The notes under the pieces are model-generated. The model searched no databases. It was given only the letters and a program-made list of their open reading frames with translations, and was not told the origin of the DNA. Positions 1 to 47,081 of a DNA stretch of 47,081 nt are shown piece by piece. The position numbers and the translations under genes are program-made. The stretch covers positions 1 through 47,081 of the forward strand of contig JALSKB010000176.1 of NCBI GenBank assembly GCA_026989035.1. Direction: 5' to 3'. How positions within the stretch are numbered: the stretch's first letter is position 1; the number at the start of each line of letters is the position of its first letter. This DNA is from Saprospiraceae bacterium (GTDB lineage: Bacteria; Bacteroidota; Bacteroidia; Chitinophagales; Saprospiraceae).

Positions 1-592
1 GCACCTCTCTGCCCGGTATAGCCTCTATAAACAAACCCCCACCGTATTTTTCTCTGTCGGTAGATTGCTCATTTCCGTTAGCTGCTGCTCCGTAAATGAT
101 GAAGCCATCCAAAACCGTTTGCGAACTGTAACCATTGAGGTAAACCACCGTATAGGAATTATCCACCAGATCATCACTACCGATAGCCCCACTTAAAACG
201 GTATGGTGATACTGCCAGGAACGTTCTTCTAAAGACTGTTCCGTGCCTACAAAACCGCCATAAACTTTCACGCCCTCCTTAATGACAAAAGAGGCGTGCC
301 TATCTTCAAATTCCGTGGGATAATAAACGCCCTCGGCAACCCAAACCTCATCACCGGCCTCGGCTTCCAGCAGAATTTCCGCCAAATCGTAAGCCGCATC
401 TTGCCAGGAAGAACCGTCGCCAAAGCCTTCTGGATGTACATAAAAGACGCGTGCATGTAGTGAGGAACTCAGCCCCAACAACCATGCAACGAGAAGTGCT
501 GCTACAGATAAACTGCTCAGACACTTCCTCTTTCCCGTTCTGAAACCCCTGCTTTTCAACAAAGGCTCTTGCTTGTTTTTCAAAAACCGCAT
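1..592 (-). CDS. Secreted right-handed beta-helix / polymorphic outer-membrane-type protein, 3' end outside window
   Basis: An open frame without a stop runs from ATG at 592 down to base 1, about 197 codons, so the C-terminus lies outside the window. An in-frame stop occurs upstream of the ATG, and this start gives a basic head (MRFLKNKQ) and a hydrophobic signal segment (SLSVAALLVAWLLGL). The mature part begins with RVFYVHPEGFGDGSSWQDA, followed by LAEILLEAEAGDEVWVAEGVYYPT and VYGGFVGTE. This is the usual opening of secreted Bacteroidota proteins with parallel beta-helix (PbH1/Pmp-like) repeats, which normally carry a C-terminal sorting domain. Role: probably an exported surface protein, by family resemblance only; no catalytic residues can be identified. 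Confidence 0.75.
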   Translation of the reverse strand, partial: MRFLKNKQEPLLKSRGFRTGKRKCLSSLSVAALLVAWLLGLSSSLHARVFYVHPEGFGDGSSWQDAAYDLAEILLEAEAGDEVWVAEGVYYPTEFEDRHASFVIKEGVKVYGGFVGTEQSLEERSWQYHHTVLSGAIGSDDLVDNSYTVVYLNGYSSQTVLDGFIIYGAAANGNEQSTDREKYGGGLFIEAIPGREV

Positions 593-812
593 CGTACCGT
601 TTTTTGTCAAAAAGTGTGAAAGGGGGACACTTCACTTTGAGACCATTTGGTACACACCGGTTTTTCAAGCATAGAAAGCCGCTTTCTAAAGAAGAAACAC
701 CGCTTTCTGTTTCGATTCGGTTTTTGGTTCAATTTCAAAAGGCAAGTTCGTTTCAAAACCTGCTTTGAATGAAGCAAACATACGACTTTTTACGTCACCA
801 CAGGCAAAAGAA

Positions 813-1646
813 TCAAGGTTTTTTTACGCGCTCATCGTAATAAACATTCCAAGAAAAAGTCAAGCCTCCAAAGAAATACAAGTCTTTGTTTTGAGGGTTG
901 CCGCGCAAAGTACCTGCCGGATTGGGGTTGTAGTCAGTAGTCACTTCGGGCGTGCGATACGAAAGAGCAGCCGCCAAGGGATTGACCTCTGCCAAAATCA
1001 ACTGGTCGGGATAAGCACCACTGACGTCGTCCAAGTAATCTGTAAATGTTTTGCGAAAGCCTAGTTCGAAGCCCAAATTTAAATGACGCCCCAAGCTCAA
1101 CACAAAACCAACACCCAAAGGAATGGCCCACTGCTCAAGCTTATAGGGCTGTCCCGCACCGGGAAAAAGCCCTTGCCCCTCCGTGCCCAAGGGCTGGAGC
1201 TCTACCCATTCCCCCTGGTACCGGGCCATGGGGTTAAAGTGAAACCAAGCCGCTCCGACAAAAAAATAAGGCGCAGCCATACGCCTGCTTTCTTCCCCAA
1301 AATAAGTAAGAGAAAACTCCCACTGGGCACCTAACTCAAAGATGTCCGAACGAAAACTCAGATTCCGCCTGCTCGTCAGTAGATTTTTAAAATGGGCATC
1401 ACTGCCTGAAATGACACCCTTGTACGCCTGCAACTTTAAGGACACCCTTTTGCCAAAGTTATAGCGCCAATACACACCATAAGCCTCGTGCAATTCGTCT
1501 TTGTCAAAACGAACTTGCTGCAAATCACCCATGTAATTAGACACACCGGAAAATAAGCCCAGTTCAGCTGTAATAAAACGCTTCTGCGCCAAACCCAGCA
1601 AACAGAAAAAAAGACATCCTGATATGGAAAGTATAAACCGCTTCAT
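813..1646 (-). CDS. DUF6089-family outer-membrane beta-barrel protein
   Basis: 277 residues. It starts with a signal peptide (MKRFILSISGCLFFCLLGLA) and then has alternating aromatic/polar strands typical of a small outer-membrane barrel. The early motif GVSNYMGDLQQ, the strand GVYWRYNFGKRVSLKLQAYKG, the glycine-rich middle (PYFFVGAAWFHFNP) and the end YFFGGLTFSWNVYYDER match DUF6089, a Bacteroidota-specific family of unknown function. A leader reading AAAAAGCAGG lies just upstream of the ATG. It is transcribed towards the truncated beta-helix gene, with 220 bases between them. Specific role unknown; an outer-membrane structural protein is the safe reading. Confidence 0.8.
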   Translation of the reverse strand: MKRFILSISGCLFFCLLGLAQKRFITAELGLFSGVSNYMGDLQQVRFDKDELHEAYGVYWRYNFGKRVSLKLQAYKGVISGSDAHFKNLLTSRRNLSFRSDIFELGAQWEFSLTYFGEESRRMAAPYFFVGAAWFHFNPMARYQGEWVELQPLGTEGQGLFPGAGQPYKLEQWAIPLGVGFVLSLGRHLNLGFELGFRKTFTDYLDDVSGAYPDQLILAEVNPLAAALSYRTPEVTTDYNPNPAGTLRGNPQNKDLYFFGGLTFSWNVYYDERVKKP

Positions 1647-2021
1647 AGGCCTGCTTTTTCTGCGAGAGATGCTCCAAACCCAAGCGGTTCGGAGGAAACT
1701 TAGCGTTCCCCCCTATAAATAGAGAACTTTCCAACAAATCCTTCTCTTAGAACAAAACAACAATACCCCTTCCTTTGGGGAAGGACAAAACGATCAGCCT
1801 TGTCAGCTCGGGGGGAAAAGCCAACAAGTGCGTTTCACTGATTTATTTGGAGTTATCACAGGGATGCCTTGCTACACTGCATGGCCCTGTTTTACGGGGG
1901 GTCTTTGGGAGAGGTTTTAGGTATGTGGGTAGAAATCGGAGTGCTTTTTAAGCAACTTAGGCTACAAAGTTAGCACCTTTTTTGATATAGTGCAATTTTT
2001 TTTTTCACTTTTAAAAAAAAG
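1647..2021. other. Intergenic region of 375 bases, no gene seen
   Basis: No convincing coding sequence lies here. It holds the possible DUF6089 promoter (1695-1702), a short hairpin CCTTCC/GGAAGG at 1768-1784 without a clear T-tract, and next to the upstream operon's end an A/T-rich stretch (about 1980-2021) with a weak ACTTTT/AAAAGT stem. The last may end transcription of the 2022-5972 cluster. Confidence 0.4.
1695..1702 (-). promoter_or_regulatory. Possible -7 element (TAAGTTTC) for the DUF6089 gene
   Basis: On the minus strand the sequence reads TAAGTTTC, one base from the Bacteroidota -7 consensus TAnnTTTG, and the same type as the exbB element at 32058. It predicts a leader of about 40 bases before the ATG at 1646. 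No clear TTTG is seen 19-20 bases upstream, so support is moderate. Confidence 0.35.
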
Positions 2022-2933
2022 TCATGTATAGAATTCCAACAATTCCCTGACTTTTCGGTAATAGGCCCGACCAAAAAGGTTCAGATGCACCAAAAGATAG
2101 TACAATTGGTACAGGCCCTGACGTTCTCCATAAGCCGGAATCAAAGGAAAAGCCTCTCTGTATGCGCTGTAAAAGGCTTCATCAAAACCTCCGAAAAGGC
2201 GGCTCATCGCCAAATCCATTTCGCGATGGCCGTAATAAGGCGCAGGGTCTATCAGCCAACTGCGCCCTTGTTGATCACAGAGGAAGTTCCCACTCCAGAG
2301 GTCTCCGTGAATCAACTGTGGCCCCTCCTCGGGCAGCAAATCGGACAAACGAGATACCAAAGTTTCCAACAACTTCATATCGGCCTTGCCAAAAAGACCT
2401 GCATCTAAAGCGCTGCTCCCTTGAGGTAACAAACGCTCTTCGGCATAAAAATCCGACCAAAGTCGGTGTCGGCGATTGCTCTGCAACAACCTTCCGATAA
2501 AGTTGTCGAAGGGAAAGCCATAAGCCTCGGCAGCAATTCGATGCAAGACGGCCAAAGCACGACCAAAGTGCTCCCAAAAAGCCTTGTCCGGCAACCCCCT
2601 TTCAATATAGGGCAACAACAAAAAGGCATATTGACCCCGCCCCTGACAGGCCAAAGGCCTGGGAACGAGACAAAAATCCCCCTCAGCTTGGTTTTTTTCT
2701 ATGGCTTTCGCCAAATGCCACAAGCCTCGCCCCTCAGCCAAAAAGGCATCGCCCGACTCAGAAGCGGAACCATATTTGAGAAAGTAGTGCTTCCCTTCTC
2801 CGTCAAAAAAAGAAACGGCAGTATGGATATCGCCCCCACGCTCCCTACGCAAATCAGCGGGAAACAACTTGCGCTTTAAAAGCTCTGTCAAAAGAGCCGA
2901 AGGAAGTAGGGGTGGCTTGGAACTGTCTCTCAT
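2022..2933 (-). CDS. Fructosamine kinase family protein (FN3K/YniA-like)
   Basis: 303 residues of the protein-kinase-like aminoglycoside phosphotransferase fold. Visible motifs are the nucleotide-binding lysine strand (HYFLKYGSA), the catalytic loop HGDLWSGNF near residue 205, and the metal-binding segment WLIDPAPYYGHREMDLAM, which is diagnostic for fructosamine-3-kinases. Known members phosphorylate ketoamines on glycated proteins or small molecules, so a cytoplasmic repair or deglycation role is likely, but the substrate is inferred. The gene follows the di-haem peroxidase after only 24 bases, so the two are probably co-transcribed. Length fits the family (about 290 residues). Confidence 0.85.
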   Translation of the reverse strand: MRDSSKPPLLPSALLTELLKRKLFPADLRRERGGDIHTAVSFFDGEGKHYFLKYGSASESGDAFLAEGRGLWHLAKAIEKNQAEGDFCLVPRPLACQGRGQYAFLLLPYIERGLPDKAFWEHFGRALAVLHRIAAEAYGFPFDNFIGRLLQSNRRHRLWSDFYAEERLLPQGSSALDAGLFGKADMKLLETLVSRLSDLLPEEGPQLIHGDLWSGNFLCDQQGRSWLIDPAPYYGHREMDLAMSRLFGGFDEAFYSAYREAFPLIPAYGERQGLYQLYYLLVHLNLFGRAYYRKVRELLEFYT

Positions 2934-2957
2934 AAATCATCCGAAAAAATCCGCTTT

Positions 2958-4067
2958 CTACTCAAACGGATTGGAAAAACGCTCGTCTAAGACAAGACTG
3001 GAATCCGTCAGCGTATAGAGGAAGTTGATGAGATCCTGCTTTTGAGATTCGGAAAGGTTGATGGGGAAAGAGAGGTTCTCATCCAAATTATCGGCAAAGT
3101 GGACGTGATCGCTATATTGGTCTATCACCTCCTCCAGGGTTTCAAAGCGGCCATCGTGCATGTAAGGTGCCGTAAACACCAAGTTGCGCAAGGTAGGTGC
3201 CCGGAACTTGCCATTATCGAAAGTCTTTCCCGTAATTTCACCCCGCCCCAAATCGGGAAAATCGTCAAGCGTAGCCACCTCCTCTATGCCGTTGTTGAAA
3301 AAGTCGTTGTTGCCGAAAAGCGGAGCATTGTGGCAATGAAAGCACTGGGCATCGGGCAGTGCACTGCCCGGAAAGTCGAAAAACATCTCAAAGCCTCGAT
3401 ACTCCGAATCGGTAAACTCCACCGTGGGGTCGTTGTACAAGAATTTTTTGTCAAACTTGGAATTAAAAGTCAATAGCGTGCGCTCAAACTGAGCAATGGC
3501 CTTGACGACCAGCTCTTTACTAATTTCCCCGCTATCCGAAATGCCAAACGCCTTGCGAAACATGGCCGGATAATCGGAATGCCTGCGCAAACGCTGTTCC
3601 ACCGTCGCCCAATCGTTGCGCATTTCAACAGGATTCGTTACGGGCTGCAAGGCCTGATCCTCCAAACTGGGTGAACGCCCATCCCAAAACAGCCCTGCCG
3701 TAACAAAGCCCAAATTCATAATCGCCATGGCGCTGCGCGTACCCTGCAAACCCATCACACCATCGCTCACGGCTTTGTTGTCGGTAAACGCTCCCTCCTG
3801 CAGATGACAGGTAGAACAGGATACGGTGCTGTCCAAAGACAAAATGGGATCGTAAAAAAGATGCCGTCCCAAATCGATCCCCTCTTCAGTCAATGGATTA
3901 TCGGCAGGAATATCCATAGGTGGAAACCCCTCAGGCAACTGCAAATGATAAGCCGTAGGAGCATAGGGAATATCTTCCAAATCGCCTTTCACCGGTGGTT
4001 GTGGCTCAGGAGGCCGACAAGAGAACACCAACAAAAACAAGGAGAAAAAAAGGAGTTTGCTTTTCAT
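2958..4067 (-). CDS. Di-haem cytochrome-c peroxidase / MauG-MbnH-type lipoprotein
   Basis: The start at 4067 (MKSKLLFFSLFLLVFSC) gives a lipoprotein signal with the acceptor cysteine at residue 17; the longer frame to 4115 lacks this logic. Two c-type haem sites are visible, CSTCH (about 84-88) and CFHCH (about 242-246), with the conserved FWDGRSPSLEDQA and PYMHDGRFETLEEV segments. Known members either reduce peroxide (CcpA) or, in the MauG/MbnH branch, oxidise tryptophans of a partner protein through a bis-Fe(IV) state. Two MbnP-like genes lie directly upstream, which favours the MbnH-like role. It should act on the periplasmic face of a membrane. Which branch it belongs to cannot be settled by eye. 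Confidence 0.87.
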   Translation of the reverse strand: MKSKLLFFSLFLLVFSCRPPEPQPPVKGDLEDIPYAPTAYHLQLPEGFPPMDIPADNPLTEEGIDLGRHLFYDPILSLDSTVSCSTCHLQEGAFTDNKAVSDGVMGLQGTRSAMAIMNLGFVTAGLFWDGRSPSLEDQALQPVTNPVEMRNDWATVEQRLRRHSDYPAMFRKAFGISDSGEISKELVVKAIAQFERTLLTFNSKFDKKFLYNDPTVEFTDSEYRGFEMFFDFPGSALPDAQCFHCHNAPLFGNNDFFNNGIEEVATLDDFPDLGRGEITGKTFDNGKFRAPTLRNLVFTAPYMHDGRFETLEEVIDQYSDHVHFADNLDENLSFPINLSESQKQDLINFLYTLTDSSLVLDERFSNPFE

Positions 4068-4165
4068 AGATCGAAGTTCTTGCCAAATGAGTGCACCGAC
4101 AAGAGAATTGTTCACCTAAACCAAAAAACTTTTGAGGTTTAAAATTCAGAGCCTTGCGGCAAAAA

Positions 4166-4918
4166 TCAATCAATGCCGAAATCCTGAATCATGTTGTCCA
4201 TAAACTTCATGGCCCAAGTGAGGTTGTCAATGGTGTGCGTCGCCGGATGAGCTATAACGTCTATATAACCGTCTCCCTCTTTGAAACAGTGATGCAGATC
4301 TACCTTCAAAGGAATCACCGCTGTGCCCTTTTTATCCAAAGTAAAAGCGTAGGTCAGCTCTTTGCTGCGATAAACCTCATCGGAACCACAGTGATACAAA
4401 ACGGCACCGTCGTCAAAAACACCGTCCCCGTTGGCATCAATTTTACCGCTGGTCATACTAAAAATATAGCTCTCCCAGGCATCCCAGTAATGAGAATCTT
4501 TCGCCAACGGATGTCCCGAAGGATAATCCGAAGCACGTGTTTCGTTGAGCATCATAGGCACACCTATGCCTATCTGCACGGCCTTGTATTTGCCGGAAGG
4601 CAAATCGGGAAAGCTCAAAGTAAAGCCCTGCTGTGCCAAGCTCAAGTTGTCCATATCGTCGAAATCCACAAAATCAATATCGGTCAATTCCACCGGCTCC
4701 CCGTCTTCCTTAATCAAACGAATATTGGAAACGTAAAAGTTAAAACCGGAAAAAAAGACGTCCAAGGTATCGTTGTAGGCATAGGGCTCCATCATCACCA
4801 AAGGAGAGCCGTCGTAAAGCGCCTTAAAGTTCAATACAACGGTGCCCTTGCCTTCTTTGTTGCAAGAAGACAGTGCAGCCAAGGCGAAAAGAGCAAAGAA
4901 GAAAGATTTTTTTTTCAT
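4166..4918 (-). CDS. MbnP-family lipoprotein (probable partner of the di-haem enzyme)
   Basis: 250 residues with a lipoprotein signal (MKKKSFFFALFALAALSSC, Cys19). The body shows the MbnP pattern: VVLNFKALYDG strand, FFSGFNFYVSNIRLI, YKAVQIGIGVP, then SHYWDAWESYIFSMTSGKIDANGD with Trp145 and Trp148, and a C-terminal VDLHHCF. In characterised MbnP a tryptophan in this aromatic segment is converted to kynurenine by MbnH and then helps bind copper. The MauG-type gene begins 98 bases downstream. A copper-binding periplasmic role is inferred from the family. The paralogue upstream (5142-5972) lacks the WxxW pair. Confidence 0.78.
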   Translation of the reverse strand: MKKKSFFFALFALAALSSCNKEGKGTVVLNFKALYDGSPLVMMEPYAYNDTLDVFFSGFNFYVSNIRLIKEDGEPVELTDIDFVDFDDMDNLSLAQQGFTLSFPDLPSGKYKAVQIGIGVPMMLNETRASDYPSGHPLAKDSHYWDAWESYIFSMTSGKIDANGDGVFDDGAVLYHCGSDEVYRSKELTYAFTLDKKGTAVIPLKVDLHHCFKEGDGYIDVIAHPATHTIDNLTWAMKFMDNMIQDFGID

Positions 4919-5141
4919 GCTTAATGTTTTATGCCTGTAGCCTAATTGGCCAAATGAATAGCCTGTTAAAAACTGTTCCTTCTCCCCCCCTTGAGCAGCA
5001 AAGCGGTCAACTCATCATCAGCTGCGCTGTCTTTTGAGCTGCTGCACACATGCATTTAATAAATAAACGTACAGCAGGCTCAATTCGTTTGGGCTAAAAT
5101 GGGTGATTTTGGTCAAACGGGCGACGGCCACCTACAAAAAA

Positions 5142-5972
5142 CTACCAGGAAAAAGCATCCGGCAATTGATTGTGTAGGCGCGTTTCCAAGGCCTCAATTT
5201 GATCGTGGCGCACATCTGCCCCTTGGAGCCACGCCAAATAATTGAACTGCAACTTAAGTACAGCATCGCTTCCCGGCATCAGTTCAAAAGGGGTGTTATT
5301 TGCCGAAAGGCTGACCCGAACCGGTTCAAAGATACGCAAAACGATGGAATCGGAAAGTTGGTCGGCATCTCGATACATGGCCAACCGCAGAGGAATATAG
5401 CCCAAGCCCTCTTCCCAATTCAAACTGTCGGAGCGAAATTGTAACGGATGCCCCTCCGGCATACGGCTGATGTCCGCCGTTTGAATTTCGGGAGGCAAGC
5501 CCACCCAAAAAATCAGTGAATCAAACGAACCGTACTCACGCAAAGTGCCGATGAGTAAGTTGGAGGAAGAACCCGCCTCTACCAAAACGAAATCGTCTTT
5601 GCTCTGCCGACGCTCCCCCTGGGCATCATACCAACTGAGCTCATCACTGACTTCCAAATTGGCTTGCGGGCCTTTCAACTCAAAATCGTACAAATAGAAA
5701 AAAAGACTTTGAAAGCGAAAGCTATCCTGCTCATGAGGAGCTACGGCATAAGCGCTGTCGTAGGAAAAAACAAAGCTGGTATCCGGTTGATCTGCAGGTA
5801 TTATCCGATGTTGAGGGGAAAGAAAAAGGGAGGGATATTGACAACAATCCGCACAGGGTCGATCAGCACTCAGGTCAAAATTGGTCGCCTGAAGATCCAG
5901 ACAACCCTCTCGTCGTTCATAACAAGCGGAAAGCGAAAAAAGCAAAGCGAGAAAAAAGGCGACGACTTTCAT
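5142..5972 (-). CDS. Second, divergent MbnP-like lipoprotein
   Basis: The start at 5972 (MKVVAFFLALLFSLSAC) gives a lipoprotein signal; the frame is open 63 bases further up but without a signal. After the acceptor cysteine comes a Cys-rich head, GCLDLQATNFDLSADRPCADCC, of the ATNFD type seen in many Bacteroidota secreted proteins. Next are MbnP-like elements: SLFFYLYDFEL, FDSLIFWVGLPPEIQ and PEGHPL (compare PSGHPL in the neighbour). Only one tryptophan (LNWEEGLGYIPL) is found where the neighbour has WDAW. It may therefore be a structural or metal-carrying paralogue not modified in the same way. It is upstream of the 4166 gene in the same direction, 223 bases away. Confidence 0.62.
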   Translation of the reverse strand: MKVVAFFLALLFSLSACYERREGCLDLQATNFDLSADRPCADCCQYPSLFLSPQHRIIPADQPDTSFVFSYDSAYAVAPHEQDSFRFQSLFFYLYDFELKGPQANLEVSDELSWYDAQGERRQSKDDFVLVEAGSSSNLLIGTLREYGSFDSLIFWVGLPPEIQTADISRMPEGHPLQFRSDSLNWEEGLGYIPLRLAMYRDADQLSDSIVLRIFEPVRVSLSANNTPFELMPGSDAVLKLQFNYLAWLQGADVRHDQIEALETRLHNQLPDAFSW

Positions 5973-6047
5973 ACGGTTGTTTTGGCAAAGGTACATCAGT
6001 CGTACCAAATCCATGTATCGATGGCTGATTTCCATACCTACCTGTGA

Positions 6048-6079
6048 AAACCACTACGCCAAGCTAAATGTAGTGGTTT
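6048..6079. other. 10-bp stem-loop in a divergent intergenic region
   Basis: AAACCACTAC at 6048-6057 pairs perfectly with GTAGTGGTTT at 6070-6079 across a 12-base loop. A second imperfect dyad lies at about 6132-6160 (CCAAAC/GTTTGG core). Because the flanking genes diverge, neither is an ordinary end-of-gene terminator. It could be a regulator site or a leader structure. Confidence 0.4.
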
Positions 6080-6245
6080 GAGGGGCTGACGCCTACCAAA
6101 CTCCCTATCTTTCGCTCGTTCGCGAGTTGTAAATATCCCAAACCATTTCAGTTTGGATATAAAAGTTCCAAGCCGGATAAACTATCTACTTTCTTTCTAC
6201 GTTTTGGGATAGGCAGTTGTGCCTTTGCATGAAGACTTTTACGTC

Positions 6246-7523
6246 ATGAAACGTTTTATTCTTTTTTTTGTTTTCTCGTTTTTTTCGATTTGGCATCTGC
6301 AAGCTTCTTACATCCTCATTCCCATGGATGAGCGGCAAACCGATCACCTCAAAGCCTATGGCATCACCTATTGGGTTTTGGAAAATGGAGCTGAAGCCTG
6401 GTGGCTGTTAAATTATCGAGGTGGTAGCTTTGCCTTTCGGCAAATTCCGTCTTTTGAACGAGAGTGCCGCATTCGCAATGTAAGCTATGAAGTCTTACCC
6501 GATGCCGCTTTCAACAATATCCTCAACGAAATTGCCGATCCCGAGGTGAATATGGATGCCATCAAGCTCGAAAAAGCGCCCAAAATTGCCGTTTATACGC
6601 CCGACTTTAATGCCAAAGGAGAACGCATCCAGCCCTGGGACGATGCCGTAACCCTGGTGCTGACTTATGCGGAAATTCCCTACGAAACCATTTACGACGA
6701 TGACGTTTTGAACGACCGATTGGCCGAGTTTGACTGGCTTCATCTGCATCACGAAGATTTTACCGGACAATACGGGCGTTTTTACCGTTCCTTTCACAAC
6801 TATCCCTGGTACCAGGAAAACGTAAGGCGCATGGAAGCTCTGGCCCACAAACACGGCTTTCAAAAGGTCTCCCAGCTCAAACTGGCCGTGGTCAAAAAAA
6901 TCAGAGAATACGTCATCGGCGGAGGTTTCATGTTTGCCATGTGCTCGGCAACGGACACCTACGACATCGCCTTGGCTGCAGATGGCGTGGACATCTGCGC
7001 CAAATACTATGATGGAGACCCCGCTGACCCCAATGCTCAGCAAAAACTCCACTACGACAACACCTTCGCCTTTTGGAATTTTCAGCTAACCAAGGACCCG
7101 CTGGAGTACGAGTTTTCCAACATTGACAACACCCGAGATCGCAAAATCCCCCCTGAGCAAGATTATTTCACGCTCTTCGATTTTTCCGCCAAATGGGATC
7201 CCGTCCCCACCATGCTCACACAATGCCACACCCGCACCATCAAGGGGTTCATGGGGCAAACCACCGCGTTCAAAAAGGCGCTCATCAAGCCCAATGTGCT
7301 CATTATGGGAGAAACCAAACCCCTGAAGGAAGCCCGCTACATCCATGGCAGCATGGGAAAGGGTACCTGGACTTTCTACGGCGGGCACGATCCCGAAGAC
7401 TACAGGCACTTCGTCAACGATCCGGAAACCGACCTGAGTTTACACCCCAATTCGCCGGGCTATCGTCTCATTTTGAACAATGTGCTGTTTCCCGCTGCCC
7501 GAAAGAAGAAAAGAAAGACTTAA
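6246..7523 (+). CDS. Secreted class-I amidotransferase-like protein (often named asparagine synthetase B)
   Basis: The start at 6246 (MKRFILFFVFSFFSIWHLQAS) gives a signal peptide; the 27 bases upstream in frame add nothing. The mature part opens with YILIPMDERQTDHLKAYGITYW, as in a Bacteroidota family commonly labelled asparagine synthetase B. No PP-loop synthetase domain or N-terminal Cys is present, so that name is doubtful. Instead GGGFMFAMCSATD (around residue 230) looks like the nucleophile elbow of the class I glutamine amidotransferase/ThuA-like fold, and PKIAVYTPDFN resembles a Rossmann strand. Location would be periplasmic or outer surface. Actual reaction unknown. The enoyl-CoA hydratase follows 34 bases downstream. 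Confidence 0.65.
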   Translation: MKRFILFFVFSFFSIWHLQASYILIPMDERQTDHLKAYGITYWVLENGAEAWWLLNYRGGSFAFRQIPSFERECRIRNVSYEVLPDAAFNNILNEIADPEVNMDAIKLEKAPKIAVYTPDFNAKGERIQPWDDAVTLVLTYAEIPYETIYDDDVLNDRLAEFDWLHLHHEDFTGQYGRFYRSFHNYPWYQENVRRMEALAHKHGFQKVSQLKLAVVKKIREYVIGGGFMFAMCSATDTYDIALAADGVDICAKYYDGDPADPNAQQKLHYDNTFAFWNFQLTKDPLEYEFSNIDNTRDRKIPPEQDYFTLFDFSAKWDPVPTMLTQCHTRTIKGFMGQTTAFKKALIKPNVLIMGETKPLKEARYIHGSMGKGTWTFYGGHDPEDYRHFVNDPETDLSLHPNSPGYRLILNNVLFPAARKKKRKT

Positions 7524-7528
7524 GATCT

Positions 7529-7536
7529 TACCTTTG
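7529..7536 (+). promoter_or_regulatory. Bacteroidota -7 element TACCTTTG for the enoyl-CoA hydratase gene
   Basis: A perfect match to TAnnTTTG, 21 bases before the ATG at 7558 and just after the stop of the preceding gene. No clear TTTG lies 19-20 bases upstream. It suggests the hydratase gene has its own promoter. Confidence 0.5.
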
Positions 7537-7557
7537 CTCCGCAAAACAAGAGATGCC

Positions 7558-8340
7558 ATGGAATACAGCAATCTGATCTACAGCGAAGAAAACGGCATAG
7601 GCCTGCTCACCATCAACCGGCCCCAGGCCCTGAATGCCTTAAACCGCCAAACCATGCAGGAACTCCACACTTTTTTCCTGCAAGACGCTCCCCGCAAAGC
7701 GGGACTAAAAGGGCTTATCATCACCGGTGCCGGGGAAAAAGCCTTCGTTGCCGGAGCCGATATCAAAGAGTTTTTACAATTGGATGCCGCTGCAGGGCGC
7801 GACATGGCACGTTTTGGGCATGAAGTCTTCAACGCCATAGAGCAATTCCCCAAACCCATCATCGCAGCTGTCAATGGCTTCGCCTTGGGTGGTGGCTGTG
7901 AACTGGCTATGGCCTGCCACCTGCGCATAGCAGGAGAAAAAGCACGCTTTGGTCAGCCCGAAGTCAAATTGGGCATCACACCCGGCTATGGCGGCACCCA
8001 ACGCCTGATCCAATACCTCGGAAAAGGCAAAGCCATGGAACTCTTGCTCACCGCCGACATGATCGGAGCTGAAGAAGCTTTGCAATTAGGTCTGGTCAAC
8101 CAGCTCGTTCCTGCCGGAGAAGAAGTCAAAGAAGCCCGAGCTTTGCTCGAAAAAATCGCCCAGAACGGCCCCATCGCCATCGCTAAAATTATCGAACTGG
8201 TCAATGCTTACTTCCGGTACAATGACGACGGTTTTGAACGGGAAATACGCGCCTTTGGAGAAACCACAGGCACCCAAGATTTTAAAGAGGGCGCAACGGC
8301 CTTCATCGAAAAACGCAAGCCTGCTTTCAAAGGTCGTTAA
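7558..8340 (+). CDS. Enoyl-CoA hydratase (crotonase family)
   Basis: 260 residues from ATG 7558 (MEYSNLIYSEENGIGLLTIN), the usual family start and length. The open frame continues upstream into the previous gene but without family sequence there. Motifs: AFVAGADIKEF (CoA/oxyanion loop), NGFALGGGCELAMACHLRIA and FGQPEVKLGITPGYGGTQRL. The two glutamates expected to add water across the double bond are both present (in GGCEL and QPEV). Role: hydration of trans-2-enoyl-CoA in fatty-acid or amino-acid degradation, cytoplasmic. The last 14 bases overlap the 3' end of the convergent nuclease gene. Confidence 0.93.
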   Translation: MEYSNLIYSEENGIGLLTINRPQALNALNRQTMQELHTFFLQDAPRKAGLKGLIITGAGEKAFVAGADIKEFLQLDAAAGRDMARFGHEVFNAIEQFPKPIIAAVNGFALGGGCELAMACHLRIAGEKARFGQPEVKLGITPGYGGTQRLIQYLGKGKAMELLLTADMIGAEEALQLGLVNQLVPAGEEVKEARALLEKIAQNGPIAIAKIIELVNAYFRYNDDGFEREIRAFGETTGTQDFKEGATAFIEKRKPAFKGR

Positions 8341-11032
8341 GCCCTAACAATACACTGTAGTCGTCAAAACGAGCATCCCCCTTCTTCATCTCCAAAAAGT
8401 CCATAAGCGGAACGCCCTCCTCTCGATACACCGCTTCCAACTGCTCTGCCGTTTGTTGCGTGCGCAGCTCGACTTTCCCTTCTGCCAGTTGGCTGCGCCG
8501 CCAGGCAAAAGTCCGCAGCATCTTGTCCCAGATTCTCCGGTTTACCTCGGCGGGATCAGTACCTTCGGGAGCCAGAGGCTCTATTTGCCGAAAGGCATGA
8601 GGCGTTCTGCTCAGCAACTCCACGCGGTCTAAAACAAAAAAGGCCGTATAAGCCCAACGCTCTTCAGGCGGTAAAAGACGAGCGTACAAAACCAATTGCA
8701 AATCCTCCTCATTGCGAATGAGATCACGCCTATAACCCAAGCCTCGCCATTTGAAATCCACGACACAAGCCTCTTGCCCGCGTTCCAAAACCAAATCCGC
8801 TATACCCTTGACACTGATCCCGGCTTGCAAATCTCCTTCCAAAGATCTCTCCAAACCAGCCACTTCCCACTTGTTTTCCTGCAATTGGCGCAACAAAAAC
8901 CAAGCAGCTCGTTTCATGCGACGCACAAAACGAATCCGCTCGGGCTCTCTTCCATACATCAGCAACACGGCTCCTTCAGCATGCAATAAAGTCTCTATTC
9001 TGCGATCAATCCAGGCATGCAACTCCTCTTTACTCCAACCCAAGCAGTCTTCTTTCAAAAGATATTCCAAAAGGCGATGCGCCAGTTTCCCCATCAGGGT
9101 TTCCTCACCTACGATGCTGAGAATGGGAGATTTGCGCAACTGCAAACCATAGCGAAAAAACCACTTATAGGGATAGTAAAACAGGTCTTCCAGGCTACTG
9201 AAAGTCTCTGTCGTGCGATCATGCAGCCAATCCGTGTAATGAAAATGCAAAAAAGGACCCGGTTTTTCCATTTCTTCCGGTATCAGTTTTTCCATGGCCG
9301 GGAGTTTGGCCAAACGAGGAATTGGATCACCCTCTCTCAGTATCAATTTTTCCAGGCTTTCGCCAAACGCTACCCTCAACTCACTCCAAAGCGGGTGGGC
9401 CTGACAAGGCTCAGACATATTGCTCTCGGGAAAAACGAGCAACAAACGATTTTTTGCCTTCAAAACGGGCTGCTGCTGTTGCCAGCGACGACGCTCATTT
9501 TCCAAATCCGGTGTTTCCAATAAAACGGATTGCTCACTTAGCCAATCAAGCTCAAAAGTGTACCAACGAGCGAAAAAAGAAGGCGATTCGTTTTCCGTGA
9601 AATCCCACCACAGCATCTCTTCTGCCGGAGCCAAAACAGCTGCCGGATGATGCACCGAATCCGGACTGCCGGCTTCGCGCAAGCGAAACTGCACCGGAGC
9701 GGGTTGATACACCGTACGCACCAAACGCTCAAGCTCCAAAGCAGAAAGAGATTCTTCCGGGAGGTACTCCAACCATTCGGTCAATTGACGGGCCTGGGTG
9801 TACAAAACCAAGAGCGATTGCTGTTTTTCCCCACCCTTTTCATAAGTCTCACGAGCCCAATTTGCCAGATAAGTGAACAAATCCACGAGCTCACTTTTGG
9901 GTGCCTTGGCATGTAAGCCATAGCGGTTTCGCACAAACCAGAATTGATATTGCCGACGAATGAGCTCCAGCTGCTCCGGACCTGAACGTTCAAGGCGCTG
10001 GGCAAAAAAAGCCGCCAGGCTTCGGCGCCAATGTTCACCACGAAGACCGGGCGACTGGGCCAATTCTCTAGCAATTACCCGAGCCAACTCCTCGTCCAGA
10101 GGCTTTACCGGTAGAGAGACAAACTCCATGAGTTTGTAGGGATCAATGGGCTCCCAAAGAAAAGCCGGTGCCAGCTTCAACAACTGCAAACCGGGCCGTG
10201 CCAGAGAAACCGACTGCAGGCCCAAAGAAGGCAGTCCTTCTTTAACCATGGCAAAATCCAACCTGCTGGTAAAATCGGGCACCAAACAGAGCGGTTTAAA
10301 ATCGGGATTTTCTTTAAACAAGGCAGCCACATAGGCCGCAGCATCGGCCGTTCTGCGCGTGCGCAAAATCAGCAAGCTACCATCGCCACGCGCTTCCCCG
10401 ACTGAAGCGAAATGCCTTTTGATAAAATCTCGAAAGCGCAGCAAATCGCTTTGCGGCTCTTCCTCTACAGGCAAAGGTGCAAGCTGAGCAGGACCCAGCA
10501 AAGGCAACAAGCGCCGCCAAAAAGGAGGCAACAAATCCAGAGGTTCAACCAGGAAGATTTCTTCAAAGAAGGAAGCCCCTCCCCTGCTCAGATGTCTTTT
10601 CACCGCTACCTCTACTGCCAACAGCCGTTCCGCTTTACCCGAAGTCAGGCTCTTGGAAGCTGATTCGTGCAGCAGTGCCATATCCCTAAGCCGCCGAGGC
10701 ATATCACCACGAGCTTGAAAATCCCAACCGGCCAACAAAAGTTCATCGTATCGATTCAGCAAATCCGTTGCTGTGGTAAAATCATCCAAGGCAAAAGAAC
10801 GGCTAAAGAAGAATTCGTTTTCGCCGTATTTCTCCAAGGCCTTTCGGCAAATTTGGCGAAATTCCTCAATGCGCAGGTATTCGTTTTCGCGAGCGGGCCC
10901 GGTCAGGCCCAACAAATCCTCCAATAAATTCAGCAAGCCATCAGGCCCCAGGTAGTACTGCCCGGCAGTGTTCAAAACATCCGGGCCGGCGTAATACGAG
11001 CGATCAAATTCCAAGCCAAAAGAGAGTTTCAT
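8327..11032 (-). CDS. PD-(D/E)XK nuclease family protein, AddB/RecB-C-terminus-like
   Basis: About 901 residues from ATG 11032 (MKLSFGLEFDRSYYAGP); upstream ATGs at 11050 and beyond are possible. The N-terminal part has GPDGLLNLLEDLLGL, as in AddB-like proteins, but no Walker A motif was seen. The C-terminal nuclease domain is clear: SSLEDLFYYPYKWFFRYGLQL, MGKLAHRLLEYLL, GIADLVLE, VVDFKW, then DLQLVLYARLL, which are the conserved H, D, D-x-K and Q-x-x-x-Y positions. AddB proteins usually have CPF/YF cysteines for a 4Fe-4S cluster; here the position is YPYKWFF, so that cluster seems absent. A role in DNA end processing is inferred. No AddA-like helicase lies nearby. The 3' end overlaps the enoyl-CoA hydratase gene by 14 bases, tail to tail. 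Confidence 0.82.
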   Translation of the reverse strand: MKLSFGLEFDRSYYAGPDVLNTAGQYYLGPDGLLNLLEDLLGLTGPARENEYLRIEEFRQICRKALEKYGENEFFFSRSFALDDFTTATDLLNRYDELLLAGWDFQARGDMPRRLRDMALLHESASKSLTSGKAERLLAVEVAVKRHLSRGGASFFEEIFLVEPLDLLPPFWRRLLPLLGPAQLAPLPVEEEPQSDLLRFRDFIKRHFASVGEARGDGSLLILRTRRTADAAAYVAALFKENPDFKPLCLVPDFTSRLDFAMVKEGLPSLGLQSVSLARPGLQLLKLAPAFLWEPIDPYKLMEFVSLPVKPLDEELARVIARELAQSPGLRGEHWRRSLAAFFAQRLERSGPEQLELIRRQYQFWFVRNRYGLHAKAPKSELVDLFTYLANWARETYEKGGEKQQSLLVLYTQARQLTEWLEYLPEESLSALELERLVRTVYQPAPVQFRLREAGSPDSVHHPAAVLAPAEEMLWWDFTENESPSFFARWYTFELDWLSEQSVLLETPDLENERRRWQQQQPVLKAKNRLLLVFPESNMSEPCQAHPLWSELRVAFGESLEKLILREGDPIPRLAKLPAMEKLIPEEMEKPGPFLHFHYTDWLHDRTTETFSSLEDLFYYPYKWFFRYGLQLRKSPILSIVGEETLMGKLAHRLLEYLLKEDCLGWSKEELHAWIDRRIETLLHAEGAVLLMYGREPERIRFVRRMKRAAWFLLRQLQENKWEVAGLERSLEGDLQAGISVKGIADLVLERGQEACVVDFKWRGLGYRRDLIRNEEDLQLVLYARLLPPEERWAYTAFFVLDRVELLSRTPHAFRQIEPLAPEGTDPAEVNRRIWDKMLRTFAWRRSQLAEGKVELRTQQTAEQLEAVYREEGVPLMDFLEMKKGDARFDDYSVLLGLNDL

Positions 11033-11123
11033 GGGGTGAAGATAAATCATTTGAACGAACCCTGAGTAGCGCAGAGAAGTAAGTCTTGTGATGTGCATCA
11101 CCAAAAAGAGAAGACAAAAGACC

Positions 11124-11131
11124 TACCTTTG
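11124..11131 (+). promoter_or_regulatory. -7 element TACCTTTG upstream of the SulP transporter gene
   Basis: A perfect TAnnTTTG match 147 bases before the ATG at 11279, giving a leader of roughly 140 bases if used. That leader holds the short reading frame at 11211-11282. No good TTTG partner lies 19-20 bases upstream. Confidence 0.45.
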
Positions 11132-11210
11132 CTGCGCAAAAAGCCGATTGTCGTGTTTTTGGCCTTCAAAGGAAAGGCAGGGAAAGCCCAAGAACAACAA
11201 GGGCCATGGA

Positions 11211-11282
11211 ATGAAAACTTGGCACCGGCCAGGTATATGCCGCGGCAGTATTAAGCCTGTTATAGCACAACAAAACGTATGA
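11211..11282 (+). CDS. Possible 23-residue leader peptide overlapping the SulP start (ATGA)
   Basis: ATG at 11211 opens a 23-codon frame (MKTWHRPGICRGSIKPVIAQ, then QNV) whose TGA stop overlaps the ATG of the SulP gene in the sequence ATGA. Such overlap often couples translation of two frames. It lies in a predicted leader of about 140 bases. The peptide matches no family I recognise and could be chance; the exact four-base overlap is the only support. Confidence 0.25.
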   Translation: MKTWHRPGICRGSIKPVIAQQNV

Positions 11283-13009
11283 AAATAAGTGATTTTATTC
11301 CCGCCCTTAGCTGGATAAGGGGCTATCGCAAATCTTGGTTTCGAGGCGACCTCTCTGCCGGTTTAACGGTAGGTGTCATGCTCATCCCTCAGGGCATGGC
11401 CTATGCCATGATTGCCGGTTTACCTCCCATTTACGGACTGTACGCTGCGACCATACCGCTAATCATTTATGCGCTGTTCGGCACCTCGCGCCAATTGGCG
11501 GTAGGCCCCGTAGCCATGGTCTCTCTTTTGACAGCCACGGGGGTATCCGCTTTGGCGGAAACCGGCTCGGAAAACTTTATCGCCTTAGCCATTTCCCTGG
11601 CCTTTTTGGTGGGCATCCTGCAATTTACGCTGGGCGTTTTTCGGATGGGTTTTTTGGTCAATTTCCTTTCGCATCCGGTTATCAGCGGCTTCACTTCGGC
11701 AGCGGCATTGATCATAGGTTTTAGCCAGTTAAAACATCTGTTGGGTATTGATATCCCTCGAACACATCACATCCACGAAATCGTATGGCAGGCTGTGGAA
11801 AAAAGTGCAGCTATCAACCCTGCGACCTTAGCCATAGGTATAAGCGGCATAGCAATCATTTTGATTTTGCGGCGCATCAACCGAGCTATTCCCGCCCCCC
11901 TACTCGCCGTTTTCTTTGGCATCTTGTTGGTGTCACTCCTGGGTTTGGACGAGACCTATAGCGTGAAAATCGTGGGCAATATACCGAAAGGCTTGCCACA
12001 ATTTAGTATGCCGGTTCCGGAAATGAGCCAAATCCGCGTCCTGATCCCCATGGCACTGACCATCGCCTTAGTGGGTTTTATGGAAAGCATCGCCGTTGCC
12101 AAAGCCCTGCAAGCCAAACACAAAGACTATAAAATAGACGCCAATCAGGAACTCATCGGTCTGGGACTGGCTAACATCGGAAGCTCTTTTTTCAGCTCAT
12201 ACCCCGTTGCCGGTGGTTTTGGACGAAGTGCAGTGAACGATCAGGCAGGAGCCAAAACGGGTTTAGCCGCTATAATCAGCAGCCTGGTTGTCATACTAAC
12301 CCTTTTGTTTTTTACGCCTTACTTCTATCACCTTCCCAAGGCCATCTTGGCTTCCATCATCATGGTTGCCGTCTCAGGCCTAATCGACATCAAGGAAGCT
12401 CGGCATCTTTGGCATAGCGATCGACGCGACTTTTACATGCTGTTAGCGACCTTCCTGGCTACTTTGAGCCTGGGCATAGAACAGGGCATTGGCATAGGGG
12501 TTTTGCTTTCACTGGCCATGGTAATCTACCGCAGCACGCGTCCCCACTTGGCAATCTTAGGACGTATTCCCGGTACGCCTTTTTACCGCAACATCGATCG
12601 CTTTGCCGACTTAGAAGTGCGAGAAGACGTACTCATCTTGCGCTTTGATGCACAACTCTACTTCGCCAACGTCAATTTCTTTCGCAACAAAATCTCTGAA
12701 CTAACCGAAGGACGGGAAGAACAACTCAAAGCTGTCGTCATCAGTGCCGACAGCATGAACAACATCGATTCCAGCGGCATCCATGCCTTAGAAGAAGTAG
12801 CTCACGAACTGAGGCAAAAGGGCATACGCCTCTTTCTCGTCGGCGTGAAAGGCCCCGTTCGCGATGCCCTGGAACGCAGCGGCTTTACGCAAAAACTGGG
12901 TAAAGACCACTTCTTCATGCGCATACAAGATGCCATTCATTACCTGGACCAAATTCCTCCGCTGCGCCCGGTAGCCGAGGACTACTATCTCCAAACTTCA
13001 AACGAATAG
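11279..13009 (+). CDS. SulP-family inorganic anion transporter with STAS domain
   Basis: 576 residues. The N-terminal half and middle form 12-14 membrane spans: DLSAGLTVGVMLIPQGMAYA, the classic SulP first-span signature, GLPPIYGLYAATIPLIIYALFG, and VGPVAMVSLL. The C-terminal cytoplasmic STAS domain (about residues 435-550) contains VVISADSMNNIDSSGIHALEE and a regulatory-type loop. Known members move sulfate, bicarbonate, chloride or organic anions at the inner membrane; the substrate cannot be read from sequence. It is a single gene between a divergent nuclease gene and a convergent oxidoreductase gene. Confidence 0.92.
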   Translation: MKISDFIPALSWIRGYRKSWFRGDLSAGLTVGVMLIPQGMAYAMIAGLPPIYGLYAATIPLIIYALFGTSRQLAVGPVAMVSLLTATGVSALAETGSENFIALAISLAFLVGILQFTLGVFRMGFLVNFLSHPVISGFTSAAALIIGFSQLKHLLGIDIPRTHHIHEIVWQAVEKSAAINPATLAIGISGIAIILILRRINRAIPAPLLAVFFGILLVSLLGLDETYSVKIVGNIPKGLPQFSMPVPEMSQIRVLIPMALTIALVGFMESIAVAKALQAKHKDYKIDANQELIGLGLANIGSSFFSSYPVAGGFGRSAVNDQAGAKTGLAAIISSLVVILTLLFFTPYFYHLPKAILASIIMVAVSGLIDIKEARHLWHSDRRDFYMLLATFLATLSLGIEQGIGIGVLLSLAMVIYRSTRPHLAILGRIPGTPFYRNIDRFADLEVREDVLILRFDAQLYFANVNFFRNKISELTEGREEQLKAVVISADSMNNIDSSGIHALEEVAHELRQKGIRLFLVGVKGPVRDALERSGFTQKLGKDHFFMRIQDAIHYLDQIPPLRPVAEDYYLQTSNE

Positions 13010-13035
13010 AATTGGACTGCTTCCGCAAAACAACA

Positions 13036-13051
13036 AAAGCTGGAAAGCTTT
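13036..13051. terminator. Weak hairpin between convergent SulP and oxidoreductase genes
   Basis: AAAGCT (13036-13041) and AGCTTT (13046-13051) form a 6-bp stem with a 4-base loop in the 46-base gap between two converging genes. There is an A-rich left flank and only a short T-run to the right, so it may act weakly in either direction. Confidence 0.3.
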
Positions 13052-13055
13052 AACC

Positions 13056-14024
13056 TTATGCCCCAAGCTTGAGCACCACTTTACCCAATTGGCGCCCTTG
13101 ATCGAGATAGGCAAAGGCTTCGGGCCCCCGGCTAAGGGGAAAGACTTGATCTACAAGAGGGCGAAGCTGATGGCGATTGACGAAATCCAGCATGAGCCTG
13201 AAATCTCGATCCGAACCCATGGTCGAACCCAGGATGTTTAGCTGATACCAAAAGAGACGTTGAGGGCTAAGACCCGTTATCGCACCACAGGTGCCGCCGT
13301 ATAGACCGATACGAGCAGCCGGCCGGCACAAGTCGGGCAAAGCGGCAAAACCTTTTCCTCCTGCACTATCGATGATCACGTCAAATCCTCCGGCCATGGC
13401 TTTGAGCCGGGCCGGCCAATCCTTTTCTCGGTAATTGACGCCTCCGGCTACCCCCAAAGCTTTGACTTTTTGAAGTTTCTCATCGCTGCCGGAACTCACA
13501 AAAACTTCCGCTCCAGCAGCCAAAGCCATTTGACAAGCCATGAGTGCCACGCCCCCGCCCACACCGGTGATCAACACCCGCTCTCCAGCCTGTAAACCAC
13601 AACGACTGAACAAAACGCGATAAGCCGTCAAGCCCGCCAAAGGCAGGGCAGCAGCCTCTTCAACGCTCAAATGCGAAGGCTTGTCGTAAATCTGTTTTGC
13701 AGGAACCACCACATAGTCTGCCAGGGTACCATTTGCCGGAAGGCCCAAAATGCTAAATGCCTTGCTTTGTACCCGTTCATCATCTCCCCAGTTCATGCCG
13801 GGGTTGATGATGACCTCTCGACCTTCCAGTAAGCCCATCCCGTCAGAACCGAGTATAACGGGATAGCGAATACCCGGATAAAGCCCTTTGACGATCCACA
13901 GGTCGCGATGGTTAAGTGCAGCAGCAAGCAAAGAGACCAAAACCTCCCCTTCCTTCGGCTCGGGGGAAGGGTATTCTTCGAGTTGAGGCCAAACCCCTTT
14001 TTCGCGCAAAACCAAAGCTTTCAT
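13056..14024 (-). CDS. Zinc-binding-dehydrogenase-type (MDR) NAD(P)H oxidoreductase
   Basis: 322 residues from ATG 14024 (MKALVLREKG, the family's normal start). A second ATG at 14039, directly abutting the nrdA stop (TGAATG), is also possible. GroES-like N-terminal domain: VLVSLLAAALNHRDLWIVKGLYP and VILGSDGMG. Rossmann domain: ERVLITGVGGGVALMACQMA, the GxGxxxxxxA type, then DVIIDSAGG. There are no structural-zinc cysteines, so it resembles the quinone oxidoreductase branch. It probably reduces small carbonyl or enone substrates; the substrate is unknown. It follows nrdA with no gap and may be its operon partner. Confidence 0.85.
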   Translation of the reverse strand: MKALVLREKGVWPQLEEYPSPEPKEGEVLVSLLAAALNHRDLWIVKGLYPGIRYPVILGSDGMGLLEGREVIINPGMNWGDDERVQSKAFSILGLPANGTLADYVVVPAKQIYDKPSHLSVEEAAALPLAGLTAYRVLFSRCGLQAGERVLITGVGGGVALMACQMALAAGAEVFVSSGSDEKLQKVKALGVAGGVNYREKDWPARLKAMAGGFDVIIDSAGGKGFAALPDLCRPAARIGLYGGTCGAITGLSPQRLFWYQLNILGSTMGSDRDFRLMLDFVNRHQLRPLVDQVFPLSRGPEAFAYLDQGRQLGKVVLKLGA

Positions 14025-14039
14025 AAGCAAATAACGCAT

Positions 14040-16400
14040 TCAGGCTCCGCAACTCAGGCAATCGGGATCATCCAGGCTACAGGCCTGCGCCTTGTTCTCT
14101 ACCAGGTCTTTAGCCGTAACCCGTTGCTGCTGTAATTTTTGATCAATCGTAAATTTGATGGGATCTACCGCAGCCTGGCTACGCAAATAGTACATACCCG
14201 TTTTCAAGCCTTTCTTCCAGGCATAGAAGTGCATGGAGGTGAGCTGTGCTGCCGAAGGCGATTTGAGGAAAAGGTTCATGCTCTGACTTTGACAAATGAA
14301 AGCTCCCCGATCGGCAGCCAAATCGATGATGGTTTTTTGACTGATTTCCCAGACGGTTTTGTACAAAGCTTTCAATTCTTCCGGAATTTCCTCGATATGT
14401 TGAATGCTGCCGTTGGCTGCAATGATGCGCTCCTTCATTTCATCACTCCACAACCCCAGCCCAACCAAATCTTTGAGCAAGTGCTTGTTGACCACCAAAA
14501 ATTCTCCGGACAGCGTCCGACGCGAATAGATGTTGGAGGTATAAGGTTCAAAACATTCGTTGTTGCCCAGGATTTGTGAAGTTGAAGCTGTAGGCATAGG
14601 CGCTACCAGCAAACTGTTGCGCAAGCCGTATTGCCTGATGTTTGCCTTGAGCGCATCCCAATCCCAACGGTCGGAAGGCTGTACATTCCACAAGTCAAAC
14701 TGCAGGCGTCCTTCACTGGCCGGAGAACCTGCAAAAGTCTCGTACGGGCCTTGTTCTTTGGCCAGTTCACAAGACTCCGTCAGGGCTGCAAAGTAAATGG
14801 CTTCAAAAATATCGCGGTTGAGTTGACGGGCTTCCTTGCTGTCGAAGGGATAACGCATCAGGATGAAGGCATCGGCCAACCCCTGCACGCCAATACCAAT
14901 GGGGCGATGGCGGAGGTTCGACTTGCGGGCCTCGGGTATGGGGTAATAATTGATGTCGATGACCTTGTTCAAATTGCGGGTAACCACGCGGGTGATTTCT
15001 ACCAACTTGTCCAAATCAAAGCTGCGATCTTCGCGAACAAATTTGGGCAAAGCAATAGAAGCCAGGTTACAGACGGCCACCTCATCCGGAGCCGTGTATT
15101 CGATAATTTCGGTGCAAAGATTTGACGAACGAATGACACCTAGATTCTGTTGGTTGGATTTTTTATTCGCCGCATCCTTGTACAGCAGGTAAGGCGTGCC
15201 GGTTTCGACTTGGCTATCGAGGATGGCCTGCCACAATTCCCGTGCACGTATGGTTTTGCGCGCACGTCCCTCCTGCTCGTACTGGTGGTAGAGTTGTTCA
15301 AACTTCCCTCCGTAACTGTCGTACAAGCCCGGAGCCTCATTCGGACAGAAGAGCGACCAATCTTCGTCTTTTTCCACGCGCTGCATAAAGAGGTCGGGAA
15401 TCCACAAGCCGTAAAAGAGATCGCGAGCACGCAGCTCTTCTTTCCCGTGGTTTTTCTTGAGTTCGAGAAAATCGAAGATATCGGCATGCCAGGGTTCCAG
15501 GTAAATGGCAAAAGCTCCTTTACGCTTTCCGCCTCCCTGATCTACGTAACGGGCCGTGTCGTTAAAAACCCGCAACATGGGGACAATACCGTTGGAGGAG
15601 CCGCCCGTTCCACGAATGTAAGAACCTTTGGCCCTGATGTTGTGGATACTCAAGCCGATACCACCTGCCGATTGAGAAATCTTGGCACAACGGCTAAGGG
15701 TTTCAAAAATGCCCGGGATGCTGTCTTCTGTCATAGACAACAAAAAACAGGAAGAGAGCTGGGGCCGTGGCGTAGCTGCGTTAAAAAGCGTAGGCGTAGC
15801 ATGGGTAAACCACTTCTCCGACATCAGGTTATAGGTCTCTATAGCCGCATCAATGTCTTCCCCGTGAATGCCGACAGCCGTGCGCATGATGAGATGCTGA
15901 GGGCGTTCGACCACTTGGCCATTCATGCGCAAAAGATAGGAACGCTCCAACGTTTTAAAGCCAAAGTAGTCGAAGGTATAATCTCTGTCATAAATGATGG
16001 CGCTATCCAGGCGATCGGCGTATTTTTCCATGACAGTCATGGCCTCATCGCTGATCAAACCCGCTTTCTCACCCGTTTTGGGGTCGATATAATCGTACAA
16101 TTTGCGCATGGTGCGCACAAAAGACTTGTCGGTGTTTTTGTGCAAATTGGAAACGGCAATGCGAGCGGCTAAAATGGCGTAATCCGGATGCCGACTGGTG
16201 AGGCTGGCGGAGATTTCCGCAGCCAAATTGTCCAGCTCGGTGGTGCTCACACCATCGTACAACCCCTGAATGACCATTTTGGCCACCTCAATGGGCTCAA
16301 TGAATTTGGGATCCAGGCCATAACACAGCTTTTTTATCCGAGCTGTTATTTTGTCAAAGCTGACGTCTTCGCGTTTTCCGCTGCGCTTGATAACTTGCAT
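14040..16400 (-). CDS. nrdA: Ribonucleoside-diphosphate reductase, alpha subunit (class Ia)
   Basis: 786 residues. An N-terminal ATP-cone ([18 protein letters not shown] to about residue 95) provides allosteric control by ATP/dATP. The catalytic ten-stranded barrel follows, with [13 protein letters not shown] (first redox Cys), RSSNLCTEI (thiyl-radical Cys region with N, C and E) and [18 protein letters not shown]. The tail ends CLSCGA, the pair that passes electrons from thioredoxin or glutaredoxin. It makes dNDPs from NDPs with NrdB in the cytoplasm. It lies 106 bases after nrdB in one operon. Length fits the eukaryote-like class Ia group. Confidence 0.97.
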
Positions 16401-16506
16401 AAGATCTTTGGGTTATGTGGTTTTGTTTCGCCTTACCGACCAGGCAAAGAAAAATCCGGGTTCAGTTAGATGTAGAATACCCGCTATCGACTGTCGGTTT
16501 TTCAGC

Positions 16507-17487
16507 TCAAAAGTCTTCTTCCAGCGAAAAGCTCTTTTCCGAAGATGAGTTGTTAAGCACACCGCTCTTTTGATAATCGCCTACCCGCTTTTCAAAAAAG
16601 TTGGTTTTCCCTTGCACACTGATCAGCTCCATCCAGGGAAAGGGATTGGCCGACTGGTAGAGAGGTTTTTGATTCAACGCCTGAAGAAGCCGATCGGCAA
16701 CAAACTCAATGTATTGACACATGGATTCGGCATTCATCCCTATGAGACGAACGGGCAAAGCCTCAGAGACAAACTCCTTTTCCAATTCTACTGCACTGGC
16801 AATAATCTCCCGTACTTTTTCGTCCGGCAACTTGTTGACGACGTGATCGTTGTAAAGCAGGCAAGCAAAATCACAGTGCAAGCCCTCATCGCGCGAGATG
16901 AGCTCATTGGAAAAGGACAGACCCGGCATAAGCCCTCTATGCTTCAGCCAAAAAATCGAACAAAAAGACCCCGAGAAGAATATGCCCTCTACGGCCGCAA
17001 AAGCGATCAAGCGCTCTTGAAAAGAACCTCGCTCAATCCAACGCAATGCCCAATCGGCTTTCTTGCGAACAAACTCCATGTTTTCAATCGCACGGAAAAG
17101 GTAATCCTTCTCTTTGGGGTCTTTGATGTAAGTATCAATAAGCAGGCTGTAAGTTTCCGAATGAATGTTCTCTATGGCAATTTGAAAACCGTAAAAAAAA
17201 CGCGCCTCGGTGTATTGCACCTCCCGCACAAAGTTTTCTGCCAGGTTTTCATTGACAATGCCGTCGCTGGCTGCAAAAAAGGCCAAAACGTGCTTGATAA
17301 AATGGCGCTCGTTGTCGTTTAGCTTCTCTTCCCAATCCGTCAAATCTTGGGCCAAGTCTATCTCGTTGGCATGCCAAATGCTGGCCTCTGCATTCTTGTA
17401 AAACTGCCAAATATCGTCGTGCTCTATCGGAAAGAGGACAAAGCGATTGGGATTCTCCTGAAGTAAAGGTTCCGGTGTCTTATTCAT
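16507..17487 (-). CDS. nrdB: Ribonucleoside-diphosphate reductase, beta subunit (class Ia, eukaryote-like)
   Basis: 326 residues. Di-iron ligands and the radical tyrosine are in place: an early acidic ligand in [24 protein letters not shown] (Glu, His, radical Tyr), [12 protein letters not shown] (Glu) and [15 protein letters not shown] (Glu, His). It is strikingly like animal R2: [24 protein letters not shown] and [21 protein letters not shown]. The C-terminal FSLEEDF is the tail that docks on NrdA. The gene leads the nrdB-nrdA operon and has an unusual control region upstream with DnaA boxes and a 20-bp palindrome. Confidence 0.97.
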
Positions 17488-17530
17488 AAATTTGCAGTTT
17501 TTGAGTCAGCTCAGAGCAAAAGAAAGCCTT

Positions 17531-17550
17531 TCAAAATGCATGCATTTTGA
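17531..17550. promoter_or_regulatory. Perfect 20-bp palindrome 43 bases upstream of nrdB
   Basis: TCAAAATGCATGCATTTTGA is its own reverse complement over all 20 bases. It lies in the nrdB leader or promoter, the right place for a dimeric regulator that controls ribonucleotide reductase. It does not resemble the NrdR box. There is no T-tract, so a terminator is unlikely. Confidence 0.55.
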
Positions 17551-17672
17551 GCAACAAATGGCTAAAAATCAGGGAGGTAGGGGGTAAATCCTGCTGTTTT
17601 CTCAATAGTATGTCTCCCTTAACATTTTGCAGGCACTAAGGTAAGGCAAAATCCGCAGGTCTGGCTTACAAG

Positions 17673-17769
17673 TTTTCCACAGAATGTGGAAAAAATCACA
17701 ACAAGCTGATAATCAATGATTTATATCGTGTTATTTCAAGCACAAAATGTGGATAAATCAAGCACAAAA
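17673..17769. promoter_or_regulatory. DnaA-box cluster upstream of nrdB-nrdA
   Basis: Three DnaA-type 9-mers: TTTTCCACA at 17673-17681, its exact inverted copy TGTGGAAAA at 17685-17693 (3-base spacer), and TGTGGATAA at 17748-17756, which is a perfect TTATCCACA box on the minus strand. The third is flanked by 12-base direct repeats, TCAAGCACAAAA at 17736-17747 and 17758-17769, 22 bases apart. The stretch between the boxes is A/T-rich. DnaA is known to regulate nrdAB in E. coli, so replication-linked control of the operon is plausible. A replication origin is the alternative. Confidence 0.55.
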
Positions 17770-17861
17770 AGGAAAAGGTCATTTTTTCAACTTTCCTTTC
17801 CCCTTGCAAGCATAGCCGAATGAGCACTGTTGAGGGTCAAAAAGCTCAGGACGAGGCCGCT

Positions 17862-18558
17862 TCAGCCCAAGAGTTTTTCGCGCAAACGCGGTATAGCTTC
17901 TGCAGCCGGAGCAGCGATGATTTCCAAATGAGCCCGCGCGCGAAGCTCGGGATTCAAGCTGGGCTTGGGGTCCACGTAATACACTCGGGCATCGGGCGGA
18001 GCAAAGCCGACCAGGCCTGCTGCAGGATATACCTGCATGGAAGTGCCTACTACGAGCAACACATCTGCCCGACTCACCCATTCGGCAGCACGCGGCAAAA
18101 GGGGAACCTCCTCGCCAAACCACACGATGTGGGCGCAATTGTGAACCTTTCTCACAACAGTCGCCCCAGTGCAAATCTTTTGACCAAGAGTAAACCAAGG
18201 AGGGCTCAACCGTACTGCGCACTTTCAACAACTCCCCGTGCAAATGCAGTACCCTCTTGCTCCCGGCACGCTCGTGCAAATCATCGACATTTTGCGTGAT
18301 GATATCCACCTCAAAATCTTCTTGCCAGGCAGCCAAAGCCAAATGAGCGGCATTCGGCTGAGCTTCCAAGACCTGCCGACGGCGTGCATTGTAAAACTCC
18401 AACACCAATTCGGGATTTTTCTGCCAGGCCTCAGGTGTAGCCACTTCGTAAATGTCGTACTGTTCCCACAAACCACCGGAATCCCGAAAAGTACTTAGAC
18501 CACTCTCCGCACTAATACCGGCACCTGTCAAGACGACGATGCACTTTCCTTTTGCCAT
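17862..18558 (-). pseudogene. NAD-dependent protein deacylase (class III sirtuin), frameshifted
   Basis: Frame one runs from ATG 18558: VVLTGAGISAESGLSTFRDS, FYNARRRQV (the Y-x-x-R of desuccinylase-type sirtuins), IITQNVDDLHERAGS, HLHGEL, up to GSQLRPH at about 18130. The family then needs IVWFGE, which appears only in the next frame (HIVWFGEEVPLLPRAAEW, LLVVGTSMQVYPAAGL) and stops at 17862. Joining at 18127-18131 gives about 232 residues, the normal length. Losing two bases (ATAT to AT) or gaining one would explain it. No slippery heptamer is apparent. The start overlaps the 3' end of nnr by 31 bases, which suggests an NAD-related operon. Either a real mutation or a sequencing error. Confidence 0.85.
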
Positions 18559-20069
18559 GAGCGCAAGAATTTAAAAGCCTTCCCCAGATAGAGCACCAAA
18601 TCACCGGCTAGCAAAGCTTCTTGCTCCAGGGCTTCGGCTGCCAAATCTCCGGCCTTACCATGCAGCCATACCCCCAGCAAGGCTGCCAATTCGGATCGGT
18701 ACCCCTGGGCCAGCAAACCGGTAATCACACCCGTCAGCACATCACCACTACCTGCCGTAGCCATACCCGGATTGCCCGTACTGTTGAACCAGGCACTACC
18801 ATCGGGAAGAGTCACACAAGTATAGGCTCCTTTCAACACGACAACAACACCCCAGTCCTCCGACAGTTGCCGCTGAAAAGCCAACCTGGCAAAGGCATCG
18901 GGAAAATCTCCAAAGAGACGGCGAAACTCCCCCGGGTGGGGCGTTAAAATGCTGCCTTTCGGCAAATACTTTTGCGGTTCGGGTTCTTCGGCCAACAGGT
19001 TCAGGGCATCGGCATCCAAAACCAAAGGCCCGGAAGAAGCCACAGCCTGCTCCAGCAACTCCAGCAAAGCCCGACGCGTAATGGAATTGGTGCCCAAGCC
19101 GGGCCCCACGCCTACAGCAGCATAAGAATCCAATGAGGGCGGGCGGGAAAACAGGTATTCGTGATGATCAACCGAAACCATGGCCTCCTGAAAAGCCTCT
19201 TGAGCAATGGCATAACCACAACGCGGCAGGTGCAAACTCACCAAGCCCGCGCCGGTGCGCAGAGCCGCACGTCCAGCCAACAAAGCCGCACCCATCTTGC
19301 CATAACTGCCCGCAATCAACAAGGCATGGCCAAAATTCCCCTTGTGCTCAAAACGCCTCCGCTGACGCAAAAAGGGCTGCAAATTGGCCTCGGTCAAAAA
19401 GTGCCAAGGGCTCTCCGCCTGTCGAATGAAATCGGGATGCAAGCCTATGGAACGCAGCACCCATTCTCCTACCCGATCGCCGGTTTCGGGCAAGAAAAAA
19501 GCCAGCTTGGGCAGTTCAAAGCTCAGGGTATAGTCTGCTTTGACGCTCCCGTCTTCCAACGGCCTTTCGGCAAATAGACCCGAAGGAATGTCTATAGCCA
19601 CCCGCACGCCGGAATAAGCATTCATCCACTCCAGAAAATCTGCCCAATACCCCTCCACCGGCCGGTTTAAGCCGGAACCGAAAACCGCATCAATCAGCAA
19701 ACCGCCCGACCGCAAATCGGGCGGTACACTCCCCTTCTCCAATTCGCAAATCGGTACCGTCCCAAGTCGTTTCAAACGCCGATAATTTTCCTCACAATCA
19801 GCAGACAAGATACGTCCTATCCGACACAACAAGACCTCCGGGCTGTAATGTCGTTGAGCCAAAAGACGAGCTACAGCCAAACCATCTCCCCCGTTGTTTC
19901 CGCTTCCGCAAACGATGTAAAGCGGCTTATTTACATCCGGAAAACGACTGGCAAACCAGTCTGCAAATGCCCGAGCTGCCCGCTCCATCAAATCAACAGA
20001 AGCTATCGGCTCCTGCTCTATGGTATAAGCATCCCAAGCCCGGATCTGCTCTACGGAAAGAATTTTCAT
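18528..20069 (-). CDS. nnr: Bifunctional NAD(P)H-hydrate repair enzyme Nnr (epimerase + ADP-dependent dehydratase)
   Basis: 513 residues, two domains. The N-terminal epimerase (YjeF-N, about 1-215) has MKILSVEQIRAWDAYTIEQ and YIVCGSGNNGGDGLAVARLL. The C-terminal dehydratase (YjeF-C, ribokinase fold, about 225-505) has ALLIAGSYGKMGAALLAGRAAL, LVLDADALNLLAE, SILTPHPGEFRRLFG and GNPGMATAGSGDVLTGVITGL, with the catalytic GSGD. The protein restores hydrated NADH/NADPH in the cytoplasm. It starts 3 bases after the stop of the upstream lipoprotein gene, and its end overlaps the sirtuin gene, so the three form one transcription unit. Confidence 0.96.
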   Translation of the reverse strand: MKILSVEQIRAWDAYTIEQEPIASVDLMERAARAFADWFASRFPDVNKPLYIVCGSGNNGGDGLAVARLLAQRHYSPEVLLCRIGRILSADCEENYRRLKRLGTVPICELEKGSVPPDLRSGGLLIDAVFGSGLNRPVEGYWADFLEWMNAYSGVRVAIDIPSGLFAERPLEDGSVKADYTLSFELPKLAFFLPETGDRVGEWVLRSIGLHPDFIRQAESPWHFLTEANLQPFLRQRRRFEHKGNFGHALLIAGSYGKMGAALLAGRAALRTGAGLVSLHLPRCGYAIAQEAFQEAMVSVDHHEYLFSRPPSLDSYAAVGVGPGLGTNSITRRALLELLEQAVASSGPLVLDADALNLLAEEPEPQKYLPKGSILTPHPGEFRRLFGDFPDAFARLAFQRQLSEDWGVVVVLKGAYTCVTLPDGSAWFNSTGNPGMATAGSGDVLTGVITGLLAQGYRSELAALLGVWLHGKAGDLAAEALEQEALLAGDLVLYLGKAFKFLRSWQKESASSS

Positions 20070-20072
20070 CTC

Positions 20073-20819
20073 TCAATATTCAAAAAAGACTTTGTGATGC
20101 TTTTTTTTCCGCTTGCGCTTAAGCCTCTCTCTCGCGCTCATGTTGGTGGTAAGGTTTTGAAAACTCACAGTTATACCTCCGAAAAGCAAATTATCATAGT
20201 TCGCGGTGCCGGCAAAAGACCGCCCGGCAAACAGATCTATGGTAAAATAGCGCCTCAGATCCTCGGTATTCTTCGTGCGAAAGCGCATATTCAAATTGAA
20301 GACAGCTGCGTGAAATGAGTAAACAGAATTCACGGCATAGCGGTAGTTCGTCGCAAAAGTAAAGCTTGTCTTGTCGTTAAAGTCTAAAGTCAGGAACAAA
20401 GGCACTGTTACTGCCAGCAAGTGTTCATTGTCTAAAGAAGTATAGCTATCATATGACCAGAACCAAGGCACCCAGCCCAATCCTAAACCAGTAGCAGCAG
20501 CAAAAACAGACTCCCGGTCTCCGGCAAATTGATATTTTAAATCAGCACCCAAAGGCGATGCCCAACTCAGATGAAGCCCCCAATCCATGTTCTTAACACG
20601 CATACCGGAACGGAAAGCAAAGCTCCAAAAAGGAGTAGCTTCAAGGCCCAGTCGTTCCACTCTATTAGTAGGTAATTTGCGAACAGTACCACTAATATCA
20701 GCTGCCCAAATCGAGAGGAACTCATCCTCTTCCAAGGTTTTGGCCGTCTGAAACCCCAACGGCAACATGCAAGAAGAAGCGGTAAAAACAACAGCGACAA
20801 AAAAAACAAACCTCAACAT
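20073..20819 (-). CDS. Outer-membrane lipoprotein with beta-barrel-like strands, unknown function
   Basis: 248 residues. Lipoprotein signal MLRFVFFVAVVFTASSC. The rest shows repeated aromatic strands (WSFAFRSGMRVKNMDWGLHLS, FATNYRYAVNSVYSFHAAVF, LFGGITVSFQNL), like small outer-membrane barrels, and ends in a very basic tail (RERLKRKRKKKHHK). I do not recognise a named family. A hydrophilic C-terminal tail is unusual for a barrel. It is the first gene of the operon with nnr and the sirtuin, only 3 bases before nnr. Its function may be unrelated to NAD repair. Confidence 0.65.
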   Translation of the reverse strand: MLRFVFFVAVVFTASSCMLPLGFQTAKTLEEDEFLSIWAADISGTVRKLPTNRVERLGLEATPFWSFAFRSGMRVKNMDWGLHLSWASPLGADLKYQFAGDRESVFAAATGLGLGWVPWFWSYDSYTSLDNEHLLAVTVPLFLTLDFNDKTSFTFATNYRYAVNSVYSFHAAVFNLNMRFRTKNTEDLRRYFTIDLFAGRSFAGTANYDNLLFGGITVSFQNLTTNMSARERLKRKRKKKHHKVFFEY

Positions 20820-20922
20820 AACAGTTTTTCGTTTTTCACATGAAATAAATTTTTTCAGTTCCTTTCATTCTCCAGCTCCATGTCTGCAGCAAAAAAGGAA
20901 AGAACATAAAAGTTGATCAGCC

Positions 20923-20930
20923 CAAAATTA
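20923..20930 (-). promoter_or_regulatory. -7 element TAATTTTG for the lipoprotein-nnr-sirtuin operon
   Basis: On the minus strand this is a perfect TAnnTTTG, about 104 bases before the ATG at 20819. The -33 region is A/T-rich without an exact TTTG at the right distance. Confidence 0.45.
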
Positions 20931-21015
20931 CAAACAAAAATTAATTTAAAGTTAAAACTTTACACCTACATAAACTTAGATCTGTCTTATGCATTTTTTT
21001 TCGGACTTTAGCAGC

Positions 21016-23805
21016 ATGAGAACGAGATGGCAAATCTGCTTGTGGGCTTTCGCCCTGCAAATCGGCCTTGCATCTGCCCAACAAAATCTACAGGAGCAAG
21101 TCAGCCGGATCAACCTTCGCATAGCCAAAGTTGAGGAACAAAAGGTTATCGGAGATGGCCTCGACAGCCTCTACCGAAAAAAAATGCAGTACCTCAAACA
21201 AGCCGATCAGCTGGGGCTCTACTGCGACGCCGCCTGGGATTGGCAAGCCAACTACTTCGAACAAAGCGCAAAAGCCCTGGACATCTTGCAGCAGGCCTTA
21301 GATAGCGTTTGGCGAAAGCCTGCGCAAAAAGCAGAGGCAGAATCCCTGATGTGGATTCACATCAATCGAGGTTACCACCTCTTTCAACTGGGACGGGTAG
21401 CAGAGGCTATCAAGGCTTACGAAAAGGCCGCAACACTTCACGAAAAACACAAATTCAAAAACTTCCCCGCTACCGACTACCTCTACCTGCCCTTGGGGGC
21501 TCACTACACGCGCTTAGGAGATAATGAAAAAGCCAGAGCCATCTACCTCAAAGCCCTCCAAGACCCTTCTTTACAACAGCAAATCCCTGCCCTGGCAGGA
21601 ATCTACAACAACATCGGACTGACCTACTGGAACGACGGCGACAATGTTCAAGCCATCTCGTGGTTTAAAAAAGGATTAAAACTCCCCGGCCTCCCTCCGG
21701 AAAAAAGCGGCCTGCTCCTCACCGCACTGGCCCGAAGTCTGGCTGAAAGCGGACAAAAAGACCAAGCTCGACAGATGGCCCAAAAGGCGTTGAAGCAGAT
21801 CAAACAGCTCTATCAACACGAACCCGAAAGCTATAATGCTTATCATCTCGCAGGCATCTATTCCCTGTTTGGAGAGTTGACCGATACTTCAAACCCCCAA
21901 CAGGCTTTGCGAAATTACGACCAAGCCATTCACTATCTCCACCTGGCTTTCCCCTCGGGCTACCATCGCGAAATTGCCAAAGCCCATATCCGCAAAGGCG
22001 TATTATTTCTTAACAATAAAAAAATAAGAGAGGCTTTGCCTGAATTTTACGCCGCTCTACAAAGCCTCTTGCCCGATTTTAACCCACAAAAAAACGCTCT
22101 GCCCGACAGCTCCACACTGTATGCCGAAAATGCTCTGATGGAAGCCCTCGAAGGCATAGCCGATGCCCTGGGTAAAGCTTCACAAGCACCCGAACAGCAG
22201 ATCAAACAAGCCATTCAAGCCCATCAATTGGCCGATTACGTACAAGATCTGCTCTACCAAAGCTATCGCTACGAATCTTCAAAACTACTATTGCAAGCCC
22301 AGGCTAGACAGCGCAGTGAAAAAACTTTAGCCTTCTATTACAGCCTCTATGCACAGACAAAAGACGAGCAATACCTCCAAAAATCCTTCGAAGTCGCCGA
22401 ACGACACAAAGCTCGGCTCCTGCGCGAAAACCTGCGTGAAAACCTCTTGCGCAGCAGCATAGAAGGCTCCGAACTGTTCAGGCAAAAGGCCAAACTCCAA
22501 CAGCAAATAGCTTTTCTGGAACGCCAACTGCTCTCCCAACCGAAATCGCAAAAAGAAAACTACAGGAAACAACTCCTGGACCAACTGATCGAACAACGCT
22601 ATCAACTCGATCAAAAAATCATGACCAGCTATCCCCGATATGCAAAAACACTCCAACAAAGCACAACCTCACTATCTAAAATCTTGGAACAAACAAAAAA
22701 TAAAACAGCAGTTCTGTCTTGTTTTTATGGAAAAGAGCATCTCTATCTCTGGGTACTTATGATTTCCGGGCAAATGGAGTTTCACCGCATAAAACTTGCA
22801 GACTCCTCTTTAGACCAAAAACTCAACGCACTAAGTCACTTGCTTCCACAACGCACTTCCTTGGCTCAATACAGAGGCTCTTTTGCCCAATTGGCCCATG
22901 AAATTTATCAACAACTCTACCCCGAAAAACTGCGTGCAAATCTCCCCCGGCAAATCCTCATCATACCCGATGGCCCTCTCTATCACCTGCCCTTTGAAGT
23001 CATGCTCACAAGCCCTGCAGATACCACGACTTCTTGGCCTAACTGGCCTTTTCTCCTCTTTAAACAGCAGATCCACTATGCCTACTCCGCTAACGTCTGG
23101 TTAGAACAAAACCAAATGCAAAAAGCTAATGGTAAACTGCTGTATATCGCTCCTACTTTTTCCAAAGAAGACCCCCGCCACTTGCCGCCTCTCTCCCTAT
23201 CCATGACCTTATCCGACAAATTCGGAAATTATGACTCGCTCTGTGGCGCTCAGGCAACTACAACAGCCTTTCGGCAAATGGCTCCCCGCTACGGTCTTAT
23301 CCACCTGCACACCCACGCGCTTAGTGAGGAATCTCCTCGCATTGAGCTGAGCGACAGCTCACTCTTTCTCCCGGATATCTATGCCTTATCCTTTCGAGCA
23401 GAACTGGTGGTCTTGTCGGCTTGCCAGACCGGTAGCGGCCAACTCATCAGCGGAGAAGGAGCCATGAGCCTGGCCCGTGCTTTTTCCTATGCAGGCACTC
23501 GAGACCTCATCGCCAGCCTCTGGAAAGTCAATGAAAAAAGTACAGCAACACTTTTTCAAGACTTCTACCGCAAGCTCTCCGAAGGCCTTACACACGGACA
23601 GGCCCTCCGTCAGGCTAAAATCGATTATCTGCGCAATAAAGAAATCGAAAACTGGGAAAAATCCCCCTACTACTGGGCTGCCTTCATTCCTATAGGTTCC
23701 GAGCCGGAGCCTTCCGGCAAATACCCTGTTGTGCTGCTCTTATTGCTAGCCATAGGACTATCCGCTGCGGTCCTCTCCCGCCGGCTATGGTTGAAAAAAG
23801 TGTAA
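21016..23805 (+). CDS. TPR-CHAT domain protein, exported, C-terminal membrane anchor
   Basis: 929 residues from ATG 21016 (MRTRWQICLWAFALQIGLASAQ, a signal peptide; an upstream ATG at 20989 has none). Residues about 90-400 are TPR repeats (AIKAYEKAATLHEKH, ARAIYLKALQDP, YNNIGLTYWNDGDNVQAISWF). A coiled coil with many Gln and Arg follows (about 465-540). The C-terminal third is a CHAT (caspase HetF associated with TPRs) domain: LIIPDGPLYHLPFEVM, HLHTHA with His765/767, and VVLSACQTGSGQLISGEGAMSLARAF with Cys803, the predicted His/Cys dyad. It ends in a membrane span (VVLLLLLAIGLSAAVL) and a basic tail, so the peptidase domain should be periplasmic. Target unknown. Confidence 0.88.
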   Translation: MRTRWQICLWAFALQIGLASAQQNLQEQVSRINLRIAKVEEQKVIGDGLDSLYRKKMQYLKQADQLGLYCDAAWDWQANYFEQSAKALDILQQALDSVWRKPAQKAEAESLMWIHINRGYHLFQLGRVAEAIKAYEKAATLHEKHKFKNFPATDYLYLPLGAHYTRLGDNEKARAIYLKALQDPSLQQQIPALAGIYNNIGLTYWNDGDNVQAISWFKKGLKLPGLPPEKSGLLLTALARSLAESGQKDQARQMAQKALKQIKQLYQHEPESYNAYHLAGIYSLFGELTDTSNPQQALRNYDQAIHYLHLAFPSGYHREIAKAHIRKGVLFLNNKKIREALPEFYAALQSLLPDFNPQKNALPDSSTLYAENALMEALEGIADALGKASQAPEQQIKQAIQAHQLADYVQDLLYQSYRYESSKLLLQAQARQRSEKTLAFYYSLYAQTKDEQYLQKSFEVAERHKARLLRENLRENLLRSSIEGSELFRQKAKLQQQIAFLERQLLSQPKSQKENYRKQLLDQLIEQRYQLDQKIMTSYPRYAKTLQQSTTSLSKILEQTKNKTAVLSCFYGKEHLYLWVLMISGQMEFHRIKLADSSLDQKLNALSHLLPQRTSLAQYRGSFAQLAHEIYQQLYPEKLRANLPRQILIIPDGPLYHLPFEVMLTSPADTTTSWPNWPFLLFKQQIHYAYSANVWLEQNQMQKANGKLLYIAPTFSKEDPRHLPPLSLSMTLSDKFGNYDSLCGAQATTTAFRQMAPRYGLIHLHTHALSEESPRIELSDSSLFLPDIYALSFRAELVVLSACQTGSGQLISGEGAMSLARAFSYAGTRDLIASLWKVNEKSTATLFQDFYRKLSEGLTHGQALRQAKIDYLRNKEIENWEKSPYYWAAFIPIGSEPEPSGKYPVVLLLLLAIGLSAAVLSRRLWLKKV

Positions 23806-23824
23806 GCCGACCAAACTCATGACT

Positions 23825-24979
23825 TCAGGAAGACAAACCCAACTCGCTGGCTCGACGAACCGCATGACGGCCGAATTTATCCCGAATTTCATCCAATCCC
23901 GACAACAACTTCATCTCCCGTTGCTGATCATCAAAAAGCTGCAAAGGCTCACTAGCCCGAAGCAATCCGGCTAAACGACAACCCACAAGACGCAAAGGAC
24001 GGCAAGCCTTGTAGTGACGTTCAAAAAGCCCACGCGCATACGCGAGCAAAAGCTCATCTCTAGCCGTGTAAGGAATCTTCTGCTGATGGCTAAGGGTCGT
24101 AAAGTCCGCATACCTGAATTTTAAAGCCAGACTCGATGCCAGCATCCCTTTCTTGCGCAACAAATACCCCAATTTACCCACCAAACGCGTCAATTCTCTA
24201 TGCAAAATACCCCGATCAGCCACATCCACATCAAAGGTGTGCTCCGAAGATATGGACTTACGCTCCGAATGAGGCTCAAGCGTACTGCTGCCCAAGCCCC
24301 TGGCCTTTCGCCAAATGGAAAGCCCGTGCTTTCCAAAAAGGGCCTCCAGCTCCTCCAAAGGATAAGCCGCCAGTTGGGCAACCCGCTTCACGCCCAAATG
24401 GTGAAGCTTCTCCGCCGTTTTGCACCCAATGCCCGGAATTTTTTCAATCGCCAAAGGAGCCAAAAAAAACCGTTCCCGGCCAGGCTCTATCATCAAAGCC
24501 CCATGGGGCTTAGCTTCTCCCGTCGCTACCTTGGCTACCAACTTGTTTGCCGCAAGGCCCATGGAAAGAGGCAAACCGGTCTCCTCCTGAATCCGCCGCC
24601 GCAAAGCCGAAGCCCACTTCCAACAACCTATGTAGCGGTCCATACCACTCAAATCCAAATAAAATTCGTCAATAGAAGCCCGCTCGTACAAAGGGGCTTC
24701 TTCTTTTATGATCCGGCATACCCAACGAGAAAAAAAACTGTAAGCCTGTAAATCTCCAGCCAAAACCACTGCCTGAGGACAGCGTTGCCTGGCCCTGCTT
24801 ACCGGCATAGCCGAACGCACCCCATACATCCGAGCCTCATAACTGCAAGATGCCACTACCGCCCGAGCTCCATGACCACCAATGATGACGGGCCTCCCCT
24901 GCAAATCCGGCCGCCGAAGACGCTCTACAGACACAAAAAAAGAATCCAAATCCATGTGCAAAATGGCCCTGTCAAACAT
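23825..24979 (-). CDS. dinB: DNA polymerase IV (Y-family translesion polymerase)
   Basis: 384 residues. Catalytic acids are in MDLDSFFVSVE and ASIDEFYLDLSG. Palm/finger motifs are YEARMYGVRSAMPVSRARQRCP and SMGLAANKLVAKVATGEAKPHG. The helix-hairpin-helix PGIGCKTAEKLHHLGV lies near residue 185. A little-finger domain follows (RKSISSEHTFDVDV). It copies past damaged template bases. Stop to stop it lies 19 bases from the CHAT gene. The C-terminus lacks a recognisable beta-clamp motif by eye. A strong promoter (24997-25028) lies just upstream; no LexA box was recognised. Confidence 0.95.
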   Translation of the reverse strand: MFDRAILHMDLDSFFVSVERLRRPDLQGRPVIIGGHGARAVVASCSYEARMYGVRSAMPVSRARQRCPQAVVLAGDLQAYSFFSRWVCRIIKEEAPLYERASIDEFYLDLSGMDRYIGCWKWASALRRRIQEETGLPLSMGLAANKLVAKVATGEAKPHGALMIEPGRERFFLAPLAIEKIPGIGCKTAEKLHHLGVKRVAQLAAYPLEELEALFGKHGLSIWRKARGLGSSTLEPHSERKSISSEHTFDVDVADRGILHRELTRLVGKLGYLLRKKGMLASSLALKFRYADFTTLSHQQKIPYTARDELLLAYARGLFERHYKACRPLRLVGCRLAGLLRASEPLQLFDDQQREMKLLSGLDEIRDKFGRHAVRRASELGLSS

Positions 24980-24996
24980 TTTGAGTTATTTTGAAA

Positions 24997-25028
24997 CAAA
25001 AATAAACAAAAAGTTTTTATCTGCCAAA
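24997..25028 (-). promoter_or_regulatory. dinB promoter: TTTG-N20-TATTTTTG
   Basis: On the minus strand TTTG (25025-25028) is followed after 20 bases by TATTTTTG (24997-25004), close to the Bacteroidota consensus TTTG-N19-TAnnTTTG. The predicted leader before ATG 24979 is only about 10 bases. Confidence 0.6.
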
Positions 25029-25079
25029 TATTTTATCCCCACCCCCAATAAGTCAAAGAACCAGATCCCAACTCTTCCT

Positions 25080-25087
25080 TATCTTTG
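25080..25087 (+). promoter_or_regulatory. -7 element TATCTTTG almost touching the DUF58 start codon
   Basis: A perfect TAnnTTTG ends 4 bases before ATG 25092 (a second ATG follows at 25095). With the usual distance to the transcription start, the message would begin at or near the ATG, so translation may be leaderless. No Shine-Dalgarno-like sequence fits in between. Confidence 0.45.
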
Positions 25088-25091
25088 CTGC

Positions 25092-26021
25092 ATGATGCCA
25101 TTGCTCAACAACACCGAAATCAGAGATTTTAGCCACCTGGAATTGTTGGCCAAACAAGTGGTCGAAGGCTTTATCATCGGCCTGCACAAAAGTCCGTTCC
25201 ACGGCTTCTCCGTCGAATTTGCCGAACATCGCCTCTACAACCCCGGCGAATCAACCCGCAACATAGATTGGAAAGTCTTCGCTCGCACCGACAGACTCTA
25301 TACCAAGCGATTCGAAGAGGAAACCAACCTGCGCTGTCAAATGGTACTGGACATCTCCTCTTCCATGTATTATCCCGAAGCCGACCCCCGAAAAAAGACG
25401 TACATCAACAAATTGCGCTTCTCTGCACTAGCCGCTGCAGCCCTGATGAATCTCCTCAAGCGCCAACGAGATGCCTTTGGCCTCAGCCTCTTTGATCGGG
25501 AATTGCAACTACACACCCGATGTAAAAGCAACACTTCCCACTATCGTCTCCTGCTTAGCTACCTGCAACAGCAAATAGACAACCCCAAAATGAACCAAGG
25601 CACCTCTGCGGCCAAAGCCTTGCACCAAATAGCCGATAGTATCCACAAACGCTCTCTGGTCGTCATCTTCTCCGACATGTTCGAGCAAAGTGAAAACAGC
25701 GAAGCGCTCTTCTCCGCCTTGCAACACCTGAAACACAATAAACACGAAGTTATCCTTTTCCACGTTACCGACAAAAAACGCGAACTGGAATTTGAATTCG
25801 AAAACCGGCCCTACGAATTCATCGACATGGAAACAGGCGAAAAACTCCGCCTTCAACCGGCTCAAGTGCGCGAACACTACCTACAACAAATCCATCACTA
25901 CTACGAAGACCTTCGCGCCAAGTGCTTACAATATCGCATAGATTTTGTCAAAGCCGACATCAACAAGGGCTTTCGCCAAATTCTGGAAGCCTACCTCATC
26001 AAAAGAACTAAAATGAAATAA
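25092..26021 (+). CDS. DUF58 / von Willebrand-like domain protein
   Basis: 310 residues from ATG 25092; the much longer open frame upstream overlaps dinB and its promoter and is not used. GFIIGLHKSPFHGFSVEFAEHR and YNPGESTRNIDWKVFARTDRLYTKRFEEETNLR are the DUF58 signature (PGD-x-R-x-IDW type). The VWA-like metal site follows (MVLDISSSMYY, DxSxS), then VVIFSDMFEQ. Such proteins usually work with MoxR AAA-ATPases, assembling or activating membrane complexes. No moxR lies in this window. A PPK2 gene follows after 39 bases and probably shares the message. Confidence 0.88.
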   Translation: MMPLLNNTEIRDFSHLELLAKQVVEGFIIGLHKSPFHGFSVEFAEHRLYNPGESTRNIDWKVFARTDRLYTKRFEEETNLRCQMVLDISSSMYYPEADPRKKTYINKLRFSALAAAALMNLLKRQRDAFGLSLFDRELQLHTRCKSNTSHYRLLLSYLQQQIDNPKMNQGTSAAKALHQIADSIHKRSLVVIFSDMFEQSENSEALFSALQHLKHNKHEVILFHVTDKKRELEFEFENRPYEFIDMETGEKLRLQPAQVREHYLQQIHHYYEDLRAKCLQYRIDFVKADINKGFRQILEAYLIKRTKMK

Positions 26022-26025
26022 GCCC

Positions 26026-26039
26026 ATTTGGCGAAAGCC
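26026..26039 (-). repeat. Intergenic copy of the stem-swapped motif (GGCTTTCGCCAAAT)
   Basis: It lies in the 39-base gap between the DUF58 and PPK2 genes. Other stem-swapped copies lie at 25968 (end of DUF58) and 26135 (start of PPK2), giving three copies within 180 bases, the densest cluster in the window. Confidence 0.75.
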
Positions 26040-26060
26040 GAATAAAACAAAATACAAACC

Positions 26061-26801
26061 ATGGTCGAACTAAACAAAATACCTTCTACTCCACCTGAAA
26101 ACTTCTCCAAAAAAGAAGCCCGCAAACAAACCAAGGCTTTCGCCAAACAACTGGGTAAACTCCACAATGTGCTCCTCGCTCAAAAAAAATACGCCGTACT
26201 CGTCATCTTTCAAGGTATGGATGCCAGTGGCAAGGATGGAGCCGTCAAAAACGTCTTCCGCTATTGTACCCACAACAACCTCTGCACCTACTCCTTCAAA
26301 AAACCCACGGAAGAAGAATTTGCTCACGACTTCCTCTGGCGCGTGCACAAACAATGCCCGGCCAAAGGTGAAATGAAAATTTTCAACCGGTCTCATTATG
26401 AAGACATCCTCATCCAACGCGTACACCGCTGGATAGACGAAGACAGAGTCCAACAGCGCATGCAAGCCATCAATGCTTTTGAAAAACTCCTGCAATTTGA
26501 CAACAACACCATCCTGTTTAAATTTTTCCTCCACATCTCTAAAGAACAACAGGAAATAGAACTCAACCAAAGAAAAAATGAAGCCGACAAATTCTGGAAA
26601 CACAATGAAAACGATTGGCGCGAACGAGAATACTGGGACGACTACATGCGCTGCTACCAAGACGCCATCAATCAAAGTGTAATCCCCTGGCACATCATCC
26701 CCACCGACCAGCGCTGGTACCGCGATTACCTCATCAGCAAAATCATGGTGGAACGACTCCAACAACTCGACTTGGAGTATCCCCCGCTCGAAAGCGAATA
26801 A
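26061..26801 (+). CDS. ppk2: Polyphosphate kinase 2 family protein
   Basis: 246 residues. Walker A GMDASGKDGAVKNVFRY near residue 54, Walker B-like KIFNRSHYEDIL near 115 and the lid segment VHRWIDEDRVQQRMQAINAFE define PPK2. A long amphipathic C-terminal part (RKNEADKFWKHNENDWRERE) is the standard single-domain layout. PPK2 enzymes move phosphate between polyphosphate and nucleotides, mostly making NDP/NTP from AMP or ADP; class I versus III cannot be set by eye. Cytoplasmic. It lies between DUF58 (39 bases) and the S4 gene (20 bases) in one likely operon. Confidence 0.93.
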   Translation: MVELNKIPSTPPENFSKKEARKQTKAFAKQLGKLHNVLLAQKKYAVLVIFQGMDASGKDGAVKNVFRYCTHNNLCTYSFKKPTEEEFAHDFLWRVHKQCPAKGEMKIFNRSHYEDILIQRVHRWIDEDRVQQRMQAINAFEKLLQFDNNTILFKFFLHISKEQQEIELNQRKNEADKFWKHNENDWREREYWDDYMRCYQDAINQSVIPWHIIPTDQRWYRDYLISKIMVERLQQLDLEYPPLESE

Positions 26802-26821
26802 GGCATCAACAAAACTTAATC

Positions 26822-27208
26822 ATGAAAAAAGTGCGCCTCGACAAATGGCTCTGGAGCGTGCGCCTCTACAAAAGCCGAAGCAAAGCCACCGAAGCTTGCA
26901 AAAGCGGTCGCCTACGCATCAAAGGGGAAACGGTAAAAGCTTCTTACCTCCTTAGCGAAAACGAATTAATCGAACTGCGAAAAAACGGCTTTACTTTCCA
27001 ATACAAGGTGCTCAAACTCATCGATAAGCGCGTGGGAGCACCCCTGGCCATTGAGTGCTATGAAAACCTCACTCCTCCTGAAGAACTAAAAAAATACGAG
27101 AACTGGTTTACCTCCAGCCACATCACCCTGGAACGCCGCGAAAAAGGCAGCGGCCGACCGACAAAAAAAGAGCGCAGAGAAATAGAGCGATTTAAAGGAG
27201 AATGGTAA
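26822..27208 (+). CDS. S4-domain RNA-binding protein, Hsp15 (HslR)-like
   Basis: 128 residues from ATG 26822. The S4 domain covers about the first 60 residues: VRLDKWLWSVRLYKSRSKATEACKSG, the typical opening of Hsp15, then GRLRIKGETVKASYLLSENE. The C-terminus is basic (RRE, KKERREIERFKGEW). In E. coli, Hsp15 binds stalled 50S subunits carrying nascent peptide and helps recycle them; that role is inferred here. The open frame extends upstream through the PPK2 gene, but without S4 sequence. Confidence 0.88.
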   Translation: MKKVRLDKWLWSVRLYKSRSKATEACKSGRLRIKGETVKASYLLSENELIELRKNGFTFQYKVLKLIDKRVGAPLAIECYENLTPPEELKKYENWFTSSHITLERREKGSGRPTKKERREIERFKGEW

Positions 27209-27233
27209 TCGACAACAGCAAAACAAACTCTCG

Positions 27234-28322
27234 CTACTCCAAAATCCAGGCATCAACATTGTACTTGTTTTTCATATCCTCCAAATAGCTCATCAACTCG
27301 GTTTCTGAAGAATAAGCAAAACGAACTCCAACACGAGTACTCCCCCCCTTGCGGTCGGAGTAAGCCTCATAACCGTCTTCGTATAAACGCTGGATAAGGC
27401 GTTCGGCATTCCGAGGCTGAGTAAAAGACCCAACAATGATCACGGCCTCCTGAATATCCGGTGGTAGAGTCGGGGATTCACTGTCTTTATCCATTTCTTT
27501 CACAAGCGTATCCTCACTCAACAAATCATCCATGTCTTCAGGGTCATCAGAGAAAAAATACTCCTCTTCGTTTGTTTGCCCATCACTTTCCAATGACTGC
27601 TCTTTTTCGCTATGGGTTTCCTCGGACGCTGTTTCTGTCATCTTCACATCTCTACCTGAGCTGAAACGCTTACTCAAAAAATATCCGCTCACCAACAAGA
27701 TGATGAAAAACATCAACAGCACCCAGGGCAAAGAATACTGCCACCAAGCCCTGCGAACGCCACCCGATCCCCCACTCTTTGACATCAATTGTCTCGTATC
27801 GGAATGTGAAGAAACAGCGGAAGAAGAAGCAGATACTTCTGTAATCCCTGCCGCCGTAACCGGCACTTGCTTTTTCTTTTCGTCCACAGCTTTAACAAGA
27901 GGTGTAACCACCTCAGGCAAACCAAAGGAGTCTTTGTTCAAATTCTCACTCTCTTGAACAAAGCGATATGTCTTGTCAAAATCCAAGTACAACTTACCCA
28001 AACCCGGAAAATCAACAATCTGTCTCTCTTGTAAAGTTTCTAAAACCCGACGAACGAAATCCGCAATCCGCTGCTCAGCCTCCCGGGATGTCCAACCGTA
28101 TGTCTCGACCAAATGGGCTGTCAACACCCCGTCATCAGCATGCAAATTCGAGGCAAAGCTCACCTTTAAGTTAGGCGGATGTGCCACACCCGACAAGTGA
28201 TCCACGGTGGCCGACTCATAAACCCCTACAAAAGCTCCCAAGTTGGGAATAACCACCGTATGGCGCTGCCGCAAAAGAGCTGGTAAGACCTCTGCTATGG
28301 ATTGAAAATAGGAGTTTTCCAT
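27234..28322 (-). CDS. Membrane protein with HU-like (CCDC81-bac) and SPOR domains
   Basis: 362 residues from ATG 28322 (MENSYFQSIAEVLPALLRQRHTV). The N-terminal half is two HU-CCDC81-bac modules: VVIPNLGAFVGVYESA and TSREAEQRIADFVRRVLETL with VDFPGLGKLYLDF. A membrane span follows (LPWVLLMFFIILLVSGYFL, about residue 205-225), an acidic low-complexity linker, and a C-terminal SPOR domain (EAVIIVGSFTQPRNAERLIQRLYEDGYEAY). SPOR domains bind denuded septal peptidoglycan. It starts 13 bases after the thiolase stop, so it belongs to the fadN-fadA transcript. A cell-division or envelope role is inferred. Confidence 0.85.
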   Translation of the reverse strand: MENSYFQSIAEVLPALLRQRHTVVIPNLGAFVGVYESATVDHLSGVAHPPNLKVSFASNLHADDGVLTAHLVETYGWTSREAEQRIADFVRRVLETLQERQIVDFPGLGKLYLDFDKTYRFVQESENLNKDSFGLPEVVTPLVKAVDEKKKQVPVTAAGITEVSASSSAVSSHSDTRQLMSKSGGSGGVRRAWWQYSLPWVLLMFFIILLVSGYFLSKRFSSGRDVKMTETASEETHSEKEQSLESDGQTNEEEYFFSDDPEDMDDLLSEDTLVKEMDKDSESPTLPPDIQEAVIIVGSFTQPRNAERLIQRLYEDGYEAYSDRKGGSTRVGVRFAYSSETELMSYLEDMKNKYNVDAWILE

Positions 28323-28335
28323 AAACCTGCTTTTC

Positions 28336-29505
28336 CTACAACAGTTCGTAAATACCTGCAATGCCCTGCCCACCGCCTACACAAGCCGTTACCATGCCAT
28401 ACCGCTGCCCCTGCCTGCGCATTTCGTTCAACAGTTGAATGGAGAGCTTTGCCCCTGTACAGCCCAAGGGGTGCCCCAAAGCAATAGCTCCACCATTGAC
28501 ATTCACCAAGTCGGGGTCCAAATCCATCTCCTTGATCACAGCCAAAGACTGGGCCGCAAAAGCCTCATTCAGCTCAACCTGCTCTATGTCCTTTAGCTGC
28601 AAACCAGCACGCTTCAAAGCCTTGGGTATGGCAGCAACCGGTCCTATGCCCATGTAAAGCGGATCTACACCCCCGACAGCACAAGAAACCAAACGCGCCA
28701 CAGGCTTGAGATTGAGTTGCTTAACCATCTCTTCCGAAACCACCAACACAAAAGCCGCCCCGTCCGAAGTCTGAGAAGAATTGCCCGCCGTAGAAACGCC
28801 GTCTTTGGCAAAAACAGGGCGCAAACGAGCCAAGACTTCCATGCTGGTATCTCGGCGTACCCCCTCGTCTGTATCTACCGTAAAGCGTTTCTCCTTGCGC
28901 TTGTCGCCTTCTACAAAGATTTCCGCAACCTCCACCGGCACAATTTCTTCTTTGAATTTGCCCGCATCTATGGCAGCAGCAGCCCGCTGATGCGAACGCA
29001 AAGCAAAAGCATCACATTGCTCCCTCGTAATACCGTACTTTTTGGCTACCATCTCCGAAGTAATACCCATACTGGCCATATAATCGGGCGTATCCGTCAT
29101 GATTTTATAGTTGGGCGCAAATTTATAGCCCGTCATGGGTATAAGGCTCATGCTCTCCAGACCACCAGCCAAAAAAACATGCCCCATGCCCGCCTTAATC
29201 TTAGCTACCGCCAAAGAGATCGTCTCCAGTCCGGAAGCACAATAGCGGTTCACCGTCATACCGGGCACCGTAATGCCCAAAGCGCGAACAGCCACCCAAC
29301 GCCCTATTTGTAAGCCCTGCTCACCTTCCGGATTAGCACAACCTACTATGACATCATCAATCATCTCCGGGCTTACTTCCGGCGTTTCGGCCATGATGTG
29401 CTTGATGACTTCTACAGCCAAATCATCCGCTCGGGTGTTTTTGAAGCTCCCCTTTTTGGCTTTGCCAACTGCCGTCCTGTATCCGGTTACAATATATGCA
29501 TCCAT
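28336..29505 (-). CDS. fadA: Acetyl-CoA acyltransferase (thiolase, FadA-type)
   Basis: 389 residues. Nucleophile cysteine in VNRYCASGLETISLAVAKIKAG (near residue 90), the His motif GGAIALGHPLGCTGAKL near 350, and the second catalytic cysteine in TACVGGGQGIAGIYE near 380. NEAFAAQSLAV is the thiolase signature. It cleaves 3-ketoacyl-CoA to acetyl-CoA and a shortened acyl-CoA in beta-oxidation, cytoplasmic. It lies 75 bases downstream of fadN, whose product supplies its substrate. Confidence 0.96.
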   Translation of the reverse strand: MDAYIVTGYRTAVGKAKKGSFKNTRADDLAVEVIKHIMAETPEVSPEMIDDVIVGCANPEGEQGLQIGRWVAVRALGITVPGMTVNRYCASGLETISLAVAKIKAGMGHVFLAGGLESMSLIPMTGYKFAPNYKIMTDTPDYMASMGITSEMVAKKYGITREQCDAFALRSHQRAAAAIDAGKFKEEIVPVEVAEIFVEGDKRKEKRFTVDTDEGVRRDTSMEVLARLRPVFAKDGVSTAGNSSQTSDGAAFVLVVSEEMVKQLNLKPVARLVSCAVGGVDPLYMGIGPVAAIPKALKRAGLQLKDIEQVELNEAFAAQSLAVIKEMDLDPDLVNVNGGAIALGHPLGCTGAKLSIQLLNEMRRQGQRYGMVTACVGGGQGIAGIYELL

Positions 29506-29524
29506 TGGTTTGTTTTTTTAAACA

Positions 29525-29538
29525 GGCTTTCGCCAAAC
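29525..29538 (+). repeat. Intergenic copy of the stem-swapped motif between fadN and fadA
   Basis: GGCTTTCGCCAAAC sits in the 75-base gap upstream of the thiolase start, outside any coding frame, so protein sequence cannot explain it. Confidence 0.75.
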
Positions 29539-29580
29539 ATTATTCGTCTTTCCATCAGAGTTGCCCGAGTGGCAAGCTCA

Positions 29581-31968
29581 TCAATTTCTCAAAGGCTTGT
29601 TGTTTTGCAGCATGTATTGAATCCGCTCCAAAGTCTTACGCTCTCCACAAAGGCTGAGAAAAGCCTCCCGCTCCAAATCCAACAGGTACTGCTCGGAAAC
29701 CTCTTGCATACCTGTCAAATCTCCACCGGTAAGTACATAGGCAATTTTCCTGGCGATTTTAGCATCGTGCTCCGAGATGAAATTGCCCAGCAAGAGTTCG
29801 TTCACGGCCGCATAGAGCGCAGCCAAGCCCGTACGCCCCAACACCTTAACTCGTCGAGCTTGAGGTTGTACATAGGCGGGGGCCAAATCCAATACCCGTT
29901 GTTTGGCTTCAGCCAAATTGCGCAGGGCATTCATCACAACCCGATCGCGTCCCGATTTCAGATAACCCAAACCATAAGCCTCGTAAGCCGAAGTAGCCAC
30001 CTTGCCCATCGCAATGGTCTTAAAACGTTCGGCCAGGGTGGGAATCATCACTTCGTCTTTTCCATACTCTTCCGAAGCCCGCAAAGCGAACTCCTTGGTG
30101 CCTCCTCCTCCGGGCAGCAAGCCTACGCCAACTTCCACCAAACCGATGTAAGACTCGGCGGCAGAAGCTGCGGCATCACAGTGCATCAACAACTCGCAGC
30201 CACCTCCAAAAGTATAGCCCTGGGTAGCTATAACCACGGGTATGGAGGAATACCGACAGCGCATACTCGTCTGCTGGAAGAGGTTGACCGCCATATTCAA
30301 CTCGTCAAACTCCTGCTCATAAGCCATCATGGCAATGAGCATCAGGTTTGCCCCGACCGTAAAGTTATCGGCCTGGTTTCCAATGACCAAACCCTGCCAG
30401 CCGTCTTCTTCTGCTATCCGTATGGCCTCATTCAGACCTCTCAAAATGCCTTCTCCTATGGCATTCATCTTGCTGGTAAACTCCAGGCACAAAACGCCAT
30501 CTCCCAGATCGTGCAAGATGACTTCCTCGTTTTTGTACACCGGCGGTTGATCCCGATAATTGTCGAGCAAGACAAAGTCTTCGCTACCGGGTACAATTTC
30601 GTATTTGCCGGAAGGCAAAGCGTAATAAAAACGCCTGCCCTGCTCCCTCTTGTAAAAAGAAGTTATGCCTGCCGCCTGCATGGTTTTCACCCACTCAGCT
30701 ACGGGCTTACCCTCGCTTTCGCAAACAGCTAAACCTCTTTCCAAACCCATGGTATCCCAAGACTCAAAAGGCCCCTGCTTCCAAGCAAAACCGGCTCGCA
30801 TGGCATCGTCTATACCGTAAAGAGAATCGGAAATTTCCGGAATGCGCAAGGAGGAATAAGAAAATAAGGCGGCAAAAGAACGGCGCATAAATGCTCCTAC
30901 CTTGCCCTCATCTTTCAACAAGAACTGCAAACGGCGCCCTAAGTCTTCGATCTGCCTGGCCGCATCAACCACCGGCAACTTGGGCTTTTGGCGAAGCCGA
31001 TACGAGGAAGTCTTCAAATCCAAAGCCATAATGATGCGTTTACCTCGCTCATCCCGCTCATCGGTTTTTTTGTAAAAGCCCTGCCCCGATTTGTCGCCAT
31101 ACCACTTCTTATCCAACAAAAACCGGAAATAAGCAGGCAGCTCAATTTTTCGCACCTCTTCGTCTTCCGGGCAATTTTGCTGAACGCCTTGAATCACCTT
31201 GGCTGCCACATCCAATCCTACCAGATCTGCCAGCCGAAAAGTACCCGTCTTGGGACGGCCGATAAGCGGTCCGGTAAGCAAGTCAACCTCTTCTATGCTC
31301 AGGTCCAACTCCTCAGCCAACTGAAAGACCACACCCATCATGTAAACGCCAATGCGGTTGGCAATAAAAGCCGGCGTATCCTTAGCCCGCACCGTCTGCT
31401 TGCCCAGGAAGCGATCGCCAAACCGCAAAAAGAAATCAACCACTTCAGGGTCCGTATCCGGCCCCGGGATGACTTCCAACAAACGCAAATACCGAGGAGG
31501 GTTGAAAAAGTGGGTTCCACAAAAATGCCTGCGCATCTCTTCCCCCATGTTTTGAGCAATGAAGCGAATGGGAATGCCCGAAGTGTTGGTACTGACCAAA
31601 GTGCCCGGCTTGCGGTACTTTTCCACTTTAGCCATGAGTTGCTGCTTGATGTCCAGGCGTTCTACCACCACTTCGATAATCCAATCACATTCGGCTATGC
31701 GGGGCAAGTCGTCTTCAAAATTCCCCACTTCAATGCGCGAGACAAAAGCCGGATCCATCAAAGGGGCCGGCTTGGCTTTGAGGGCTTTTTTCAGCGCCGT
31801 AGCAGCCAGACGATTACGCGCCTCAGTTAGATTCTTTTCTTCGTCTTTCAAATCGGGCGGCAGGATATCCAACAACAAGCAGGAAAAACCAGCATTGGCC
31901 AAATGACAAGCAATACCGGTGCCCATCACACCCGAGCCGAGGACGGCTATTTTCTTGATTCTTCGCAT
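29581..31968 (-). CDS. fadN: 3-hydroxyacyl-CoA dehydrogenase / enoyl-CoA hydratase (FadN-type)
   Basis: 795 residues. Dehydrogenase domains come first: NAD site IAVLGSGVMGTGIACHLANAG, IIEVVVERLDIKQQL, HFCGTHFFNPPRYLRLLEVI (catalytic His) and a repeat C-terminal helical domain (KDTPAFIANRIG, YGDKSGQGFYKK). A crotonase domain comes last (about 480-680: IATQGYTFGGGCELLMHCDAAAS, GVGLLPGGGGTKEFAL). This order is opposite to E. coli FadB and matches FadN of B. subtilis, as does its length. It performs hydration and NAD-linked oxidation in beta-oxidation. It heads the fadN-fadA-HU/SPOR operon and has a palindromic operator in its promoter. Confidence 0.95.
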   Translation of the reverse strand: MRRIKKIAVLGSGVMGTGIACHLANAGFSCLLLDILPPDLKDEEKNLTEARNRLAATALKKALKAKPAPLMDPAFVSRIEVGNFEDDLPRIAECDWIIEVVVERLDIKQQLMAKVEKYRKPGTLVSTNTSGIPIRFIAQNMGEEMRRHFCGTHFFNPPRYLRLLEVIPGPDTDPEVVDFFLRFGDRFLGKQTVRAKDTPAFIANRIGVYMMGVVFQLAEELDLSIEEVDLLTGPLIGRPKTGTFRLADLVGLDVAAKVIQGVQQNCPEDEEVRKIELPAYFRFLLDKKWYGDKSGQGFYKKTDERDERGKRIIMALDLKTSSYRLRQKPKLPVVDAARQIEDLGRRLQFLLKDEGKVGAFMRRSFAALFSYSSLRIPEISDSLYGIDDAMRAGFAWKQGPFESWDTMGLERGLAVCESEGKPVAEWVKTMQAAGITSFYKREQGRRFYYALPSGKYEIVPGSEDFVLLDNYRDQPPVYKNEEVILHDLGDGVLCLEFTSKMNAIGEGILRGLNEAIRIAEEDGWQGLVIGNQADNFTVGANLMLIAMMAYEQEFDELNMAVNLFQQTSMRCRYSSIPVVIATQGYTFGGGCELLMHCDAAASAAESYIGLVEVGVGLLPGGGGTKEFALRASEEYGKDEVMIPTLAERFKTIAMGKVATSAYEAYGLGYLKSGRDRVVMNALRNLAEAKQRVLDLAPAYVQPQARRVKVLGRTGLAALYAAVNELLLGNFISEHDAKIARKIAYVLTGGDLTGMQEVSEQYLLDLEREAFLSLCGERKTLERIQYMLQNNKPLRN

Positions 31969-31999
31969 GAGGAAATTTTTTTTGCGTTCTACAGCGACG

Positions 32000-32027
32000 C
32001 AATATTAGCGAAAATTCGCTAATCAAA
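32000..32027 (-). promoter_or_regulatory. fadN promoter with embedded operator-like palindrome
   Basis: On the minus strand TTTG (32024-32027) is followed after 16 bases by TAATATTG (32000-32007), a -7 element with one mismatch to TAnnTTTG. Between and over them lies the dyad ATTAGCGAA-AA-TTCGCTAAT at 32004-32023, two perfect 9-bp arms with a 2-base centre. A dimer bound there would block RNA polymerase, as TetR-type FadR repressors do in other bacteria. The regulator gene is not in this window. Confidence 0.6.
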
Positions 32028-32034
32028 AAAATGC

Positions 32035-32065
32035 TTTGCGAAAAATACAAAAAGGTGTAACTTTC
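32035..32065 (+). promoter_or_regulatory. exbB promoter: TTTG-N19-TAACTTTC
   Basis: TTTG (32035-32038) and TAACTTTC (32058-32065) are exactly 19 bases apart, the Bacteroidota consensus spacing, with one mismatch in the last -7 base. The leader to ATG 32105 is about 33 bases. The divergent fadN promoter lies less than 40 bases away. Confidence 0.6.
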
Positions 32066-32104
32066 GGCCTTGTTATTTCACTACAAAAAACGAACACCCG
32101 TACC

Positions 32105-32788
32105 ATGAGTTTCAGCCACTTGTTTTTGCAAACCACCGACATTCAACGCGAGATCAAGAGCCAAAGTGTCTTGGATATTCTCTTGCAGGGAGGACCTTTG
32201 GGTATTGCCATCGTCACGGTCTTGTTTGTGTTGGGTTTTATAGCCTTATACATTTTTGTAGAGCGCTACAGCTCGATCAAACGGGCTTCCAAGATAGATG
32301 AGAGTTTCATCAACAACATCAGGGCCAACGTAGCTTCGGGCAATTTGCAAGCAGCCAAAGCTCTTTGCCAAACGACCGACACGCCCGTAGCCCGCATGGT
32401 GGAAAAAGGGCTGATGCGCATTGGCAAACCCCTGCGCGATATCGACGCAGCCATAGAAAACGTCGGTAATCTTGAAGTCTTCAAGCTGGAAAAGAACCTG
32501 TCCACCCTGGCCAGCATTGCCGGAGCAGCACCCATGATCGGCTTTTTCGGCACCGTAACAGGTATGATCAGCGCCTTTTACGAAATGTCCACACAGGAAA
32601 ACATTACGCCGGATGTACTCGCCGGAGGAATCTATCAGGCCTTGCTCACCACGGCCGTAGGGCTCTTTATCGGCATTTTGGCCTTTATAGGCTATAACGT
32701 CCTGGTAGCCAATGTCGAGAAAGTAGTTTACAAGATGGAGCGCACTACCACAGAGTTCATGGATTTACTCCAGGAACCCACCGTCTAA
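32105..32788 (+). CDS. exbB: MotA/TolQ/ExbB proton-channel family protein
   Basis: 228 residues from ATG 32105 (MSFSHLFLQTTD). Three membrane spans: PLGIAIVTVLFVLGFIALYIF, then LASIAGAAPMIGFFGTVTGMISAF with the conserved glycine/proline pattern, then ALLTTAVGLFIGILAFIGYNV. ExbB with ExbD forms the inner-membrane proton-driven motor that energises TonB-linked outer-membrane transport, or related motility and envelope machines. Its usual partners exbD and tonB lie 3.6 kb downstream, separated by a lipoprotein gene. RNRANVASGN-type cytoplasmic helices lie between spans one and two. Confidence 0.93.
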   Translation: MSFSHLFLQTTDIQREIKSQSVLDILLQGGPLGIAIVTVLFVLGFIALYIFVERYSSIKRASKIDESFINNIRANVASGNLQAAKALCQTTDTPVARMVEKGLMRIGKPLRDIDAAIENVGNLEVFKLEKNLSTLASIAGAAPMIGFFGTVTGMISAFYEMSTQENITPDVLAGGIYQALLTTAVGLFIGILAFIGYNVLVANVEKVVYKMERTTTEFMDLLQEPTV

Positions 32789-32842
32789 TGTTACCCAACA
32801 CAGCTACCTTGCTCTTTGGCAGGCAAAAATTCCGGATCTTTT

Positions 32843-32856
32843 GCCTTTCGGCAAAT
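32843..32856 (+). repeat. Dispersed 14-base motif GCCTTTCGGCAAAT (reference intergenic copy)
   Basis: Exact copies, plus strand: 6432, 10839, 18954, 19562, 23266, 32843; minus strand: 5298, 8583 (left ends). Stem-swapped GGCTTTCGCCAAAY: 2703, 9355, 25968, 26135, 29525 (plus), 21307, 26026 (minus). Loop variant GCCTTCCGGCAAAT: 23709 (plus), 4588, 13731, 30603 (minus). Further variants: 24303 (GCC/GCC arms), 43045 (loop TTAC) and 4151 (loop TTGC). Coding copies fall in different frames (AFRQ, LPKG, FAER, LSAN). This copy lies between exbB and the VCBS gene. Confidence 0.8.
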
Positions 32857-32891
32857 GGAAGCCCGAAAAACGTGCCATATCACAGCATTTG

Positions 32892-32923
32892 TTTGCATCT
32901 ATGGACAAAAATGCATACTTTCG
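32892..32923 (+). promoter_or_regulatory. Promoter TTTG-N20-TACTTTCG before the VCBS lipoprotein
   Basis: TTTG (32892-32895) is followed after 20 bases by TACTTTCG (32916-32923), one mismatch to TAnnTTTG, 16 bases before ATG 32940. It implies that this gene is expressed separately from exbB. Confidence 0.5.
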
Positions 32924-32939
32924 ACTCAAAAAAAGTCTC

Positions 32940-35900
32940 ATGAAAAACGGTAAGCTTCTTTTCTTGTGTGCCTCTTTCTTTTTGGCTTTGAGCATCTGGA
33001 GCTGCAAGGAAGAAACAAAGCAAAAAGCGGCAACTTCCTCGGTAACCGATAGCTCGAAAGTCCCGCTCTTTGAAGAGCTCGATCCCGAAAAAACGGGGCT
33101 GAAATTCAACAACCAAGTCATCGAAACCAGGGAGTACAACCACATCCAACAAGATGTCGTCTTCAACGGCGGCGGAGTCGCTTTGGTAGACATCAACAAC
33201 GACGGCCTACTCGACGTGTATTTCGCGGGCAACATGGTCAGCGACAAGCTCTTCCTCAACAAAGGCAACATGCAATTTGAGGACATCTCCGAAAAAGCCG
33301 GTATCATCAACGATACCTGGTCTTATGCCGTAGCCTATGCCGATGTAAACGGCGATGGCTTTCAGGACATCTACGTTACCAAATACATGTACGACCCACC
33401 TGAAAGGCGCAAAAACTACCTCTACATCAACAACGGCGACCTCACCTTTACCGAAAGTGCCGAAAAATACGGCGTGGCCGACATGGGCCATGGTACAGCT
33501 GCCAATTTTTTTGACTACAACAACGACGGCTGGCTCGACCTCTATGTAGGCAACCAACCTTTTGTTGAGCGCGAAAAAAAATACCAGACCCATCCGAAAT
33601 ACAACAAAGAGCTGGCTACAGACCGCCTCTTTCGCAACAACGGCAACGGCACTTTCACAGACGTTACTGAGCAGGCCGGATTGCACAGCTTCCACTTTAC
33701 GCTTAGTGGTACGGCTTCCGACATCAACAACGACGGCTTCACTGATCTGTACGTAACCTGCGATTATGAAGAGCCCGACTGCCTTTACATGAACCGAGGG
33801 GACGGTACTTTTGTCAACACCATCCATAATGCCATGCGCCACATCAGCAACTTTTCCATGGGGTCCGATTGTGCCGACTTCAACAACGATGGCTGGATTG
33901 ACATCTACACGGCAGATATGGTAGCCTCTGACAACTACCGGCTGAAAGCCAACATGAGCGGCATGAATCCCGAGCGTTTTTGGATGCTGGCCAACAACGG
34001 TTATCACTACCAGTACATGTTCAATGACTTGCACATGAACAACGGCAATCGCACCTTTAGTGAAATTGGCCAACTGGCCGGAGTTTCCAATACCGATTGG
34101 AGTTGGTCCACCCTCTTTGCCGACTTTGACCAAGACGGCTATAAAGACCTCTACGTGACCAATGGCCTGGTCCAGGATGTGCGCAACAAAGACTACATCA
34201 TCAAGCGCAATGCCTACATGGATTCCATCGCTGCTGTAGCTAAGGCTCAAGGCAAAAAGCCCCAGATAGATCCCTTGGTCGTTGCCAAAATGGCACCCTC
34301 GGTTCCTCTGCGCAACTACATGTTCCGAAACAAAGGAGACTGGACTTTTGAAGATGTAGCCATTCCCTGGAACTTCACCATGGAAGGCTGGTCTTACGGG
34401 GCCGCCTATGGTGACTTGGACAACGACGGTGATCGCGACTTGGTCGTCAACAACATCAATGCTCCGGCTCTGCTTTATGAAAACAAAGCCAATGAGCTGC
34501 TCGACAATCACTACATCCGCATAGATCTGCGCAGCAAAACCACGGGAAACAACTGGCACTGCATAGGTGCAAGAGCCTGGGTATTCACAGGTGATAACAT
34601 GCAGGTGGCCGAAGTCTATCCTACCCGAGGCTATGCCTCTTCCTCCGAACTGACCCTCCACTTCGGCCTGGGCCCCTACGACAAAATCGACCGCATCCTG
34701 GTCGTTTGGCCCGACCACAAAGAAATTGAACTGTTTAACGTAGATGCCGACCAAACACTCACCCTTCATTACGAAGATGCCCAATACCTGAACAAAACGG
34801 CTTTTGATCTCAAACCTCCACTCTTCGAAAGCTTCACGCGTCAATCCGGCATCAGCTACCGACACAGAGAAAACGAATTTGACGACTACCAAAGAGAAGT
34901 TCTCTTGCCTTATCAGCTCTCGCGCCTCGGACCTTGCATCGCCGTGGGTGATTTTACGGGAGACAAATTGGATGATTTTTACATCGGTGGTGCAGCCAAT
35001 CAACCCGGAGAATGCTATATCCAACTTCCGGGTGGCTCCTTCTCCAAACTAAGCCCCATGACTTGGGCTGCCGACAGCATCTATGAAGATTTGGGTGCTA
35101 CCTTCTTCGATGCTGACGGCGATGGCGATCTCGATCTCTATGTTGTCAGTGGAGGCAATGAATTTCAGGAAGGAACAAAATACTACCAAGATCGCCTCTA
35201 CATCAATCAAGATGGTAAAGGCCATTTTGTGAAAGCCGCAAATGCCCTGCCCAAAATCACAACCAGTGGCAGCTGCGTTACTGCAGGAGATTTCGATGGC
35301 GACGGCGATTTGGATCTCTTCGTAGGAGGGCGACAAGTACCTGGCAAGTACGGCTATCCCACCGACAGCTATCTCCTGCAAAACGACGGAGGTAAATTTA
35401 CAGACGTTACCGATCGCCTGGCACCGGCTTTCCGCCAACTCGGCATGGTAACCGATGCTCAATGGATGGATATAGACGGCGATAAAGATCTCGATTTGGT
35501 CATCGCAGGTGAATGGATGCCGCTGACCTTCTTTGAAAACGAGCAAGGTAAGTTCGAAAATGTAACCGAAAACATGGGCCTGGAAAACACCACGGGCTGG
35601 TGGAATCGCCTGGCTTTAGCCGACTGGGATGGAGACGGAGACCTGGATATCTTCGCAGGAAACCTCGGCACCAACATCAAGTACAAAGCATCCGAAGACA
35701 AGCCCTTCCGGCTCTTCGTCAAAGACTTTGACAACAACGGTACCAACGACGTCTATCTGGGCTACTACGATTCCGATGGGGTCTGCTATCCCGTGCGTGG
35801 CCGACAGTGCTCCTCCCAACAAATGCCCTTCATCAAAAAGAAATTCAAAACCTATTCGGATTTTGCGAAAGCATCTATAGATGAAGTGCTGGGAGAACGC

Positions 35901-36326
35901 AAAGAGGGAGCCATCTTGCAGGAAGCCAAACTCTTTGAAAGTTGTTGGATTGAAAATAAAGGGAAAGGACAATTCGCAGTCCATAAATTACCCATCCAGG
36001 CCCAAGTTTCACCCGTCAACGGTATAGGCTTTGCAGACCTCAATCAAGACGGTATCCAAGACGTTGTGCTGGTGGGGAACCTCTATGTTCGTGAGGTCGA
36101 AACGACACGCAGCGATGCCGGAGTGGGTTGTATATTCTTGGGAGATGGAAAAGGTGGTTTCCAATGGGTACACCCCTCAGAAACCGGTATGTACGCCATT
36201 TTCGATACCCGAAGCTTGGGCGTACTCAACAATGCCCAAGGCACCAACACCTTCATCCTCGGCAACAACAACATGGGGCTCCAAGTTTACAAAACCAAAG
36301 CTGCAGCCTCTTACGGCTATCGCTAA
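32940..36326 (+). CDS. VCBS/FG-GAP repeat lipoprotein with ASPIC/UnbV domain
   Basis: 1128 residues from ATG 32940, which gives a lipoprotein signal (MKNGKLLFLCASFFLALSIWSC); the frame is open further up without one. Repeats of the type DxNxDGxxD fill residues about 60-520 (VDINNDGLLD, ADVNGDGFQD, FDYNNDGWLD), then about 680-960 again (DADGDGDLD, DFDGDGDLD, DWDGDGDLD). These calcium-binding blades build beta-propellers. Between them (about 535-610) sits an ASPIC/UnbV module, CIGARAWVFTGDNMQVAEVY with LHFGLGPYDKIDRILVVWPDH. Many Bacteroidota encode such outer-membrane-anchored proteins; substrate unknown. It interrupts exbB and exbD, which is unusual. Confidence 0.88.
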   Translation: MKNGKLLFLCASFFLALSIWSCKEETKQKAATSSVTDSSKVPLFEELDPEKTGLKFNNQVIETREYNHIQQDVVFNGGGVALVDINNDGLLDVYFAGNMVSDKLFLNKGNMQFEDISEKAGIINDTWSYAVAYADVNGDGFQDIYVTKYMYDPPERRKNYLYINNGDLTFTESAEKYGVADMGHGTAANFFDYNNDGWLDLYVGNQPFVEREKKYQTHPKYNKELATDRLFRNNGNGTFTDVTEQAGLHSFHFTLSGTASDINNDGFTDLYVTCDYEEPDCLYMNRGDGTFVNTIHNAMRHISNFSMGSDCADFNNDGWIDIYTADMVASDNYRLKANMSGMNPERFWMLANNGYHYQYMFNDLHMNNGNRTFSEIGQLAGVSNTDWSWSTLFADFDQDGYKDLYVTNGLVQDVRNKDYIIKRNAYMDSIAAVAKAQGKKPQIDPLVVAKMAPSVPLRNYMFRNKGDWTFEDVAIPWNFTMEGWSYGAAYGDLDNDGDRDLVVNNINAPALLYENKANELLDNHYIRIDLRSKTTGNNWHCIGARAWVFTGDNMQVAEVYPTRGYASSSELTLHFGLGPYDKIDRILVVWPDHKEIELFNVDADQTLTLHYEDAQYLNKTAFDLKPPLFESFTRQSGISYRHRENEFDDYQREVLLPYQLSRLGPCIAVGDFTGDKLDDFYIGGAANQPGECYIQLPGGSFSKLSPMTWAADSIYEDLGATFFDADGDGDLDLYVVSGGNEFQEGTKYYQDRLYINQDGKGHFVKAANALPKITTSGSCVTAGDFDGDGDLDLFVGGRQVPGKYGYPTDSYLLQNDGGKFTDVTDRLAPAFRQLGMVTDAQWMDIDGDKDLDLVIAGEWMPLTFFENEQGKFENVTENMGLENTTGWWNRLALADWDGDGDLDIFAGNLGTNIKYKASEDKPFRLFVKDFDNNGTNDVYLGYYDSDGVCYPVRGRQCSSQQMPFIKKKFKTYSDFAKASIDEVLGERKEGAILQEAKLFESCWIENKGKGQFAVHKLPIQAQVSPVNGIGFADLNQDGIQDVVLVGNLYVREVETTRSDAGVGCIFLGDGKGGFQWVHPSETGMYAIFDTRSLGVLNNAQGTNTFILGNNNMGLQVYKTKAAASYGYR

Positions 36327-36330
36327 AACC

Positions 36331-36368
36331 TGTTGCAAGGAGGCAGGCTGAGCTGCCTCCTTGCAACA
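36331..36368. terminator. Perfect 16-bp stem-loop after the VCBS gene
   Basis: TGTTGCAAGGAGGCAG (36331-36346) and CTGCCTCCTTGCAACA (36353-36368) are exact reverse complements with a 6-base loop. It begins 4 bases after the stop of the VCBS gene. No T-tract follows on the plus strand, so it may instead protect the 3' end or lower expression of the exbD genes that start 28 bases later. Confidence 0.6.
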
Positions 36369-36395
36369 CAGACCGATTTATATACCCAATCAACT

Positions 36396-36797
36396 ATGGC
36401 ATTAAAAAAGAGAAATAAAGTCAGTGCAGAGTTCAGCATGTCGTCCCTTACCGACATCATCTTCCTGCTGCTCATCTTCTTCATGCTCACTTCCAACTTC
36501 GTGCGCATAGACCCTTTCGACCTACCCGAATCGGACTCCAAAACGGTAGCGCCCACCACCGCCATCGTAACCATCAACAAAACGGGACAATATACCTTTA
36601 ATCAAGAGCCTATACGCCCCTCACAAATTGAACGCAAACTGCGCCAACAATTGCACAAAATAGAGGACAAAGAACACGCCACCCTGACCATCGTGGCTGA
36701 AAAGGGAGTACCCTTTCAATACGTGAAAAACCTCATGGAAATCGCTGGCAAACTGCGCATGCAAGCCATTATTGCTACCCAACCCAAAGAAAAGTAA
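36396..36797 (+). CDS. exbD: ExbD/TolR family protein, first copy
   Basis: 134 residues from ATG 36396 (MALKKRNKVSAEFSMSSL). One N-terminal membrane span, MSSLTDIIFLLLIFFMLTS, carries the motor aspartate in LTDIIF. The periplasmic part is TAIVTINKTGQYTFNQEPI to MQAIIATQ, the normal ExbD fold and length. It forms the proton-driven stator with ExbB. The second exbD starts 27 bases downstream. A 75-base stretch (36413-36487) is identical in the two copies. Confidence 0.92.
   Translation: MALKKRNKVSAEFSMSSLTDIIFLLLIFFMLTSNFVRIDPFDLPESDSKTVAPTTAIVTINKTGQYTFNQEPIRPSQIERKLRQQLHKIEDKEHATLTIVAEKGVPFQYVKNLMEIAGKLRMQAIIATQPKEK
36413..36487 (+). repeat. 75-bp identical direct repeat, copy 1 (in exbD1)
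   Basis: All 75 bases are identical to 36841-36915 in the second exbD gene. It encodes the end of the N-terminal leader and the membrane span. Sequence either side diverges strongly, so the run is not simply a recent whole-gene duplication. Confidence 0.92.
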
Positions 36798-36823
36798 GCT
36801 CGGCCAACCCTTAAAAAAACATC

Positions 36824-37228
36824 ATGGGACTTAAAAAGAAAAATAAAGTCAGTGCAGAGTTCAGCATGTCGTCCCTTACCGACATCATCTTCCTGCTGCT
36901 CATCTTCTTCATGCTTACCTCATCTCTCGTAACACCTAATGCGCTCAACCTCAAACTCCCCGGACGCAACACACCCTCCGTCCAAACCCACAAAAAAATA
37001 GATGACGTATCCATCACTGCTTCCGGCAAATACTTCCTCAATGGCAAACGCATTTCTCCTACAACTCTCGAGAGAGAACTGGGGCGCAAAGCCCGACAAA
37101 GAGGCCGCAAAAAACTCACCATAACCATCTCACCCGACAAAAACGCTCCCGTAGAAGCCGTCGTGCGCGTAATGGATATCGCTCTGCGCTATCACATCAA
37201 TGCCGTCTTAGCCGCCGAAAAAGAATAA
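36824..37228 (+). CDS. exbD: ExbD/TolR family protein, second copy
   Basis: 134 residues, start MGLKKKNKVSAEFSMSSL. The membrane span with motor Asp (LTDIIF) is identical to the first copy. The periplasmic domain differs: LNLKLPGRNTPSVQTHKKIDDVSITASGKYFLNG and DKNAPVEAVVRVMDIALRYHINAVL. Tandem, non-identical ExbD pairs are common in Bacteroidota stators and may form hetero-dimers. The tonB-like gene begins 104 bases downstream. Confidence 0.92.
   Translation: MGLKKKNKVSAEFSMSSLTDIIFLLLIFFMLTSSLVTPNALNLKLPGRNTPSVQTHKKIDDVSITASGKYFLNGKRISPTTLERELGRKARQRGRKKLTITISPDKNAPVEAVVRVMDIALRYHINAVLAAEKE
36841..36915 (+). repeat. 75-bp identical direct repeat, copy 2 (in exbD2)
   Basis: Identical to 36413-36487, offset by 428 bases. 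Perfect identity including synonymous positions, next to divergent flanks, suggests gene conversion or strong constraint. Recombination between copies would leave a single hybrid exbD. Confidence 0.92.
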
Positions 37229-37332
37229 AATACCGTTAAACAGATCCAAACAAGCACGCCAAAAACGCGCTTATATGCGTTACACTTGAAAACCAGGCGC
37301 TCTTTCACAAGACCCGTAAACCCAAAAACGCC

Positions 37333-38220
37333 ATGGATACCTTCATCGATCAACACGAAAGAGAAGACAAGCGCAAAGCGCTCATCACTTCCGTTCTACT
37401 CTATACCCTGCTCATCATCCTCCTACTTCTGCCGCTGCTCACTTATCCCGATCCTCCTCCCGGGCAGGAGGGCATTCTCGTCAATCTGGGACTCGACTTC
37501 GGCCAAGGTGATGAAAACGCTCCTGAAGAAAGTGCCCAGACGGAAACACAGAGCGAAACCGAAGAAACGAGCCTGCCTGAAGAAAATCCGGAACCGGAAG
37601 AAACGCCAGTTCCCGAAGAATCAAAAGCTCAGCCCGAAACGCCGGAAAAACAAGTCGTAGAAACCACTGATCCTGAAGCCGAGGCTATCAAAAAGCGTGA
37701 AGCCGAGAAAAAGCGCCAAGAACAACTCGAAGCCGAACGCAAACGCAAAGCCCAAGAAGAAGCAGAGAGAAAGGCTCGAGAAGAAGCCGAACGCAAACGC
37801 AGAGAAGCTGAAAAGAAAAAACAACAAGCCAGTGGAGCCTTTGGCGGAAGCACCGGCCCGGGCAAAGGCAATACCGGTCAATCCGGCAACCAGGGAGATC
37901 CCAGTGGCGATCCCAACGCCTCTAATTTGGAAGGTGTCAGTGTCGGTCAGGGCCAGGTAGGTGGCGGACTGGGCAGCCGAGGCATCCTCCATTCTCCACG
38001 CGTCACCGATAGCTCTCAAGAACAGGGAACTGTCGTCGTCAAAGTCTGTGTCAATGCCAACGGAAACGTGATCAGCGCTGAATACACCCAAAGTGGCTCC
38101 ACCACAAACTCGGCCAGCCTACGCAACAAAGCCATTGCCAACGCCAAAAAGTGGAAATTCAGCAAAAGCCACATAGACAAACAGTGCGGAACCATCCGCT
38201 ATGTCTTCAAACTCCAGTGA
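37333..38220 (+). CDS. TonB-like energy transducer
   Basis: 295 residues. One N-terminal span (ALITSVLLYTLLIILLLLPLL), then an acidic Pro/Glu-rich periplasmic stretch (PEENPEPEETPVPEES), a long charged helix (about 115-170, repeated AERKRKAQEEAERK-type), a Gly/Ser/Asn-rich linker, and a C-terminal TonB-like domain (about 230-295: GTVVVKVCVNANGNVISAEY, AIANAKKWKFSKSH). It probably spans the periplasm and passes ExbB-ExbD motor force to an outer-membrane protein. It is the last gene of the cluster, followed by a terminator at 38252. The receptor it serves is not in the window. Confidence 0.87.
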   Translation: MDTFIDQHEREDKRKALITSVLLYTLLIILLLLPLLTYPDPPPGQEGILVNLGLDFGQGDENAPEESAQTETQSETEETSLPEENPEPEETPVPEESKAQPETPEKQVVETTDPEAEAIKKREAEKKRQEQLEAERKRKAQEEAERKAREEAERKRREAEKKKQQASGAFGGSTGPGKGNTGQSGNQGDPSGDPNASNLEGVSVGQGQVGGGLGSRGILHSPRVTDSSQEQGTVVVKVCVNANGNVISAEYTQSGSTTNSASLRNKAIANAKKWKFSKSHIDKQCGTIRYVFKLQ

Positions 38221-38251
38221 GAGAAACCTCCCCCATTGCTAAAAACAAAAG

Positions 38252-38280
38252 GGGGCTTGCCTGAGCAAGCCCCTTTCTTT
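38252..38280. terminator. Bidirectional terminator between tonB-like gene and tRNAs
   Basis: GGGGCTTGC (38252-38260), loop CTGA, GCAAGCCCC (38265-38273), then TTTCTTT on the plus strand; A-rich AAAAACAAAA on the left gives a T-tract on the minus strand. It suits the converging tonB-like gene (stop 38220) and the tRNA genes (3' end 38282). Confidence 0.85.
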
Positions 38281-38281
38281 G

Positions 38282-38356
38282 TCGGGATGGCGAGATTCGA
38301 ACTCGCGACCTCACGCCCCCCAGACGTGCACTCTAACCGGACTGAGCTACATCCCG
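38282..38356 (-). tRNA. tRNA-Pro (anticodon GGG)
   Basis: 75 bases fold as a full cloverleaf: acceptor CGGGATG/CATCCCG, D-stem GCTC/GAGT, anticodon stem CACGT/GCGTG around loop CTGGGGG (anticodon GGG, reading CCC and CCU), T-arm GCGAG-TTCGAAT-CTCGC, discriminator A. The CCA end is not encoded. Confidence 0.95.
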
Positions 38357-38384
38357 AACTTCAGATGCCCCAAAAGAGCAACTG

Positions 38385-38459
38385 TGGTCATTACTGGATT
38401 CGAACCAGTGACCTCTGCCCTGTCAAGGCAGCGCTCTAAACCAACTGAGCTAAATGACC
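38385..38459 (-). tRNA. tRNA-Val (anticodon GAC)
   Basis: 75 bases: acceptor GGTCATT/AATGACC, D-stem GCTC/GAGC, anticodon stem CTGCC/GGCAG around TTGACAG (anticodon GAC), T-arm ACTGG-TTCGAAT-CCAGT, discriminator A. It lies 28 bases upstream of tRNA-Pro and is likely co-transcribed with it. Confidence 0.95.
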
Positions 38460-38652
38460 TCTACCTACCAAGCTTTATACAAAGCCTTACTGCCTCTTTT
38501 GGCAGCGGCTGCAAAGATACAAACTTTCTAAAAAAGCAACACAGTTTACAACTGTTTTTTTGCCGCAGGCAAAAACGCTTAGAAGCTATCTCTCGGAATG
38601 AAGTGGCGTGGGAAAAATGAGCATCCCACCGGTCTGGTTCCTTCAAGTCGTA

Positions 38653-38693
38653 AAAAGTTTGGGCAAGGCGGCTTCCGCCTTGCCCAAACTTTT
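38653..38693. terminator. 19-bp perfect stem-loop terminator after the giant surface-protein gene
   Basis: AAAAGTTTGGGCAAGGCGG (38653-38671) pairs perfectly with 38675-38693 across a 3-base loop, with T-runs on both sides. It lies 29 bases beyond the stop of the minus-strand gene. The flanking A/T bases allow it to work in both directions. Confidence 0.85.
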
Positions 38694-38694
38694 C

Positions 38695-38730
38695 ATCAGG
38701 TAAGCCGGATACAAGTCCGGTTTACCTGAT
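38695..38730. terminator. Second stem-loop spanning the stop codon of the giant gene
   Basis: Arms 38695-38709 and 38716-38730 (ATCAGGTAAGCCGGA and its near-perfect complement, one G-T pair) with a 6-base loop. The stop codon at 38722-38724 is inside the stem. Together with 38653-38693 it forms a tandem hairpin array. Confidence 0.55.
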
Positions 38731-41700
38731 CAGCGTTACATCACCCTCGTAAAGCTCTACCCTGCCATCAATCAGTTCTATCTCGGCATACCAGGTAAAA
38801 ACAGCCGGATTGAGCTGACGTCCTCTATGGGTTCCATCCCAGCCATAAGCAGGATCGTTGGGCAAAAAGTTGTGATACTCAAAAACGACTTCACCCCAAC
38901 GATTGAAAACCAAGAAGGTTTTAATTTCCTGCACGGACCTACCTGCCTGAATGAAAAAGACATCGTTGATGCCGTCACCATTGGGTGAAAAGGCATTGGG
39001 AATGAATACCGGAGCCTCCCGATTCACGTAAATGTGCACACTATCCGCGTCAGAACACTCCCCTTCAGCTACCATAACGGAAAACTCCGTAGAAAAAGGT
39101 GGAGATACCATATTGGTCTGGCAAGTGTCACAAGGGATCAGTTCAGGAGGGCTCCAAGACACGAAATCCAAAGAATCAAAATCATAACCGGGCGAAAGCA
39201 GAATAGTCAACTCCACCGTATCACCTAAACTGATCTGTGCACCCTCTATCGGGTAATACGCCAAAGTAACTTCCAGTTGCTCGGGCTGATTCAAGTTGAT
39301 TTCCAGATAAGCCTCACAACCCTTAGAATCCTGAATGAGCAACTCATAAGTTCCCGCTACCAGATTGGTGAACAATTTTTGCTGCGTGAACGCACCTCCG
39401 TTAAAAGAACACAAATAAGGGGGAAAACCTCCGGTAATCGAATCAATCTGGATAAAACCGTCATCATCACCAAAACAACTTATATCGGAAAACGACACAT
39501 GCGGCACGGGATAATCGATGCTTTCCGTAACCGTAACCTCGTCCTCAGCATAACAGCCCGTCTCCGCATTCTCTACCCGTAAAGTATAGGTACCTCCTTC
39601 CTGGGCTACAAGAGTAGGATCCGCCCCTACAACAGTGTTACCCAACGTCCAAGTGTAGATGTACTGACTTCCTATACTCGTGAAAGGCCCTCCTAAAGTT
39701 ACTTCACTGTCAAAACAGTTGATCTCCTTGTTATCCCCCGCATCGGCCTGGGGCCTGGGATCAATAACGACTACCACCGTTTCCGAATCATCAACGCAAG
39801 GATCCAAAGCATCCACCGTATAGGCAAAAGTGTACGTAGCCGGCAGTTGATTCGCCGTATTGAAAGTTCCGGCAGCAGCACTAAACGCCCCACCATTAGA
39901 AGGAATCGGAGAAGTTTCGGTCCAAACGCCACCCGGATCTTGCCCCACCAACAAATCAGTCAAAGCAATCAGCTCCGCATCGCCCTCACAGACATGTACC
40001 TCCGGCTGAGCCGTACCGGCATTTACCGGAAGGTTAACCTCTATTTGAACTTGACCCGAAACCTCGTTGACACAGTTGGTGCTCACATCCAAAACGGAAA
40101 CCAAACTATAAGTTGTAGTCTGCATAGGGCTGACCTCCCAGGCAAAGTTGTCGGTTACATCCATCAAAATCGTGTCTTGCTGACCATCGTTGATTACAAT
40201 GGTATAAGGCCCTTCCGAGCTCAAATTGAACACAATGTCCGTTACATCACCCTGGCAAATGGTTGCATTACCCTGAATACTAACCTCCGGCAAGCACTCA
40301 AAAACAATGGGCGTGCCAAAAGAAACGGATAAACAGGGATCATTTAAATCCACCAGTCCGGTACCGTCATCATCTCCAACAACCACAGAAACGTAGTACG
40401 TCTCATCACACTCCATGCTACTCGCATCAAAATTAAACTCCGGCACACTATTTACTGCCAGGATGGTGCCCAACTCATTAGTCGCAGAAGTGTGTAAAAC
40501 ATACATCAAAGTATCATTGCCGTCAAAACTACCTCCTGCAGCTGGTGGTACAGCACCCGGATCACTTTGACAATAAGGATAGATTTCCGTGTCCATAACA
40601 CCTGCTGAAGAAACACAACTACACTCAATGGGTCCTTGTACGGTATCCGTTACACAGGTAAAGCCATCCTGAACCAAAAAGAAGTAGCTGTCTGTACTAC
40701 AAGGTATGGGGTCGCTGCAAAACGAACTACCCATGAGCGTACCGGGCATGCCACTGACCACATAAGTCGTGGAATCCCCCCCTGTAATGTCAAAACAAAC
40801 GGTAACCATCGTGTTGGTTACATCTGCCGTAGTTGTTACGTTAAGCGCAAAAGGCACGCCCTGTATGGAAACAGCCGCTAAACCCACACCTGAGCCGTTA
40901 CAATGTGCATCCGAAACTTCTACAACGGAATACGAAGTGGAAACATCCGGACAAACTTCTATACTGCCGGGGCTGGTAACAACGGCAAAAGTATCTTGCT
41001 GACCTGCAGTGTTTTCCAAGACCAACTGCCAAGGCGCTACTCCACCGGCTATTTCCACATCCAAATTCAAACACTCTCCCGCACAAATATCGCCACCCCC
41101 GGATAAAGTGGCCGAAGGGGTTTCCCAAAAAACTACCGGTGTGCCTGCCGAAATGCTAAAACAAGGATCATTCACATCCACGATGCCAAGCCCGTTATCG
41201 TCTCCGGCTCGGGCCGAAATGTAGTAAGTCTGGCCATACATAAGGGCAACGGAGTAGGAAAATACCGGCTCACTGTTCGTTAAAATGGGAACGTTATCTC
41301 CGTTGTGTAAAATAAAATCCACCACATCGTTGCCATCCAAAGCCTGTAACGTAGAATCATAGACAGACACAGCCATCTCGGCACCACAAACCTCTATAGG
41401 AGTTGGATCCATATTTCCCACCTGTGTTACGCAGGAGCAATCTACCTGAGGATCAGCCACCAATGCAGGACCACACTGATTGACGTCATCCACTTCAAAG
41501 CTATATCCTTGCCCACAAGCAATCTCAGCGCTGCAAAACTGCTCTCCAGCTGCTACCACAACCGTATCTAAGCCATTAAACACCGTGTAAGGTGGCTGCC
41601 CTCCACTGATGTCAAAACAAACTACATAAGCCGTATTGGTATTGTTGTAGGTAATACTCGGTAGCCCCGGCACAGGGGGAGTATGAACCGTTACAAGCGA

Positions 41701-44700
41701 CTGCCCGCTAGCCATGCCCGGACAATTTTCATCCTGAACTTCTAACAAAGTATAAGTGGTTCCTGCTGACGGCATCACCTGATAAGCATAGTTCGTCGAA
41801 TTGATACCTGAAATGGTATCCAGTACACTGCCGTCACTGATGACGATCGTCCACGGAGCATCGCCCGTAAGATCAACAGACAAAGTGGTAAGTTCTCCCT
41901 GACAGATAGCAGGATCACCACTCAAAGTGCCACTTGGAACTTCATAGAAGGTTACGGGCGTTCCCTGGGCTACAGCCAGACAAGGATCGTTCAAATCAAT
42001 TCCACCGGCACCATCACTGCTACCAACCACAGCGGAAAGGTAATAGGTCGTTCCATAAGTCATGGTATTCGGGTCAAAGGAGAACATACCGGTAGTGTTA
42101 GAAGCGACAATGGGCATACCGATGTTCGTCCCCGAACCACTGTGTAAGATGTAAAGCAGCACATCATTGCCGTCCAGCACTTGATTCGTCGGATCATAAA
42201 CAGCAGATACGGGACCATCCCCACACTCTTCAACAGCAGTCAAATCCATACTACCCACAGCAGAAACGCAATCGCAGTCCACGGCTTGTGTCGTGCTCAC
42301 CTCAATGGTGTCACAGCCATTGGCATCAAAAACTTGGAAGGCATAGGTATTACCTGCCGGGATTTCATCACTGACAAAAACAGCCGGATTGCCCGCGGTA
42401 ATGGTTCCGGAGCCTGCCGGCAAAACTTGATAAGAAGAAGGATCTCCTCCACTGATGTTAAAGCTAACGGTAAAAGCCGTGCTGGTCGAATTGCAAGCCG
42501 TATTGACGTTGCTCACTGCCGGAGGCTCATAAACCGTAACCAAAGCGCAACCGGAAGCAATCCCCTCACAATTGGCATTAGACACCACATCCAAACAATA
42601 AGTACTCGTGCTGGTAGGTATAACCTCCAAAGAGTAGGGGTTTTGGGTAATGCCGGTCAAAGTATCAACTTGGCCACCATCATCGTAAATGATCGTCCAA
42701 GGAGAAGGACCTGTAAAATCAACCGTCAGAAAAGCCGTCTCCCCTTGACAAATGCTCTGATCACCACTGAGCATAGCCGTAGGTTCCTCGTAGAAAGTAA
42801 CCGGTGTACCCTGGGCCACATCCAAGCAGGGATCGTTGATATCCACGACACCGCCACCCAGATCATCACCTACTACAGCAGAAATGTAGTAGGTCTGACC
42901 ATACACCATGCCTAATGCCATGTCGAAGCAAAATTCTCCCGTCGTGTTACGGGCAATTTCGTTCACAATGGAAATTCCTGCACCTTCGTGTAAAATGAAT
43001 TGCATGGCATCGTTACCATCAAACACCTCTCCCGTATTGTCGTAATTTGCCGTAAGGCAGTTTGCGCCACAAGCTGAAAGCGGCGTCTGATCCATAGTCC
43101 CTGCTGTAGAAGTGCAGTTACACACGACAATGGGCGATTCTACCAAGACCGTATCGCAACCATTAACATCAGTTACGCTAAAGGAATAACCCGTTCCACT
43201 GGCCAGAGAGGCACTGGTAAAGACGTAAGGAGGCCCGGCTGATATACCGGCAGCACTCCCATTCACCGTATAAGTAGCCGGATCACCACCACTGATTTCA
43301 AAAGTTACGGTGTACATCGTATTGGTAGAATCGCAATTTTCCTGGATGTTGGAAACCACCGGACTGGAGTTTTCCACTACAGTGGCAGAACCGGAACCTG
43401 CTTGAGAACAACCGTTGGCATCCGTCACCTGAGTGATGGTAAAAGTGCCGGCCTGGCAAACCTGATAGACAAAAGGCGTAGCGGTAATGCCCGTAATGGG
43501 AGCCTGATCTATCCCATCGATGGCAGGGACTATTGTCCAATCGGCAGCACCCGTCAAATCGACAGTCAGATTGACGCAATCTCCACTGCCCTGACAAATG
43601 GCACCGCTTCCACTAATTTGTGCCGTAGGCAAGGCATCTTCCACCACCGTTGCCATGCCCGATGCTGTACCCACACAAGCCGTTTGATCCGTAACGAAAG
43701 TAAGGGTATAAACACCGGCCTGTTGAGTCATCAAGGTAAAAGGCGTACTGTTAGCGACCAAAGAAACCGGATTGTTGCCATCAATCTCATAAGTGAATTG
43801 CCAAGGCCCTGTCCCGGTAAATTCTATTACCACGGCCACAGAGTCCGTACTACCGGCACAAAAGCTTCCTCCTCCACTTATGGCAGCTGTAGGCAAGGGG
43901 TTCACCACCACGGTAAAGCAATCCTGCTGACTGCTACCACAAGCATTGGTAAGCGTTACACAGACATCACCCCCGGAAGAATTGCTCCAATCGATGGTAA
44001 TGTTGTTTGTCCCTTGCCCGTTGATGGTCTCACCATTCGGACTAGTCCATACATAATCGGTTGCCAAAGGATCAAAAGCAACGGCATAAGATCCCGTGCT
44101 GCCCTCGCAGAGTACGCTATCTCCCGTGATAACGGGATCAGTCGGTACGGAAGTCACCATAACATCCACACACTCAGGCCCCACACTCCCACAACTATTG
44201 CTCGCTGTTACACAGATCTGGCCACTCATCGCACCCGAAAAATCGACCTGAATGCTATCGCCAAGGTTTGTAAAGGAAGCCCCGCCACTAACTGTCCAGT
44301 CGTAAGTTACCCCTGTTTCGGCATTGAGTACGAGATAATACACCACATCGCCATCACAGACATTGGTATTTCCCACCAATTGAGGCTGCGCAGGTGACAA
44401 ACCTACAGTTACATCCTGACAGACCTGAGTGCTCGAACCACAAGCATTATCAGCCGTTACACAAACCTGGCCCGTACCGGCCGTCGTCCAACTAACATCT
44501 ATACTGCTGCCGTTGTCCACGAAAGTTCCTCCGGTAACCGTCCAGGTATAGGCTGTAGGTGCAGGCCCTGTACCGGCTGGGGTTACCGTATAAGTTTCGG
44601 TAGAATCCGTACAGGTATTCAAGTTACCCGATAATCCGGGTGGGTCGGGTACTGCAGTATCTTCGCTAACTGTTACCGATGCCATATCCGTACAAACCAC

Positions 44701-46026
44701 ACCATTAGCACTTTGAGTAACAGTCAAGGTGTAAGTCCCCGGAGATTGCACCTCTACGGTATTTTGATCGGAAGCCCCCACAATGCCACCCGGAGGTCCT
44801 GTCCATTGATAGGTAATAACGGCCTCTGAAGAAGCCGGCACGGAGGTAGATTGACTGCCATCTAAAGTGACGGTAGCATTGCCTCCACAGCCCAAAACCG
44901 GAGGAGGAGCAATTACTGCATCGGCTTCCAAGACGGTTAAAATGAGCACGATGGTGCTGTCACAACCATTCACATCCGACAAGGTATGGGTATAACCATT
45001 GGTCTCACAAACCATGGTGCCGTAAAAATCATAGCAATCCGGCGCACAAATTGTTTCGGTCAAAACAGTCGGCGGATAGGGCGGTATGAGATTGATCTGA
45101 CAGTAAACGATGCTGTCACATCCCAAAGCAGAAGTGTAAACGTGTTCGAAAAAGCCCGGCCCCGAATAAGCCGTACCCTGGCAAACCACCACATCACCTG
45201 CACACAAATCGTACTCTTCTATAGTGGGTGGAATAGGCGTGCTGGTTACCGTAATGCAAACCGGAGGCCCCGTCTCACAAGCATTGGAAGGTGTTACACA
45301 CAATTGAGCTACACCGGCTGCCGTCCAATTGATGGTAACATTTTCCGAGCCTTGCCCTGCAGAAACCGAGCCAATACCAGGAGAAATCGTCCAGTCGTAA
45401 TACGTCGCTCCGTCTGCCAAAGGTACAGAGTAATCTACCATAGCCCCGGGACAAACGTCTATCGGGCCTGAAATGGTTCCCGGAATAACCGGCGTAGGCA
45501 GATCACCTACGCCCTGCAAAACATTGATGGTGTAATCACAGGCATCACCGGCCCAACCGTCCAGCATCAGGTAGTATATTTGTCCGATTTGCAGGCCGTT
45601 AGCCGTAACGATACCCGTACCCTGATTTCCTGGACTCCAGCAATTCGACACTGCCGTAAAATTGGCACAATCGTTCGTCTGATACATCTGTGCCTGCATA
45701 CCCGAGCCCATAGCCGTCCCCTGACAGTTTGTCACCACAATTTCCAATTGGATGGTCGTGCTATTGGCTATGAAAGAAAACCACTGATAATTCTCACAAG
45801 AGCCGCAAAAAGACCCCGGGCAAGGCCCTACTCCGGAATTATACGTATTCCCGCAATATCCGTCAAAATCGGCTTCCGAGCAGAACAAAGGGGCATTCTG
45901 GCAGGCTTGCGGGCCTGTTCCGGGGGGTTCCGGACTAAACGGATCGTTACATTGGGCGTAAAGCCCGTTCAGACTGCCGACAAAAAAAACAAAAACCAAA
46001 AAGAAAAGAGGTAACAAACGCTTCAT
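38722..46026 (-). CDS. Giant type IX-secreted surface protein with tandem repeats (gliding-motility C-terminal domain)
   Basis: About 2434 residues from ATG 46026 (MKRLLPLFFLVFVFFVGSLNGLYAQ, signal peptide); a TTG just upstream is unlikely. The N-terminal Cys-rich domain (CNDPFSPEPPGTGPQACQN, CGSCENYQWFSFIA) is the type heading many Saprospiraceae surface proteins. PKD/Ig-like units follow (DWTISPGIG, TYDWTVSGG). Four tandem modules of 272-282 residues begin with C-x-C (TSTAGTMD, VSAVGSMD, VTQVGNMD, VSSAGVMD) at 43122, 42276, 41439 and 40623. A SprB-type segment (PHVSFSDISCFGDDDGFIQI) comes before the end: NAFSPNGDGINDVFF and FNRWGEVVFEY, the CHU_C (type B) sorting domain. Likely a surface adhesin or matrix protein. 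Confidence 0.92.
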   Translation of the reverse strand: MKRLLPLFFLVFVFFVGSLNGLYAQCNDPFSPEPPGTGPQACQNAPLFCSEADFDGYCGNTYNSGVGPCPGSFCGSCENYQWFSFIANSTTIQLEIVVTNCQGTAMGSGMQAQMYQTNDCANFTAVSNCWSPGNQGTGIVTANGLQIGQIYYLMLDGWAGDACDYTINVLQGVGDLPTPVIPGTISGPIDVCPGAMVDYSVPLADGATYYDWTISPGIGSVSAGQGSENVTINWTAAGVAQLCVTPSNACETGPPVCITVTSTPIPPTIEEYDLCAGDVVVCQGTAYSGPGFFEHVYTSALGCDSIVYCQINLIPPYPPTVLTETICAPDCYDFYGTMVCETNGYTHTLSDVNGCDSTIVLILTVLEADAVIAPPPVLGCGGNATVTLDGSQSTSVPASSEAVITYQWTGPPGGIVGASDQNTVEVQSPGTYTLTVTQSANGVVCTDMASVTVSEDTAVPDPPGLSGNLNTCTDSTETYTVTPAGTGPAPTAYTWTVTGGTFVDNGSSIDVSWTTAGTGQVCVTADNACGSSTQVCQDVTVGLSPAQPQLVGNTNVCDGDVVYYLVLNAETGVTYDWTVSGGASFTNLGDSIQVDFSGAMSGQICVTASNSCGSVGPECVDVMVTSVPTDPVITGDSVLCEGSTGSYAVAFDPLATDYVWTSPNGETINGQGTNNITIDWSNSSGGDVCVTLTNACGSSQQDCFTVVVNPLPTAAISGGGSFCAGSTDSVAVVIEFTGTGPWQFTYEIDGNNPVSLVANSTPFTLMTQQAGVYTLTFVTDQTACVGTASGMATVVEDALPTAQISGSGAICQGSGDCVNLTVDLTGAADWTIVPAIDGIDQAPITGITATPFVYQVCQAGTFTITQVTDANGCSQAGSGSATVVENSSPVVSNIQENCDSTNTMYTVTFEISGGDPATYTVNGSAAGISAGPPYVFTSASLASGTGYSFSVTDVNGCDTVLVESPIVVCNCTSTAGTMDQTPLSACGANCLTANYDNTGEVFDGNDAMQFILHEGAGISIVNEIARNTTGEFCFDMALGMVYGQTYYISAVVGDDLGGGVVDINDPCLDVAQGTPVTFYEEPTAMLSGDQSICQGETAFLTVDFTGPSPWTIIYDDGGQVDTLTGITQNPYSLEVIPTSTSTYCLDVVSNANCEGIASGCALVTVYEPPAVSNVNTACNSTSTAFTVSFNISGGDPSSYQVLPAGSGTITAGNPAVFVSDEIPAGNTYAFQVFDANGCDTIEVSTTQAVDCDCVSAVGSMDLTAVEECGDGPVSAVYDPTNQVLDGNDVLLYILHSGSGTNIGMPIVASNTTGMFSFDPNTMTYGTTYYLSAVVGSSDGAGGIDLNDPCLAVAQGTPVTFYEVPSGTLSGDPAICQGELTTLSVDLTGDAPWTIVISDGSVLDTISGINSTNYAYQVMPSAGTTYTLLEVQDENCPGMASGQSLVTVHTPPVPGLPSITYNNTNTAYVVCFDISGGQPPYTVFNGLDTVVVAAGEQFCSAEIACGQGYSFEVDDVNQCGPALVADPQVDCSCVTQVGNMDPTPIEVCGAEMAVSVYDSTLQALDGNDVVDFILHNGDNVPILTNSEPVFSYSVALMYGQTYYISARAGDDNGLGIVDVNDPCFSISAGTPVVFWETPSATLSGGGDICAGECLNLDVEIAGGVAPWQLVLENTAGQQDTFAVVTSPGSIEVCPDVSTSYSVVEVSDAHCNGSGVGLAAVSIQGVPFALNVTTTADVTNTMVTVCFDITGGDSTTYVVSGMPGTLMGSSFCSDPIPCSTDSYFFLVQDGFTCVTDTVQGPIECSCVSSAGVMDTEIYPYCQSDPGAVPPAAGGSFDGNDTLMYVLHTSATNELGTILAVNSVPEFNFDASSMECDETYYVSVVVGDDDGTGLVDLNDPCLSVSFGTPIVFECLPEVSIQGNATICQGDVTDIVFNLSSEGPYTIVINDGQQDTILMDVTDNFAWEVSPMQTTTYSLVSVLDVSTNCVNEVSGQVQIEVNLPVNAGTAQPEVHVCEGDAELIALTDLLVGQDPGGVWTETSPIPSNGGAFSAAAGTFNTANQLPATYTFAYTVDALDPCVDDSETVVVVIDPRPQADAGDNKEINCFDSEVTLGGPFTSIGSQYIYTWTLGNTVVGADPTLVAQEGGTYTLRVENAETGCYAEDEVTVTESIDYPVPHVSFSDISCFGDDDGFIQIDSITGGFPPYLCSFNGGAFTQQKLFTNLVAGTYELLIQDSKGCEAYLEINLNQPEQLEVTLAYYPIEGAQISLGDTVELTILLSPGYDFDSLDFVSWSPPELIPCDTCQTNMVSPPFSTEFSVMVAEGECSDADSVHIYVNREAPVFIPNAFSPNGDGINDVFFIQAGRSVQEIKTFLVFNRWGEVVFEYHNFLPNDPAYGWDGTHRGRQLNPAVFTWYAEIELIDGRVELYEGDVTLIR
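40623..43122 (-). repeat. Tandem protein modules (about 840 bp each) inside the giant surface protein
   Basis: Module starts are spaced 846, 837 and 816 bases. Each shares the core YYxSAVVGDD-x-x-x-x-VDLNDPCLxVAxGTPVxF followed by a P-x-x-L-x-G-x-x-x-ICxGE unit. The fourth copy continues to about 40000. Diversity between modules is moderate, so they are old enough to have drifted; the last is shortest. Confidence 0.85.
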
Positions 46027-46203
46027 ACGCAAAATACATTTTACATTGCCTCCAATAGCTCAAAGGCCGACCAAAATTCAGAAAGGGGTAAAAGTAAGCC
46101 CCTTGTGGCGGAATAAAAAAAAACACGCAAAGTTTTTTCTCAAAACAAGCTTTTTCGTAAAGGTGCCTGCATTTGTTTACTTATTAAAAGCCCAGTCATC
46201 CTT

Positions 46204-47081
46204 TTAACGCAGCAACAAGACCTCTCCCTTGAGAAAAACGCTCCTTCCGTCAAGCAAATGCAATTGAACTTGCCAAACGTAAACACCAGGGTTCATCTCC
46301 TTCCCATGCAAACGCCCGTCCCAGCCGTAAAGCGGATCATTCGGCGCAAAATGTCGAGCCTCAAACAACAACTCCCCCCAACGATCATAAACCTGAAACA
46401 AATCAATCTGCTCCACCCCTGCTCCGGCTTGTACATAAAACAGATCATTCACTCCATCACCATTGGGAGAAAAAGCATTGCCCAGATAGACCTTGCTGTT
46501 TCGCCGAACGTAAATAGACAGCATATCCAGAGCTATACACCCGTTGCTGTCCGCCACGGTTAAAGTATAAGTCTGATTGTGCTCGGGAAGATAAGTAAAA
46601 GAGGTGCAGGCATCACAATCCACAGGAGGTAAAGGCTCCCACCAAAGGGTATCCACAGGCCCCGACAACTGAGCTTCTATCGTAACCCAATCCCCCAAAT
46701 CTACCAAAGTATCTCCTTCCAGGATTACCCCCACACCAAGCGGATCCACCAGTTGTAAAACGGTATCCCAACGACAACCGTTGGCATCCTCTACTTCCAA
46801 AAGGTAGATACCGGCACTTAATTGCAAAAAATCGGGATAAGGCCCCAAAACAGCCCCATCTAAAGCATACAAATACGGTTCAGTCCCTCCCAATATACCG
46901 TCCACCTCAATACGCCCGTCTTTAAACCCCGGACAAGTCGGATCAACCACACTAACCAGAGCCGATGCAATGAGTTCCTCCACGGCCTCCACATCCACCG
47001 TATCACGAGCCATACAGCCGTTTGTTTGATTCGTCACTTCCAAAACATAGCCCCCCCCCCCATCCACTTCTGCCGTCAGTT
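46204..47081 (-). CDS. Type IX-secreted protein with gliding-motility C-terminal domain, 5' end outside window
   Basis: About 292 codons of the C-terminal end; the frame continues beyond base 47081, so the true start is not visible. It contains a SprB/PKD-type unit (VVDPTCPGFKDGRIEVDG, DANGCRWDTV) and ends with LGNAFSPNGDGVNDLFYVQA and VYDRWGELLFEARHF, the CHU_C type B sorting domain, close to that of the next gene downstream. An 11-base G tract (minus strand, 47051-47061) encodes DGGGGY. It is transcribed towards the giant gene with a 177-base gap. Likely a surface protein. Confidence 0.88.
   Translation of the reverse strand, partial: LTAEVDGGGGYVLEVTNQTNGCMARDTVDVEAVEELIASALVSVVDPTCPGFKDGRIEVDGILGGTEPYLYALDGAVLGPYPDFLQLSAGIYLLEVEDANGCRWDTVLQLVDPLGVGVILEGDTLVDLGDWVTIEAQLSGPVDTLWWEPLPPVDCDACTSFTYLPEHNQTYTLTVADSNGCIALDMLSIYVRRNSKVYLGNAFSPNGDGVNDLFYVQAGAGVEQIDLFQVYDRWGELLFEARHFAPNDPLYGWDGRLHGKEMNPGVYVWQVQLHLLDGRSVFLKGEVLLLR
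47051..47061 (-). repeat. Homopolymer run of 11 G (coding strand)
   Basis: The plus strand shows eleven C in a row, read as GGG GGG GGG GGC inside a surface-protein gene. It is in frame here. Runs of this length slip often during replication. Confidence 0.85.

Follow-up and report, generated by a model that had tools for sequence, protein, structure and literature searches.

A promoter-locked arrangement of DnaA boxes likely to control the class I ribonucleotide reductase genes nrdBA in a Saprospiraceae bacterium

DnaA boxes and short repeats upstream of the ribonucleotide reductase (RNR) genes nrdB and nrdA in a Saprospiraceae genome raise the question of whether they serve replication-linked control of RNR or form part of a replication origin. 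Both readings had been offered in a preliminary description of this DNA, along with the suggestion that control by DnaA in Bacteroidota would be convergent with that in Escherichia coli. The stretch of DNA analyzed here, hereafter called the window, is 47,081 nucleotides long and is contig C176 of a 215-contig, 3.12-Mb genome.

Results

Layout of the site

The site is flanked by a Sir2-family gene on one side and by nrdB-nrdA on the other, and all of these genes are on the minus strand. The names given to the two downstream genes in the preliminary description proved correct when their identification was checked. The features considered here are as follows.

14040..16400, minus strand: nrdA, class I RNR alpha subunit with an N-terminal ATP-cone
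16507..17487, minus strand: nrdB, class I RNR beta subunit
17636..17643, minus strand: -7 promoter element TACCTTAG, matching TAnnTTTG at 5 of 6 positions, 29 bp from the proximal pair
17673..17693, no strand: proximal head-to-head DnaA-box pair, TTTTCCACA-N3-TGTGGAAAA, both boxes exact
17673-17681, plus strand: proximal box 1, TTTTCCACA, exact TTWTCCACA
17685-17693, minus strand: proximal box 2, TTTTCCACA, exact TTWTCCACA
17699..17711, minus strand: TATCAGCTTGTTG, an IHF-consensus site in the spacer that separates the proximal pair from the distal box; slot-specific in relatives
17711..17723, plus strand: another IHF-consensus match, AATCAATGATTTA; the 47-kb window has no others besides these two
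17748..17756, minus strand: distal DnaA box TTATCCACA, exact; in relatives, a plus box is found repeatedly 63-66 bp ahead of where the proximal pair begins
17736..17769, no strand: 12-base direct repeats TCAAGCACAAAA at 17736-17747 and 17758-17769, flanking the distal box, 22 bp apart

The inverted pair and the additional perfect box had already been described, and all three are exact matches, for which conservation in relatives is decisive. Four matches to TTWTCCACA are present in the window where 1.12 would be expected, a number equaled or exceeded in 5 of 100 shuffles, so that the count alone is unremarkable and constitutes weak evidence; the genome as a whole, with 106 matches compared with 85 to the reversed pattern, is likewise unremarkable. 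The site places three boxes in 84 bp of A/T-rich DNA, and no other among the genome places listed is equally dense. At the distal site, some relatives have a pair, TTWTCCACA-N1-TGTGGAWAA, of which the window retains one intact half, the partner half-site beyond the 1-bp spacer being degenerate. Reading toward nrdB, a spacer of about 44 bp separates the distal box or boxes from the proximal pair.

Two-box places elsewhere in the window's genome, at L083 2636-2666 (beside an ORF at 2765-5428 that we take to be alaS-like), L084 4033-4074 (in C165), and L085 350-372 (near the edge of C170), are possible further DnaA targets. Upstream of the site, the Sir2/CobB gene (17862-18558, minus strand) is split over two frames, with its N-terminal part in the ORF at 17779-18558 and its C-terminal part in the ORF at 17862-18209, which reflects a frameshift or an assembly error.

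Conservation upstream of nrdB

Conservation was assessed in two sets of 80 nrdB loci, which overlap in genomes, with the reversed box pattern as the control. Because the loci are related, the box, spacing, and IHF counts given in this and the following sections do not represent independent events. The first set came from 149 genomes of the same order, 80 of which had an nrdB match at a strict threshold, and their 600-bp upstream regions contained 76 matches to TTWTCCACA compared with one to the control; at least one box was present in 46 of the 80 loci (control, one of 80), leaving 34 without an exact box. In the second set, consisting of 80 named loci and retaining L121, L122, and L123 despite upstream regions of 27, 263, and 0 bases, 49 boxes against one control match were found, distributed over 26 of the 80 loci against one of 80, with 54 loci lacking an exact box. 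The nrdB bodies and downstream DNA of this second set, 271 kb in all, yielded two boxes and eight control matches. A similar concentration was seen within 50 loci of the first set, where the 600-bp upstream regions, 29.7 kb in total, held 26 boxes (control, 0). The remaining 446 kb of these loci held 10 (control, 15), a density about 39 times lower, and the other non-ORF gaps no box in 51 kb (control, 1). Conserved DnaA boxes thus occupy the promoter region of the RNR operon, as expected of a DnaA-regulated RNR promoter.

The closest relative found, L086, whose NrdB is 91% identical, has three boxes at the identical offsets of 63 and 12 bp in DNA that has otherwise diverged. The 12-base repeats were looked for in L086 and are absent from it. 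The 22-bp-spaced repeats of the preliminary description are therefore present in the window at the positions listed above, but they fall outside the conserved element and, not being conserved, are probably not functional. By this sequence comparison, significance attaches to the boxes but not to the direct repeats.

Some loci carry other sequences ahead of nrdB. About 250-150 bp upstream of the gene in L012, L014, L015, L016, and L163, variants of a G/C-rich inverted repeat (GGCTAAGGCGGC ... GCCGCCTTAG) lie in the predicted 5' leader; four of these leaders, all except that of L163, were searched against Rfam and gave no match above threshold. A search of nine loci for a known RNA leader upstream of nrdB returned none above the gathering score and three weak sub-threshold matches.

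Spacing between the box pair and the -7 element

The distance from the proximal pair to the promoter was analyzed in 173 non-redundant regions out of 178 upstream regions, 85 of which had an exact box and a sufficient tail. A TAnnTTTG-like element, matching at five or six of six positions, occurs 29-31 bp downstream of the proximal pair in 52 of these 85 loci (28 at 29 bp, 18 at 30 bp, and six at 31 bp), and the remaining 33 have no match at those distances. Every other distance from 0 to 59 bp accounts for 0-4 loci, except that 40 bp, roughly a helical turn further than the main peak, has a smaller peak of six of the 85 loci. An alternative count that includes redundant regions gives 55 of 90 at the locked distance compared with 3.1 expected from the other distances. 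The boxes therefore hold a fixed geometry relative to the promoter.

The locked form is confined to three of the 11 families of the order having an nrdB match, namely f1 (11 of 16 loci), f12 (11 of 16), and f18 (all nine), and is found in none of the other eight. Boxes are present without the locked distance in family f3 (eight of 13 loci) and in f4 and f21 (one of six each). In f3, the loci L043, L045, L047, L048, and L062 have a single TTTTCCACA 316-319 bp upstream of nrdB and no -7 lock, and this family perhaps has a different promoter arrangement.

Both half-sites of the proximal pair are conserved in the aligned promoters. TTWTNCACA is a looser DnaA-box consensus. When the half that had not been used for selection was compared with it in the 51 promoter-locked loci to which this analysis is restricted, 21 were exact, eight had one mismatch, and 22 had two or more.

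The transcription start is predicted at about 17631 from the position of the -7 element. RNA polymerase makes a contact at -33. The pair would lie just upstream of that contact, in what would be an activator-like position. It would cover approximately -62 to -42 because TAnnTTTG is placed at -12 to -5 in a transcriptome study (PMC9723704).

IHF-consensus matches between the boxes

The consensus used for this search was WATCARNNNNTTR, which we take to be that of IHF. Both matches of the window fall between the boxes, at 17699-17723, and their number is not above chance (3.36 expected). In relatives, a preference for this slot was apparent among the 50 promoter-locked loci with a full spacer. 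The 50 bp preceding the proximal pair contained the consensus in 16 of the 50, compared with 0/43, 0/48, 0/48, 1/49, 0/50, 1/39, and 0/33 in seven other slots, and the match was more frequent where a distal box is present, occurring in 12 of 18 loci with that box and in four of 32 without it. The window's genome encodes two proteins of the HU/IHF family (PF00216).

Box pairs at nrdJ, corA, and other sites

Of 61 Saprospiraceae genomes, 24 contained head-to-head pairs with spacers of 1-4 bp, and none contained the control pattern. The pair is upstream of nrdB in 18 of the 24 and upstream of the class II RNR gene nrdJ in three (G196, G187, and G017), and in the other three (G197, G200, and G117) it adjoins corA and the locus examined contains no RNR gene. 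A search for nrdB in G197, G200, G117, G196, and G017 did not find it, while G187 possesses both nrdB and nrdJ and has boxes at both. When nrdJ was searched for independently of the boxes, 10 of 18 loci were boxed, with 22 boxes against one control match; two of the original 20 matches had been dropped because of a missing N terminus, and one of the 18, L281, has 112 upstream bases. Among the 10 boxed nrdJ loci, the -7 match is at 29 bp in two, at 39-40 bp in three, and at 34 bp in one, and is absent in four. No box is present upstream of nrdJ in the window's own genome (L278).

At the corA sites, a -7 match at 29 bp exists in G117 and G200 (L226 and L228) and not in G197 (L225). The pairs of L226 and L228 precede a SpoIIE-domain gene and a DUF6089/OmpA gene, and the corA-linked module may drive another gene or may be a remnant. 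In G181, a second pair is located at a contig edge beside corA and is perhaps the other end of that genome's nrdB locus. Extra sites occur near glnA in G174, near an alpha/beta hydrolase gene in G156, and at an unassigned place in G149; pair sites near genes other than those for RNR include L222, L223, and L224. A phylum-wide search found pairs in 14 of 395 genomes, five within the order and nine outside it. No nrdA or nrdB lies within the approximately 3 kb examined around the nine outside sites, and the pair sites of the order members G081 and G119 also have neither gene nearby. With the promoter lock limited to three of 11 families and the outside pairs away from nrdA and nrdB, the convergent wiring proposed at the outset is plausible.

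DnaA, dnaA, and NrdR

The DnaA protein of the genome has 470 amino acids and keeps GGRDHSTV, presumably its DNA-contacting signature. The region upstream of its gene (L082, about 6090-6490) contains one TTATCCACA, one TTATGCACA, and IHF-consensus matches, which suggests that dnaA itself may be under the same kind of control. Among nine other genomes of the order, two (L212 and L213) have an exact box upstream of dnaA and seven have none; outside the order, dnaA of L240 is preceded by a head-to-head pair. A search for NrdR with TIGR00244 was positive in 9 of 14 controls and in none of the 149 genomes of the order.

An origin of replication and other alternatives

The possibility that the cluster is part of oriC is attractive in that it is the densest group of exact boxes among the genome places listed, is A/T-rich, and in three genomes stays beside corA with no adjacent RNR gene. 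GC skew, however, has the same sign on either side of the site, at -0.086 to the left and -0.163 to the right within the window, and this is also true of the third codon positions of long ORFs in both gene orientations (-0.342 and -0.423 for plus-strand genes, -0.064 and -0.159 for minus-strand genes). Since nine stretches of the genome's other contigs have skews of 0.05 to 0.11 of either sign, a switch would be visible. Around the corA-linked site of G197, all eight sampled 20-kb windows are of one sign (-0.017 to -0.029), and around the sites of G147, G111, and G044 the skew is weak or noisy. As the sign does not change at the site in either the window or G197, we rejected the origin reading of the preliminary description; neither the promoter-locked spacing nor the association with nrdJ is expected of an origin, and we consider this explanation extremely improbable. 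Scarcely more credible is a DnaA titration or reactivation locus of the datA or DARS type that merely happens to adjoin RNR genes. The combination of boxes with a putative IHF-type site does resemble the layout of datA and DARS2, and the three corA sites persist without a neighboring RNR gene, but the -7 lock, which extends to two of those three sites (L226 and L228 at 29 bp, not L225), and the recurrence at nrdJ both point to transcription.

A more serious competitor, although still an unlikely one, is that the boxes form the operator of a dimeric RNR regulator and that its palindrome resembles two DnaA boxes by chance. The proximal site is a 21-bp palindrome with a spacer of mostly 3 bp and a fixed distance to the promoter, the arrangement of DnaA boxes in E. 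coli is not head-to-head, and, as NrdR was not found, another regulator could have taken over. Against this, half-sites are found singly, in tandem, and separated by spacers of 1, 2, 3, and 4 bp, a variety better suited to monomers than to a single rigid dimer, and the half-site is identical to the DnaA box TTATCCACA. In addition, the unselected half varies most at position 5, besides the A/T position 3, as in TTWTNCACA, and exact boxes also precede dnaA in L001, L212, L213, and L240.

Discussion

The element is, in our judgment, very likely the regulatory head of the nrdBA promoter, through which DnaA would control, and probably activate, RNR transcription; it would tie nucleotide supply to replication and is probably not a replication origin. 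The layout read from the sequence is the same in relatives: a distal box site, an IHF-consensus site, the proximal pair, 29 bp, and a -7 element of the Bacteroidota sigma-A type. DnaA would bind the boxes, and an HU/IHF-family protein might bend the spacer of about 44 bp so that DnaA molecules on the distal and proximal sites touch. DnaA at approximately -62 to -42 could then contact RNA polymerase. Judged from geometry alone, the activator sense is the most likely, with activation at low DnaA or by ADP-DnaA and possibly repression at high ATP-DnaA, as for E. coli nrdAB. In this lineage, in which the search for NrdR was negative, RNR expression would thereby be coupled to the replication cycle. 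The replication-linked control put forward in the preliminary description is well supported by the conservation, the rigid distance to the -7 element, and the boxes at nrdJ, while the binding of DnaA itself is a step that we infer.

A wider generalization can be offered tentatively, and we regard it as somewhat less than probable: in Chitinophagales-type Bacteroidota, DnaA might act as a promoter-locked activator from head-to-head pairs, looped by HU/IHF onto a second pair, as a module placed before both class I and class II RNR genes, which would constitute a lineage-specific replacement of NrdR with a DnaA dimer geometry unlike that of E. coli. Because boxes accompany two RNR classes in different gene neighborhoods, selection for the wiring itself is suggested. 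To judge from our literature searches, few studies have addressed how Bacteroidota couple replication to dNTP supply, and here the sequence itself makes the coupling legible, in an order without detected NrdR. The geometry, with head-to-head boxes, an IHF slot, and 29-31 bp to a promoter that is not of the E. coli kind, leads to clear predictions on the contact between DnaA and RNA polymerase.

A search of the open-licence literature turned up no publication in which RNR of Bacteroidota is controlled by DnaA, and the passages of PMC3019208 and PMC5794259 dealing with NrdR or Bacteroidetes contain nothing on RNR transcriptional control in that group. NrdR boxes are short palindromic control sites common to several RNR classes, and the present element is similar in being one such site shared between classes. 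It differs in belonging to an order in which none of the 149 genomes has a TIGR00244 match. In datA, DARS2, and oriC of E. coli, DnaA boxes flank an IHF-type bend site, as they flank consensus matches here, but the present element is tied to a promoter and RNR genes and shows no skew switch.

That DnaA controls RNR is in principle already known from E. coli. Both activation and repression of nrdAB by DnaA are reviewed in PMC8203912, together with proposals of such control for RNR genes of Bacillus subtilis and Caulobacter. According to PMC11317965, E. coli DnaA prefers tandem double boxes 2-3 bp apart and targets nrdA and nrdD; the nrdA pair has a 3-bp spacer (table 1 of that paper), and the double boxes listed there are tandem, not head-to-head. 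As with E. coli nrdAB, class I RNR genes here have DnaA boxes upstream, two of the boxes are separated by a short spacer, and more than one RNR class is a target. Unlike the E. coli arrangement, the pair described here, also with a 3-bp spacer, is head-to-head and not tandem; a second box site lies about 65 bp upstream, and some of the loci have an IHF consensus between the two; and the -7 element, at a fixed 29-31 bp, belongs to the TAnnTTTG type of Bacteroidota. As far as searched, this head-to-head, putatively IHF-bridged, and promoter-locked layout on two RNR classes appears to be new.
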